This document shows positions 1 to 45,165 of a stretch of DNA of 45,165 nt, in pieces (position 1 is the stretch's first letter; each line of letters starts with the position of its first letter). A program made the translations under genes and the position numbers. The notes below the pieces were generated by a model. The model was given only the letters and a program-made list of their open reading frames with translations. It was not told the origin of the DNA and did no database searches. The DNA comes from an uncultured Erysipelotrichaceae bacterium (GTDB lineage Bacteria; Bacillota_I; Bacilli_A; Erysipelotrichales; Erysipelotrichaceae). The stretch lies in NCBI GenBank assembly GCA_902793635.1, contig CADBEA010000017.1, positions 1-45,165 on the forward strand. The letters run 5' to 3'.

Positions 1-11
1 CAGCCCGAAAG

Positions 12-38
12 AAAATCGTTCTATTTAGAACGAATTTT
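12..38 (-). terminator. Terminator after the PBP gene
   Basis: An imperfect inverted repeat pairs positions 12-21 with 28-38 (one bulged base, 6-nt loop). On the minus strand it is followed by a short T-rich run. It lies 56 bp past the stop codon of the penicillin-binding protein gene and is the likely end of the ftsW-pbp transcript. Some T-richness on the other side means it could act in both directions. Confidence 0.5.
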
Positions 39-93
39 CATAATGTGTATTATTCTTTAATGCATTTTGTGTTGACAAACCTTAGCGAGTTTT

Positions 94-1494
94 TTATGCG
101 TAGAGTGTGTTGAGATAATCGACCAGAAGCTGGGCGACACCGTACAAGGCGCTGCTGTCGTCGGCGTTGTTCATACTGATGCAGAATGAAGCGTCCTCCG
201 TGAAGCCGACCAGATAGGTGTGGATGCGGCCGTCAGCGCATTCGGCTGTGCCGGTCTTGGCGCAGACATAACCGTAGGTCCCTTCGTCGAGACCGTATCC
301 TTCGGCGGTCGAATGCATGATGGCTTTCAGCTTTTCATCGACGGAAACGGTGATGCAGTTGTTCAGCTTATGCCGGATATGCGTATACAGCGGCAGTTTG
401 TCGAGCTTGATTGATTCAACCACATACGGCTGCATCATTTCACCGCGGTTGGCGATCGCCTGGGCAATCAGGGCCAGATGCAGCGGTGTGATTTCGGTAT
501 TGCCCTGACCGAAGGCGGCCTGGGCCAGATAGGCAGGGGAACCGTCTCCGTAACTGAACTGGGAATGGATCGGTCCGAGGAACGGAATGTCGATGTCCTG
601 ACCGACCAGGAAATTCTCAGCCATGTTATGCAGGGCTGTCTGACCGATCTTGATGCCGAGGTTGGCGAAGTAGCAGTTGACAGAACTGTTCATCGCTGTT
701 TCCAGATCGAGATCGCCATAGCTGTAGTAACCGTAATTGGTGATCGTGAAGTCGTCGCCTTCCGGTGTATAGGAACCGTCATCGTAGTAATAGAAGAAGT
801 CATCTCCCAGGCCTTCTTCCTCCGCTTTCTGCAGAGCTGCGGCGGCAGTGACGATCTTGAAGGTACTGCCCGGTGGATCGTTTTCAAACGTGCCGCGGCG
901 GAACTGGGAATCCGGTACGTCACTGTAGAGCAGGGTGCTGACATCATTGACGTCGTAGTCGATCGTACTCTGGGAAGCGAGGCACAGAATCGCGCCGCTC
1001 TTATTGTCAATGACCGTGACACTGCCTTCCTGACCGGCCAGCAGATTTTCCCATGCATAGTTCTGCAGACTGCTGTCGATGGTCAGACGGGTCGTCGCAC
1101 CGCGGTTGTTTTTATCGAGCATGAATGTTGAATAGGGACTTGTATTGCCGCGGATACCGAAACGGTTCTCACCGTCGGCACTGACGGAATAGTAGCCGAG
1201 CAGCCAGGCGAAGCTGTAATTCTCCGGGTAGTCGGCGGAAATGCCGATGCCGGGTTCACCGCCGCCCATGATCAGGCTGCCGCCGCGGTCCAGAATATCT
1301 CCCTCAATGGCGTAGGGTTCAATCGTTTCATAGGTAATGGCATTCCTGGTCGCTGCCGCATCCGGTTTCAGATAAGGACTGACCAGATATTTGCCGCCCA
1401 GGAAGAACACGAACAGCAATGAGACGATCACACCGGCGATCTCGGTCATACGGATACGGGTGGCCGATACGTTTTTCTGCGGTTTCTCACTCAT
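94..1494 (-). CDS. Class B penicillin-binding protein (peptidoglycan transpeptidase)
   Basis: 466 residues. A transpeptidase that cross-links peptidoglycan outside the membrane. There is a single N-terminal membrane anchor (about residues 16-38), then the GDILDRGG stretch typical of the start of class B PBPs, then the transpeptidase domain. All three active-site motifs are visible: STFK at 210-213 (nucleophile Ser210), SVN at 271-273 and KTGT at 413-416. It is short for the class, which means a reduced pedestal domain, as in PbpA-type partners of SEDS proteins. I chose the ATG at 1494 over an upstream in-frame start at 1569 because the anchor follows directly and because this ATG overlaps the stop of the upstream FtsW/RodA gene by 8 bases (ATGAGTGA), implying translational coupling. 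Elongation or division specificity cannot be told from sequence. Confidence 0.93.
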   Translation of the reverse strand: MSEKPQKNVSATRIRMTEIAGVIVSLLFVFFLGGKYLVSPYLKPDAAATRNAITYETIEPYAIEGDILDRGGSLIMGGGEPGIGISADYPENYSFAWLLGYYSVSADGENRFGIRGNTSPYSTFMLDKNNRGATTRLTIDSSLQNYAWENLLAGQEGSVTVIDNKSGAILCLASQSTIDYDVNDVSTLLYSDVPDSQFRRGTFENDPPGSTFKIVTAAAALQKAEEEGLGDDFFYYYDDGSYTPEGDDFTITNYGYYSYGDLDLETAMNSSVNCYFANLGIKIGQTALHNMAENFLVGQDIDIPFLGPIHSQFSYGDGSPAYLAQAAFGQGNTEITPLHLALIAQAIANRGEMMQPYVVESIKLDKLPLYTHIRHKLNNCITVSVDEKLKAIMHSTAEGYGLDEGTYGYVCAKTGTAECADGRIHTYLVGFTEDASFCISMNNADDSSALYGVAQLLVDYLNTLYA

Positions 1495-2875
1495 AGAGCG
1501 TGCCTCCTTCCTCTTCGTCAGGGTCTTTTTCGGAAAGGTGCAGAAGCAGACCGCTGAAGCAGAAGACAATGGTCTGATAGGTAAAGCCGCGGGACAGGAA
1601 CGGAATCGGCAGACCGGCTAGAGGAATCACGTTGCAGGAGCCCAGAATGACAAACATCGCCTGGGCAAACAGCATGACCGTGACACCATAGACAACGACC
1701 GCGTCCTGCCGGCTTTTCGGCAGCAGGGAGATGCTCAGCTCACCGCCGGACAGCAGGATACGCAGAAAGAAATACACAGTCAGGAAGCCGATCGGCAGAC
1801 CGAACGAATTGACCAGTGAAATAAAAGCCATGTCGGAATCCGGTACCGGGATCTGATTGAAGTTGACGGTATTGCCGAACAGACCGGACATCCACAGGGC
1901 TCTTTTTCCCTGCAGAAGCTGGTAACCGGCACCATAGGGATCATTGACCAGATTGGCCGTGATCGAAAAGCGCAGATAGACCTTTTTGACAATCGGCCAG
2001 ATCAGTGCCGTAAAGGAATTCAGCGTGCCTGCTTCCGCGTAGGGCAGCAGGATCTTGTACAGCGCATAGGCACCGGCCAGCAGCAGAATGGTCGTAATGA
2101 AGACGGTCAAAAGATAAGTCCGCTTCAGACTGCTGTGCGGCATGAAGATAAACAGCACCGAGAGATGCAGTCCGTACAGGATAAAGAACGATCCCAGTTC
2201 GTGGATCAGCACCGAACCGATCAGATTCAGAAAGAAGAAACCGGTCGAAATCAGCAGGACATTTTTATCATTATGACGGGACTGGGAAGAAAACAAAGCA
2301 CTGTAAAACATAACGGCAGCGACTTTGACGAAATCGGTCAGCTGGATGGTCAGCGGTCCGATATTGAACCAGGCGGTTGTGCCGTTGCCGTTGGCGTCGA
2401 TACCGTTCACCAGCAGCAGTACATACACCGCCGCGGCAACCAGAAACATCAGCCATATCGTGAATGATTTGTTCAGTATCATCCGGAAAAGCTCATAAAA
2501 GGCCACGAAAGCAACCGCGACACATAGGGAAATCGCATATTTCAGGACGCTGTAAGGCGCCCCGACCGGCACATAGATATGTTCGATCGTGATCTGCAGA
2601 GCAACACCGATCGAAGCAAGACACGTCAGAGCCGCGAACAGTTTCATGTCACTGCTGCGGTTGTAGGCGTATGTGCCAAGGGCGGCGGTCAGAAACAGCA
2701 TCGGCACCATGGCATAAAGATAGGTCATGGCGGCACTGCGTGAATGCACAAAAACCAGTGCTCCCATGATAAACTGCAGGATCACCGGCAGGACAATATA
2801 ACGGGCACCGGAATCAGCGGCTGCTTCTTCCGTTTCGACTTCCATATCAGGCACTTCTTTTTTCTGAAACAACAT
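1487..2875 (-). CDS. FtsW/RodA/SpoVE-family peptidoglycan glycosyltransferase
   Basis: 462 residues, mostly hydrophobic, with about ten membrane segments. It belongs to the SEDS family, which polymerises lipid II into glycan strands and works with a class B PBP. The conserved C-terminal part is recognisable: a Pro-rich loop around PIPFLSRGFTYQ near the end, and the VPDSDMAFISLVNSFG stretch before it. The ATG at 2875 has AGGAG at 2881-2885 (6 bases upstream). The frame stays open further upstream to 2947, but that extension is Cys/Asn-rich and has no ribosome binding site. It is the first gene of a two-gene operon with the PBP, and the pairing itself supports the call. I cannot decide between FtsW, RodA and SpoVE roles. 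Confidence 0.93.
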   Translation of the reverse strand: MLFQKKEVPDMEVETEEAAADSGARYIVLPVILQFIMGALVFVHSRSAAMTYLYAMVPMLFLTAALGTYAYNRSSDMKLFAALTCLASIGVALQITIEHIYVPVGAPYSVLKYAISLCVAVAFVAFYELFRMILNKSFTIWLMFLVAAAVYVLLLVNGIDANGNGTTAWFNIGPLTIQLTDFVKVAAVMFYSALFSSQSRHNDKNVLLISTGFFFLNLIGSVLIHELGSFFILYGLHLSVLFIFMPHSSLKRTYLLTVFITTILLLAGAYALYKILLPYAEAGTLNSFTALIWPIVKKVYLRFSITANLVNDPYGAGYQLLQGKRALWMSGLFGNTVNFNQIPVPDSDMAFISLVNSFGLPIGFLTVYFFLRILLSGGELSISLLPKSRQDAVVVYGVTVMLFAQAMFVILGSCNVIPLAGLPIPFLSRGFTYQTIVFCFSGLLLHLSEKDPDEEEGGTLYE

Positions 2876-2896
2876 AAATTCTCCTGATAATTTATT

Positions 2897-2924
2897 AGGA
2901 TAGCATTTTCTGTTTGAATCGCAA
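2897..2924 (-). promoter_or_regulatory. Promoter of the ftsW-pbp operon
   Basis: On the minus strand TTGCGA (2919-2924) and TATCCT (2897-2902) are 16 bp apart, and the -10 box is preceded by TGC as in an extended -10 element. It sits 22 bp upstream of the chosen FtsW/RodA start. Confidence 0.5.
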
Positions 2925-2928
2925 CATT

Positions 2929-2942
2929 TGTAAACGTTTTCG
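2929..2942 (+). promoter_or_regulatory. Candidate cre (CcpA) site before the sugar operon
   Basis: TGTAAACGTTTTCG matches the 14-bp cre consensus TGWNANCGNTNWCA at every fixed position except the last. It lies just upstream of a -10-like TAATAT (2956-2961), and so in the likely -35 region of the HAD-galM-GH32 operon. CcpA binding here would repress the operon when preferred sugars are present. The site call is sequence matching only; ccpA is not in this window. Confidence 0.45.
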
Positions 2943-2978
2943 TTCACAAATCACATAATATGGGAGAAAATATGAATA

Positions 2979-3782
2979 ATGAAAATGCCGGACAAAAAGA
3001 CAATCAGAGCGGTCTTCCTGGATCTGGACGGAACCGTTTTTTCGCATACTTCAGGAACCATCCCGGTATCCGCTGAAAAGGCGATCGCTGAACTGCGGGC
3101 AAAGGGCATTCTGGTCTTCATTGCCACCGGACGGCATATTCAGGAACTGAAATGGCTGAAACTGGATGATTTTCCGGTGGACGGGTGGATTACAGTTAAC
3201 GGGGCTTATTGTTATAATAATAAAGGAAAGTATTACAGTGAACCGATCGATCCTTCCGATATCCGCACGCTCGTAAATGCGCTTTCCGCTGATCCGTTTC
3301 CGTGCATGTTTCTGACAGATGATGAGATCTTCATCAATGTGGATGACGCCCATGTCAGAGAGTCGCAGGCGAAGATCCATACGCCGATGCCTGATATCAG
3401 ACCAGCCGAAGATGCTCTCGGGCAGGAAATCTACATGCTGGTTCCGTATGCCGAAGACAGCCGCTGGCTGCCGGTCCGGAAACAGATGAAACATGTGCAG
3501 GACACGCGCTGGACCGACCTGGCACTGGACGTGTATTCAGATCAGTGCGGCAAGGATCAGGGAATCAGAGCGACATGCCGGCTGTACGGCCTTGCTGAAT
3601 CCGAAACACTGGCGGTCGGTGACGGGCCGAATGACGAAGCGCTTCTGAAAGCCTGCGGCTGGAAAGCGGCGATGGGCAACGCGGTTGAAGAAATAAAAAA
3701 ACTGGCGGATTTCGTCAGTACTGATATTGATAATGACGGCCTGAGAAATGTCTTTGTGCATTATGGCCTGCTTGAGGAGTGA
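2979..3782 (+). CDS. HAD-superfamily phosphatase, Cof/IIB type
   Basis: 267 residues. A haloacid-dehalogenase-fold hydrolase, most likely a phosphatase for a sugar phosphate or other small phosphorylated metabolite. Motif I is DLDGT with the nucleophile at Asp15 and the acid/base at Asp17. The C-terminal motif GDGPNDEALLK holds the Mg-binding acidic residues. The central part is the alpha/beta cap of the Cof subfamily. It is the first gene of an operon with galM and GH32, with 5 bp between its stop and the galM start, so a sugar-phosphate substrate is plausible. An alternative ATG lies two codons downstream at 2985; both are close to the GGGAG at 2962-2966. Confidence 0.85.
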   Translation: MKMPDKKTIRAVFLDLDGTVFSHTSGTIPVSAEKAIAELRAKGILVFIATGRHIQELKWLKLDDFPVDGWITVNGAYCYNNKGKYYSEPIDPSDIRTLVNALSADPFPCMFLTDDEIFINVDDAHVRESQAKIHTPMPDIRPAEDALGQEIYMLVPYAEDSRWLPVRKQMKHVQDTRWTDLALDVYSDQCGKDQGIRATCRLYGLAESETLAVGDGPNDEALLKACGWKAAMGNAVEEIKKLADFVSTDIDNDGLRNVFVHYGLLEE

Positions 3783-3787
3783 ACACC

Positions 3788-4804
3788 ATGAAAAAACTGT
3801 ATGGAACTACGGCAAAGGGAGAAGACGTATATCTCCATATCATTGAGAATGACGCGGTCCGTATCGGCGTACTGGACTATGGCGCCACGCTGGTTCTTTT
3901 TGAACACAAGGGAACCGGTACCGACGCCGTGCTCGGATATGACGATCTGGCCGGTTATGTGAACCAGCAGGGCAGTTGCATCGGCGCATCCATCGGCCGG
4001 ACTGCCAACCGCACCGGCAAAGGGGTCTTCTGCCTGAACGGCAAAACATACCATCTCGCTATCAACAATAACGGCAACAGCCTGCACGGCGGTCTGGAAG
4101 GCTTTGACAAAAAGGTATTCACTGCTGAAGAAAGTGAACAGGAAGTGATCTTCCGGCGGCTCTCCCCGGATATGGAAGAAGGCTATCCCGGCAATCTGCA
4201 GGTCGAGATTTGCTATACGCTTCTGCCGGACGGCTTTGAAATCACCGCTTCGGGCAGTGCCGATCAGGACACACTGTTCGCCTATACCAACCATTCATAT
4301 TTCAACCTGACCGGCAAGGACAGTGTCCTCGATCATGTGATCGAAATCCCGTCAGATTATTATGGTCTCTCAGACGAAAACGGCATGATGAAGGATCAGC
4401 TGGCGGAAGTCAGCGGCACACCGTTCGATTTCCGCGTTCCGAAACCGCTCGGTCAGGATATCGCCTCTGAACATGAACAGATCGTCGTTGCCAACGGCTA
4501 TGACCATTACTATGACATCGAAGGCACCGGCATGCGCCGCATGGCTGTCTGCCGGGCCGGTGGTCTGGAACTGACGATGGAAAGCGACTTCCCGGGCTTC
4601 CATCTCTATTCCGGCAACTTCCTGTATGGTGACACCGGCAAAAAAGGCCATGTCTATCCGCCGCGCAGCGGTGTCTGCTTCGAAGCGGAATACTATCCGA
4701 ACGCCATCAACTATGACAGCTCCTTCACCAAGCCGATCGTCAGGGCCGGCACGGTGCAGACCAATCATATCCGATTCCATCTGAATGCAAGCCGGGAACA
4801 CTGA
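3788..4804 (+). CDS. galM: Aldose 1-epimerase (mutarotase)
   Basis: 338 residues. It interconverts alpha and beta anomers of aldoses such as glucose and galactose. The family's active-site residues are visible: His100 in the HGGLEGF motif, His169 in TNHSYFN and the catalytic base Glu299 in CFEAEYYPNA. RTANR near residue 71 is the conserved sugar-binding stretch. The start at 3788 is preceded by GAGGAG at the end of the HAD gene; the frame also allows GTG at 3779. It sits between a HAD phosphatase and a GH32 fructosidase, so it probably helps process glucose released from sucrose or fructans. Confidence 0.93.
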   Translation: MKKLYGTTAKGEDVYLHIIENDAVRIGVLDYGATLVLFEHKGTGTDAVLGYDDLAGYVNQQGSCIGASIGRTANRTGKGVFCLNGKTYHLAINNNGNSLHGGLEGFDKKVFTAEESEQEVIFRRLSPDMEEGYPGNLQVEICYTLLPDGFEITASGSADQDTLFAYTNHSYFNLTGKDSVLDHVIEIPSDYYGLSDENGMMKDQLAEVSGTPFDFRVPKPLGQDIASEHEQIVVANGYDHYYDIEGTGMRRMAVCRAGGLELTMESDFPGFHLYSGNFLYGDTGKKGHVYPPRSGVCFEAEYYPNAINYDSSFTKPIVRAGTVQTNHIRFHLNASREH

Positions 4805-4827
4805 CCCGGTCTGATAGGAGGCATGCA

Positions 4828-6327
4828 ATGAAAACCTGGACAGATAAAGAGAAAAAAAGAACATTATCGATCTACGATCATCACGAACTGCGGCAGCTCC
4901 ACGACCGGATCGTCCAGTCCCCCTGGCGCGAAAAATTCCATATTCAGCCGGTCACCGGCCTGATGAACGATCCGAACGGTTTCTGCTTCTTTGACGGCAA
5001 ATGGCATCTGTTCTATCAGTGGTTCCCGTTCGGGCCGGTTCATGGTCTGAAGCACTGGTACCATGTCGAGAGCGAAGACCTCATGACCTGGGAAAACAAA
5101 GGCCTGGCCATGAAGCCGGATCTGCTTTATGACAACATGGGCTGCTTCAGCGGCAGTGCCCTGATTGAAGACGGCACCCTGTATCTGGCTTATACCGGCA
5201 ATAATAAAGACGTTTTCGGCAAAAGGCATCCGTATCAGGTGCTCGCCTGGCTGAATGAGAAGGGTGAATACGAAAAACTGGATCACCCGCTGATTGGTCA
5301 GCTCGAAGACTATACGGAACATGTCCGTGATCCGAAACTGTTCAAACACAACGGCAGATACTATATTCTGCTCGGCGCACAGGATAAGGAAGAACACGGC
5401 AAATTCCTGATTTTCTCCTCTGACGAACTGAAACAGGGCTGGAAGATGGAAGGTGAACTGAAAGTCCGCGGCTATGATCATTTCGGCTACATGGTCGAAT
5501 GCCCTGATCTTGAAAAAGTCGGCGACGACTGGGTGCTGCTGTTCTCACCGCAGGGACTCGAAGCGGAAGGTGAACTGTACAACTGCAAGGACAACAACGT
5601 ATATTTTATCGGTAAGATGGATTTCGAAAATCTCGAATTCGTTCCGGAAGGACCGTACCGTGAACTTGACCGCGGTTTCGACTTCTATGCCGCTCAGTGT
5701 GCCATGCAGGAAGAATATCCCGATACCGCCGTTCTGGTCGGCTGGGTCGGCTGCGGCGGCTATAAGTATCCGGCCACGGATGAAGAAGGCTGGGCAGGTC
5801 TTCAGACGCTGCCGCGGGAACTGACGGTGGAAAACGGCAGACTGCTGCAGAAGCCGGCCCGTTCTCTTGCTGGTCTGCGCGGAAAGAAACTGTTCGAGGC
5901 CAGAAACGGCAGTATCGTATCCGATACCATGCACGGTCTGATGCCGCGCACAGCCATCATGCGTCTGGACGATCCGGAAAACGAATCCATTCAGCTCAAT
6001 CTGTTTGCCCGCAGCCGCAAAAACGGTTTCGCCATCAGCTATGACAAATTCCGCCGCAAGCTCGTCTTTGACAGAGGTGATCTGATCCATCAGTGCAACG
6101 AGGAATTCGGCACATCCCGCACCATCACGCTGGAAGACGGTCTGAAGAGTCTGGAAATCTATCTGGACAGAAGCAGCGTGGAAGTCTTCGTCAATGACGG
6201 TGAGTATGTCGTCTCCGCCCGCATCTTCCCGACTGCGGAAGAAAACCTGATCCGCATGGGCGGCAAGAATATCGACCTCGTCATTTATGACACCAATACG
6301 ACAGTGGAAGATTCCTTCGTGATTTAA
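4828..6327 (+). CDS. Glycoside hydrolase family 32 (sucrose-6-phosphate hydrolase / beta-fructosidase)
   Basis: 499 residues and no signal peptide, so it acts in the cytoplasm. It cleaves beta-fructosyl bonds, most likely of sucrose, sucrose-6-phosphate or short fructans. The three GH32 motifs are present: MNDPNG with nucleophile Asp48, RDP at 167-169 (transition-state Asp168) and ECP with acid/base Glu224. The five-bladed propeller is followed by a C-terminal beta-sandwich (from about residue 360) that includes the usual RSSVEVFVN stretch. No PTS or sucrose transporter is adjacent, so the phosphorylated-substrate role is not proven. AGGAGG lies 7 bases before the start, and a strong terminator follows. 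Confidence 0.93.
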   Translation: MKTWTDKEKKRTLSIYDHHELRQLHDRIVQSPWREKFHIQPVTGLMNDPNGFCFFDGKWHLFYQWFPFGPVHGLKHWYHVESEDLMTWENKGLAMKPDLLYDNMGCFSGSALIEDGTLYLAYTGNNKDVFGKRHPYQVLAWLNEKGEYEKLDHPLIGQLEDYTEHVRDPKLFKHNGRYYILLGAQDKEEHGKFLIFSSDELKQGWKMEGELKVRGYDHFGYMVECPDLEKVGDDWVLLFSPQGLEAEGELYNCKDNNVYFIGKMDFENLEFVPEGPYRELDRGFDFYAAQCAMQEEYPDTAVLVGWVGCGGYKYPATDEEGWAGLQTLPRELTVENGRLLQKPARSLAGLRGKKLFEARNGSIVSDTMHGLMPRTAIMRLDDPENESIQLNLFARSRKNGFAISYDKFRRKLVFDRGDLIHQCNEEFGTSRTITLEDGLKSLEIYLDRSSVEVFVNDGEYVVSARIFPTAEENLIRMGGKNIDLVIYDTNTTVEDSFVI

Positions 6328-6337
6328 AAAAGTATAC

Positions 6338-6366
6338 AGACGGACCAGGCGGTCCGTCTTTTCTTT
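6338..6366 (+). terminator. Terminator of the HAD-galM-GH32 operon
   Basis: A perfect 9-bp stem (6338-6346 with 6351-6359), 4-base loop, followed by TTTTCTTTT. It lies 10 bp after the GH32 stop codon. Confidence 0.9.
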
Positions 6367-6413
6367 TGGCAGACATTTCAGTATAATTATGTTTAGTGAA
6401 ATGAGGTGTCGAT

Positions 6414-6890
6414 ATGATCAGAAGAGCTGCCGAAAAAGATCTGGAACAGATCCTGAATCTGCTGCATCAGGTGCTGGAAGTACATGCGAAACTGCGGCCG
6501 GACCTGTTTATTCCCGGAACCACCAAGTACTCTCCGGAAGAACTGAAGGAACTGATGCGGGATGATCAGAAACCCATTTTCGTCTGGACGGATGATGATG
6601 ACGTGACCAGAGGCTATGCCTTCTGTGTGATCCATGAGCCGGTGATCAGTGAGAACATGGTTCCTCACCGCAGTCTGTATATCGACGATCTGTGTGTGGA
6701 TGAAACCTGCCGCGGCAGACATATCGGCGCTGACCTGTTTGAATTTGTAAAAAAGGAAGCGAAAAGAAGAGGCTGTTACCATCTGACCCTCAATGTCTGG
6801 GACGGCAACAGCAGCGCGCTGACTTTCTATCAGAAACGTGGTTTGAAAACCCAGAAAACGGTCATGGAAATGATCCTTGATCAGGAATAG
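6414..6890 (+). CDS. GNAT-family N-acetyltransferase
   Basis: 158 residues. An acetyl-CoA-dependent transferase of the GNAT fold. The acetyl-CoA-binding loop is seen as CRGRHIGADL in the middle of the protein, preceded by the strand YIDDLCVDE. The C-terminal segment SALTFYQKRGLKTQ is the usual final GNAT motif. The acceptor (amine, antibiotic or protein) cannot be inferred. The GAGGTG ribosome binding site lies just upstream, and TATAAT at 6382-6387 is the probable -10 box. It is a single-gene unit between two terminators. Confidence 0.88.
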   Translation: MIRRAAEKDLEQILNLLHQVLEVHAKLRPDLFIPGTTKYSPEELKELMRDDQKPIFVWTDDDDVTRGYAFCVIHEPVISENMVPHRSLYIDDLCVDETCRGRHIGADLFEFVKKEAKRRGCYHLTLNVWDGNSSALTFYQKRGLKTQKTVMEMILDQE

Positions 6891-6899
6891 AAATGAAAA

Positions 6900-6924
6900 A
6901 AGGGATACCGTATGGTGTCCCTTA
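6900..6924. terminator. Bidirectional terminator between converging GNAT and DegV genes
   Basis: A 9-bp stem (AGGGATACC with GGTGTCCCT, one G-T pair) around a 5-base loop. There is an A-run on one side and a T-containing run on the other. It overlaps the last codon of the DegV gene and lies 9 bp past the GNAT stop. Confidence 0.75.
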
Positions 6925-7794
6925 AGCTTTTCTCTCATCTGTGAAGCAGACGACGCCGAGGAATCCGGGCCCGACGTGACAGCCGATAACCGGTCCGAGT
7001 TCATATATGGAAACGGGCGTTCCTTCCGGCAGTCTTTCCTTCAGTAAATCCATTAGTTTTTCGCAGTCTTCCGGGCAGTCGCTGTGGGTGAGGACGAATT
7101 CATTGCCTTCACTCCGGGCATTTTTGAGAACGTCTTCCAGAAGCTGATGCATGGCTTTCTTGCGGCCGTGGATCTTGCTGTAGGCAACCAGCGTTCCGTC
7201 ATCGGGAATATAGATCAGCGGCTTGATTGCCAGCAGAGTGCCGACGATTGCTGAAGCGTTGGACAGTCTTCCGCCGTGCCGCAGCCACTGCAGATCGTCG
7301 ATCATAAAGCGGTGGGCGATATGCATTTTGTTCTCTTCCACCCATCTGACCACTTCGTCAGCCGAAGCGCCTGCCTCTTTCATGGCAACCGCCTTGCGGA
7401 CCAGAAGACCGAGGCCGATCGTGATGCAGCGGGTATCAATGATACGGACATCCGCCGCCGGCATTTCTTCCTTCAGCTGGTCAAGGGCGTTCAGTGAGTT
7501 TCCGTAGGAACTTGAGATCGCTTTGTCCATATCCAGGAAGATGACGGTTTTGCCGTCTTCCGTCAGGTTACGGAAGAATTCATAGTAGGCGTAAGTCGTG
7601 ATCTGCGACGTGTTCGGGAACGTGCCGCTGCGCATAGTCGCGTAGATGATGCGTTTGGATGCGTCTGTGCAGTTGTCCTCATGGACGGCACCGTCAATTT
7701 CGAAGGTATATGAAATCATCGGAACATTATGTTCCTGCAGCCATGCCTGATCCAGATCACATGTCGATGCGGTCGCGATCACATATTCTTTCAT
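6922..7794 (-). CDS. DegV family fatty-acid-binding protein
   Basis: 290 residues. DegV proteins bind a long-chain fatty acid. Those close to FakB deliver fatty acids to the kinase FakA for phospholipid synthesis. The two-lobe family is recognisable from the N-terminal ATASTCDLD (ligand-contacting TSD-like turn), NTSQITTYAYYEFF with its TSQ motif, the middle RFMIDDLQWLRHGGRLSN (conserved LRxGGR element) and the C-terminal GPVIGCHVGPGFLG. AGGTAG-type sequence lies 3-9 bases before the start. It is transcribed alone, and whether it works with a FakA cannot be seen here. Confidence 0.92.
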   Translation of the reverse strand: MKEYVIATASTCDLDQAWLQEHNVPMISYTFEIDGAVHEDNCTDASKRIIYATMRSGTFPNTSQITTYAYYEFFRNLTEDGKTVIFLDMDKAISSSYGNSLNALDQLKEEMPAADVRIIDTRCITIGLGLLVRKAVAMKEAGASADEVVRWVEENKMHIAHRFMIDDLQWLRHGGRLSNASAIVGTLLAIKPLIYIPDDGTLVAYSKIHGRKKAMHQLLEDVLKNARSEGNEFVLTHSDCPEDCEKLMDLLKERLPEGTPVSIYELGPVIGCHVGPGFLGVVCFTDERKA

Positions 7795-7896
7795 ACTACC
7801 TCCATTACGTTTACTGATTACCCGTAGCAGTCAACATTGTACTGGATATGAGCTTTCAAAATCAATATCAATGCTGAAAATAATGGCCAAAAAGAA

Positions 7897-7919
7897 AATA
7901 CCGCATCACTGCGGTACCT
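7897..7919 (-). terminator. Terminator of the LysR-family gene
   Basis: TACCGCA (7900-7906) pairs with TGCGGTA (7911-7917) across a 4-base loop. On the minus strand it is followed by a T-rich run. It overlaps the 3' end of the regulator gene. Confidence 0.7.
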
Positions 7920-8799
7920 TCTTGGCTCTTGTTTTGATCATCTCGATCAGTTCTTTCATCTGGCTTGACCGTTCCTCACCGCGCCGCATCGCGAACACGA
8001 CTTCCAAGGTGACACGCGGATTCAGCGGCACCGCCACGATACCCGGCTGCTGGGCGACCATCAGGGTCGATACCGGCAGAAGGGCGACACCTTTCTTTTC
8101 CGCCACCATGGGAAGGATCTGATCGACCGTCGAAGTACGGACGTTCTCCGTGGAAATATGATTGTCTTTCAGAAGTTTCCAGCTCAGTCCGTAAGAGGAA
8201 GAATACGGGTTGTTCAGATAGAAGAGTTCATTCTTCAGGTCGGTGATATGGACAGAACTCTGCTTGGCGTATTTATGGCCTTCCCAGAGAATGACCATCA
8301 GTTCATCTGACGCCAGCCGGTAGTTTTCCGTCCGCATTCCCGCCAGCATGTTCTTACGGATGACGATGGCATCGTAATAGTCATCCTGCAGACCGGCGAT
8401 CAGGTTGCGGCCGTCGGTTTCCTCAATGCGCAGATTGATGCCTTCGTGATCGCTGATAAAGCGGTTGAAAACACGGTTCAGACGGTACTGCTTCATGATC
8501 GGCAGAGTACCGATGATCAGCATCTGCTGTTCCTTGTCACGGAAACGGTCCATGCTGCGAAGAACTTTGTGGTACTGCTTGATCAATGGCGCGGACTGCT
8601 GAAACAGCGCTTTGCCGGCTTCCGTCAGGACACCTGAGTTGGTTCCTTCCCTGAGGAACAGCAAAGAACCGAATTCCTCTTCCAGGCGCAGGATTTCTTT
8701 GGCGGCAGAAGAGTTGAAACGATGCGCTTCACCATTCGGTGTCAAAAAGACTTCACTCTGTGCAGTCGCGACAAATACTTCCAGATCTTCTATTCTCAT
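7906..8799 (-). CDS. LysR-family transcriptional regulator
   Basis: 297 residues. The N-terminal winged helix-turn-helix (about residues 1-65) is followed by the linker helix (TEAGKALFQQ) and a periplasmic-binding-protein-like effector domain (about 90-290). The HTH region is somewhat unusual: the recognition segment reads NGEAHRFNSSAAKEILRLE rather than the common S.aals..i..LE pattern, but the following FGSLLFLRE is standard. The inducer is unknown. It is divergent from the HAD-AKR-M32 operon with 91 bp between starts, so that operon is its most likely target. An extended -10 (TGATATAAT) lies 36-44 bp upstream on its own strand. Confidence 0.88.
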   Translation of the reverse strand: MRIEDLEVFVATAQSEVFLTPNGEAHRFNSSAAKEILRLEEEFGSLLFLREGTNSGVLTEAGKALFQQSAPLIKQYHKVLRSMDRFRDKEQQMLIIGTLPIMKQYRLNRVFNRFISDHEGINLRIEETDGRNLIAGLQDDYYDAIVIRKNMLAGMRTENYRLASDELMVILWEGHKYAKQSSVHITDLKNELFYLNNPYSSSYGLSWKLLKDNHISTENVRTSTVDQILPMVAEKKGVALLPVSTLMVAQQPGIVAVPLNPRVTLEVVFAMRRGEERSSQMKELIEMIKTRAKKVPQ

Positions 8800-8834
8800 G
8801 ATACTTAACTCCGTTGTTTATTATTGTTTTCCAT

Positions 8835-8843
8835 ATTATATCA
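8835..8843 (-). promoter_or_regulatory. Extended -10 promoter of the LysR gene
   Basis: TGATATAAT on the minus strand: a perfect TATAAT with the TGn extension. No convincing -35 box is needed or seen. Confidence 0.5.
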
Positions 8844-8858
8844 TGATTCAGAAAGATA

Positions 8859-8878
8859 GTTTCCAATATAATGGAAAC
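8859..8878. promoter_or_regulatory. Inverted repeat over the -10 box of the HAD-AKR-M32 operon
   Basis: GTTTCCA and TGGAAAC (8859-8865 and 8872-8878) form a perfect 7-bp inverted repeat with a 6-base spacer. It encloses TATAAT at 8867-8872, the probable -10 box for the gene starting at 8891. It is a candidate operator for the divergent LysR regulator; the assignment is inference from position. Confidence 0.45.
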
Positions 8879-8890
8879 AGGGAGGCCGGT

Positions 8891-9655
8891 ATGAAAGTGT
8901 TTGCGAGCGATTTTGACGGTACATTGCGTTTCTATGAGAACGGCCGTATCTTCAGCTATGATGAGGACAGCCGCGCTGTGCGCTCTTTTCAGCAGAACGG
9001 CGGCCTGTTCGGCATCTGTACCGGCCGGCCGCTGGACGGTATCCTGGCAGTCCTGGACGGCAGTTTTGTGCCGGATTTTTATCTTGTATCTTCCGGTGCT
9101 GTCCTTGCCGAAGTGAAAAACGGTAAAAAAGAGATTATCAGGGAAAGCACCATTCCGTTATCGATTGCCAAAAAGATATATAATCAATTTAAAGATCAGG
9201 GCATATTCTATTTTCATGACGAAGGAAAGATCTACGGCATCGGCGGCAGGGGAGAGCCTTCCCTGGTTCAGGCTTCCGTGGATGATGCGGATCAGCTTCC
9301 GGCTGACCATATTACCGGTCTTTCCATCGGCACTGCCAGCGTTCAGAAAGCGGCCGAGACAGCTGCCTTTATCAACGCCGCATTCGGAGAATATGTCACT
9401 GCTTTTCAGAATGTGGAATATCTTGACATCATCAGGGTCGGACAGTCCAAAGGCACCGCCGTCCAGGCCGCAAAACAGCAGTATCATGCGGATCTGATCT
9501 TCGGCATCGGTGATTCCTTCAATGACATTCCTATGCTGGACGCGGCAGATGTATCCTTTACGTTCCGCTCTTCACCGCCGGAAGTCAGAGCCCATGCCGA
9601 TCATGAAGTGGACAGCGTGGCGGAAGCACTTGCTATTGCTGAAAGAATAAAATAA
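8891..9655 (+). CDS. HAD-superfamily phosphatase (Cof-like)
   Basis: 254 residues. A small-molecule phosphatase of the HAD fold. Motif I is DFDGT (nucleophile Asp7, acid/base Asp9), and the metal-binding C-terminal motif is GIGDSFNDIPMLDAA. The conserved Ser/Thr of motif II is probably in GICTGRP. The middle holds a IIB-type cap. The start at 8891 follows GGAGG by 6 bases, although the frame is open upstream through the LysR promoter. It leads an operon with an aldo-keto reductase (12-bp gap) and an M32 peptidase (14-bp gap). The substrate is unknown. Confidence 0.85.
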   Translation: MKVFASDFDGTLRFYENGRIFSYDEDSRAVRSFQQNGGLFGICTGRPLDGILAVLDGSFVPDFYLVSSGAVLAEVKNGKKEIIRESTIPLSIAKKIYNQFKDQGIFYFHDEGKIYGIGGRGEPSLVQASVDDADQLPADHITGLSIGTASVQKAAETAAFINAAFGEYVTAFQNVEYLDIIRVGQSKGTAVQAAKQQYHADLIFGIGDSFNDIPMLDAADVSFTFRSSPPEVRAHADHEVDSVAEALAIAERIK

Positions 9656-9667
9656 CGAGGAGGAGTT

Positions 9668-10585
9668 ATGCGTTACATTGAATTTGGTTCATCTCCACAG
9701 CGTGTTTCCGTAATCGGCGCAGGATCCATGCGCATTGCGGGAATGGACGAACAGACAGCCGATACCTTTATGAAAACGGCAATGGATGCGGGCATTAACT
9801 TTTTTGACCATGCCGACATCTACGGCGGCGGCAAAAGCGAGGAAGTGCTTGGCCGCATTTTAGCCAAAGAACCTTCTCTGCGCGAGAAGATCTTCATTCA
9901 GTCCAAGTGCGGCATCCGCCAGGGTTTCTTCGATTTCTCGGAGATCTACATCCTGAGCGCTGTCGACGGCATTCTGAACCGTCTGCAGACAGATCATCTG
10001 GATTCACTGCTGCTGCACAGACCGGACGCGCTGATGGAACCGGCCGAAGTTGCCTCCGCGTTTGAAAAACTGTATAAAGCGGGCAAGGTCCGTAACTTCG
10101 GTGTATCCAACATGAATCCGATGCAGATGGAACTGCTGAAGACCAAGGTGGCATATCCGCTGGTATGCAATCAGGTACAGATGAGCGTTGCTCATACCCC
10201 GATGCTTGATGCCGGCTTCAATGTCAATATGAATATCGATCCGTCCATCAACAGAGACGGAAGCGTTCTCGAATACTGCCGGATCAATGACATGATCATT
10301 CAGACATGGTCACCGCTGCAGGTCGGCTACTTCACAGGCACATTCCTGAACAACGAAAACTTTGCCGATCTGAACCGTGAACTGCGGGCTCTGGCGGATG
10401 AATACGGCGTCGGCGCCGACACCATCGCCTACGCATGGCTGCTCCGTTACCCGGGCCGCATGCAGGTCATTACCGGCACAACATCGCCTGAACATCTGCG
10501 TTCGGCTGCGGCAGCAGGCGATATCTCGCTTACCCGTGAAGAATGGTACGCACTCTACAGAGCAGCCGGCAACAGACTGCCTTAA
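9668..10585 (+). CDS. Aldo/keto reductase (YdhF-like)
   Basis: 305 residues. An NAD(P)H-dependent oxidoreductase of the (beta/alpha)8 aldo-keto reductase superfamily. The catalytic tetrad can be placed: Asp and Tyr in FFDHADIYGGG, Lys in QSKCGIR and His in LLLHRPD. The cofactor-binding end is seen in ITGTTSPEHLRSA. The overall pattern is closest to the YdhF branch. A strong AGGAGGAG precedes the ATG. It is the middle gene of the putative LysR-controlled operon; the physiological substrate cannot be inferred. Confidence 0.9.
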   Translation: MRYIEFGSSPQRVSVIGAGSMRIAGMDEQTADTFMKTAMDAGINFFDHADIYGGGKSEEVLGRILAKEPSLREKIFIQSKCGIRQGFFDFSEIYILSAVDGILNRLQTDHLDSLLLHRPDALMEPAEVASAFEKLYKAGKVRNFGVSNMNPMQMELLKTKVAYPLVCNQVQMSVAHTPMLDAGFNVNMNIDPSINRDGSVLEYCRINDMIIQTWSPLQVGYFTGTFLNNENFADLNRELRALADEYGVGADTIAYAWLLRYPGRMQVITGTTSPEHLRSAAAAGDISLTREEWYALYRAAGNRLP

Positions 10586-10599
10586 GAAAGAAGGGAAAA

Positions 10600-12096
10600 A
10601 TGAATCTGAACGAAAAACTGCAGAAATACAACGAATGGGTCTTCCGCATGTCCGCATACCGGATGGCTCTTTCCATCATCACCATCGACAAGCTGACGGT
10701 CGCTCCGGAAGCCGGTGCCGACTATCGTGACAAGCGCACGGCATTCCTGGCCGGCGAACTGTTCTCCGTGCAGACGGATCCGGAAATGGAAAAGCTTCTG
10801 AACGAACTGCGCACGGAAGAAAACCTGGACGGGGAAACAAAGAAAGCGGTGGAACTGTACGCTAAGATGGTCCACGATACCGTGTGCATTCCCAAGGATG
10901 AATTCGTCGCTTCCGAGGAACTGATGAACGCTTCCTACAACGCCTGGCTGGAAGCCAAGATGAAAAACGACTACAGCATCTTCGAACCGTATCTGAAAAA
11001 GGTCATTGAAACCATGAAGAAGCGGTACGAATACCGCGGCAGTGACATGCCTCTGTATGATCAGATGCTGGATGACTACGAACCGGGCATGAACCGGGAA
11101 AAATACGACGCTTTCTTCAGCGCGCTGAAAGAACGGCTGGTACCGCTGATCAAAAAGGTCACGGAAGCAGAACAGATCGATGAGTCTTTCCTGCATCAGG
11201 AATTTGACACGGCTGAACAGAAGAAGTACATGGATCAGATCCTGGCATATCTGCACTTTGATCCATCCTGGGGCTATCAGAACGAAACAGAACATCCGTT
11301 TACCGACGGCACATGTTCCAACGATATGCGCACGACGACCAAGTATCTCAAGGACAATGTCGTTTCCGCTATTCTCTCCACTGTTCATGAAGTAGGGCAT
11401 GCGACCTACCAGCATGACGTCGACGAACGCTACGACGGAACGATCCTCGCGGCCGGCATTTCCTCCGGCATGCACGAATCCCAGTCACGTCTGTTTGAAA
11501 ACTACCTGGCGAGAACCAAGGCCTTCTGGGAAGCAAATTATGAAGGCCTGCAGAAACATTTCCCGCAGCAGCTTGGAAACGTCAGCTGCGAACGGTTCGT
11601 GAATGCTCTCAACATCGCCAAGCCTTCCCTGATCCGCACGGAAGCGGATGAACTGACATACCCGATGCATATTCTGATCCGCTATGAGATCGAGAAGGGA
11701 CTCTTCGACGGATCCATTTCCACCGAAGGACTGGACAAGACCTGGGACGATATGTATGAGAAATATCTCGGTGTCCGTTCAAAAACGGCGTCTGCCGGCA
11801 TTCTGCAGGATGTGCACTGGTCCGGCGGCAGCTTCGGCTATTTCCCGACCTATGCTCTCGGCAGTGCCTTTGCGGCGCAGTTCGTCAGAAAAATGCGGCA
11901 GGAGATGGATGTCGATGAAGCACTGCGCAGCAATCATTTCGATGCCTGCATCAGCTGGCTCAAGGAACACATCCACAAATACGGCTGCCGTTACGATGCC
12001 GATGAGATCATGAAAATGGCAACTGGTGAAGCATTCAATGTGAATTACTATCTGGATTATCTGGAAGACAAATACACAAAGCTTTACAATCTCTGA
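10600..12096 (+). CDS. Carboxypeptidase Taq, M32 family metallopeptidase
   Basis: 498 residues, the normal length for family M32. It removes C-terminal amino acids from peptides using one zinc (or cobalt) ion. The zinc motif HEVGH lies at 263-267, with catalytic Glu264. The third ligand is probably the Glu in GMHESQSRLFEN about 30 residues later, the second hallmark of M32. The ATG at 10600 follows AAGGG and is preferred over an upstream in-frame GTG that would overlap the reductase gene. It is cytoplasmic, with no signal peptide. It is the last gene of its operon, with a terminator 8 bp later. Confidence 0.94.
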   Translation: MNLNEKLQKYNEWVFRMSAYRMALSIITIDKLTVAPEAGADYRDKRTAFLAGELFSVQTDPEMEKLLNELRTEENLDGETKKAVELYAKMVHDTVCIPKDEFVASEELMNASYNAWLEAKMKNDYSIFEPYLKKVIETMKKRYEYRGSDMPLYDQMLDDYEPGMNREKYDAFFSALKERLVPLIKKVTEAEQIDESFLHQEFDTAEQKKYMDQILAYLHFDPSWGYQNETEHPFTDGTCSNDMRTTTKYLKDNVVSAILSTVHEVGHATYQHDVDERYDGTILAAGISSGMHESQSRLFENYLARTKAFWEANYEGLQKHFPQQLGNVSCERFVNALNIAKPSLIRTEADELTYPMHILIRYEIEKGLFDGSISTEGLDKTWDDMYEKYLGVRSKTASAGILQDVHWSGGSFGYFPTYALGSAFAAQFVRKMRQEMDVDEALRSNHFDACISWLKEHIHKYGCRYDADEIMKMATGEAFNVNYYLDYLEDKYTKLYNL

Positions 12097-12103
12097 AAAA
12101 CGA

Positions 12104-12126
12104 AAAGCCCGGCAGGGCTTTTTCTT
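12104..12126 (+). terminator. Terminator after the M32 peptidase gene
   Basis: AAAGCCC (12104-12110) pairs with the complement at 12115-12121 across a tight loop, and TTTTTCTTT follows. Confidence 0.85.
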
Positions 12127-12181
12127 TGCTTTTCTTAATGTCTGTTCAATAATATAATAGGAATGTTTTGGAGAACAAACT

Positions 12182-13807
12182 ATGAGTGAAGAAAAGTCTT
12201 CCAAGGTAAAAAAGTCGATTATATTAAGCGGTCTGGTGGGTACCGGCGGACTGTTTGTGGCCAAGGCACTGGGTCTTGTCTACTCCATTCCGTTCTCTTC
12301 GATCCTGCAGTCAGACGCGTATATGAGTTATTACGGTACGGCTTACCGTATCTACAGTTATATTCTGAATGTCTTCACAGCCGGCTTCCCGTTTGCCATA
12401 TCGACACTCGTCGCCCGCTATACGGTCAAGAGTGACAGTAAAGCCCTGATGACGATCAAGAAGATCTCACTGATGGCGATGCTGGTGACCGGCACGGCGG
12501 GAATGCTGCTGATGCTGCTGCTTTCCGGCATGCTGGCGAATCTGATCGCGCCGGGTGAGGATGTAATGATCATGGCCACCGTACTCAGAGTACTGGCCAT
12601 CGCCATCTTCTTCGTGCCGCTGCTGTCGGCCTTCAGAGGTTTCTATCAGGGCCGCAAGGAAATGCAGGAATATGCTTTCTCGCAGGCGTTTGAACAGCTG
12701 TTCCGTGTCGCTTTCCTGCTGAGTACGGCTTATCTGGCTGTCTATGTCATGGGTAAGGAGCGCAAGCTGGCTCTGTATCTGGCTGTTCTTTCGACATCGG
12801 TCGCGGCGATTGCCGGACTTCTGCAGATCTTTGTCTTTGACCGCCGGAAATATCCGGAAATCGTCAAAGAGGCGGAAGCACAGACGACAGCCACAAGAGC
12901 ACAGAACAAACTGATCCGGGAGTTTATCTCGCTGGCTATTCCGTACCTTCTGGTAGCGATCCTCGGTTACGCGGATGATATCTTCAATTCCGTGATCCTG
13001 CCGCTGGGTCTGAGAATATACGGCTACAGCCAGTCGGAAATGAATGTCATCCTGTCCGCTTTCAACTACGTCGGTACGAAACTGACGGCGATCCCGATGA
13101 TCCTGGCACCCGGATTTACCTCAGCCCTGATTCCGCATATCGCATCCTCGCTGGCTGAGAAGGACAACCGCAAAGTCGCATCCAATGTCTATGACTGTCT
13201 GGATACGGTACTGTATGTCGGTCTGCCGGTGGCGTTCGCCATCTTCCTGTATGCTGAAGATGCCTATCATCTGCTGTTCTATACAAAGGATATCACCGCA
13301 TCCAGCAATGTCATCCGCTGGATCTGGCTGGAAGGGTTCATGGGAACGATCGCGCCGATCGTCACCAATATCATGATGACGCTGGGTCTGAGAAAGAGCG
13401 TCCTCAAGAGACTGACAGTCTGTCTGGTCATCAAAGCAGCGATCATGATCCCGCTGATCATGCTGGTAGGCTATCCGGGAACAGTTCTCGCAACGGTGAT
13501 CTCCTATGGCTATCTGGTGCTGTTCAATCTGCATGAGATCAGCAAATCCTTCTCCATCAGTTTCCGCAAGGTCGGCATCATTCTGCTCAGAACAGTGATC
13601 GGTGTCGCTGTCATGGCAGGGGTATGCTTCGGCCTGAAGGCAATCGGCCTGAATTCCGTCAATACCGGCCGTCTGCTGGGTCTGCTGAAAATCTTTATCA
13701 ACCTGGTTCTGACCTTCGGTGTCTATCTGCTGATCACTTATTTCATGAAAGTGCCGCAGATGGTCTTCCACCGTCAGTTCCGGCTGATTCGGAAGAAATC
13801 GTCATGA
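12182..13807 (+). CDS. MurJ/SpoVB-family lipid flippase (MOP superfamily)
   Basis: 541 residues with about 14 hydrophobic segments, matching the polysaccharide-synthase branch of the MOP superfamily (SpoVB/YtgP type). These move undecaprenyl-linked precursors, for example lipid II, across the membrane. The first helix follows a short Lys-rich cytoplasmic start (SSKVKKSIILSG). ALGLVYSIP and AFRGFYQGRKEMQEYA are characteristic of this family. GGAG is 9 bases before the ATG, and TATAAT at 12153-12158 is a probable -10 box. It stands alone. Candidate substrates are lipid II or another wall glycan; sequence cannot decide. Confidence 0.85.
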   Translation: MSEEKSSKVKKSIILSGLVGTGGLFVAKALGLVYSIPFSSILQSDAYMSYYGTAYRIYSYILNVFTAGFPFAISTLVARYTVKSDSKALMTIKKISLMAMLVTGTAGMLLMLLLSGMLANLIAPGEDVMIMATVLRVLAIAIFFVPLLSAFRGFYQGRKEMQEYAFSQAFEQLFRVAFLLSTAYLAVYVMGKERKLALYLAVLSTSVAAIAGLLQIFVFDRRKYPEIVKEAEAQTTATRAQNKLIREFISLAIPYLLVAILGYADDIFNSVILPLGLRIYGYSQSEMNVILSAFNYVGTKLTAIPMILAPGFTSALIPHIASSLAEKDNRKVASNVYDCLDTVLYVGLPVAFAIFLYAEDAYHLLFYTKDITASSNVIRWIWLEGFMGTIAPIVTNIMMTLGLRKSVLKRLTVCLVIKAAIMIPLIMLVGYPGTVLATVISYGYLVLFNLHEISKSFSISFRKVGIILLRTVIGVAVMAGVCFGLKAIGLNSVNTGRLLGLLKIFINLVLTFGVYLLITYFMKVPQMVFHRQFRLIRKKSS

Positions 13808-13813
13808 TAACCA

Positions 13814-13842
13814 AGCCCGCTGATAAAACAGCGGGTTTTCTT
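13814..13842 (+). terminator. Terminator after the flippase gene
   Basis: CCCGCTG (13816-13822) pairs perfectly with CAGCGGG (13829-13835) across a 6-base loop, followed by TTTTCTT. Confidence 0.9.
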
Positions 13843-13882
13843 ATGGCTGAAATGTATCCTCATATGTTCCGGTATCTGAATA

Positions 13883-13911
13883 TTGACAAACACAGTTAGT
13901 AATACTAAACT
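13883..13911 (+). promoter_or_regulatory. Promoter of the feo operon
   Basis: A perfect -35 TTGACA (13883-13888) is 17 bp from a -10-like TAAACT (13906-13911). The -10 box and the presumed transcription start are covered by the palindromes listed next, a layout that suits repression. Confidence 0.55.
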
Positions 13912-13935
13912 AACTAATAGTTAGATAAGCCTAAC
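13895..13935. promoter_or_regulatory. Overlapping palindromic operators (DtxR-family-like boxes) before feoA
   Basis: Three symmetrical elements overlap the promoter: TTAGTA-A-TACTAA (13896-13908), CTAACTA-A-TAGTTAG (13910-13924) and GTTAG-N6-CTAAC (13920-13935). The last, read from 13921, agrees with the published DtxR/IdeR box (TTAGGTTAGCCTAACCTAA) at about 14 of 19 positions. Iron-dependent repression by a DtxR-family protein is therefore the most likely control. The symmetry is seen directly; the regulator identity is inferred. Confidence 0.55.
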
Positions 13936-13971
13936 ATTTATGCTGTCATGAGACAGGAAAGGAGAAACAGT

Positions 13972-14184
13972 ATGATGCCATTAACATTTGCAGGAAAAGG
14001 CGAACAGGTGCAGATCATGAAGATCAACGGCAATGCCGAAGTGAAGCAGCATCTTGCCGATATGGGATTTGTTGTCGGCGGCAATGTAACTGTCATCTCT
14101 GAGGCAGACGGCAATATGATCGTCAACATCAAAGAATCACGGGTGGCGATCGGCAAGGAAATGGCTTTAAAAATCATGATTTAG
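13972..14184 (+). CDS. feoA: FeoA ferrous iron transport accessory protein (first copy)
   Basis: 70 residues with the SH3-like beta-barrel of FeoA. This small cytoplasmic protein supports the FeoB iron channel. The FeoA signature is seen in KINGNAEVKQHLADMGFVVG (the conserved LxxMGf turn), followed by the beta-strands NVTVIS and ALKIMI. The ATG at 13972 lies 7 bases after GGAG. A second ATG follows immediately at 13975, and an ATG at 13948 is less likely because it precedes the ribosome binding site. A second FeoA gene follows after 9 bp. Confidence 0.9.
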   Translation: MMPLTFAGKGEQVQIMKINGNAEVKQHLADMGFVVGGNVTVISEADGNMIVNIKESRVAIGKEMALKIMI

Positions 14185-14193
14185 GAGGGGAAT

Positions 14194-14415
14194 ATGAACA
14201 CATTGAGAGATGCCGCAATCGGATCGACCGTAAAGGTTGTCAAACTCCACGGCGAAGGCGCCGTAAAGCGCCGGATCATGGACATGGGAATTACAAAAGG
14301 CGTGGAAGTCTATGTCCGTAAAGTCGCACCGTTAGGGGACCCGATCGAGGTTACGGTGCGCGGATATGAAGTGTCTGTCCGTAAAGCGGATGCGGCTATG
14401 GTAGAAGTGGACTGA
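14194..14415 (+). CDS. feoA: FeoA ferrous iron transport accessory protein (second copy)
   Basis: 73 residues, again the SH3-like FeoA fold: KLHGEGAVKRRIMDMGITKG carries the conserved LxxMGI turn, and the C-terminal strands include GDPIEVTVRGYEVSVRKADA, the PxxxxxxG..laLr.. pattern of FeoA. It is more canonical than the first copy, which lacks the Pro-I-E-V element. AGGAGGGG precedes the ATG, and feoB starts 18 bp later. Confidence 0.92.
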   Translation: MNTLRDAAIGSTVKVVKLHGEGAVKRRIMDMGITKGVEVYVRKVAPLGDPIEVTVRGYEVSVRKADAAMVEVD

Positions 14416-14433
14416 TTTAGAAAAGAGGATGAA

Positions 14434-16836
14434 ATGGCTGATAAGAAGATAACGATTGCGCTGGCCGGCAATCCGAACAGCGGCAAGACGACGCTGTTCA
14501 ACACTCTGACAGGCTCCAATCAGTTTGTCGGCAACTGGCCGGGCGTTACAGTTGAAAAGAAGGAAGGACGTCTGAAGAAACATGACGATGTCATGATCGA
14601 AGACCTTCCGGGTATTTACTCTCTGTCTCCGTATACGATGGAGGAAGTCGTATCCAGAAACTTTCTGATCGACGAAAAACCGGACGGGATCCTGAACATC
14701 GTCGACGGAACCAACCTGGAAAGAAACCTGTATCTGACGACCCAGCTTTCCGAACTCGGTATTCCGATGGTCGTGGCCGTCAACATGCTGGACCTTGTCG
14801 AAAAGAACGGGGACACGATCGACCTGGATAAACTGAGCAGTGTGATCGGCTGTCCGGTCGTGGCGATTTCCGCCCTGAAGGGAACGAATGTCGCGGAAGC
14901 AGCGGAAAAGGCAGTCGCGGCAGCCCGCAGCGGCAAAGCTCCCAAACCGGCGGAGTTCTCCGCTGACACAGAAGCGGTTCTGCAGAAAATCGCAGACCTT
15001 CTGCCGAACGTTCCGGAAAGCCTGAAGCGCTGGTATACGATCAAGGTTTTCGAAAGAGACGACAAAGTCATGGCCCGGCTGAATCCTGACAGCAGGATCA
15101 GCGATATTATCAAAGCCGCGGAAACCGCCGCGGATGACGATTCCGAATCCATTATCACCAACGAACGTTATGAATTCATAACCAGAAGCCTGCAGGGCGT
15201 CTACAGCAAGAAGGGTGCCGGCGAACTTTCCGTATCCGACAGGATCGACAAGATCGTCACGAACCGCTGGCTGGCACTGCCGATCTTCTTTGTCATTATG
15301 TGGCTCGTTTACTATGTATCGGTCACGACCGTCGGCACATGGGTCACCGACTGGACCAATGACGGTCTGTTCGGAGATGGTTACTTCCTGTTCGGCAACG
15401 GCCGTGAACAGTACGACGAGGCAATGAACGGTTACTATGCTGAGAACATCTGGACTGACGAAGTCGTCGCCAATGTTGACAAAGCAGTGGAAGCAGGCAT
15501 TCCGGGTGCCGATGAAATCCAGGCGGCGATCGACGACGAAGACTACGGCGCTTTCGATGAAGCATATGAATTCTACGGCGTCGAACTCGATGAAAAAGAG
15601 AATGGCGTTTACAGCATTTCCGAAACAGTCGATGCCGCACTCGAAGCTGAAGACGTTCCGGCTCCGGAAGACTACGGCACATGGGTCAGAGGTGTTCCGG
15701 TCGTCGTGGAAGGATTCCTCGATGGTATCGGTGTCAATGACTTCCTGAAAGGACTGATCATTGACGGTATCATCGGTGGTGTCGGTGCCGTGCTCGGCTT
15801 CGTTCCGCAGATGCTGGTTCTCTTCCTGTTCCTGGCTTTCCTGGAATCCTGCGGTTATATGGCGCGTATTGCCTTCGTCATGGACCGTCTGTTCCGTAAG
15901 TTCGGTCTTTCCGGCAAATCCTTCATTCCGGTGCTGATCGGTACCGGCTGCGGTGTGCCGGGTGTCATGGCTTCCCGTACGATTGAAAATGAACGTGACC
16001 GCCGTATGACGATCATGACCACAACATTTATTCCCTGCGGTGCCAAGCTGCCGATCATTGCCATGATCGCCACCGCGCTGTTCCACGGCGCTGCCTGGGT
16101 CGCGACATCCGCGTATTTCCTCGGTATGGCAGCTATCATCGTATCCGGTATTATCCTGAAGAAGACGAAGATGTTCGCCGGTGAACCGGCTCCGTTCGTT
16201 ATGGAACTGCCGGCATACCACTGGCCGACCGTTTCCAATATCCTGCGTTCCACCTGGGAGCGCGGCTGGTCCTTCATCAAAAAGGCCGGCACGATCATCC
16301 TGCTGTCATCCATCGTTATCTGGCTCGGTTCCACCTTCGGATGGACCGACGGAGCATTCGGCTGGAATCCTGAACTGGAACTGGAAGAAAGTGTCCTCGG
16401 TGCCATCGGCAATGGTGTCAAATGGATCTTCGCACCGCTCGGCTTTGACAACATCAAGGCTACGATCGCCACTGTCATGGGTCTGGTCGCCAAGGAAGAA
16501 GTCGTTGGTGTCTTCGGTGTCCTTGACTTCGAAGGACTTACACCGCTGGCCGGCTACAGTTTCCTGGCCTTCAACCTGCTGTGCGCTCCGTGCTTTGCCG
16601 CGATCGGTGCGATCCGCAGAGAAATGAACAACGCGAAATGGACATGGTTCGCCATCGGCTACCAGTGCCTGCTTGCCTATGTTGTCGCCTTCATCATTTA
16701 CCAGATCGGCGGAGCCTTCACTGGTACCGGAAATGCCATCGGTATGATCGTCGCAGTTGCTCTGATCGCCGTGATCGGCTGGCTGCTGTTCAGACCGTAC
16801 AAGGAAGCAGCCCGTCTGGAATCCATTACTGCCTGA
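14434..16836 (+). CDS. feoB: FeoB ferrous iron transporter
   Basis: 800 residues. A GTP-driven Fe2+ uptake channel in the inner membrane. The N-terminal G domain has G1 GNPNSGKTT (12-20), the switch region NWPGVTVEKK, G3 DLPG (57-60), G4 NMLD (117-120) and G5 SALKG; a helical spacer follows to about 270. The membrane part starts near 279 and holds the conserved LESCGYMARIAFVMDR, the GCGVPG core motif and FIPCGAKLP. An extra acidic segment (about 315-415) lies between the first and second membrane segments, where E. coli FeoB has only a short loop (see findings). It is cotranscribed with two feoA genes upstream and a small HTH gene 30 bp downstream. No FeoC-like Cys-containing protein is present. 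Confidence 0.96.
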   Translation: MADKKITIALAGNPNSGKTTLFNTLTGSNQFVGNWPGVTVEKKEGRLKKHDDVMIEDLPGIYSLSPYTMEEVVSRNFLIDEKPDGILNIVDGTNLERNLYLTTQLSELGIPMVVAVNMLDLVEKNGDTIDLDKLSSVIGCPVVAISALKGTNVAEAAEKAVAAARSGKAPKPAEFSADTEAVLQKIADLLPNVPESLKRWYTIKVFERDDKVMARLNPDSRISDIIKAAETAADDDSESIITNERYEFITRSLQGVYSKKGAGELSVSDRIDKIVTNRWLALPIFFVIMWLVYYVSVTTVGTWVTDWTNDGLFGDGYFLFGNGREQYDEAMNGYYAENIWTDEVVANVDKAVEAGIPGADEIQAAIDDEDYGAFDEAYEFYGVELDEKENGVYSISETVDAALEAEDVPAPEDYGTWVRGVPVVVEGFLDGIGVNDFLKGLIIDGIIGGVGAVLGFVPQMLVLFLFLAFLESCGYMARIAFVMDRLFRKFGLSGKSFIPVLIGTGCGVPGVMASRTIENERDRRMTIMTTTFIPCGAKLPIIAMIATALFHGAAWVATSAYFLGMAAIIVSGIILKKTKMFAGEPAPFVMELPAYHWPTVSNILRSTWERGWSFIKKAGTIILLSSIVIWLGSTFGWTDGAFGWNPELELEESVLGAIGNGVKWIFAPLGFDNIKATIATVMGLVAKEEVVGVFGVLDFEGLTPLAGYSFLAFNLLCAPCFAAIGAIRREMNNAKWTWFAIGYQCLLAYVVAFIIYQIGGAFTGTGNAIGMIVAVALIAVIGWLLFRPYKEAARLESITA

Positions 16837-16866
16837 AAGGTGTCATAAAAGAAAGAATGGTGCATT

Positions 16867-17121
16867 ATGGTTCATGAACTGACGAATGCCAGGATCAGAT
16901 ACCTGATTGCCTTATGGGAACTTGATCCGGAAGGAAGAGGGATCCGCAGTATTGCCCTGGCCAGAAAACTGAATGTTTCAAGGCCCAGTGTGCATGCCAT
17001 GATCGAGCGTCTGACAGACAGCGGTTTCGTGAACAAGGAACACTACGGCATCGTCTATCTTTCCGCAAAAGGTGTGAAAGCAGCTGAGCATTACCGAAGC
17101 CGCATGAACAGCGGAATCTGA
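16867..17121 (+). CDS. Short DtxR-like winged-helix protein without metal-binding domain
   Basis: 84 residues. It aligns by eye with the N-terminal DNA-binding domain of DtxR/MntR proteins: an initial helix (NARIRYLIALWELD), then SIALARKLNVSRPSVHAMIERLTDSGFV as the helix-turn-helix, then the wing (HYGIVYLSAKGVKAAEHY). It ends just where full-length members reach the HR.LE helix with metal ligands and the dimerisation domain, so it should not sense metal in the usual way. It lies 30 bp after feoB in the position of feoC, a similarly sized winged-helix gene elsewhere, but it lacks FeoC's Cys cluster. The ribosome binding site is weak. MarR-type is the alternative reading. Its own operon carries DtxR-like boxes upstream. 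Confidence 0.75.
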   Translation: MVHELTNARIRYLIALWELDPEGRGIRSIALARKLNVSRPSVHAMIERLTDSGFVNKEHYGIVYLSAKGVKAAEHYRSRMNSGI

Positions 17122-17132
17122 TAACAGCAATC

Positions 17133-17172
17133 AAAAGCGAATTCTGCAGATAAGACAGAGTTCGCTTTTTCT
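17133..17172 (+). terminator. Terminator of the feo operon
   Basis: A 14-bp stem (17133-17146 with 17156-17169, one G-T pair), a 9-base loop and a T-run. It closes the feoA-feoA-feoB-regulator unit. Confidence 0.9.
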
Positions 17173-17256
17173 TATGCAAAGCAGAAAACATTCATATTTT
17201 TCCGGAATGCTGTTTTTGATTCATGATAAGATTCATTATAGAAACGTCAGTGAATT

Positions 17257-20200
17257 ATGAAATACAACGCCTTCATTTCCTACCGGCACACCGAGCGCGA
17301 CAGCGCTGTCGCCCATGAGATCCAGAAACGTCTGGAACGTTTTCGTATACCTTCCGCGATCCGTAAGCAGACCGGCATTGAACGCATTGACCGGCTCTTC
17401 CTTGATCAGGCGGAACTGGATATCGGCAGCGATCTGTCAGAAAAGATCGACGAAGCGCTGGCTGCTTCGGAATATCTGATCGTTATCTGTTCGCCGGCTT
17501 ACAATGAATCGAAATGGTGTCTTCATGAAATTGAAGAGTTTTTAAAGACGCATGACCGTTCGCATATCCTGACGGTGCTTTCGGAAGGGGAGCCGCCGGC
17601 GGTTTTCCCGGAACGTCTCTGCTCATACGAAGAAACGATCACCGCGGAAGACGGATCTGTGACAGTTGTCAGCCGGCCGTGTGAGCCGCTGGCCTGTGAC
17701 TACCGGCAACCGTTCAAGGAAGCGGATAAAACCGAACTGCCGCGTCTGGCAGCTGCCCTGATCGGCTGTTCGTATGATGAACTGATCATGCGGCGGGCTC
17801 AGTACAACCGGCAGAGGATGCTGATAATGACGAGTATTATCGCGGTACTCTCAGCCATCGCCATTTCCTATCTGCTGTATTCCAACGCGGTGATCCGCAG
17901 CCATTACCGACAGACACTGATCAAGGAATCCAATACACTCGCGGTACAGTCATTGCAGGCCTGTGAAAACAAAGACCGCATGCAGGCCCTGTCCTATGCA
18001 CTGGAAGCACTGCCTTCCGAAACACTGGATAGACCGATTACACCGGAGGCACTGTATGCCTTGCAGAGAGCGGCCGGTGTCTATGAACTGCCGGGAACGT
18101 TCCGTCAGACATACGTATATAAAGAATCCGCTGAGATCCTGGATATGGTCATCACTTCGGACGGCAGCCGGATGGCATATCTGGATGCGGCGATGAACAT
18201 TTCCGCCGTCGATCTGAAAACAAAAGAAAAGACTGCCGTATGGCATCTGGACGGAGATACAGCCAATGATCTGATGCTGGACAGCCAGGATCTGCTGTAT
18301 GTCTGCCATAACGGGGCCGTCAGCTGCTTTGATCTTGAAGGCAATCAGTTATGGCACACACCGCTGCAGTTTCAGATGCTGAACCGGATTCATATGTCAT
18401 ATGATCAGAACTTCATCGCGGCGGCCGATGCCTTCGCCGTGCAGGTCATGAGGCGGGATGATGGTTCCCCGTATGCCAGCTACCGTATTCCGGCCGAACT
18501 TAAGGGGCACATCAGGGATGTCTGCTGGGCTCCGGACGGAAGGACACTGGCTGTGATCTATCATGAAGAAAGCGGTCATGAACAGGTTGGTTTCTTTGAC
18601 GAGGAAAGCGGTCATTTCACACTGGATGAAACCGTTGTCAGTTCCGTCAGCGATATCTTCTTCCTGGATAATGAACATCTTCTGATCGTATCTCCCGTCA
18701 GTTCCGATACGACTTATTCCGAACTGGAACAGACACTTTATGCCTATGACAATACTTTGCAGCTGCGCTGTATCAGCACCGCTCTGGAAGAGATCTGGCG
18801 GAGTGAACTGCCGTATTCCCACCTCAGTCTGCCATTTCAGAAATTCATGACTTCCTTTGAGGATAAAAACGTTCTGGTATGTGCCGCGGAAGACCGTGTG
18901 ACGGTCATCAATCCCGAAAATGGCACTGTATTGTCGCAATACGATGCCGGCAGTGCTGTCGCGGCTGTCTATGAGCTGGATCCCGGACATGCCCGTCTGA
19001 TTACCGCGGCCGGCAATGACGTGACCGCCTGGCGGGAAAACGGCCAGAGCCTGATCCGCAGGACCTATCCTAAGAACATTACAAAAGCTCTGGCAGTATG
19101 GGACAGCGGTACAAACGGATACAGGATCTGCCTCATCAGCAGCGGTTCTCTTTCTGTTTTTGAAAATGCCTATGATACCTCTCTGCAGCTGAGTTCTGAA
19201 ACGCTGACGGCTTTTCCGGAGTCAGCTGTCTGTAACGATGACAGCATCACTGTCTGTGACGGCGCGAATCTGATTACATACCGGCTTAGCAGCCATGAAG
19301 TGATTTCCCGGACAGAACCGGAAGAAAAAAAGACCAGGATCCTGGCCGGCTATACCGCTGATCAGAATATTGTTTCTTATCTTCTGGATCCATCATCAGG
19401 AACGATTGAAGCGGAGATCACAGAACCCGAAAAGGGCAGTCTGATCCGCAGCTTTGCACTGCCGGTAAGAGATTACAATGCGGAAGCCGGCGTGCTTGCC
19501 GCATACGAAAGCATATACGGCGGGGAAGATCCTGCCGGTGCTGTCCGTCAGTTTCTGCAGATCGTCTATCACTGCAGTCCGCCGGCAATGCTCTATCACG
19601 ATCTGCTCTACAGCCATTCCTATACCGATCCGAATACGATTCATATCACTGACCTGGAAGGCACTGACCGTACCGTCACTGTGACACTGAACGGTCTGCT
19701 GCGAAACGGTGAGTACGATTTCGATCTTTCATTGCTGATACCGGATCCAAAAGGCGCATTTCTGTATACCGTCATGCGGGATGATCAGGGCGGTTACCGT
19801 GGTGTGATCGTCAGTACTGAGGACGGCCGCAGTATCACCCTTGAAGATACACTTGACGCCGCAGCACCTGCAGGCATCTGGAGTGAGGACGGATCCCGTC
19901 TGGCTGTCCTCTGCAGCAAAGCAGTGCAGATCTATGACGATGCCGGAAGTCTTCGACAAATGATTCCCTGTACGTCTTCACAGGCCCTCCAGGCAGCCTG
20001 GTACGGAACAAAGCTTCTGACTGTCACAGATGATCAGAAAGCATTGCTTTATGATGAAAGCGGCAATATCATCGCAGACTATGATCTGAGTTTTGAAAAC
20101 AGCAGTCTCTACAAAAACGGTTACCTGAAGATCAGTATCAGCGGTCCGGAAGCAATCATCACCGACGGTAATACTCTGCAGATCCTCGATCTTGAACAGG

Positions 20201-20373
20201 AAGGAACCCGGCCGGTGCTGTATGTGCCGCATAACGCCCTCGGTTATGCCGAAAAAACCGGCGAGATCATCGTCGCGGCTGATCTTTCGGGCAATGAAAA
20301 GTACTGCATCGGCTTCTTTGTCCGCCGCAGTACGAAGGAACTGATCCAGAGCGGCTATGAGCAGCTGAAATAG
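17257..20373 (+). CDS. TIR domain - membrane helix - beta-propeller-like extracytoplasmic domain protein
   Basis: 1038 residues. The N-terminal TIR domain (about 1-165) begins with the canonical FISYRH strand. It carries the putative NADase glutamate Glu91 in ESKWCLHEIEEF (the W-C-x-x-E element of active TIR NADases) and box-2-like FLDQAELDIGSDL. A single hydrophobic helix spans about 188-208. The Arg-rich RRAQYNRQR before it puts the TIR in the cytoplasm and the remaining 830 residues outside. After it comes SNTLAVQSLQACENKDRMQALSYALEAL, a helical segment also seen before WD40-like domains, then many repeats of the type S.DG..LAYLD...I...DL.T, which look like one or two beta-propellers. It is monocistronic, with no clear Shine-Dalgarno before the ATG and only weak promoter-like boxes. 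Whether it acts in defence, signalling or cell-envelope sensing is unknown. The domain calls are confident except the exact propeller type. Confidence 0.85.
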   Translation: MKYNAFISYRHTERDSAVAHEIQKRLERFRIPSAIRKQTGIERIDRLFLDQAELDIGSDLSEKIDEALAASEYLIVICSPAYNESKWCLHEIEEFLKTHDRSHILTVLSEGEPPAVFPERLCSYEETITAEDGSVTVVSRPCEPLACDYRQPFKEADKTELPRLAAALIGCSYDELIMRRAQYNRQRMLIMTSIIAVLSAIAISYLLYSNAVIRSHYRQTLIKESNTLAVQSLQACENKDRMQALSYALEALPSETLDRPITPEALYALQRAAGVYELPGTFRQTYVYKESAEILDMVITSDGSRMAYLDAAMNISAVDLKTKEKTAVWHLDGDTANDLMLDSQDLLYVCHNGAVSCFDLEGNQLWHTPLQFQMLNRIHMSYDQNFIAAADAFAVQVMRRDDGSPYASYRIPAELKGHIRDVCWAPDGRTLAVIYHEESGHEQVGFFDEESGHFTLDETVVSSVSDIFFLDNEHLLIVSPVSSDTTYSELEQTLYAYDNTLQLRCISTALEEIWRSELPYSHLSLPFQKFMTSFEDKNVLVCAAEDRVTVINPENGTVLSQYDAGSAVAAVYELDPGHARLITAAGNDVTAWRENGQSLIRRTYPKNITKALAVWDSGTNGYRICLISSGSLSVFENAYDTSLQLSSETLTAFPESAVCNDDSITVCDGANLITYRLSSHEVISRTEPEEKKTRILAGYTADQNIVSYLLDPSSGTIEAEITEPEKGSLIRSFALPVRDYNAEAGVLAAYESIYGGEDPAGAVRQFLQIVYHCSPPAMLYHDLLYSHSYTDPNTIHITDLEGTDRTVTVTLNGLLRNGEYDFDLSLLIPDPKGAFLYTVMRDDQGGYRGVIVSTEDGRSITLEDTLDAAAPAGIWSEDGSRLAVLCSKAVQIYDDAGSLRQMIPCTSSQALQAAWYGTKLLTVTDDQKALLYDESGNIIADYDLSFENSSLYKNGYLKISISGPEAIITDGNTLQILDLEQEGTRPVLYVPHNALGYAEKTGEIIVAADLSGNEKYCIGFFVRRSTKELIQSGYEQLK

Positions 20374-20417
20374 ATGCGAATTGAAATCGATTGCCTGCGC
20401 TGCCGGCAACCGATGCA

Positions 20418-20426
20418 TGATATAAT
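20418..20426 (+). promoter_or_regulatory. Extended -10 promoter before the Dabb gene
   Basis: TGATATAAT: a perfect TATAAT with the TGn extension, 55 bp before the Dabb start codon. Confidence 0.5.
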
Positions 20427-20480
20427 AATCAAAGAAAAAAGAACGCATTTTATCATCGAACAGATTTGGAGGAGTTTTTC

Positions 20481-20771
20481 ATGATACGTCATATCGTTAT
20501 GTTTAAGCTTCAGGAAGAAGGAAAAGAAGAAAACCTGAAAAAGATCCTGGCCGCTGCCGAAGGACTGAAGGAACTGCCCGGACTGCTGAGCGGTGACGTC
20601 GTCACCAACGCCCCGGGTGCTGCCGGCAGTAACTATGATTTCGGCCTGGTATTTGATTTCGATGATCTGGCGGCACTGGATGCCTATCAAAATCATCCGG
20701 TTCATGTCGAGTTTGTCAAACTTGTTCTGTCCTGCAAGGAAGCCAGAGCATGCATTGACTGTGAAATGTGA
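20481..20771 (+). CDS. Dabb (stress-responsive alpha-beta barrel) family protein
   Basis: 96 residues. It starts with MIRHIVMFKL, the typical first strand of the dimeric alpha/beta-barrel Dabb fold. LPGLLSGDVVTN and FGLVFDFDDLAALDAYQNHPVHVEFVKL are the conserved later strand and helix, including the Y..HP.H motif. The biochemical role of single-domain Dabb proteins is mostly unknown. GGAGG lies about 8 bases before the ATG. The next gene starts 36 bp downstream without a terminator, so they are probably cotranscribed. Confidence 0.88.
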   Translation: MIRHIVMFKLQEEGKEENLKKILAAAEGLKELPGLLSGDVVTNAPGAAGSNYDFGLVFDFDDLAALDAYQNHPVHVEFVKLVLSCKEARACIDCEM

Positions 20772-20807
20772 AAATGACTGAGACCATTGCTGACAAGGAG
20801 GAAAAAG

Positions 20808-21710
20808 ATGGGATTATTCGATAAGAAACAATGCTGCATCTGCGGCGAAGACATCGGCTTTTTAGGAAACCGTAAACTTGCGGACGGCAATATGTGCTCC
20901 AAGTGCGCTGCCAAACTGTCACCTTTCTTTTATGAGCGCAAGGCTTCGACCATGGCCCAGATCAAGGAACAGCTTGCCTACCGGGAAGCTAACCAGAGAG
21001 AACTGGAACACTTCACACCGACCAAGGTCTATAACGAAGGCATGAAGATCTATCTGGATGACATCAGCCGCAGATTCGTCGTCACCAGAGCCACAGACTA
21101 CAAGAAAGACAATCCGGATCTGATCGACTGTGCCCGTGTCACAGCGGCTGAATATACCGTGGATGAAGACCGTGACGAGATCTACAAGGATGAGAAGGAA
21201 CGCACCCACTATGATCCGCCGCGCTACAAGTATGAATACACGTTCAACATGAAGCTGACGGTCGATCATCCTTACATCGACACGATTCGTTTTGAAGTCA
21301 AGGAAGGCGACAGACCGACCAGCAAGCTGTCCGCTTCCTACCGGAGCCATGAAAGACTCTGCAATATGATTCAGAACGCCCTGCGTCCGGATCTGTATCC
21401 GCTGGTGGTCACGGCCGACACACCGCTGGATTCGGGAACGAGTACAGGTGCCGCTCTGGCCGGCCTGGTCAATACTCTGAACGATGTTCTCACCAGCGGC
21501 GGCAGCCAGCTGAAAGAAGGCGAATGGAAGTGCGAATGCGGAGCCATCAACACGACCAGATTCTGCGGCAACTGCGGCAAGGAAAGACCGCTGCGCTGGT
21601 TCTGCCCGAACTGCGGCAAAGAAAACAGCAGTAAATTCTGTGTGGGCTGCGGCACCAAGATTCCCGATTCTGTTCTGAAAGAATACGGCGAAGGTGTATC
21701 TGTCAAATAA
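20808..21710 (+). CDS. DUF4428-type zinc-ribbon protein
   Basis: 300 residues. The N-terminus has CCICGEDIGFLGNRKLADGN...CSKC, a four-Cys zinc site typical of DUF4428. The middle (about 60-200) is a mixed, charged domain of unknown function with regularly spaced strands (YKYEYTFNMKLTVDHPYIDTI). After a Gly/Ser linker come two C-terminal zinc ribbons: CECGAINTTRFCGNCG and CPNCGKENSSKFCVGCG. It is cytoplasmic and likely a metal-binding adaptor; no enzyme motif is visible. The ATG at 20808 is 6 bases after AAGGAGG; an upstream in-frame start is less likely. Confidence 0.82.
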   Translation: MGLFDKKQCCICGEDIGFLGNRKLADGNMCSKCAAKLSPFFYERKASTMAQIKEQLAYREANQRELEHFTPTKVYNEGMKIYLDDISRRFVVTRATDYKKDNPDLIDCARVTAAEYTVDEDRDEIYKDEKERTHYDPPRYKYEYTFNMKLTVDHPYIDTIRFEVKEGDRPTSKLSASYRSHERLCNMIQNALRPDLYPLVVTADTPLDSGTSTGAALAGLVNTLNDVLTSGGSQLKEGEWKCECGAINTTRFCGNCGKERPLRWFCPNCGKENSSKFCVGCGTKIPDSVLKEYGEGVSVK

Positions 21711-21733
21711 AGCCGGAAACAGGAATATGTGAT

Positions 21734-21756
21734 AAAGAGGTCTCTGACCTCTTTTT
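21734..21756 (+). terminator. Terminator after the DUF4428 gene
   Basis: AAAGAGGTC (21734-21742) pairs perfectly with GACCTCTTT (21746-21754) across a 3-base loop, followed by more T residues. Confidence 0.9.
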
Positions 21757-21842
21757 CATGTGTCCGCTTCTGTACAGGCAACCGTATGGCAGTTTTCTTT
21801 CTTTGGCTATAATGGAAAAAGAGACGGAGATCAGACATAGAT

Positions 21843-23243
21843 ATGCAAAAGAATACCGGATATTACATTATTTCTCCGAATTATGCCCTGCGGGGATGGG
21901 CTTTTCTGCCGTATGCGCTGCAGTCACTGCAGACAACAAAGACGTTTTTTTTCGGAAACCGGAATTTGAACTGCTAAAAAAGTGCGACGGCAATACGCAT
22001 ATCAGCCTGGAAGAACTCAGTGAAGAAGAGAAGGATCTTTTGGCCAGGTGGGAAAAGGATGGACTGATCTGGCCCTGCGAATGCGGGGAAAAACTGCTGA
22101 GCGATCAGGAATACCGTTTTTACAACAACGCCTTCAAGGAACATGTCCAGTGGTCGATCACCGGCAAATGCAATTTCCGCTGCCGTCACTGCTTTATGTC
22201 GGCACCGCACGCGGCGGAAGGGGAACCTTCTTTTGAACAGCTGATGGAAATGCTGGACGGCTTTGCGGCATGCGGCATCAAGGGCGTCAGCCTGACCGGC
22301 GGCGAACCGCTGATCAGACGGGATTTCTGGCAGGTCGTCGATGCCATTCTGGAACGCGGCATGATCATTCCCTATATCTATTCAAACGGCTTCCTGGTCA
22401 CTGATCAGTTCCTGGACGAACTGGAAAAAAGACGTATCCGGCCGATCATTCAGTTCAGTTTCGACGGTATCGGCTGGCATGACTGGATGCGCGGTATCGA
22501 CGGAGCCAAGCAGTTTGTCAGGGACGCTCTGAAGCGCTGCCGTGACAGACATTTTATGACGACATGTTCCATGGTGCTGTTCAGAAAATAAGGAAAGCAT
22601 CCGTGAATCAGTCAAACTGCTTGCCGAACTCGGCTGCAGTTCCGTGAAGATCGGCAATGCCATGCCGCAGGGTGAATGGCTGAATGAACCGGAACACTTC
22701 CTGAGTCAGAAAGAAGTCAACCAGGTTTTCCTGGACTATATCCCGCAGTATTTCGCTGACGGCGCACCGCTGAACATTTCACTGGAAGGCTTCTTCCGCT
22801 ATGACAAAAACAGCCGCAAGATCGGTGCTCTGTTTGAAAGAAATGTCGCCGAGGAAAACTTCTCCAAAGCGCCGATGTGTCTGCATGTCAGAAGAGATCT
22901 GTATGTCAGTCCGAAGGGCAGGGTTCTGCCCTGCATGTCGATGGTCGGAACACCGGCCGAGGAAAAGTTCCCGAACATGCTGGAAACACCGCTGTCGGAT
23001 ATTCTCAACCATCTGTCCGTCTATATGATTCTGAGTGACACCCGCATCAGTGAATTCATGCATCACAATCCGGAATGCCAGGCGTGCCGTTACCGAACAA
23101 ATTGCTGCGGCGGCTGCCGGGCCTGGGCTGTCCGTGACGGCAGCACCGATTATCTGGCCAGAGACATGGTGACCTGTGAGTACTACCTGGGCGGCTGGAA
23201 AGAAAAAAAGGAAGCGGTTCTGAAAGAACTCGGCCTCCTGTAG
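21843..23243 (+). pseudogene. Radical SAM/SPASM protein interrupted by two compensating frameshifts
   Basis: Joined, it would encode about 466 residues: an N-terminal segment (SPNYALRGWAFLPYAL, translated from ATG 21843), a radical SAM core with the 4Fe-4S motif CNFRCRHC and the SAM-binding GGEP, and a C-terminal SPASM domain (CLHV...LPCMSM...CQACRYRTNCCGGCRAW) for auxiliary clusters. Such enzymes often modify ribosomal peptides; no precursor is evident here. The start frame is lost at a run of eight T (21945-21952); the core continues in the -1 frame to a TAA at 22589 right after AAAA (22585-22588). Homology then resumes at NKESIRESVK in the original frame. One T missing and one A extra would restore a full gene. 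Sequencing error, mutation or slippage are all possible. TATAAT at 21808-21813 is a likely -10 box. Confidence 0.8.
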
Positions 23244-23261
23244 AATACATGCAAGATCGCA

Positions 23262-23732
23262 TCAGCGGTCTTTTATTCTGATTTCCAGCAGATCCGCGAA
23301 GGCAATGACCTGTCCGCTGATCCGTAGATACTGATGGGGAATACTGACTTCCTGCACGAAGCCGCAGACGGTTTCCCGGTTTCCCAGCTTTCCGCATGCC
23401 GCATGATGGGGATCGTCACAGACCCGGAAGAAGACCGCTTCCGCTTCCGGATGGAGACGGACCGTCTCACGCAGACGGCGCAGCTGTTCATTCAGCTTCT
23501 GTATCGCTTCTTCATCCATCGGCGGCCGCATTTCATAGACAGCGTCCTGGCTGCTGACTTCTTCCGCGAAGCCTTTCAGTGCCGCAAACGGCGCGAAGAT
23601 CTTGGCACGTCTGGCGGTGCTCATCTGCGGATGACGCAGGGAGAAATAATCGCCGCGATGCTGCGGGCGGCCGCGTTTGGCAAGTCTGGCATATTCCTCT
23701 TCACTCAACATGATCACGGATTCTTCGTTCAT
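23262..23732 (-). CDS. YolD-like protein (partner of the Y-family polymerase)
   Basis: 156 residues. The stretch STARRAKIFAPFAALKGFAEEV is the hallmark of YolD-like proteins (R.k..w.pf.aL.gf), which are found next to UvrX/YqjW-type polymerases in Bacillus and are thought to act with them in translesion synthesis. The first 40 residues (MLSEEEYARLAKRGRPQHRGDYFS) also fit. The start at 23732 has AGGAGG about 6 bases upstream. It is the last gene of the four-gene operon, 22 bp after the polymerase stop. The molecular function of the family is not established. Confidence 0.8.
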   Translation of the reverse strand: MNEESVIMLSEEEYARLAKRGRPQHRGDYFSLRHPQMSTARRAKIFAPFAALKGFAEEVSSQDAVYEMRPPMDEEAIQKLNEQLRRLRETVRLHPEAEAVFFRVCDDPHHAACGKLGNRETVCGFVQEVSIPHQYLRISGQVIAFADLLEIRIKDR

Positions 23733-23754
23733 GAACAGCCTCCTTTCTGGGCCA

Positions 23755-25170
23755 TCAGGCCTTGTGGCCGCCGATCTGCATATTCCTCGCCATGGCTGTA
23801 CCGCCTTCAAGAAGATTCATCGCCCGCACGACCGCATTGGCGCCATAGCGGCTGCGGATCTGATACAGCGCGTTCTGCAGATCATGTTCTTTCCGCAGAC
23901 TTTCATAATCAGTAAAGAAGTCCAGCTGTATCACACCGCTTCCTTTGATCGTATCAGCCGCGCATACACCCAGCCGGCGGATCAGCAGACGGTGATCGCA
24001 CTTCAGATCGAACACGGCAAGCAGTGCTTCGGAAATCCGGGCATGACTGTCCGTCCGGTTGTCAAAGCGCACCGTGCCGACCGTGTGACCGGGATACAGG
24101 CGGCCGTAAAAGTCCACGCAGAGGGGACCGCTGTAATCCGGCACGGCTTCCAGCGAGAGCGGATCATAGCTGACCCAGAAACTCAGACATCTGGTTGTCA
24201 GGCTTTTCGCGCAGAGATCAGCGCACAGTCCGTCGATCATCTCGGCGAAGACCAGCCGTGCTTCCGCGAAATGATAGGGGCGGGGCAGGACCTGGCCGCT
24301 GCTGAGGCTGTTCGATGATGAATGATAATTCTTGATATCGGCCATGGTCACCGGCTCAATGCCCCAGGCATGATCGATCAGGATCTCACCGTCGATGCCG
24401 AAGACTTTGTAAAAGAATTCTTCGTCATAATAGGACATGGCCGCGATTTCCCGCATTGTGAACATACCGAATTTGTTCAGCCGGCGCATTTTGCCGGCAC
24501 CGATCTGCCAGAAATCAGTCAGCGGCTGATGATCCCAGAGCAGCTGCCGGTAAGACATTTCATCCAGTTCGGCAATGCGCACGCCGTCACTGTCAGCCGG
24601 TGCTTTTTTGGCGACGATATCCATGGCCACCTTGGCAAGATACAGATTGGTGCCGATGCCGGCCGTGGCGGTGATGCCGGTCGTCCTGAGGACTTCCCGG
24701 ATCATCGTGATCGTCATCAGATGGGCGGGGCTGACACCTTCCTTTTCAGCGCCGGCAGTATAAAAATGCAGGTATGCCGTGACGTCGATAAAGCATTCGT
24801 CGATGCTGTAGACATGGATGTCTTCGGCTGCCGCATATTTCAGATAAATTGCATAGATCAATGCCGAAACGCGTTCGTATTCCGCCATGCGCGGCACGGC
24901 AACGATATAGGGGATCTTCGTATGATGTGTCCGTTCATATTCACGGATCTTCTGCTTTGCCTCAAAGAGACGCGGCCGGCCGGGAATGCCCAGCTGTTTC
25001 AGACAGGGTGAGACGGCCAGACAGATGGTCTTGTCAGATCGGCTTTCATCAGCCACCACGAGATTTGTCTTCAGGGGATCCAGTCCGCGGGCGACGCATT
25101 CCACCGAAGCGTAATAGGATTTCAGATCGATGCAGACATATGTATGTTTCTTCGCTGATATGTTTTGCAT
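23755..25170 (-). CDS. Y-family DNA polymerase, UvrX/YqjW (UmuC-like) type
   Basis: About 471 residues. A translesion polymerase that copies damaged DNA with low fidelity. Catalytic carboxylates are Asp16 in CIDLKSYYASVE and Asp125-Glu126 in SIDECFIDVT (counted from the ATG at 25173). The palm and fingers are followed by helix-hairpin-helix motifs (DFWQIGAGKMRRLNKFGMFTM) and the little-finger domain. QLDFF at 416-420 fits a sliding-clamp-binding motif, and the end (RYGANAVVRAMNL...GGHKA) is the UvrX-type tail. Two adjacent ATGs occur (25173, 25170); the second is better spaced from GGAGG. It follows an ImmA-like peptidase gene by 11-14 bp and precedes a YolD-like gene, so it is part of one operon. 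Confidence 0.92.
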   Translation of the reverse strand: MQNISAKKHTYVCIDLKSYYASVECVARGLDPLKTNLVVADESRSDKTICLAVSPCLKQLGIPGRPRLFEAKQKIREYERTHHTKIPYIVAVPRMAEYERVSALIYAIYLKYAAAEDIHVYSIDECFIDVTAYLHFYTAGAEKEGVSPAHLMTITMIREVLRTTGITATAGIGTNLYLAKVAMDIVAKKAPADSDGVRIAELDEMSYRQLLWDHQPLTDFWQIGAGKMRRLNKFGMFTMREIAAMSYYDEEFFYKVFGIDGEILIDHAWGIEPVTMADIKNYHSSSNSLSSGQVLPRPYHFAEARLVFAEMIDGLCADLCAKSLTTRCLSFWVSYDPLSLEAVPDYSGPLCVDFYGRLYPGHTVGTVRFDNRTDSHARISEALLAVFDLKCDHRLLIRRLGVCAADTIKGSGVIQLDFFTDYESLRKEHDLQNALYQIRSRYGANAVVRAMNLLEGGTAMARNMQIGGHKA

Positions 25171-25184
25171 CATATCCTCCCAGA

Positions 25185-25712
25185 TCAGATGGAATCTGCC
25201 TTGTCTTTGATCGTCCCGAGAAAGTTCTGTTCCGGCCGGAAGGGAACCTGGATCGGATGACCTTTCTTCTGCAGTTCCAGCAGCCGGATCATCAGCAGAT
25301 TGACATTGACATCCAGTGAGGATGCCGCCGATATCATGTCATGACCCTGACGTACCAGCTCTTCCAGTTCCTTTTCGTCAATGAGCAGTTCGGCCGCGAA
25401 AACGTTGGCTTCGTATTCGGTTTCACTGCGGATGTCAAACAGTTCCATTTCCAGCAGCCACTGCCGGTCAGTCAGAAGATGTCTGTGCAGCAGCAGGTGA
25501 CCGAGTTCATGAGCGCATGCCATCCGCTGCATCTGCTCACTCATGTTGCGGTTGATAAAGATAAAGGAATTCTTCAGCAGGATCTTGGCGAAGCCTTTCT
25601 GCTGTTTTGTATCAATGAATTTCACATGGATGCCAAGCATCCGGGCAAGCTGAAAAGGATCACGGGTATGATATTTCCGGATCAGGCGCCCGGCCGGAGT
25701 TGCTGTTTTCAT
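25185..25712 (-). CDS. ImmA/IrrE-family zinc metallopeptidase
   Basis: 175 residues. The zinc motif HELGH lies at 68-72 (catalytic Glu69), with the likely third ligand Glu101 in ETEYEANVFAAELL, both diagnostic of the ImmA/IrrE family. In ICEBs1, ImmA cleaves the XRE repressor ImmR to switch on the element; IrrE of Deinococcus cleaves DdrO. The start codon overlaps the stop of the upstream XRE gene (ATGA), so repressor and protease are made together, as in those pairs. Its most likely substrate is therefore the protein encoded just upstream, and the outcome would be induction of the polymerase operon. Substrate and inducing signal are inferred. Confidence 0.9.
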   Translation of the reverse strand: MKTATPAGRLIRKYHTRDPFQLARMLGIHVKFIDTKQQKGFAKILLKNSFIFINRNMSEQMQRMACAHELGHLLLHRHLLTDRQWLLEMELFDIRSETEYEANVFAAELLIDEKELEELVRQGHDMISAASSLDVNVNLLMIRLLELQKKGHPIQVPFRPEQNFLGTIKDKADSI

Positions 25713-26107
25713 ATATCTTCCTTCTGCCGGCGGCGGTTGTTCTTTTTCGCTTCCCAGTAGGCTTCCTGCATGGCCCGCATGATTTCATCCATGTCTTCCT
25801 CGGCCATCTCGCCGCCTGCCCAAAGAGCCCTGACGTCCGCCACCAGGTCGAGAGCCTGCTTCATGGCGTTGCTGCCATAGCGCTCGTTGGCACGCAGGAC
25901 AAAGGAAACGTTCTCATCAAGAAGACTGCTTTCGTCAATGCCCAGTACGTTCGCCAGCAGGGTATAGGTCTCCTGTTTTTTCGGCATCCGCGTGCCCAGT
26001 TCGTAATTCTGTATGGTGCGCAGGGAAATCCCGCTTTTTTCCGCCAGATCCTTCTGGGACCATTGTCTGGCCAGTCTGGCTGTTTTGATCTTTTCGCTGA
26101 AATTCAT
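25709..26107 (-). CDS. XRE-family (ImmR/DdrO-like) repressor
   Basis: 132 residues. The N-terminal Cro/CI-type helix-turn-helix spans about 5-60 (KIKTARLARQWSQKDLAEKS, then GISLRTIQNYELG). It is followed by a helical C-terminal part and a basic tail (KKNNRRRQ). There is no LexA-type Ser-Lys autoprotease domain, so it would need an external protease for inactivation; an ImmA homologue is encoded next and overlaps by 4 bases. The ATG at 26107 has GGGAGG about 6 bases upstream. A perfect 19-bp palindrome lies 16 bp before the start and is its probable autoregulatory operator. Confidence 0.92.
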   Translation of the reverse strand: MNFSEKIKTARLARQWSQKDLAEKSGISLRTIQNYELGTRMPKKQETYTLLANVLGIDESSLLDENVSFVLRANERYGSNAMKQALDLVADVRALWAGGEMAEEDMDEIMRAMQEAYWEAKKNNRRRQKEDI

Positions 26108-26122
26108 TGAAGCCTCCCACAA

Positions 26123-26141
26123 GTTGCGTATAATACGCAAC
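26123..26141. promoter_or_regulatory. Perfect 19-bp palindromic operator in the XRE-ImmA-UvrX leader
   Basis: GTTGCGTATAATACGCAAC: 9-bp arms around one central base, fully symmetrical. It lies between the predicted transcription start (about 26145) and the ribosome binding site of the XRE gene. The length and symmetry suit an XRE dimer. Binding there would block transcription just after initiation. Binding by this particular repressor is inference. Confidence 0.7.
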
Positions 26142-26151
26142 ATCTATCTGA

Positions 26152-26180
26152 ATCGTACATCTGTTTATGAAAGATGTCAA
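26152..26180 (-). promoter_or_regulatory. Promoter of the XRE-ImmA-UvrX-YolD operon
   Basis: On the minus strand a perfect TTGACA (26175-26180) is 17 bp from TACGAT (26152-26157). The predicted start, about 7 bases later, abuts the palindromic operator. Confidence 0.7.
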
Positions 26181-26264
26181 TGCGATTTCCGGATGGATTC
26201 ATCTGCATGTCACAGTGTGTTCACATTGTCCGGATATGATGCGGACTGAGGAGGCAAGGTGCTT

Positions 26265-27092
26265 ATGAAAAAACTGATCAGACAATGCGCGCTGATCCTG
26301 CCGCTTCTGCTCGGTGGCTGCGCAGCCGATCCGGCAGCGTCCGCCGATGAACTTCGGGTCTGCTTCTTCAACGCCGGAAAGGCGGATGCAATCCTTCTGT
26401 ACACGGACGATTCCGCCGTGCTGATCGACTGCGGGGAAAGTGATTATGGTGACGACATACTCAGTTATATGAACAGTGCCGGTATCGATCATCTGGACAG
26501 ACTGATCATCACACATTTCGACAAAGATCATGTCGGCGGCGCATCAGCAATTCTGAACGGCATGGAAGTATCGGAAGTTCTCACGAGCAATTATCCCAAA
26601 GACAGTGACGAATATGCTGCCTTTGTGCAGGCACTGGCGGAAAATGACCTTTCAGCAGAGACCGTCAGCGGTGCGGATGAATACACTTTTGTCCTGGACG
26701 GAACGGTCTATACCGTTGACGGTCCCGATCAGGAAACATACGCGTCCGATCCGTCCAACAATTCTTCACTGATCATCTCCGCTGTCTATGGTGAAACGTC
26801 ATTTCTGTTTGCCGGTGATGCGCAGAACGAACGGATCGAAGAATACCTGCGGGATCATACACAGACTTATGACATTCTGAAAGTGCCGTACCATGGTCAT
26901 TATCAGAAAAAACTGAAAGACCTGCTGGCCGTCATTCAGCCGGATGCGGCTGTGATCACCTGCTCAGCGGAAGAGGGCGGGGAAGAAAAAACACTGCAGC
27001 TTCTTGAGACGGCAGGCATTCAGACATACCTGACGTGGCAGGGCGCATTGACTGTCACTTCTGATGGCAGAACATTGACCTTCAGCCGCTGA
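26265..27092 (+). CDS. Secreted metallo-beta-lactamase-fold lipoprotein (ComEC-type hydrolase domain)
   Basis: 275 residues. A lipoprotein signal peptide is clear: Lys-Lys, a hydrophobic run and the lipobox LGGC (Cys about residue 19), so it is probably anchored outside the membrane. The rest is a metallo-beta-lactamase fold like the C-terminal domain of ComEC/Rec2: LIDCGES, THFDKDHVGG (metal-binding HxxxDH element, with Phe in place of the second His), LLFAGD-like FLFAGDAQ and KVPYHGHY. ComEC-type domains are linked to DNA degradation during uptake, so a nuclease or phosphodiesterase role is possible but unproven. It is divergent from the XRE operon, and its start follows GAGGAGG at a longer spacing. 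Confidence 0.85.
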   Translation: MKKLIRQCALILPLLLGGCAADPAASADELRVCFFNAGKADAILLYTDDSAVLIDCGESDYGDDILSYMNSAGIDHLDRLIITHFDKDHVGGASAILNGMEVSEVLTSNYPKDSDEYAAFVQALAENDLSAETVSGADEYTFVLDGTVYTVDGPDQETYASDPSNNSSLIISAVYGETSFLFAGDAQNERIEEYLRDHTQTYDILKVPYHGHYQKKLKDLLAVIQPDAAVITCSAEEGGEEKTLQLLETAGIQTYLTWQGALTVTSDGRTLTFSR

Positions 27093-27100
27093 TACAGCAT

Positions 27101-27130
27101 GGTATCCGATTCATCAGGATGCCTTTTTTT
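27101..27130 (+). terminator. Terminator after the MBL-fold lipoprotein gene
   Basis: GGTATCC (27101-27107) pairs with GGATGCC (27117-27123; one G-T pair) and is followed by seven T. Confidence 0.85.
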
Positions 27131-27196
27131 ATCAGGCAAAGAACTACACTTTTTCTGTTTTTTGGATAAAATAGGAACGTTAAACAGAGGTTATCA

Positions 27197-28579
27197 ATGG
27201 AAAAGAACGAAACAAGACCAACCGAAAACAAAATGGGCACCATGCCTGTTCTGCCGCTTCTGATGAATATGGCCATCCCGATGATGCTGTCATTCTTCAT
27301 CCAGGCTTTATATAACATTGTCGACTCGATGTTCGTCGCCCGGATCTCCGAAAACGCTCTGGCGGCTGTATCACTTGCTTTCCCGATGCAGCAGATCATG
27401 GGCGCGATCGGTATCGGCACCGGCGTCGGCATCAGTGCCAGCATTCCCCGCCGGCTGGCGAAGAAACAGCAGGACAGGGCGGATGAACTGGCCAATACTG
27501 GCATCTTCCTGTGCCTGTGCTACGTCGCAGTATTCGTCGTGCTGGGTCTGACCTTCGCACACCGTTTCTATGCCATGCAGACAATCGTGCCGGAAATCGT
27601 CGAGGGCGGCACACAATATCTTTCAATCGTCTGGATGATGTGCTTCGGCATGTTCTACGGCGTCCTCTTTGAAAAGATGCTGACGTCTTCCGGCTTTGCG
27701 TCCTATGCGATGCTTTCCCAGGCGAGCGGTGCCATCTTCAATATCATTTTCGACCCGCTGCTGATCTTCGGCCTCGGTCCTTTCCCGAAACTGGGCATTG
27801 CCGGTGCCGCCCTGGCAACGGTCATGGGACAGATCTTCGCGGCGGTGATCGCGTTCCTGTTCAATGCCCGGAAAAACCACTGGATCAGCTTCAGTCTGAG
27901 CGGTGTCTTCCATCCGGCCATGCGGGCTGTGAAGGAGATCTTCACGATCGGCTTCCCGTCGATGATCACAATGGGGCTTGCGTCCATGAGCTCGTTCTTC
28001 ATCAACCAGATCCTGCTGCAGTACAGCACGACAGCGACAGCGGTATACGGCATCTGGCTGAAACTGCAGAACTTCTGCTTCATGCCGGCCTTCGGTATGA
28101 ACAACGGCATGGTTCCGATCCTGTCCTACAATAACGGCACACGCCGCTATGACCGTGTCTGGGGAACGATCCGTTATGCCCTGACGATCATCCTGAGTCT
28201 GATGGTGATCCTGACCTGTGTCTTCGAATTCATTCCGAATACGCTGCTCGATCTCTTCAGCGCCTCCGACGCGCTCCGTGAGATCGGTCTGGTGGCCATC
28301 CGCACCTGTGTCATCTCTCTGACCTTCGGCGGTGTCTGCGTCATTCTCGGCTCCGCCATGCAGGCTCTGCGGCATGCCCGCTATGCCCTGATCGTCAACG
28401 TGCTGCGCGGCTTTATCATGCCGGTCGCATCCTTCTTCCTGCTTTCCGCACTTTTCCATGACGTCCTGAAAGTCTGGGGCGCGGTGCCGCTGGCTGATGC
28501 CACGGCGTGTCTTGCGGCAGTATATCTTTATCTGAAAATGAAAAAGGATCTGCTTGCTGAAGAAGAAGCAGATTCCTGA
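27197..28579 (+). CDS. MATE-family efflux transporter
   Basis: 460 residues with about 12 membrane segments, in the two-lobe arrangement of MATE (multidrug and toxin extrusion) proteins, which export organic cations, drugs or metabolites against Na+ or H+. Typical sequences are MAIPMMLSFFIQALYNIVDSMFV at the first helix pair and AALATVMGQIFAAVIAF in the middle. The substrate cannot be told. The ATG is 9 bases after AGAGG. It converges on a second, distantly similar MATE gene; they share the terminator region between them. Confidence 0.9.
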   Translation: MEKNETRPTENKMGTMPVLPLLMNMAIPMMLSFFIQALYNIVDSMFVARISENALAAVSLAFPMQQIMGAIGIGTGVGISASIPRRLAKKQQDRADELANTGIFLCLCYVAVFVVLGLTFAHRFYAMQTIVPEIVEGGTQYLSIVWMMCFGMFYGVLFEKMLTSSGFASYAMLSQASGAIFNIIFDPLLIFGLGPFPKLGIAGAALATVMGQIFAAVIAFLFNARKNHWISFSLSGVFHPAMRAVKEIFTIGFPSMITMGLASMSSFFINQILLQYSTTATAVYGIWLKLQNFCFMPAFGMNNGMVPILSYNNGTRRYDRVWGTIRYALTIILSLMVILTCVFEFIPNTLLDLFSASDALREIGLVAIRTCVISLTFGGVCVILGSAMQALRHARYALIVNVLRGFIMPVASFFLLSALFHDVLKVWGAVPLADATACLAAVYLYLKMKKDLLAEEEADS

Positions 28580-28594
28580 TTCGTGCATATCCTG

Positions 28595-28620
28595 AACCGG
28601 AGCAATCCGGTTTTTCTTTT
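28595..28620 (+). terminator. Terminator between the two converging MATE genes
   Basis: AACCGGA (28595-28601) pairs perfectly with TCCGGTT (28606-28612) across a GCAA loop, followed by a T-rich run. It mainly serves the plus strand. Confidence 0.85.
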
Positions 28621-29960
28621 TACGCTGTTCTGATCCGTTCCTGATAGATCCGGTAATACTGATACACATAGACCAGTGAACTCAGGAACCAGGTGATCGG
28701 ATAAAGCCAGCTGACGAAGGCGACGGAATGGAAGGTGTCACCCAGCAGCAGAATGGCAATGACTCTGACCGCGCACCAGCATATCAACATGACCGCCATC
28801 GGCACGACCGGCTTGCCAAGACCTCTCATGACTGAGGAAGTCACGTGCGAGAAGCCAAGCAGGAAGAAGAACAAAGAACAGATACGCGCTCGCAGAACGC
28901 CGTAGTAGATGACGTCGGGATCCTGAATGAACATGCTGATCAGCTGCGGTGCGAAGACATAGATGGCCACTCCGATCAGTTCAATCGATATCAGTGTGCA
29001 TACCGTACCGAAGCGGATGCCCTGGAAAGCCCGGTCTTCCTGCCTGGCGCCGATATTCTGGGAAACGAACGTCGTGAGGGCGATGCCGAAGGCGGTAACC
29101 GGCAGAAACATGAAGCCTTCGATACGGGAGTAGGCACCAATGCCGGCCATGGCATTCGGGCCGAAGGAATTGACATAGGCCTGGATCATCAGATTGGCGA
29201 AGTCAATGACGCATCCCTGCATGGCGGTTGGCAGACCGTAGGCGAAGATCTCTTTCAGAAAAGACGGATCGATCTTCAGTTTGGAAAGCATGATACGGCA
29301 GGCACCGTCGATATTCATCAGCCGGTAGCCGGCCAGAACCATGCTGATCAGCTGGGAAATGATCGTCGCCAGGGCGGCACCGTCGACACCCATATGGAAG
29401 ACAGTGATGAACAGCAAATCGAGAATGATATTGATGATTGACGAAGTGATCAGATAATACAGCGGATGGCGACTGTCACCGGATGCCTGCAGAATGCCGA
29501 CGAAGATGTTGTACATGACAAGTCCGGTCGATCCGGCAAAGTAGATGCGGACATACAGAGACGCATCATGGAATACTTCGGCGGGAATGCCGATCATCCG
29601 CAGCATCGCATCAGCTCCGAAAACACCGGCCACCGTCATCAGGATGGAGAAGCCGATTCCCAGCATGACCGCCGTATGCACTGCTCTTTCCGTGTTCGCG
29701 TCATTGCGGGCACCGATCTCACGGGCGATGATCACGCCGGAGCCGGAAGAAAAGCCGAGGAAGAAACCGATCAGCAGAAAGATCAGCGAACCGGTGGAAC
29801 TGACCGCTGCCAGGGCATGGCTGCCCAGGAAGTTGCCGACGATCAGCGAGTCAGCCGTGTTGTAAAACTGCTGAAAGAGATTGCCCAGAAAGATCGGCAG
29901 GGCAAAATATATGATTTTTTTCCGGTAGTCACCGGAAGTCATCAGAAGTTTTTCGTCCAT
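28620..29960 (-). CDS. MATE-family efflux transporter
   Basis: 446 residues with about 12 membrane helices. It has the MATE features PIFLGNLFQQFYNTADSLIV near the start and AALATIISQLISMVLAGYR in the middle. It is clearly related to, but not a recent copy of, the converging MATE gene. The start at 29960 is chosen because it lies only 8 bases beyond the -10 box TAGAAT, so the transcript would begin at or just before the ATG; no Shine-Dalgarno is present, so it may be leaderless. An alternative inner ATG lies six codons later. The substrate is unknown. Confidence 0.88.
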   Translation of the reverse strand: MDEKLLMTSGDYRKKIIYFALPIFLGNLFQQFYNTADSLIVGNFLGSHALAAVSSTGSLIFLLIGFFLGFSSGSGVIIAREIGARNDANTERAVHTAVMLGIGFSILMTVAGVFGADAMLRMIGIPAEVFHDASLYVRIYFAGSTGLVMYNIFVGILQASGDSRHPLYYLITSSIINIILDLLFITVFHMGVDGAALATIISQLISMVLAGYRLMNIDGACRIMLSKLKIDPSFLKEIFAYGLPTAMQGCVIDFANLMIQAYVNSFGPNAMAGIGAYSRIEGFMFLPVTAFGIALTTFVSQNIGARQEDRAFQGIRFGTVCTLISIELIGVAIYVFAPQLISMFIQDPDVIYYGVLRARICSLFFFLLGFSHVTSSVMRGLGKPVVPMAVMLICWCAVRVIAILLLGDTFHSVAFVSWLYPITWFLSSLVYVYQYYRIYQERIRTA

Positions 29961-29968
29961 ACAGGAAA

Positions 29969-29996
29969 ATTCTAGCAGTTTCGTTTCACAGTACAA
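29969..29996 (-). promoter_or_regulatory. Promoter of the minus-strand MATE gene, abutting its start codon
   Basis: TTGTAC (29991-29996) and TAGAAT (29969-29974) are 16 bp apart on the minus strand, with TGC directly before the -10 box. Only 8 bases separate the -10 box from the ATG. Confidence 0.55.
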
Positions 29997-30067
29997 CTGT
30001 TTTGATCAGCGAAGAAGACGGTTGTGAAGCTGGCAATATCGCATATTGTGAAAACAGCGAAATGAAG

Positions 30068-30679
30068 TCATTCTGCTGTTTTGTTCCGGTCTTCTCTGAT
30101 ATCACCGCTTTTGACATGTTCTTCCAGTTTTTCCAGAACATAGCCGCAGAGTTCTTTTGAACCGAGGTCGGTTTTCGTCTGCCGGCGCAGGACCTGACTG
30201 ATCGAAACATTGTGTTCACGCCAGTCACCTCCGCCGTTGCTGTGGTTGAGCAGGAAGGGCTGGAAGTTGTCCATGGCATGGGCGAACTTCGCCTCAGCTG
30301 TTTCGTATGCTTCAAATTCCTCAAACAGGGCTCGCAGTTCATCACGCTGATCATCCGGCAGTAAACCGAAGATGCGCTCAGCCGCTTTTTCCTCCCGTTC
30401 CTTCTGGGTCTTGAGACCTTCCGCGTCATAGGCGTATGTGTCGCCGGCATCGATTTCCACGACGTCATGGATCAGACACATGATCATGACTTTGCCGATA
30501 TCGACCGCCTCGTTGGCATATTCCTTCAGCAGGTACGCGCAGATGGCCATATGCCAGGCATGTTCGGCGTCGTTCTCATTGCGGCCGTGTCTGCTTAAAT
30601 GCGTCTGTCTGTATATTTCCTTTTCCTGATCGATCTCGAGAATGAAATCGATCTGTTTCTGCAGTCTGTTTCTGTCCAT
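30068..30679 (-). CDS. HD-domain hydrolase (YfbR-like 5'-nucleotidase type)
   Basis: 203 residues. The HD-superfamily metal site is seen as His40 in ENDAEHAWHMA and His71-Asp72 in CLIHDVVEIDAGDTYAYD. This arrangement matches the HD_3/YfbR group, which removes phosphate from (deoxy)nucleoside monophosphates. A helical C-terminal half follows (RIFGLLPDDQRDELRALFEEFE, then FAHAMDNFQPFLLNH). GAGGTG lies about 7 bases before the ATG. It is divergent from a NUDIX hydrolase gene, with 67 bp between starts. The substrate is inferred from the family only. Confidence 0.87.
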   Translation of the reverse strand: MDRNRLQKQIDFILEIDQEKEIYRQTHLSRHGRNENDAEHAWHMAICAYLLKEYANEAVDIGKVMIMCLIHDVVEIDAGDTYAYDAEGLKTQKEREEKAAERIFGLLPDDQRDELRALFEEFEAYETAEAKFAHAMDNFQPFLLNHSNGGGDWREHNVSISQVLRRQTKTDLGSKELCGYVLEKLEEHVKSGDIREDRNKTAE

Positions 30680-30728
30680 GGATTATCACCTCATCTACTA
30701 TCATACGCAAATCGGCCGGAAGCTTAAG

Positions 30729-30737
30729 TGCTATAAT
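30729..30737 (+). promoter_or_regulatory. Extended -10 promoter of the NUDIX gene
   Basis: TGCTATAAT with the TGn extension. The -10 box ends 9 bases before the ATG at 30747, so the mRNA would have almost no 5' leader. Confidence 0.55.
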
Positions 30738-30746
30738 GCTGTTGAT

Positions 30747-31394
30747 ATGAAAAAACCACAGCTGAAGAAAATCGAAGCATTATTTGAAAACCGTTATGTC
30801 AATGTTTATGACCTCTGCTACGAAGACGGCAGGCACTACTACGACGCATCCCGAAGAAAGAAGGAGGATCTTGTCGCGGCAAAGGAAAAGCCGGAACTTC
30901 CCGATGCTGTATCGGCATTTGTCATCCTGCGCTGTCCGGATGGTGAGGAGCGGCTGCTGCTGTTCCATGAATACCGCTATCCGACCGGCCAGTATGTCCT
31001 GAGCATCCCGTCCGGTCTGATCGATGAAAAAGACAGGGACAGTGAGGATCCCGCCATGCACGCGATCCTGCGGGAACTGCGGGAAGAAACCGGTCTTGTG
31101 CTGAAGGAAGGGGACAGGGCGGAACTGATCTCGCCGTTTGTTTTCTGCACGCCAGGCCTCAGTGACGAAAGCACGGCCCTGATCGCCGTGCACGCCTCTC
31201 TCGACCAACAGCATCATCTTTCCCAGAGCGGTGCCGAGGGCAGTGAGATCTTTGACGGCTTTCAGCTGGTGACCAGAACAGAAGCCGCCGACATCCTGAA
31301 GAGGGGAACCGATGACAGCGGCATTCCGTATCCGCTGGTGACCTGGGCGGCGATGATGTATTTCATCAATCTTCCATCAAAAGCCGCGGAATAA
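30747..31394 (+). CDS. NUDIX hydrolase (ADP-ribose pyrophosphatase-like)
   Basis: 215 residues. The Nudix box lies in the middle: a Gly in PSGLID followed, after a short acidic insertion (EKDRDSED), by ILRELREETGLVL, which carries the REL-REETG metal-binding glutamates. The N-terminal beta-strands and the stretch FVILRCPDGEERLLLFHEYRYPTG resemble ADP-ribose pyrophosphatases, which split ADP-ribose or related nucleoside diphosphate compounds. The ATG at 30747 has no Shine-Dalgarno and lies 9 bases after an extended -10 box, which suggests a leaderless transcript. Confidence 0.88.
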   Translation: MKKPQLKKIEALFENRYVNVYDLCYEDGRHYYDASRRKKEDLVAAKEKPELPDAVSAFVILRCPDGEERLLLFHEYRYPTGQYVLSIPSGLIDEKDRDSEDPAMHAILRELREETGLVLKEGDRAELISPFVFCTPGLSDESTALIAVHASLDQQHHLSQSGAEGSEIFDGFQLVTRTEAADILKRGTDDSGIPYPLVTWAAMMYFINLPSKAAE

Positions 31395-31409
31395 ATTCCC
31401 GATTGGGGA

Positions 31410-31438
31410 TTGACGCTGTTTTTTCCGCCTGCTAATAT
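31410..31438 (+). promoter_or_regulatory. Strong promoter for the structured RNA region
   Basis: TTGACG (31410-31415), 17 bp, then TAATAT (31433-31438) preceded by TGC. Consensus-like -35, ideal spacing and an extended -10 make this one of the strongest promoter-like sequences in the window. Transcription would start near 31445. Confidence 0.7.
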
Positions 31439-31444
31439 AAACCT

Positions 31445-31690
31445 GCGCGGAAAAGTGCGCTGAAAAAGTAAATAAAACGGACATGTAAAACAGTGACTAT
31501 CAGGGAGATACCCTTGGTATGTCCTGTCGGCATGTCCGTTTTGTTTTCCCCGAAAACCGAATCTCACCCCAGGACGGTGCTTCCCGCCAAAGACAACCTG
31601 GTTAAAAAATGTTGGTCTGACACGCCGGAGCGCAGCGGGACTGAACGGATTTGAGCAAAGGGAGGCAGATAAGGACATGCCCTCATCTGA
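31445..31690 (+). ncRNA. Candidate structured RNA (leader or independent ncRNA) of unknown class
   Basis: There is no coding capacity worth accepting between the NUDIX stop and the next gene (312 bp), but there are many complementary segments behind a strong promoter. The clearest is a 12-bp perfect stem, 31474-31485 with 31531-31542, enclosing a smaller hairpin (ATACC 31508-31512 with GGTAT 31516-31520) and followed by GTTTT. A second domain pairs TCCCGC (31582-31587) with GCGGGA (31635-31640), with an inner AGACAAC/GTTGGTCT stem. TGCGCT (31456-31461) can pair with AGCGCA (31629-31634). GGACATGCC (31673-31681), just before the next ribosome binding site, can instead pair with GGCATGTCC (31529-31537). 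I do not recognise a known family and cannot say whether it is cis-acting or free. Confidence 0.5.
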
Positions 31691-31706
31691 CAAGGAGGAA
31701 ATGAAG

Positions 31707-32111
31707 ATGAAAAAGTTCAGCGCAAAAGAGTATTACAAAGATTTCACGATCACATCCATGAACTGGTCCGACCGGGCGGTTCATATCTGCTGGAAGCTTC
31801 CTTCCAAAAACATTCAGAGTGAATCCTGTCTTTACCGGCACCGTGACGGCAGCTGGCATCTCGATGGCGAATCCCGTCAGTACGGTATCCAGTTTGCCAA
31901 AGCCCTCAGCAGCCAGATGGCGCAGTTCTTCCTGTACCGGATCTGTCCGGCCGCCGAAGAACCGGAATACACCGGTCCGAGTGAGCTGGCGCGCATTGAG
32001 CGTCAGCTCAAAAGGGAAGACGAATACCGCCGGGCGGTGGAAAAGAAAAAGTCTGAGAAGCAGGACAAACCGCGGCGTATCAGTGCCTGGCACGCACCGG
32101 AATTGTTATAA
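31707..32111 (+). CDS. Hypothetical protein, charged C-terminus
   Basis: 134 residues that I do not recognise. The N-terminal two thirds look like a small alpha/beta domain with several aromatic residues (YYKDFTITSMNWSDRAVHICWKL; RHRDGSWHLDGESRQYG). From about residue 90 the protein is a highly charged, probably coiled helix (ARIERQLKREDEYRRAVEKK). There is no signal peptide or membrane segment. AGGAGG at 31693-31698 is 8 bases before the ATG at 31707; ATGs at 31701 and 31677 are in frame but badly placed. It lies directly behind the structured RNA region, so its expression may depend on that RNA. Confidence 0.7.
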   Translation: MKKFSAKEYYKDFTITSMNWSDRAVHICWKLPSKNIQSESCLYRHRDGSWHLDGESRQYGIQFAKALSSQMAQFFLYRICPAAEEPEYTGPSELARIERQLKREDEYRRAVEKKKSEKQDKPRRISAWHAPELL

Positions 32112-32112
32112 T
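32104..32112 (+). promoter_or_regulatory. Extended -10 promoter of the aldo/keto reductase gene
   Basis: TGTTATAAT, a perfect TATAAT with TGn extension, overlapping the stop codon of the preceding gene and 24 bp before the reductase ATG. Confidence 0.5.
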
Positions 32113-32136
32113 GATAAAAAAGAAACGGAGCTTATC

Positions 32137-33111
32137 ATGAAATATACAGAACTCGGCAGCACCGGCATTCAGGTTTCCCGCATCTGCGTGGGCGGCATGT
32201 CCTTCGGCCGTATTATCGAAGGCGGTCATCAGTGGACGCTCGATGAAGAGGCGACATGCGATATGATCGCCCACGCCTATGACCTCGGTGTCAATTTCAT
32301 CGATACCGCCAATCAGTACGCGGAAGGCAGCAGTGAGGAATTCATCGGCAAAGCCCTGAAGAAACTGAATATCCCCAGAGACAGGATCGTTCTTGCCTCC
32401 AAGGTTTATTTCAACGAAGGCCATCTTTCCCGTCCGGCGATCCGCCGCGAGATCGAAGGCACTCTGACACGGCTGCAGACCGATTATCTTGATCTTTATC
32501 AGATCCACCGCTTTGACTACGACACACCGATGGAGGAAACCATGGAAACCCTCCATGAACTGGTCCGGGAGGGCAAAGTCAGAGCGCTTGGCGCTTCCGC
32601 CATGTACGGTTACCAGTTCCACAACCTGCAGATCGTTGCTGAAACAAACGGCTGGACGAAATTTTCGACGATGCAGAACCACTACAACCTGCTGTACCGG
32701 GAAGACGAAAGAGAACTGATCCCCGTATGCGAACAGTACCATGTTTCACGCATTCCCTACAGCCCGCTGGCCGGCGGTCATCTGACCCACCGCGGCTGGC
32801 ATTCCGGATCGAAACGCAGTGACACGGACACCATTCTGAAACACAAATATGACGACTACATGGAGGCGGACCTCGTCATCATTGACCGAGTCGCCGAAGT
32901 GGCGGAAAAGTATGGTGTCTCGATGAGCGAAGTCGCGCTGGCCTGGCAGTTCGCCAAAGGAGTCGCGGCGCCGATCGTCGGAGCCACCAAAGTGCCGCAC
33001 TTCGATCAGGCAGCCCGTTCCGTCGATCTTGAACTGAGCGAAGCGGACGTGAAGTATCTGGAAGAAACCTACACACCGAGAGAACTGGTCGGCCTGGTCC
33101 GTCATCCCTGA
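32137..33111 (+). CDS. Aldo/keto reductase
   Basis: 324 residues. An NADPH-dependent oxidoreductase of the aldo-keto reductase superfamily, in the YhdN/Tas-like branch. The start MKYTELGSTGIQVSRICVGG is typical. The catalytic tetrad is Asp-Tyr in FIDTANQYAEG, Lys in LASKVYF and His in YQIHRFD. The cofactor-binding loop near the C-terminus is APIVGATKVPHFDQA. The ATG at 32137 follows CGGAG by 6 bases; an open frame far upstream overlaps the preceding gene and is not used. The substrate is unknown. Confidence 0.93.
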   Translation: MKYTELGSTGIQVSRICVGGMSFGRIIEGGHQWTLDEEATCDMIAHAYDLGVNFIDTANQYAEGSSEEFIGKALKKLNIPRDRIVLASKVYFNEGHLSRPAIRREIEGTLTRLQTDYLDLYQIHRFDYDTPMEETMETLHELVREGKVRALGASAMYGYQFHNLQIVAETNGWTKFSTMQNHYNLLYREDERELIPVCEQYHVSRIPYSPLAGGHLTHRGWHSGSKRSDTDTILKHKYDDYMEADLVIIDRVAEVAEKYGVSMSEVALAWQFAKGVAAPIVGATKVPHFDQAARSVDLELSEADVKYLEETYTPRELVGLVRHP

Positions 33112-33139
33112 GAAGACTGTAAAAAGTCTTCTTTTTTTC
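33112..33139 (+). terminator. Terminator after the aldo/keto reductase gene
   Basis: GAAGACT (33112-33118) pairs perfectly with AGTCTTC (33125-33131), followed by a run of T. Confidence 0.9.
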
Positions 33140-33196
33140 TTAAGCATTTCTTAATGAATTGCCTGCTTTTTTCTTAAATACCGCAAAGGGTACAAT
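33137..33196 (+). promoter_or_regulatory. Promoter with TTCTTAA direct repeats before the two-component operon
   Basis: TTCTTAA occurs at 33137-33143, 33148-33154 and 33171-33177, with start-to-start distances of 11 and 23 bp (about one and two helical turns). The third copy covers the -35 region of a promoter with -10 TACAAT at 33191-33196. Such 11-bp direct repeats are the usual binding pattern of OmpR/PhoB-type regulators, so autoregulation by the response regulator downstream is likely. Confidence 0.5.
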
Positions 33197-33222
33197 AAGA
33201 ACGGAAACAGGAGAGGGAACAT

Positions 33223-33909
33223 ATGACAGCTGTATTGATCGCGGATGATGAAAAAGACATCCGCTCAGCTTTGAAAATCTATCTTTCGGCTGAGAATTAT
33301 ACCCTGTATGAAGCCGCCACCGGCAAGGAGGCGATCGACTGCCTTCACGAACATGGAATCGATCTGATCCTGATGGACATCATGATGCCGGAAATGGACG
33401 GTATCACGGCGGTGGCGAAAATCCGCGAAGAATCCAACGTGCCGATCATTCTGCTGACCGCCAAAAGCGAGGACGCGGACAAGATCCTCGGCCTCAATAT
33501 CGGCGCCGACGATTATATTACCAAGCCGTTCAATCCGGCCGAGGTTATCGCCAGAGTGCGCTCGCAGCTCAGGCGTTATCAGAGTCTTGGCGGACAGAAA
33601 CAGACGGAAGAGAAGATCGTCATCGGCGGCATCGTTCTCGACGACGCCGCGAAGATGGTGACGGCGGACGGCGAGGAAGTCACTTTGACGCCGATGGAAT
33701 ACGGCATATTGAAACTGCTGATGGAACATCCCGGCAAAGTCTATTCGACGAAGGAAATCTACCGGCTGGTCTGGAAAGACGATCCGATCGGGTCGGAGGG
33801 AACCGTGGCCGTGCATATCCGTCACTTAAGGGAAAAGATCGAAATCGATCCCGCCCATCCCCGCTACATCCGGGTGATCTGGGGTCAGGGATACCGGTTC
33901 GGAGGTTAA
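33223..33909 (+). CDS. OmpR/PhoB-family response regulator
   Basis: 228 residues. The receiver domain (1-118) has the acidic pair Asp8-Asp9, the phosphoacceptor Asp52 in LILMDIMMP, switch Thr79 and Lys101 in DYITKPF. The C-terminal winged helix (about 130-228) ends in IRVIWGQGYRFGG as in OmpR/PhoB proteins, with the recognition helix in VAVHIRHLREKIE. AGGAG precedes the ATG. The stop codon is 1 base from the histidine kinase start, so the pair is one operon. The signal is unknown. Confidence 0.95.
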   Translation: MTAVLIADDEKDIRSALKIYLSAENYTLYEAATGKEAIDCLHEHGIDLILMDIMMPEMDGITAVAKIREESNVPIILLTAKSEDADKILGLNIGADDYITKPFNPAEVIARVRSQLRRYQSLGGQKQTEEKIVIGGIVLDDAAKMVTADGEEVTLTPMEYGILKLLMEHPGKVYSTKEIYRLVWKDDPIGSEGTVAVHIRHLREKIEIDPAHPRYIRVIWGQGYRFGG

Positions 33910-33910
33910 C

Positions 33911-35773
33911 ATGAACAACTTGAAAAGCAATCCGTTTATAAAAGGCATTCTCGTTCTGCTGCTGTGTCTGAGCGGCGCGCTGGTGATGTGGTGCAGCTTC
34001 GGCGCCATGTATTACAACAATGAGCTTTTCGGCAAGGAAGTTTCCTTCATGGACAGTGAGCGCACCGAATGGATCAGCCGCAATCACGCGTATCAGATCG
34101 TCAATAGCTACTTCGAGGAGACCCTGCCGGACCAGAGCGATTATCTGCGGAAAAGGACGAACGTCGATTATGCCCTGTATATCTATGATGCAGCCGGCAG
34201 TGACTACAGGATGATGAGCTGGACCGGTCTGACGCATGCCTGGAAAAAGGAATACTATTTCCTGCGGACACCGGAACATATCGAACTGATGAACGAGGAG
34301 CCGTATCTGACACAGAAGATCATTGCCGAAACCGGCGGCACCTACGGCCGTATCATCCTTTACGTTGACGAAGCCCTGACCAAAGCGGACAGCTATGCCA
34401 AGGAGTATCAGATGTTTGAAAGGCTCGGCCGCTACCGGAATCTGTATCTGCCGGTCGGCTTCGGCTCAGTCATTGTCTTCATCATCGCTCTTGTCATGGC
34501 TTTCCAGTCCGCCGGCCACAGCCGCCGCAGTGAGGAGTTGAAACTGTACTGGATCGATAAGATCAACTTCGAATTATTGCTGGTGGGACTTGGTGTCATT
34601 CTGTTTATTCATATGCTGCTGGGCAAGGAATTTGTCGGCGGCAACATTGGTGACGAGTTTTTGCGGATGGTCTTCGCGGTCCTGATTGCCATGAGCGCGT
34701 CCCTGTTTATCTTCATCGTACTGATGAGTTTTGCCAGACGTATCAAGACAAAAACGTTCAGCTCGACAAGTGTGCTTGGCATGTTCTGGTGGCTGCTGAA
34801 GGAAGTGCCGCTGAAGATCCAGGTGTTCGGTGTATGCGCTCTGTATATGATCTTCCGCATCGTTTCCGTTCATGAGCCGTTCCTCGTGCTGATGACGGAT
34901 CTGATACTGATCGTCATACTGCTGCTGATGTTCGTCAACGGTCATCAACTGCTGATCGCCGGTGAAAGACTGGCTGCCGGGGATCTGGATTACCGGATTC
35001 CGGAAGAAGATATGAAGCACATGCACTGGTTCTTCCGCACACACGGCGAACATCTCAGCCAGATCGCCGAAGGCATGCAGAAGGCGATAGAGGAAGAGAT
35101 GAAGTCGGAACGGCTGAAGACGGAACTGATCACCAACGTATCGCACGATATCAAGACACCGCTGACATCAATCATCAACTACGTGGACCTGCTGCAGAAA
35201 GACCATACGGAAGAGCAGGAAAAAGAATACCTGGACGTGCTGGAACGCAACAGCAGCCGTCTGAAAAAACTGACGGAAGATCTGGTGGAGGCTTCCAAAG
35301 CTTCGACCGGCAATATTCCCGTCAGTCTGGAACCGACCGATGTCGGCGTGCTGGTGGAGCAGTCTCTGGCGGAATTCGATGACAAACTGAAGGAAGCCCA
35401 GCTGACACCGGTCGTCAATATCCCGGAAGGGATGCTGGTGATGGCGGACGGCAAACTGCTCTGGCGCATCCTCGACAACCTGCTCGCCAACTGCGTCAAG
35501 TATGCGATGCCGCAGACACGCATCTATATCGACGCCTACGAACGGAACAAAAGGATCGTCCTGGCGGTCAAGAACGTCAGCCGGGAACCTCTCAATATTT
35601 CCGCCAAGGAACTGATGGAACGCTTTGTCAGAGGTGACGCGTCCCGTTCCACGGAAGGCAGCGGCCTCGGTCTGAATATCGCAAGATCACTGGCATTGCT
35701 GCAGAACGGTGATCTGAAAATCACCATCGACGGAGATTATTTCAAGGCTGAAACAGAACTGCCTTCAGCCTGA
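33911..35773 (+). CDS. Membrane sensor histidine kinase
   Basis: 620 residues. It is the partner of the response regulator encoded immediately upstream. It has an N-terminal membrane helix (about 11-33), an extracytoplasmic segment to about 175, then several more membrane helices to about 345. A HAMP-like linker (AGDLDYRIPEEDM) is followed by the HisKA helix with phosphoacceptor His412 in NVSHDIKTPL, and the ATPase domain with the N box (DNLLANCVKYA) and GSGLGLNIA as G box. The polytopic sensing part is larger than in simple two-helix kinases, which is common for gut Bacillota envelope-stress sensors. The ligand is unknown. Confidence 0.94.
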   Translation: MNNLKSNPFIKGILVLLLCLSGALVMWCSFGAMYYNNELFGKEVSFMDSERTEWISRNHAYQIVNSYFEETLPDQSDYLRKRTNVDYALYIYDAAGSDYRMMSWTGLTHAWKKEYYFLRTPEHIELMNEEPYLTQKIIAETGGTYGRIILYVDEALTKADSYAKEYQMFERLGRYRNLYLPVGFGSVIVFIIALVMAFQSAGHSRRSEELKLYWIDKINFELLLVGLGVILFIHMLLGKEFVGGNIGDEFLRMVFAVLIAMSASLFIFIVLMSFARRIKTKTFSSTSVLGMFWWLLKEVPLKIQVFGVCALYMIFRIVSVHEPFLVLMTDLILIVILLLMFVNGHQLLIAGERLAAGDLDYRIPEEDMKHMHWFFRTHGEHLSQIAEGMQKAIEEEMKSERLKTELITNVSHDIKTPLTSIINYVDLLQKDHTEEQEKEYLDVLERNSSRLKKLTEDLVEASKASTGNIPVSLEPTDVGVLVEQSLAEFDDKLKEAQLTPVVNIPEGMLVMADGKLLWRILDNLLANCVKYAMPQTRIYIDAYERNKRIVLAVKNVSREPLNISAKELMERFVRGDASRSTEGSGLGLNIARSLALLQNGDLKITIDGDYFKAETELPSA

Positions 35774-35788
35774 AATACCACCCTGCGG

Positions 35789-35820
35789 AAAATACCTTCT
35801 TACGGAAGGTGTTTTCTTTT
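35789..35820 (+). terminator. Terminator after the histidine kinase gene
   Basis: An 11-bp stem (35789-35799 with 35805-35815, with one G-T pair) followed by CTTTT. Confidence 0.85.
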
Positions 35821-35841
35821 GGGAATGAAAAAGGGGAAACG

Positions 35842-36348
35842 TCAGATGCCGTTTCCTCTTGTCCGGTTATAGCCTTTTTCATAAGCCTTATAGGTTTTGA
35901 TCGTATAGCGTTCCAGTTCGTCAAGGTCTTTGAAACCGCTTTTTTCAAGGGCGAGGGCCTGGATGCCGAAACGGTCGCCGTAGACGTAGTCGGCATAGAC
36001 GTCACCGTTGCCGTAGCCGCTGAAGTGCTGAGAGATGCGGTCCATGACACTGGCACCCTGACCGACGTAGTACTTGTTCTTTGTCTTGTTGTGAATGATA
36101 TAGACACCTTCGAAGCGGAAGCCGGACGAGATGTATTCTTTGCCTTCCCGGTCATTGCGGATCGTGAAGAATTCTTCCGGTGTGACTTCCAGTTCTTTCG
36201 CGGCAAGCTTTCTGATCTTCTGGATGCTGCGGCGGTCTTTGCCGGGGAACAGCAGATAGAGCAGAAGGGAAAGGATCAGAGCCAGAAAGAAGAAGCGGAT
36301 CTCGAAACTGTATTCGGAATTGCGGAACAGGTCAGTGAATATTTCCAT
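35842..36348 (-). CDS. Membrane-anchored GIY-YIG nuclease-like protein
   Basis: 168 residues. A hydrophobic helix (about 17-35) is followed by a basic segment (KDRRSIQKIRKLAAKEL) and then a GIY-YIG domain: GVY at 81-83, YYVG at 93-96, the conserved Arg104, His108, the metal-binding Glu147 in LERYTIKTY, and GYN..RGN at 159-166. All catalytic positions of the family appear intact, so nuclease activity is plausible. The anchor is unusual for this fold. The basic stretch after the helix suggests that the domain faces the cytoplasm. The gene starts 3 bp after the stop of an esterase gene and has no separate ribosome binding site, so it is probably translated by coupling. Biological role unknown. 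Confidence 0.82.
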   Translation of the reverse strand: MEIFTDLFRNSEYSFEIRFFFLALILSLLLYLLFPGKDRRSIQKIRKLAAKELEVTPEEFFTIRNDREGKEYISSGFRFEGVYIIHNKTKNKYYVGQGASVMDRISQHFSGYGNGDVYADYVYGDRFGIQALALEKSGFKDLDELERYTIKTYKAYEKGYNRTRGNGI

Positions 36349-36351
36349 TGC

Positions 36352-37122
36352 TCAATACCACAGGAAGGGCATGAAGACAGGCACCTGCTTTGCCCAGTCC
36401 GCTTCACAGTGACGGCCTCCCCACTGAAAGAACAGATAGGTGGAGACGCCTCTTTCCTGCAGTTCGCTTTCAAACCGGCGGATACTGCGGGCTTCTCTTG
36501 TGTCATATTCGGGATTGCCGTGATGTGCCGCGTGGCCGGCTTCGATTTCACCCCAGGACATATAAATACGGGTGTCGGGATCAATGTGGCTGCGCTTGAG
36601 GTCACGGCGGAAATTGGCGAGATTCCAGAAAACACCGGTGGAAACACAGGCCGCTTTGGAGAAAACGTGGTTATAAACGATTACGGCATACATTGACATC
36701 AGACCGCCCATGCTGGAGCCGCCGATGGCAGTGGCTTCCCGGTGCGAATAGGTCCGGAAGGTACGGTCGATATACGGCTTGACGTCGTTGACGATCCATT
36801 CCATTGTCTCTTTGCCGCGGCCTTCGAGAATATGGCCGAACATTCGTTTGCGGTAGGGGGAGTATTCGTTGAGGCGTTCGTTGCCTTCATGCGAGCATTC
36901 CAGACCGACGATGATGCATTTCTTTTCCCACTGATCGAGGAATGTTTTCAGACCCCAGCAGGTTCCGTAGGTGGCATCCTGATCATAGAAAAGGTTGTGG
37001 CCGTCAAAGAAATACATGACCGGATATCGTTCCGGTGAATACTGATAGTCATCCGGCAGATAGATATGAAGGGTACGGTTCTGTTCTGCCGGCCAGTACC
37101 AGAAATCCTGTTTGATGATCAT
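36352..37122 (-). CDS. Alpha/beta-hydrolase esterase (PF00756 / carbohydrate esterase 1-like)
   Basis: 256 residues. A serine esterase of the esterase D / feruloyl esterase-like group. The nucleophile elbow is GGSSMGG, with the Ser in the middle of the protein. Earlier strands YPVMYFFDGHNLFYD and IIVGLEC are typical, and the C-terminal GGRHCEADW probably supplies the catalytic His. There is no signal peptide, so it is a cytoplasmic enzyme, perhaps acting on imported acylated sugars or siderophore-like esters. The ATG at 37122 is 8 bases from AGGAGG. The GIY-YIG gene follows in the same operon. Confidence 0.88.
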   Translation of the reverse strand: MIIKQDFWYWPAEQNRTLHIYLPDDYQYSPERYPVMYFFDGHNLFYDQDATYGTCWGLKTFLDQWEKKCIIVGLECSHEGNERLNEYSPYRKRMFGHILEGRGKETMEWIVNDVKPYIDRTFRTYSHREATAIGGSSMGGLMSMYAVIVYNHVFSKAACVSTGVFWNLANFRRDLKRSHIDPDTRIYMSWGEIEAGHAAHHGNPEYDTREARSIRRFESELQERGVSTYLFFQWGGRHCEADWAKQVPVFMPFLWY

Positions 37123-37189
37123 TTTTTCATCCTCCTTCATGATTGCATTGCGGCTGTCCGTGATCCGTTCAGATCATGGAGCGTACTGA

Positions 37190-37217
37190 TTTACAGAAAC
37201 CATTGTAATCGTATAAT
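37190..37217 (+). promoter_or_regulatory. Promoter of the PNPOx-like gene
   Basis: TTTACA (37190-37195), 16 bp, TATAAT (37212-37217): both boxes are close to or at consensus. The ATG follows 37 bp downstream with AGGAGG. Confidence 0.7.
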
Positions 37218-37253
37218 GAAAGTAAGTCCAATGATAGAAACAGGAGGAATACC

Positions 37254-37655
37254 ATGAGCAATATTGAACGTGTATGCACATTCCTGAAAGAAGCAGGAAC
37301 CTATTATCTGGCAACTGTCGAAGGTGATCAGCCGCGTGTCCGTCCGTTTGGCACCGCCCATGTTTTCGAAGGAAAACTGTATTTCCAGACCGGTCTCATC
37401 AAGGATGTCGCCAAGCAGCTGGCCGCCAATCCGAAAGTCGAACTCTGTGCCTTCAAGGACGGCGTCTGGGTACGCGTCAGCGGTGAAGCGGTCCTCGATG
37501 AAAGAATCGAAGCCCAGGAATCCATGCTGGAAGCTTATCCGAGCCTGGCCAGAATGTACAAGCCGGGTGACGGCAATACCGCTGTATACTACCTGAAAAA
37601 CGGCAAGGCTGTATTCTCATCCTTCACAGCGGCACCGGAAGAAGTAACATTCTGA
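37254..37655 (+). CDS. Pyridoxamine 5'-phosphate oxidase-like flavin-binding protein
   Basis: 133 residues. The split-barrel FMN-binding fold of the PNPOx family is recognisable from YYLATVEGDQPRVRPFGTAHVFEGKLYFQTG, followed by KDVAKQLAANPKVELCAF and VRVSGEA. Small members of this type reduce quinones, nitro compounds or other substrates using flavin, and only distantly resemble true pyridoxamine phosphate oxidase. AGGAGG is 5 bases upstream. It is monocistronic, with its own promoter and terminator. Confidence 0.88.
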   Translation: MSNIERVCTFLKEAGTYYLATVEGDQPRVRPFGTAHVFEGKLYFQTGLIKDVAKQLAANPKVELCAFKDGVWVRVSGEAVLDERIEAQESMLEAYPSLARMYKPGDGNTAVYYLKNGKAVFSSFTAAPEEVTF

Positions 37656-37663
37656 GAAACACG

Positions 37664-37693
37664 AAAAAAGACAGAAATTCTGTCTTTTTTTGT
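37664..37693 (+). terminator. Terminator after the PNPOx-like gene
   Basis: A 12-bp perfect stem with a tight loop (37664-37675 with 37679-37690) and trailing T residues. The A-run on the left could also serve the converging deformylase gene. Confidence 0.88.
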
Positions 37694-37725
37694 TGTCGGT
37701 GAAGGCGGAGCCGGACAGGTCCTTT

Positions 37726-38136
37726 TCAGATAATGATGCCGTCGAGATGATCGATCTCGTGCTGCAGGACCTGGGCGGTGAAGCCGGTATATTTATGAGT
37801 GTGTTTGCGGAAAGAAAGATCCTGGTAAGTTACCGTGATCTCCCGAAAGCGTGTTGTCTTTCGCTGGCCGTCCAGGGAAAGACATCCTTCCGAAGTTTCA
37901 TAAGGATGTTTTTTCGCAGTGATCATTGGATTGAGCATAACCAGCGTCATTTTATCATCAGCGGCGATGATCGCACGTTTGCTGAAACCGATCATATTTG
38001 CCGCCATGCCGGCACAGTGCTGACGGTGGGCGTTGAACGTGTCGATCAGATCCCGGACACAGGCAAGATCGTCAGGCGTGACAGGCGTGCTTTTCTGCGA
38101 CAGGAAAAAGACGTCGCGGACAATTGGCTTTTCCAT
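37726..38136 (-). CDS. def: Divergent peptide deformylase
   Basis: 136 residues, short for a deformylase (usual 150-190). It would remove the formyl group from the N-terminal Met of new proteins. Metal motifs are intact: EGCLS (Glu83-Ser87, Cys85 ligand) and QHEIDH (His126, Glu127, His130). The first motif, normally GxGxAAxQ, reads CAGMAANM (41-48), so the catalytic Gln is replaced by Met. Either a specialised substrate or a weaker enzyme is possible; small Clostridial paralogues share this pattern as far as I recall. The ATG at 38136 lies 2 bases after the stop of the upstream membrane-protein gene, so they are coupled. Confidence 0.85.
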   Translation of the reverse strand: MEKPIVRDVFFLSQKSTPVTPDDLACVRDLIDTFNAHRQHCAGMAANMIGFSKRAIIAADDKMTLVMLNPMITAKKHPYETSEGCLSLDGQRKTTRFREITVTYQDLSFRKHTHKYTGFTAQVLQHEIDHLDGIII

Positions 38137-38138
38137 GA

Positions 38139-38450
38139 TCAACCGCCGAAGAACGGGATGTTTTTAATGAAATTGGAGAATGAGCGGACAGCTTCGTTGA
38201 ACTGATCGACGTTGATCTCCGAAAGCTTCTGCACGGTCTCGCCGAGCGGTTCGATCAGCTCATTGATTTCCTGTGACATCGTATTCAGTTTGGGAACGAT
38301 GATCATAATGCCGATGATCACGGTCAGGGCCAGGATCCAGATCGCGCAGCATGTCATCAGGGTAAGGGTGCGGGTCTGCCGCTGGGCATACACCAGGTCA
38401 CAGAGCAGTTCATGATCGCTCAGTTCCATGAGTTCTTCTTTCTTAGCCAT
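38139..38450 (-). CDS. Small single-pass membrane protein of unknown function
   Basis: 103 residues. A short acidic N-terminus is followed by one long hydrophobic helix (about 29-52) and an amphipathic, probably helical C-terminus (LNTMSQEINELIEPLGETVQKL). I recognise no family; the layout resembles DUF948-like or other coiled-coil membrane proteins. It is the first gene of an operon with the divergent deformylase, which overlaps its stop region. No enzyme motif is present. Confidence 0.7.
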   Translation of the reverse strand: MAKKEELMELSDHELLCDLVYAQRQTRTLTLMTCCAIWILALTVIIGIMIIVPKLNTMSQEINELIEPLGETVQKLSEINVDQFNEAVRSFSNFIKNIPFFGG

Positions 38451-38538
38451 AAATACCTTCTTTCCACATTGATAATGTCAAATGTATTTTAGCATATGCG
38501 CCAAAGGCGGAACAGTTGCCGGCAGTCTGGTTGGTGCC

Positions 38539-38547
38539 TGTTATAAT
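38539..38547 (+). promoter_or_regulatory. Extended -10 promoter of the metallophosphoesterase gene
   Basis: TGTTATAAT, a perfect -10 with TGn extension, 26 bp before the chosen start codon. Confidence 0.5.
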
Positions 38548-38572
38548 GAAGATGAAAAGAAAGGACAGACAG

Positions 38573-39700
38573 ATGCCTGAAGAATTCACCGACCGGAAAC
38601 CGCTGCATATCATCGTCACATCCGACATGCATTATCTTTCGCCGCGTCTTACGAACGGCGGGACTGCCTTTTGGAAGCTGATGGAACAGGGGGATGGCAA
38701 ATACACCGAAGCCGGTCAGATGATCATGGAAGCTTTTGTGCAGGCCGTACAGGAAGAAAAGCCGGACGCTGTGCTGATCTGCGGCGATCTGACGTTCAAC
38801 GGCGAACTGCTTTCCCTGCAGGACATGGCGGCATACTGCCGGCGTCTGAAAGAAGCGGGCAGCCGGGTTTTTGTCATCTGCGGCAATCACGATATCGAAA
38901 ACCGGACAGCCGCCGCATACTTTGGGGATAAAGTGAGGGCGGCAGAAAGCGTCACGGCACAGACATTCCTGTCGCTCATGGCGCCGTACGGCTATGATGA
39001 TGCGCTTTTCCGTGATCCGGATTCATGCAGCTACGCGGCAGCACTGCGGGATGATCTCTGGCTGCTGGTGCTGGATGCCAATACACCGGAATGTCCCGGG
39101 TCGCTCAGAACAGAAACACTGCAATGGGCGGAAACAGTACTGCAGCAGGCGCAAAAAGCGGATGCGCGGGTCATTTCCATGAGTCATCAGAATGTACTGG
39201 TACAGAACGAAATGATGTATCGGGGCTTTGTCATAAACAATCATGAAGAAACGGAAGCTCTGCTGAAGAAATACGATGTCTTACTGCATCTCAGCGGTCA
39301 TTGTCATCTTTCGCATGTTTCCGTTTCCGGCGGACTGTCGGACATCTGCACGGAAAGCCTGGTTATCTGGCCGCTTTCCTACGGCAGCCTGCGGGTCGAT
39401 CCTAGCCGGGGCACCTTTGTATATGAGAGCCGCAGCCTGAACATTCTGCAGGAGGAGAGCCGCCACCGCTTTGATGAAACCATGCGGCGGATGGTTATGC
39501 CGACCCTGATGGGAAAGGGCGTTCCGCAGGAGAAGATACCGGCGATGATCAGCCTCGCATCGGAAGTATCGGCGCTGTATTTCGCCGGCCGCAGAATGGA
39601 CCGTGCTTTTTATCTGAACAGCACAGCCTGGCGGGACTGGTGTGAGTGGTGCGGCGGTTCTTTCTGGCATAACTATATAAAACTTATCCTGGAAACATGA
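38573..39700 (+). CDS. Calcineurin-like metallophosphoesterase
   Basis: 375 residues. The two-metal phosphoesterase motifs are in order: SDMHY (D-x-H), GDLTFNG (GD), GNHDIENR (GNHD), a His in MSHQN, and GHCHLSH (GHxH). There is no signal peptide or membrane segment, so it acts in the cytoplasm on an unknown phosphodiester or phosphoester. A helical extension of about 80 residues follows the catalytic domain. The ATG at 38573 (8 bases after AAAGGA) is preferred over an upstream in-frame ATG at 38516, which lies before the -10 box. Next downstream is a PfkB kinase with its own ribosome binding site. Confidence 0.88.
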   Translation: MPEEFTDRKPLHIIVTSDMHYLSPRLTNGGTAFWKLMEQGDGKYTEAGQMIMEAFVQAVQEEKPDAVLICGDLTFNGELLSLQDMAAYCRRLKEAGSRVFVICGNHDIENRTAAAYFGDKVRAAESVTAQTFLSLMAPYGYDDALFRDPDSCSYAAALRDDLWLLVLDANTPECPGSLRTETLQWAETVLQQAQKADARVISMSHQNVLVQNEMMYRGFVINNHEETEALLKKYDVLLHLSGHCHLSHVSVSGGLSDICTESLVIWPLSYGSLRVDPSRGTFVYESRSLNILQEESRHRFDETMRRMVMPTLMGKGVPQEKIPAMISLASEVSALYFAGRRMDRAFYLNSTAWRDWCEWCGGSFWHNYIKLILET

Positions 39701-39767
39701 TTTCTCTTTCCGATGCGGAAAGGGGAAGGTAAAATGGAAAGCATAACAGCAGGAAAGGAACGAGCAT

Positions 39768-40694
39768 ATGGGAATCACGGTATTTGGAGCGATCTTCGTG
39801 GATGTCAAAGGCTATCCTTCGGCACAGTATATTCCGGGCGGCAGAAATGTCGGCAATGTCGTCAACACGCACGGCGGTGTCAGCCGCAATGTTGCGGAAG
39901 ACATCGCCAATGTGGAACTGCGTCCGACTTTTGTCTCGGTGGCTGATTACAGCGGTCTCAGCACTGACGTCATCGACAATCTGAAAAAGCATAAAGTCAA
40001 TACAGACTATATCCGCCGTACGGAAAACGGTCTCGGCACCTGGCTGGCCATCTTTGACAACAACGGTGACGTGACGGCATCGATTTCCAAACGCCCGGAT
40101 CTGTCCGAGATCATTGAGATCCTTAAGGATTTCGGCGATGAGATCTTCAGAAAGGCCGACAGTATCGCGGTGGAAATCGATATGGATGTCGATATCCTGA
40201 AGCCGATCTTCGCACTGGCGGAAAAATATGACAAAAAGATCTACGCGGTCGTTTCAAATATGTCGATTGCCATGGAACGGCGCGATCTTTTGCAGAAGAC
40301 TGACTGCGTTGTCTGCAATCTGCAGGAAGCAGCCATGCTGTTCAGCCATAATTATGATGAAAAAACACCGGAAGAACTGCAGAAGATCCTGCTGACCAGG
40401 ATCCAGCAGGCGCATATTCCCGCCATGGTCGTCACGATGGGCGAAAGCGGAGCGGTCTATGCGGAAGAAAAAGGCAGCTGCGGTTTCGTGCCGCCGCAGA
40501 AAGTCGACGTGATCGACACGACCGGAGCCGGTGACGCGTTCTTCGCCGGGGTGGCCATCGGTCTGACCTACGGAAAAACACTCGAGGAAGCCTGCGTGAT
40601 CGGCACCCGGCTGGCCTCCGCCGTGATCTGCACGAAAGAGAGTGTCTGCCCGCGCTTCAATCCGGCTGAATTCGATCTTGATCTTTCCCGATAA
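39768..40694 (+). CDS. PfkB-family sugar/nucleoside kinase (pseudouridine kinase-like)
   Basis: 308 residues. A ribokinase-fold kinase. The C-terminal PfkB signature is DTTGAGDAFFAG, with catalytic Asp256. The N-terminal motif GGVSRNVAEDIANVE (GG.. .N.A) is closest to pseudouridine kinases (PsuK), which phosphorylate pseudouridine before it is split to uracil and ribose-5-phosphate. The partner glycosidase PsuG is not in the window. A BMP/nucleoside-type ABC importer follows 113 bp downstream behind its own promoter, supporting a nucleoside substrate. Ribokinase or another PfkB specificity remains possible. Confidence 0.85.
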   Translation: MGITVFGAIFVDVKGYPSAQYIPGGRNVGNVVNTHGGVSRNVAEDIANVELRPTFVSVADYSGLSTDVIDNLKKHKVNTDYIRRTENGLGTWLAIFDNNGDVTASISKRPDLSEIIEILKDFGDEIFRKADSIAVEIDMDVDILKPIFALAEKYDKKIYAVVSNMSIAMERRDLLQKTDCVVCNLQEAAMLFSHNYDEKTPEELQKILLTRIQQAHIPAMVVTMGESGAVYAEEKGSCGFVPPQKVDVIDTTGAGDAFFAGVAIGLTYGKTLEEACVIGTRLASAVICTKESVCPRFNPAEFDLDLSR

Positions 40695-40695
40695 G

Positions 40696-40724
40696 ACATA
40701 CGGCATAATGCCGTATGTTTTTTT
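40696..40724 (+). terminator. Terminator after the PfkB kinase gene
   Basis: ACATACGGCA (40696-40705) pairs perfectly with TGCCGTATGT (40709-40718), 3-base loop, then seven T. It separates the kinase from the ABC transporter operon. Confidence 0.92.
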
Positions 40725-40754
40725 CAAGAGAAGTGGCCTCAGCGGGCCGGAAAC

Positions 40755-40763
40755 TGTTAGAAT
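40755..40763 (+). promoter_or_regulatory. Extended -10 promoter of the ABC importer operon
   Basis: TGTTAGAAT, an extended -10 element, 45 bp before the ATP-binding protein gene. No good -35 box is seen. Confidence 0.4.
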
Positions 40764-40807
40764 AAATACAGGTATATTTACAAAGACAATAAAATAAAGG
40801 GGGTTTC

Positions 40808-42340
40808 ATGGACTATGCAATCGAAATGCTGAACATTACCAAGGACTTCCCTGGCATCAGAGCGAATGACAATATTACTCTGCAGGTTGAGAGAAATACG
40901 GTTCATGCGCTGCTGGGCGAAAACGGAGCCGGCAAATCGACGCTGATGTCGATCCTGTTCGGCCTGTATCAGCCAACCAGCGGAAAGATCAAGGTCAATG
41001 GTCAGGAAGTAAAGATTACCGATCCGAATATTGCCAATGATCTTGGTATCGGTATGGTTCATCAGCACTTCAAACTGATTGATAATTTCACGGTTACCGA
41101 AAACATCATTCTCGGCAAGGAGCCGAAAACGAAATTCGGAACCGTCGACATCAAGAGTGCCGAAAAAAGAGTTGCCGAATTAAGTGAACAGTACGGCCTG
41201 AAGGTCGATCCGCGCGCCAAGATCCAGGATATCGGCGTCGGCATGCAGCAGCGTGTCGAGATCCTGAAGATGCTTTACCGTGATTCCGACATTCTGATCT
41301 TTGACGAACCGACAGCCGTTCTGACACCGCAGGAAATCACGGAACTGATGGATATCATGCGCAACCTGATCAAGGAAGGCAAGACGATCCTGCTGATCAC
41401 CCACAAGCTGAAGGAAATCAAAGCGGTCGCCGACACTTTCACCGTTCTGCGCAAAGGTCAGTGCATCGGAACTTACAAGGTCGCTGATGTGACAGAAGAG
41501 CAGATGGCGGAAATGATGGTCGGCCGTGCCGTCAGTTTCAAGACGGAAAAGAAGGAAGCCAAGCCCGGCAAAGTCGTGCTTGAGATCAAACATCTTAACG
41601 TCAAGGATGTCAAGGGTCTGCCGGCTGTCAAGGATTTCTCACTGAACGTCAGAGAAGGGGAAATCGTCGGGCTTGCCGGTATCGACGGCAACGGCCAGAC
41701 GGAACTGGTCTATGCCCTGAGCGGCCTGATCAAACCGGAGAGCGGAACGATCCTGCTGAATGGCGAAGACATCACGAATCTTTCCATTCACGACCATTAC
41801 AGCAAAGGTCTTTCCCATGTCCCGGAAGACCGTCATAAGCATGGTCTGATCCTCGATTTCCAGCTGCGTGAAAACATCGTCATTCATGACTACAATATCG
41901 AGCCGTATGTCAAAAACGGCATTCTGCAGAATGCTGAGATCGACCGTCAGTCCGACCGTCTGATCGACGAATTTGACGTCCGTTCCGGTTCCGGCAAAAA
42001 CTCCATTACCAGAGACATGTCGGGCGGCAACCAGCAGAAGGCGATCATCGCCCGTGAACTGGACCGCTCCGCCGATCTGCTGCTGGTCGTTCAGCCGACC
42101 CGCGGTCTGGATGTCGGTGCCATTGAATATATCCATTCCCGTATCGTTCAGGAACGTGACAAGGGCAGAGCTGTTCTGCTTGTCTCACTGGAACTGGACG
42201 AAATCATGAATCTGTCAGACCGTATCGCAGTCATTCATGACGGTGAGCTGACAGGTATCATCGACCGTAAGGACGCTACCGAAAACGAACTTGGTCTGAT
42301 GATGTCCGGCGCTCTGAAGAAAGAAGGAGGCGAAGCATGA
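40808..42340 (+). CDS. ABC transporter ATP-binding protein, purine/nucleoside (BMP) or simple-sugar type
   Basis: 510 residues with two ATPase domains in one chain. The N-terminal domain has Walker A GENGAGKST (37-45) and Walker B LIFDEPTAVL. The C-terminal domain has a degenerate Walker A (GIDGNGQTE) but a full signature (SGGNQQKAIIARE) and Walker B-like LLLVVQPTRGLD, the normal state for this family (NupO/YufO, RbsA/MglA relatives). It powers the two permeases encoded next, whose genes overlap its end by 4 bp. AAAGGGGG precedes the ATG. The substrate is probably nucleosides, judging from permease type and neighbourhood. Confidence 0.94.
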   Translation: MDYAIEMLNITKDFPGIRANDNITLQVERNTVHALLGENGAGKSTLMSILFGLYQPTSGKIKVNGQEVKITDPNIANDLGIGMVHQHFKLIDNFTVTENIILGKEPKTKFGTVDIKSAEKRVAELSEQYGLKVDPRAKIQDIGVGMQQRVEILKMLYRDSDILIFDEPTAVLTPQEITELMDIMRNLIKEGKTILLITHKLKEIKAVADTFTVLRKGQCIGTYKVADVTEEQMAEMMVGRAVSFKTEKKEAKPGKVVLEIKHLNVKDVKGLPAVKDFSLNVREGEIVGLAGIDGNGQTELVYALSGLIKPESGTILLNGEDITNLSIHDHYSKGLSHVPEDRHKHGLILDFQLRENIVIHDYNIEPYVKNGILQNAEIDRQSDRLIDEFDVRSGSGKNSITRDMSGGNQQKAIIARELDRSADLLLVVQPTRGLDVGAIEYIHSRIVQERDKGRAVLLVSLELDEIMNLSDRIAVIHDGELTGIIDRKDATENELGLMMSGALKKEGGEA

Positions 42341-43425
42341 AACAGTATAGTTCAAGAACGATTTCACTGCTGGCTGTCGTGCTGGGCCTTCTGCTGGCCA
42401 GTCTTCTGCTGGTCGTGACCGGCAAGAATCCGCTGGACATGTTCTCAGCATTGCTGTGCTCCCTGACCGGCTTCGATCTGACCGCACCGCATAAAGGCTT
42501 CAACCTGATGTATCCGCTGAACTGGCTGCTGAACTGTCTGCCGGTTATCCTGACCGGTCTTTCCGTCGGCTTTGCCTATCGTACCGGTATGTTCAACATC
42601 GGCGGTGAAGGACAGTTCATCGTCGGTTCGCTGGCTGCTTCGGCTGTCGCGCTGTTCATCCCGCTGCCGCCGATCATTCATCCGATCGTCTGTGTGCTGG
42701 CCGGTGCGCTGGCCGGTGCCTGCTGGGCTTTCCTGCCCGGTCTGCTCAAGGCAACCAGGAATATCAACGAAGTCGTCATCTGCATCATGATGAATTACAT
42801 CGCTCTGTATTTCAATTCCTGGGTCGTCCGCACGTTCCTGCCGGTCGATCAGAAGACACTGGCAAGAACGATCCAGTTCCCGGCTTCCGCGTCTTTCACA
42901 CCGCTGAACTTCGGAACTTCCTCCAAATTCCATTTCGGTTTCCTGGTCGTGATCGTCTGCCTGCTGCTGTTCTGGTTCATCATAGAAAAGACCAGCTTCG
43001 GCTTCTCGCTGCGCGCCACCGGCTTCAACAAGGAAGGTGCCCGCTATGCCGGTATGTCGACCAACCTGAACACCATTCTCTCGATGATGATCGCCGGTGC
43101 GTTCACCGGTATCGCCGGTGCCATCGTGGCACTGGGTGTCTACAGTTACGGACGTATCTTCACCGGTTTTGACAACTATGGCTTCGACGGCATCTCGGTT
43201 GCCCTGATCGGTGCCTGCAAGACGACCGGCATTCTCTTCGGCGGTATGCTGATAGGCCTGCTGAAGGCAGCCGGAACGACATTGCAGCTGCTTGGCATTT
43301 CGAAGGAAATCGCCCAGCTGATCCAGGCTTCCATCCTGATCTTCATCGCCATCCAGTATGGTATTGTCGTCGTACTGAATAAAATTGATTCCCGCAAGGG
43401 TAAAAAGAAGGAGGCGAACGCATGA
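42337..43425 (+). CDS. ABC transporter permease, nucleoside (BMP) type, first subunit
   Basis: 362 residues with about 9-10 membrane helices. It belongs to the branched-chain-amino-acid/ribose permease superfamily, resembling NupP/YufP. Conserved stretches are GFAYRTGMFNIGGEGQFIVGSL and the EAA-like coupling region SLRATGFNKEGARYAGM. It overlaps the ATPase gene start (ATGA) and the next permease gene, so the three are translated together. No solute-binding lipoprotein gene is adjacent, although one is expected for uptake. Confidence 0.93.
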   Translation: MKQYSSRTISLLAVVLGLLLASLLLVVTGKNPLDMFSALLCSLTGFDLTAPHKGFNLMYPLNWLLNCLPVILTGLSVGFAYRTGMFNIGGEGQFIVGSLAASAVALFIPLPPIIHPIVCVLAGALAGACWAFLPGLLKATRNINEVVICIMMNYIALYFNSWVVRTFLPVDQKTLARTIQFPASASFTPLNFGTSSKFHFGFLVVIVCLLLFWFIIEKTSFGFSLRATGFNKEGARYAGMSTNLNTILSMMIAGAFTGIAGAIVALGVYSYGRIFTGFDNYGFDGISVALIGACKTTGILFGGMLIGLLKAAGTTLQLLGISKEIAQLIQASILIFIAIQYGIVVVLNKIDSRKGKKKEANA

Positions 43426-44378
43426 AACTGATCGTTGAAATGTTTCCGATTGCCCTGATGCTTGCCTCACCACTGATCATTACCGCGCTCGGCGGTCTGT
43501 TCTCGGAGCGCTCTGGCGTCGTCAACGTCGCACTGGACGGCTGTATGCAGATCGGCGGCTTCACTTCCGCCACTGTACTTGTGCTGCTCTCGGCAGCCGG
43601 AGTCAAAAACGCCATCTGGTGGGCGATCCTGGCAGCTATTGTGGCCTCGACCGTATTCGTATCCATCCACGCTTTCGCGGCGATTCACATGCGCGCTGAC
43701 CAGACGATTTCCGGTACAGCGCTGAACGTTCTGGCCGGCGGTCTCACCATCTATCTGTGCGAGATCCTCTTCAATGCCAAGTCCACCGCTTCCTTCAATA
43801 ACGGTGATGTCTTCAGCCGTGTTTCCGTACCGCTGCTCAAGGACATTCCGGTGATCGGCAAACTGTTCTTCACCGGCAACTATCCATTTACCTATATGGC
43901 TTATGTACTGGTTGTCATCGTCTGGTTCGTCATTTACAAGACCGCGTTCGGACTGCGTCTGAGATCATGCGGTGAATTCCCGCAGGCTTCCGCTTCGATG
44001 GGCGTCAGTGTCGTCAAGACAAGATGGATCGGTGTCCTGCTGTCAGGTGCTTTCGCTGGTCTCGGCGGGGCGGCGCTGGTTCTTTCCACCCAGACATACT
44101 TCAATGTCGGATCGATTCACGGCCTCGGCTTCGTCGCCATCGCCACATTGATCTTCGGTAAATGGAATCCGTGGGGAATCCTTGGAGCCGGTATCCTGTT
44201 CGGCTTCTCACAGACACTGTCGTTCTACGTATCAAGCATTCCGATGCTTGCCAGCATTCCTTCAGAACTGGTCAATATGTTCCCGTACGTACTGACGATC
44301 ATCGTCATCGTTCTTTTCTCGGGCAAGCAGGTCGGACCGAAAGCAAGCGGCGAGATCTACGACCCCAGCAAGAGATAA
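43422..44378 (+). CDS. ABC transporter permease, nucleoside (BMP) type, second subunit
   Basis: 318 residues with about 8-9 membrane helices. It resembles NupQ/YufQ and pairs with the previous permease. Conserved stretches are GGLFSERSGVVNVALDGCMQIG, the coupling segment LRLRSCGEFPQASASMG, and FGKWNPWGILGAGILFGF. The start overlaps the previous stop by 4 bases. It ends the transporter operon; a strong hairpin follows 3 bp after the stop. Confidence 0.93.
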   Translation: MKLIVEMFPIALMLASPLIITALGGLFSERSGVVNVALDGCMQIGGFTSATVLVLLSAAGVKNAIWWAILAAIVASTVFVSIHAFAAIHMRADQTISGTALNVLAGGLTIYLCEILFNAKSTASFNNGDVFSRVSVPLLKDIPVIGKLFFTGNYPFTYMAYVLVVIVWFVIYKTAFGLRLRSCGEFPQASASMGVSVVKTRWIGVLLSGAFAGLGGAALVLSTQTYFNVGSIHGLGFVAIATLIFGKWNPWGILGAGILFGFSQTLSFYVSSIPMLASIPSELVNMFPYVLTIIVIVLFSGKQVGPKASGEIYDPSKR

Positions 44379-44380
44379 CA

Positions 44381-44405
44381 AAAAGCACGGTTTCCGTGCT
44401 TTTTC
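44381..44405 (+). terminator. Terminator of the ABC importer operon
   Basis: AAAAAGCACGG (44381-44391) pairs perfectly with CCGTGCTTTTT (44395-44405) across a 3-base loop; the T-tract is part of the stem. Confidence 0.9.
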
Positions 44406-44431
44406 CGTCAACAGAAAGGATACACTGATTT

Positions 44432-45165
44432 ATGACTTATTTTCCTGAAGGCTTCCTGTGGGGAGCATCTTCCTCCGCATTCCAGATCGAAGGCGGCTGG
44501 GACGAAGACGGCAAGGGAATGACTGTAGCCGACTTCAATTCCTTCAAACGTTCCGACAAACAGGCGGATTCCAAAGTTGCCAGCGATTTCTATCATCATT
44601 ATGAAGAAGACATCGCCCTGATGAAGGAACTCGGCATGAAGATCTACCGTTTCTCCATCGCCTGGGCACGGATCATTCCCGATGGTGACGGGGAAGTCAA
44701 TCCGAAAGGCCTTGCCTTTTATGACAATGTCATCGACCTGCTGATCAAAAACGGCATCCAGCCGTTTGTCACACTCTATCATTTCGATCTGCCGTATGCG
44801 CTGGTCGAAAAGTACAACGGCTGGGAAGACAGACGCTGTGTCTACGCCTTTGAAAAATATGCCAGAGTCTGCTTTGAACACTACGGTGACCGGGTCAAAT
44901 ATTGGCAGGTGACCAATGAGCAGAACCTGATGATCCGCGTCGACGAACGCATGAACATCAACGAGCCGGATGCCTGGAAGGCGGATAAAATGCGCGCTCA
45001 GATGGATTATCATATGTTCCTGGCTCACGCCCTGGCCAGCAAGGCATGCCATGAAATCATCCCGGACGGCAAGATCAGCTACGACGGCATAAATATCACA
45101 CATATTAAGAAGCCGGATCTGCGCCGCGCCGTGGGCATGGTCCTACAGGAGACGAACCTCTTCAC
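44432..45165 (+). CDS. Glycoside hydrolase family 1 (beta-glucosidase / 6-phospho-beta-glucosidase), partial
   Basis: The first 244 codons; the gene runs off the window edge (a full GH1 is about 450-480 residues). It starts with FPEGFLWGASSSAFQIEGGW, the GH1 N-terminal signature, followed by YRFSIAWARIIPDG and the acid/base motif VTNEQNL, whose Glu is the catalytic acid. The Gln in place of the usual Pro/Ile after NE is seen in some phospho-glycosidases. The nucleophile motif (xTENG) would lie beyond the edge. Translation is open without a break to the end. AAAGGA lies 11 bases before the ATG. Whether it cleaves phosphorylated or free beta-glucosides cannot be decided from this part. Confidence 0.9.
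   Translation, partial: MTYFPEGFLWGASSSAFQIEGGWDEDGKGMTVADFNSFKRSDKQADSKVASDFYHHYEEDIALMKELGMKIYRFSIAWARIIPDGDGEVNPKGLAFYDNVIDLLIKNGIQPFVTLYHFDLPYALVEKYNGWEDRRCVYAFEKYARVCFEHYGDRVKYWQVTNEQNLMIRVDERMNINEPDAWKADKMRAQMDYHMFLAHALASKACHEIIPDGKISYDGINITHIKKPDLRRAVGMVLQETNLF

What the first reader, a model, noticed from the sequence alone, without database searches (positions are those of the whole stretch)
17257..20373. TIR receptor-like protein with the topology of an inverted Toll receptor
Seen: a TIR domain with the W-C-x-x-E element (Glu91), one membrane helix at about 188-208 with Arg-rich sequence before it, then some 830 residues with repeated propeller-like motifs. Known: bacterial TIR domains with this Glu are often NADases or make cyclic ADP-ribose signals, mostly in soluble defence proteins. 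Inference: the propeller senses something outside the cell and the TIR responds inside, the reverse order of animal Toll receptors. It is not next to any recognisable defence gene, which points to sensing or a stand-alone abortive response.
Basis: partly seen in the sequence, partly recalled or inferred. Interest (0 to 1): 0.82.

Follow-up and report, generated by a model that had tools for sequence, protein, structure and literature searches.

The report
Gut-bacterial TIR receptor with external propellers
This gut-bacterium gene encodes a membrane protein with a probable NAD-consuming TIR domain inside the cell and two large sensor-like propellers probably outside, and its relatives sit beside genes for RyR-domain ion channels and nucleotide-cutting enzymes, which suggests an uncharacterised bacterial signalling pathway.

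Summary
The 1038-residue ORF at 17257-20373 has an N-terminal TIR domain, one membrane helix (about 189-207) inside a long continuous helix, and two beta-propellers (279-639, eight-bladed; 644-1025, seven or eight blades by strand count), in a confident AlphaFold model (pLDDT 89). It belongs to a large family in rumen and gut Firmicutes (551 confirmed loci, search cut off). The W-x-x-x-E glutamate (Glu91) is invariant in 65 of 65 full-length members. The positive-inside rule (72 of 74) and a composition classifier (71 of 74 C-terminal parts called exported, 0 of 74 TIR domains) both put the TIR inside and the propellers outside.

The main addition is partner genes in relatives. Membrane proteins with a Rossmann core and a C-terminal RyR domain, some with a K+-channel pore and TVGYGD filter, lie next to family members in all three bacterial families examined, including the window's own clade. 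A DHH-DHHA1 phosphoesterase is adjacent or near in 37 of 79 loci, in three orientations. RyR domains bind cADPR-type signals, so the likely design is receptor, TIR-made ADPR-type signal, RyR effector. Neither partner was found in the window's own genome, so its copy looks orphaned. No biochemistry exists.

The parts
17257..20373 (+). TIR - membrane helix - double beta-propeller protein, 1038 aa
   Evidence: ORF; Pfam; structure model; family in other genomes
17257..17706 (+). TIR domain, residues 1-150
   Evidence: PF13676 E 1e-13; model pLDDT about 90; mean pairwise identity 54.5% in the family
17527..17529 (+). codon of Glu91, putative NADase catalytic glutamate (W87-x-x-x-E91)
   Evidence: E in 65 of 65 and W in 65 of 65 full-length members
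17773..17967 (+). continuous helix 173-237 carrying the membrane segment and about 30 residues beyond it
   Evidence: DSSP on AlphaFold model
17821..17877 (+). membrane-spanning segment, residues 189-207, with RRAQYNRQR before it
   Evidence: KD 2.36; N flank 4 K/R, C flank 2 K/R; family mean 5.8 against 2.3
18091..19173 (+). first beta-propeller, residues 279-639, eight blades
   Evidence: 32 strands; aligns over its length to eight-bladed Tako8, Z 26, and to Fbw7, Cdc4, BamB, Z 24-28
19186..20331 (+). second beta-propeller, residues 644-1025, seven or eight blades by strand count
   Evidence: 31 strands in model; covered only by tandem-propeller PDB rows, not searched alone

Best explanation
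The protein is a type II membrane receptor. Two extracellular beta-propellers sense an unknown ligand or surface event; a long helix through the membrane passes this on, probably by clustering or rotating subunits; the cytosolic TIR domain then cleaves NAD+ at Glu91 and makes ADP-ribose or a cyclic ADP-ribose isomer. In relatives this signal would be read by a neighbouring membrane protein with a RyR domain (sometimes a K+ channel), which would change ion flux, and would be removed or processed by a neighbouring DHH phosphoesterase. In the window's genome no partner was found, so there it would act through an unlinked or unrecognised reader or by lowering NAD. Shown by computation: the architecture, the conserved Glu, the topology signals, the gene linkages. 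Inferred: NADase activity, identity of the signal, ligand sensing, channel gating, role of DHH.
For: Architecture. Glu91 and TIR core invariant in 65 of 65; TIR 54.5% mean identity against 17% in both propellers, as for a conserved output and a diverging sensor. Topology: N flank richer in K/R in 72 of 74; classifier trained on exported and cytosolic proteins mostly from the same contigs (balanced accuracy 0.93) of 74 C-terminal parts exported, window 0.67, and 0 of 74 TIR domains. RyR partner: next to the family gene in L026, L029 (window clade), L032, L037, L062, L090 (two copies), L091, L099, L104, and about 2 kb away in L089; K+-channel pore PF07885 E 5e-16 and 4e-13 in L089 and L090; operon [Rossmann-RyR][K+ channel-RyR][TIR] in G234/L205; adjacent also in window-family genomes G023 and G099. 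RyR residues H-x-x-W and second H in all ten aligned proteins, and the +17 D in five, match H75, W78, H100, D117 of the cADPR-cleaving phage RyDEP (PMC13232231). Co-occurrence TIR x RyR: Erysipelotrichaceae p 1e-5, Lachnospiraceae 6e-4, Oscillospiraceae 8e-3. DHH: 37 of 79 loci, 32 within 120 bp, three orientations; 25 of 39 family-positive Lachnospiraceae genomes against 26 of 260, p 5e-13; adjacent in 21 of those 25.
Against: No enzymatic data for any member. Neither DHH nor RyR-channel homologue was found in the window's genome, and the five sampled genomes of its genus lack the receptor. Cysteine content of the C-terminal part (median 1.39%) is above that of exported proteins (0.88%). RyR Pfam scores are below the curated cut-off. 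DHH genes also occur without TIR in unrelated contexts. Co-occurrence tests ignore phylogeny.
Confidence: 0.55

Rival explanations
1. Stand-alone abortive NADase: the receptor is triggered, for example by phage adsorption, and the TIR simply depletes NAD+ without any messenger or reader.
For: Orphan locus: no partner found in the genome and no defence gene beside it; bacterial TIR NADases that act by abortive infection are known (SpbK, PMC12847820, abstract).
Against: Recurrent nucleotide-handling partners in relatives; several family copies per genome in some genomes fit signalling better than suicide.
Confidence: 0.2
2. The hydrophobic helix anchors a fully cytosolic or peripheral protein; the propellers sense something inside the cell, as in WD40-containing STAND proteins and Apaf-1.
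For: Tandem propellers after a helical stretch resemble Apaf-1; cysteine content is higher than in exported proteins.
Against: One hydrophobic segment with strong positive-inside bias; C-terminal composition matches exported proteins in K+R (7.7% against 12.0% in cytosolic, p 1e-29) and in the classifier; no NTPase domain. The propeller fold could itself bias composition.
Confidence: 0.12
3. The TIR is a non-catalytic scaffold that recruits another TIR protein; the genome has at least five other TIR genes.
For: G000 has seven TIR matches, among them other TIR-TM-propeller proteins.
Against: Glu91, Trp87, Asp50 and Ser8 are invariant in 65 of 65 members, which a scaffold would not obviously need.
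Confidence: 0.1

Closest known systems
Thoeris anti-phage systems (ThsB TIR plus ThsA effector)
   Same: TIR domain with catalytic Glu; in relatives a TIR gene next to a putative nucleotide-binding effector gene; some Thoeris effectors are also membrane-bound
   Different: Here the TIR is a membrane receptor with propellers; no SIR2-SLOG or Macro ThsA seen among the genes examined; partners carry RyR, or DHH-DHHA1
Animal Toll-like receptors
   Same: Single-span receptor with a cytosolic TIR and a large predicted ectodomain
   Different: TIR is N-terminal, ectodomain is a double propeller without LRRs, TIR keeps the NADase Glu
Phage RyDEP / ryanodine-receptor R12 (RyR) domain, PMC13232231
   Same: The relatives' partner proteins keep H-x-x-W and the second H; half keep the catalytic Asp position
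   Different: Partners are membrane proteins, some K+ channels, with the RyR domain at the C-terminus; scores below the Pfam cut-off
Apaf-1 and WD40-bearing STAND proteins
   Same: Helical stretch followed by two propellers
   Different: No NTPase, membrane helix present, TIR output

Membership tests
TIR domain superfamily (NADase-type) | TIR fold and sequence signature | tested here: met
   PF13676, PF01582 and PF08937 over cut-off; confident model; the family profile (A4) matches solved TIR domains incl. Roq1, AbTIR, Cat1
TIR domain superfamily (NADase-type) | catalytic glutamate conserved | tested here: met
   E91 in 65 of 65; not part of the search patterns, so not selected for
TIR domain superfamily (NADase-type) | cleaves NAD+ | not testable with these tools
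   needs an enzyme assay
Thoeris | ThsA effector (SIR2-SLOG or Macro-TM) beside the TIR gene | tested here: not met
   nine neighbours in the window by Pfam, none is ThsA; PADLOC lists no ThsB model for the window protein
Toll-like receptor | N-terminal LRR ectodomain, C-terminal TIR | tested here: not met
   TIR at 1-150, propellers at 279-1025
Single-pass membrane receptor, N-in/C-out | one membrane helix with positive-inside bias | tested here: met
   72 of 74; topology not shown experimentally
STAND / Apaf-1-like | NTPase domain | tested here: not met
   no such Pfam match
RyR domain (PF02026), for the partner proteins in relatives | score over curated cut-off | tested here: not met
   best 26.6 bits against 27.4 (L032), others 10.7-18.1 or none listed
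RyR domain (PF02026), for the partner proteins in relatives | ligand residues H-x-x-W, second H, D | tested here: met
   H, W and second H in 10 of 10, D at +17 in 5 of 10; residues from PMC13232231

The most novel reading that the evidence does not exclude
The family is the front end of a complete bacterial trans-membrane pathway: external double-propeller receptor, TIR-made cyclic ADP-ribose-type messenger, RyR-domain-gated K+ channel as effector, DHH phosphoesterase as off-switch; in logic, a Toll-like receptor joined to a cADPR-RyR channel route.
Probability: 0.3. Interest if true: 0.9.

Novelty: new variant of a known kind. Interest (0 to 1): 0.68.

Why it matters
To my knowledge most characterised bacterial TIR proteins are soluble and sense infection from inside the cell. 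A widespread TIR family that looks outward would give gut and rumen Firmicutes a receptor of Toll-like logic. The repeated linkage to RyR-domain channels makes a direct test possible of whether cyclic ADP-ribose-type nucleotides gate RyR-domain channels, a long-disputed link in animals.

Tried and rejected
Single-sequence AlphaFold run was useless (pLDDT 37) and was replaced by the 65-sequence run. Cysteine content as a topology test: exported and cytosolic proteins overlap in these anaerobes; with the larger set the family is intermediate. PADLOC: only weak hits, no defined system. DHH as a dedicated TIR partner: rejected, because DHH-only genomes carry it in unrelated contexts. DHH or RyR partner in the window's genome: none found; absence in a MAG-like assembly of 79 contigs is not proof. 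Part of the RyR-type set (L062, L090 first copy, L104, L037, L091) lacks the +17 Asp, so binding without cleavage is possible there; not resolved. VIA gave no separate test of the second propeller. Literature: no held paper found that describes this family; Burroughs et al. 2015 (NAR), which from memory treats RyR and TIR domains in nucleotide-centred systems, is not held, so priority for the RyR-TIR link cannot be judged. RyR-TIR adjacency counts: of 20 RyR loci read, seven were chosen because a TIR hit was known; of the 13 chosen blind, five have a TIR-type membrane protein in the same cluster (L200, L202, L203, L212, L213; the last recognised by eye). ORFs in relatives come from a simple longest-ORF caller, so some starts are uncertain and a few antisense ORFs were picked.

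Full report
What is there. The ORF at 17257-20373 (+, 1038 aa, ATG) is real. Pfam finds a TIR domain at the N-terminus, over cut-off in three TIR models, and weak WD40/PQQ-type hits later. A single-sequence fold failed, but an alignment of 65 full-length relatives gave a model with mean pLDDT 89 and pTM 0.77: TIR; a helix running from 173 to 237 that contains the membrane segment 189-207; short helices to 273; then two beta-propellers. The first (279-639) has 32 strands and matches eight-bladed designed propellers and Fbw7, Cdc4 and BamB at Z 24-28; the second (644-1025) has 31 strands and was matched only together with the first, by tandem-WD40 proteins and Apaf-1.

More than chance. Glu91 and Trp87 are invariant in 65 of 65. 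The search patterns were in other parts of the TIR domain (YxAFISYRH and the FRD region), so this is a fair test of the glutamate, whereas overall TIR conservation is partly selected for. Mean pairwise identity is 54.5% in the TIR domain, 43% in the helix, and 17% in each propeller, the pattern of a fixed output and a varying sensor.

Topology. There is one hydrophobic helix, with 5.8 K/R in the 15 residues before it and 2.3 after it on average; the N side is richer in 72 of 74. A composition classifier trained on predicted exported and cytosolic proteins from the fetched loci (balanced accuracy 0.93) of 74 C-terminal parts exported and none of 74 TIR domains; the window protein scores 0.67. 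Caveats: the training set of exported proteins is small (24), the propeller fold may itself lower K/R, and cysteine is higher than in exported proteins. Taken together, TIR inside and propellers outside is likely.

Neighbours in the window. FeoB and a small winged-helix-like ORF (16867-17121, read by eye) lie upstream, then downstream a Dabb-domain protein, a DUF4428 protein and a radical-SAM/SPASM pair. Nothing is a known defence partner. The window lies in a 2.43 Mb genome in 79 contigs (95% complete) that has seven TIR matches, one of them a paralogue (L011:8195-11287, 51% identical over the N-terminal 290 residues).

Partner 1, DHH-DHHA1 phosphoesterase. In 37 of 79 loci a DHH-DHHA1 protein of about 500 aa lies next to or near the family gene, 32 of them within 120 bp, in three arrangements: convergent, upstream on the same strand, downstream on the same strand. 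Its DHH active-site motifs are invariant. On the tree the convergent and upstream arrangements each need three to four changes, so the link was kept or re-formed through rearrangements. In 299 Lachnospiraceae genomes the family occurs in 39, DHH in 51, both in 25 (Fisher 5e-13, not corrected for phylogeny); in 21 of these 25 the genes are adjacent, in 13 with DHH upstream on the same strand. DHH also exists alone in unrelated contexts. It was not found in the window's genome.

Partner 2, RyR-domain membrane proteins. In ten loci (L026, L029, L032, L037, L062, L089, L090, L091, L099, L104) a neighbour has a C-terminal RyR domain after a Rossmann/TrkA-like core and, where the gene is complete, membrane helices. 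L037 has both partners. L026 and L029 are in the window protein's own clade (100/99 support). L089 and the second copy in L090 are K+ channels with a TVGYGD filter (PF07885 E 5e-16 and 4e-13). G234 (L205) shows the full operon: Rossmann-RyR, K+ channel-RyR, TIR-propeller; G564 has the same order by coordinates. In the window's own bacterial family, G023 and G099 carry the RyR protein directly downstream of the receptor. RyR x TIR co-occurrence: 5 of 8 against 4 of 138 genomes in Erysipelotrichaceae (p 1e-5), 16 of 39 against 40 of 260 in Lachnospiraceae, 5 of 11 against 22 of 189 in Oscillospiraceae. Pfam scores for RyR are below the curated cut-off, but the residues that hold the ligand in phage RyDEP (H75, W78, H100, D117; PMC13232231) are present as H-x-x-W and second H in 10 of 10 and as D in 5 of 10. 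RyDEP binds and cleaves 2'cADPR and 3'cADPR, so a RyR domain beside a TIR gene is the expected partner if the TIR makes such signals. The window's genome has no RyR hit.

Mechanism. The simplest reading is: propellers sense outside, the helix transmits, the TIR makes an ADPR-type nucleotide, a RyR-domain membrane protein responds, a DHH enzyme clears or processes the signal. Architecture, conservation, topology signals and linkage are computed; activity, signal identity, gating and ligand are inferred. For the window copy the last steps have no identified partner. Whether the purpose is phage defence, sensing of competitors or sensing of host material is open.

Comparison. It works like a Thoeris TIR that has become a membrane receptor, but it is not a Thoeris member: no ThsA beside it. 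It has the order opposite to Toll receptors and no LRRs. It shares tandem propellers with Apaf-1 but has no NTPase. No held paper describes the family; one possibly relevant older survey is not held, so novelty of the RyR link is provisional.

Noticed in passing
window 21758-22591 and 22644-23243 (+): A radical-SAM domain and its SPASM domain lie in two adjacent ORFs in different frames 52 bases apart, which looks like a frameshifted single gene or an assembly error.
   Followed up: no
L012:7285-9645 and L012:9524-11251 (contig C3 of the same genome): Two overlapping genes that both look like TIR(-like)-TM-propeller proteins; the first has an N-terminus without the usual TIR motif.
   Followed up: partly
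L008:8853-10334 and L010:9198-13265: Further TIR proteins of the same genome: a 493-aa TIR-TM-short-propeller protein and a 1355-aa protein with TIR-like domains and TPR-like repeats (read by eye).
   Followed up: no
L222:9176-12904, L224:6017-7069, L225:1-1113; L221:489-3209: In window-family genomes, further TIR-like proteins (starting KVFIAYHGT... or AKVYFCCYPGDF...) lie beside the receptor or the RyR protein; L221's resembles the N-terminus of the 1355-aa protein in L010.
   Followed up: no
L058:11076-12554 (-), residues about 310-492: The C-terminal ~190 residues of the DHH partner (PGDY...DIYII motif) match no Pfam family.
   Followed up: no
L027:6622-7986, L027:11362-12555, L028: Close relatives of the window protein in one clade are flanked on both sides by related proteins of about 400-470 aa of unknown function.
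   Followed up: no

Follow-up and report, generated by a model that had tools for sequence, protein, structure and literature searches.

Locus and gene order

The window analysed here, a stretch of 45,165 nt, is contig C17 of an Erysipelotrichaceae MAG, a gut bacterium of a genus near Solobacterium; among named relatives a Solobacterium MAG is the nearest. About 312 bp separate a NUDIX ORF (end 31394) from an ORF specifying a 134-aa protein, in agreement with the gene-free interval of about 310 bp described in the initial annotation. The features assigned to this interval and to the gene behind it are listed in Table 1. Elsewhere in the window two large transporter-like ORFs, MATE-type by eye, lie tail to tail at 27197–28579 (plus strand) and 28620–29996 (minus strand).

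Table 1. Features of the leader region and the downstream gene (positions in the window)
Feature	Position	Strand	Basis or remark
Sigma-70-type promoter, extended -10 (TTGACG, 17 nt, TAATAT; TG before the -10)	31410..31438	+	
Small GCGC stem-loop, 5' end	31445..31460	+	MFE fold
Hairpin 1, terminator-like: perfect 12-bp stem (31474-31485/31531-31542), inner stem, T-rich tail	31471..31548	+	
Conserved core domain (unnamed RNA), ~100 nt	31549..31652	+	conservation, covariance models
Pseudoknot helix A	31569-31573 with 31597-31601	+	middle pair covaries
Helix P, closing the core	31582-31587 with 31635-31640	+	CCCG/CGGG; first pair covaries
Possible helix C	31594-31597 with 31611-31614	+	invariant in 7 copies
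Helix D, loop CGGA	31623-31625 with 31630-31632	+	paired in 9/9
Shine-Dalgarno AAGGAGG	31692..31698	+	sequence; 8 nt 5' of ATG
134-aa protein, new small-protein family, motif LYRHxDGxWHxDxDS	31707..32111	+	conserved in 25 other loci

A protein search gave relatives at L033 (85%) and L034 (71%), and a DNA search of 70 genomes of the genus added copies at L037, L039, L040 and L041. All seven genus copies share the same order, that is, a hairpin with a U-rich tail, the core, a Shine-Dalgarno (SD) sequence and the gene; in each the core lies directly 5' of the same protein family and on the same strand, with a spacing of 105–117 nt between an internal mark in the core and the ATG. The window, L034 and L037 have in common the order NUDIX, RNA, protein and aldo/keto reductase. 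In L039 the core and the protein gene form a unit in a different gene neighbourhood.

Promoter, hairpin 1 and stability of the leader

The near-consensus promoter noted initially was recovered by a consensus scan and reads TTGACG-N17-TGcTAATAT. Its TTGAC and TGcTAA elements are kept in four of the six relatives (L033, L034, L037 and L039), and only TGCTA is kept in L040 and L041. We infer that transcription starts near 31445, downstream of this promoter. The GCGC repeat at the 5' end also occurs in L033, L034, L037 and L039 with differing letters. A long-range helix, TGCGCT with AGCGCA, had been proposed for this region; we abandon it as not conserved, since four of the seven genus copies have AGCGAA in the core strand, and the GCGC at the 5' end folds locally into a hairpin.

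The perfect 12-bp stem with its T-rich tail is as originally described. Stem and tail are found in all seven genus copies, a feature which, judged from the letters, is that of an intrinsic terminator or attenuator. Hairpin 1 has another sequence in L039, L040 and L041, yet the long stem and U-rich tail are kept.

The fold of the whole leader is better than that of 199 of 200 dinucleotide shuffles (z -3.6). For the core alone, each of the nine copies known to us (see below) gives z of about -0.3 to -1 against mononucleotide shuffles. The strong fold is therefore due to hairpin 1 and not to the core, and the description of the region as highly structured holds for the leader as a whole, whereas the core by itself is ordinary in stability.

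Conservation and distribution of the core

Downstream of hairpin 1 lies the second multi-stem domain that had been reported, and it is present as described. Its exceptional trait is conservation, not stability: its identity to L033, L034 and L037 is 98, 84 and 92%, respectively, compared with 84, 72 and 68% for the CDS and 71, 42 and 55% for the linker. A 39-base pattern found exactly these seven genus copies among 272 family genomes, and the reversed pattern found none. A covariance model of the core (R1), run over 315 genomes of the order, returned the seven together with two copies in a second genus (g50) at E of about 1e-5, R1 having been built without the two. A rebuilt model (R2) which included the g50 copies gave them E of 1e-17, partly by construction, and found no copies beyond the nine, either in 309 genomes of the order or in a sample of 395 from the class. 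Of about 310 genomes in the order, nine have the core, with one copy each; apart from the window's own genome they represent eight further species of the family. Neither the core nor relatives of the protein were found in phages, plasmids or viral contigs. Two other matches were set aside: L089 (E 0.007) falls inside a leucyl-tRNA synthetase-like ORF, and L042, a match of 24 nt inside an ORF, was attributed to chance.

One might suppose that the region holds an ordinary terminator-like hairpin and chance structure, nothing more, since hairpin 1 supplies the strong fold. This is already hard to sustain when core identity of 84–98% is set against 42–71% in the linker, and when the second-genus copies are recovered by a model that had not seen them; we give it next to no credence.

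The core was also considered as a protein-coding gene. No coding selection was detected in it (6–12 synonymous against 45–47 non-synonymous codon variants in every frame, on either strand), and this reading was rejected as no frame had a synonymous excess. Long ORFs which run through the core into the small protein in L034 and L037 were likewise discounted, the core frames differing between the two. The L034 example (L034:2815-3402, plus strand) starts from an ATG in hairpin 1 and continues in frame through the core into the small protein, a frame which is not conserved in the window.

Secondary structure and covariation

The nine-copy alignment (A7), which includes the g50 copies L087 and L088, is sequence-only. 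Helix P is part of the MFE fold of all nine copies. Its first pair is U-A or C-G across copies and its four inner pairs are standard in 9/9; L039 has a mismatch at one cell of this helix, and L087 and L088 lack its innermost pair. The middle pair of helix A is A-U, G-C or U-A, the other pairs being invariant within the genus. In L087 and L088 helix A is unpaired in A7, although by eye GUCA could be matched with UGAC.

Helix C does not vary among the seven genus copies and so carries no covariation signal. Base 31597 is common to helices A and C, and A therefore has four pairs if C forms. In L087 and L088 a helix C hairpin is obtained only with a shifted 3' strand. Helix D changes from C-G to U-G in these same two copies.

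A search for compensatory changes had been suggested as a check. Such changes are present in helices A and P, with one varying pair in each. The covariation score on the nine sequences exceeded that of all 500 shuffles, but the sequences are related, which can itself produce such a result, and for this reason we regard the support from covariation as moderate, not strong.

Comparison with known RNA classes

The region had been said to match no recognised RNA family, and the Rfam check proposed with that statement upholds it: the window has no match at gathering, and bacterial matches were lacking up to E 5. Rfam 15 over 31200–31900, again up to E 5, gave only chance-level matches to eukaryotic lncRNA and snoRNA. 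In the relatives only tRNAs were found at gathering, and a g50 copy gave none up to E 3. The initial comparison with 6S RNA appealed to a highly structured RNA following a strong promoter. It does not hold, since RF00013 has no match at 31410–31706 and a 6S candidate, the sole RF00013 match in this genome, scores 33.7 bits, short of the cut-off, and is located on a different contig. A type III toxin-antitoxin system was considered and rejected, the order being hairpin then core, with no tandem repeats by eye and with a protein that has no PADLOC, Pfam or PDB family match.

Pseudoknotted riboswitches, for example THF-I and preQ1-II, share with the core a compact 5' leader domain of ~100 nt that combines a junction with pseudoknot pairing and has unpaired bases which do not vary. 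Unlike them the window core has no Rfam match, stands after and not before a terminator-like hairpin, and precedes a gene without a known pathway. A conserved structured domain in the 5' leader, as expected of a riboswitch, is found in all seven genus copies and not in the g50 copies, the leader being presumably transcribed. As to an expression platform, the terminator-like hairpin is upstream of the core, and the pairing of the SD varies among copies; in the window the SD is partly paired in predictions, with pairing inconsistent across copies. For a riboswitch it is unusual that the core follows the hairpin, and since the core is 3' of this hairpin, it cannot control it in the usual riboswitch manner.

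Orphan structured RNA motifs have reportedly been collected in a comparative genomics study of 26 bacterial genomes. The core resembles such motifs in being a conserved intergenic RNA beside a gene of unknown function, found through conservation and modest covariation. A comparative genomics survey of 50 bacterial genomes also deals with orphan structured RNA motifs (PMC11109978); in its main text the sole Erysipelotrichaceae motif is idnO, located between manX and idnO, and Solobacterium, Bulleidia and Holdemania are not mentioned.

The 134-aa protein and its family

The 134-aa protein has no fit in Pfam, NCBIfam, PHROG or PADLOC. About 20 further family members, mostly in the genus, were recovered with a profile of the seven core-linked proteins. 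The wider family comprises proteins of 73–134 aa in Erysipelotrichaceae (L057–L079), with the motif LYRHxDGxWHxDPDT and frequently a C-terminal [TV]WFA; it was absent from 79 other genomes drawn from the class. An AlphaFold2 model (pLDDT 80.7) has a three-to-four-stranded sheet and a helix, followed by a loose basic tail. Two models compared with PDB and BFVD gave no confident match; the RnlA domain, AcrF10, SpoVG and PUR-like sheets were dismissed as fold matches, with VIA Z of 5.3 or less, in the chance range.

Identity between copies of the protein falls to 24%. The core-bearing proteins form one clade (96/98), and the core was therefore gained once there, or lost once elsewhere. This single clade and the strict linkage within the genus, together with the lysine/arginine-rich tail beside a compact beta-sheet/helix domain, would suit autogenous control, in which the basic protein recognises its own mRNA at the core (or at hairpin 1). 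However, the protein diverges strongly while the core remains much more alike, the residues conserved in core-bearing proteins are conserved in core-less relatives too, and the core is present in genomes where a family member was not found. We consider autogenous control unlikely.

Leaders of the core-less relatives

By eye, nearly all of the core-less members inspected have a promoter-like stretch and a hairpin 5' of the gene. The SD is in or at the 3' strand of the hairpin in about a dozen of these leaders, with z mostly from -3 to -7.5. In L057, L059–L062 and L079 the hairpin is followed by a separate SD, and in L058, L059, L060, L061, L064 and L079 z over the last 85 nt is unremarkable. 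The core was not detected in the core-less, hairpin-bearing loci L057–L062 and L079 with search filters off. The gene is preceded in L057, L059 and L079 by a small heat-shock ORF (Hsp20-like in translation, by eye).

These core-less leaders are similar to the SD-sequestering hairpins of RNA thermometers and translational attenuators, their long hairpins containing or adjoining the SD. In the window, by contrast, the hairpin no longer contains the SD, and the core stands between the two. Since a long hairpin which pairs with or adjoins the ribosome-binding site takes the place of the core in core-less relatives, regulation of the small protein through leader structure appears to be the ancestral state, to which the core would be a clade-specific addition.

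Copies in a second genus

In the two g50 copies (L087 and L088) the start of the core coincides with the stop codon of a 297-aa ORF without a known family, and about 450 nt separate the core from the next ORF. These copies lie in an apparent integrative element with an adjoining tRNA gene, and one of them is followed by a short hairpin and a T-run. The protein profile search listed no family member in the two g50 genomes. The element with the core-like RNA (L090:9505-9616, minus strand, and flanks in G211; L087 in G111) also carries a polyvalent-type ADP-ribosyltransferase domain.

The arrangement in g50 is not that of a 5' leader. These copies could be accommodated if the core were an autonomous small RNA acting in trans, either released from the mRNA by processing or transcribed together with it, and possibly forming an RNP with the small protein: two copies stand without the protein, one of them before the hairpin and T-run, and in the closest relatives the core changes more slowly than the adjoining protein gene. 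Nevertheless, no promoter or terminator of its own was recognised between hairpin 1 and the gene in the window, and its position and orientation ahead of the gene are kept in all seven genus copies. Because the core follows a hairpin, and because the g50 copies are unlike a 5' leader, we keep an autonomous RNA as a minority reading of appreciable weight.

The location of these two copies near a tRNA gene in an integrative element, and the unremarkable RNA stability of the core by itself, might also point to a DNA-level element, that is, a site of recombination, replication or transfer which is kept as sequence or as single-stranded DNA and not as RNA. Against this, the core has a constant place on the coding strand, with promoter/hairpin on one side and the gene on the other; furthermore there is one copy per genome, and no other signs of mobility were seen at the genus loci. 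We think it improbable.

A cis-acting leader as the favoured reading

The initial annotation left the choice between a cis-regulatory RNA and an independent ncRNA. The first is favoured, because the core keeps a constant position ahead of one protein family in all seven genus copies, across differing neighbourhoods; the second is kept alive by the two g50 copies. We also count in favour of the first the higher identity of the core than of the CDS in the three closest relatives, the lack of a synonymous excess, the two covarying pairs, the single clade of core-bearing proteins and the SD-associated hairpins of the core-less relatives; besides the g50 copies, the place of the core behind hairpin 1, the inconsistent SD pairing and the restriction of covariation to one pair per helix weigh against it. 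On balance we think it slightly more probable than not that the conserved RNA is a cis-acting 5' leader which controls the gene for the 134-aa protein.

If so, RNA polymerase starting at the presumed site would soon meet hairpin 1, which probably limits read-through by attenuation. Those transcripts that read through would hold a compact core in which helix P surrounds one or two small hairpins, and the strand upstream of helix P would pair into the interior as a pseudoknot. The end of the core is about 40 nt 5' of the ribosome-binding site. The many invariant unpaired bases in the core suggest that it may bind a partner which is constant between species, whether a metabolite, a conserved protein or a ribosomal component, and binding of this partner may alter expression of the downstream gene (the direction of control is presumed).

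More broadly, and tentatively, since we hold it somewhat less probable than its negation, this may be a new lineage-specific class of RNA, either a sensing leader or a modular RNA found also in an integrative element, paired with undescribed small basic proteins which are governed by leader structure throughout the Erysipelotrichaceae. The two copies in the integrative element would show that such an RNA is able to move as a module. If the leader is a sensor, it would be a riboswitch-like RNA that belongs to no Rfam class and precedes a gene which can readily be tested. Since some twenty natural variants of the leader are available for one small protein in the wider family, both the role of the protein and the signal sensed become directly testable.
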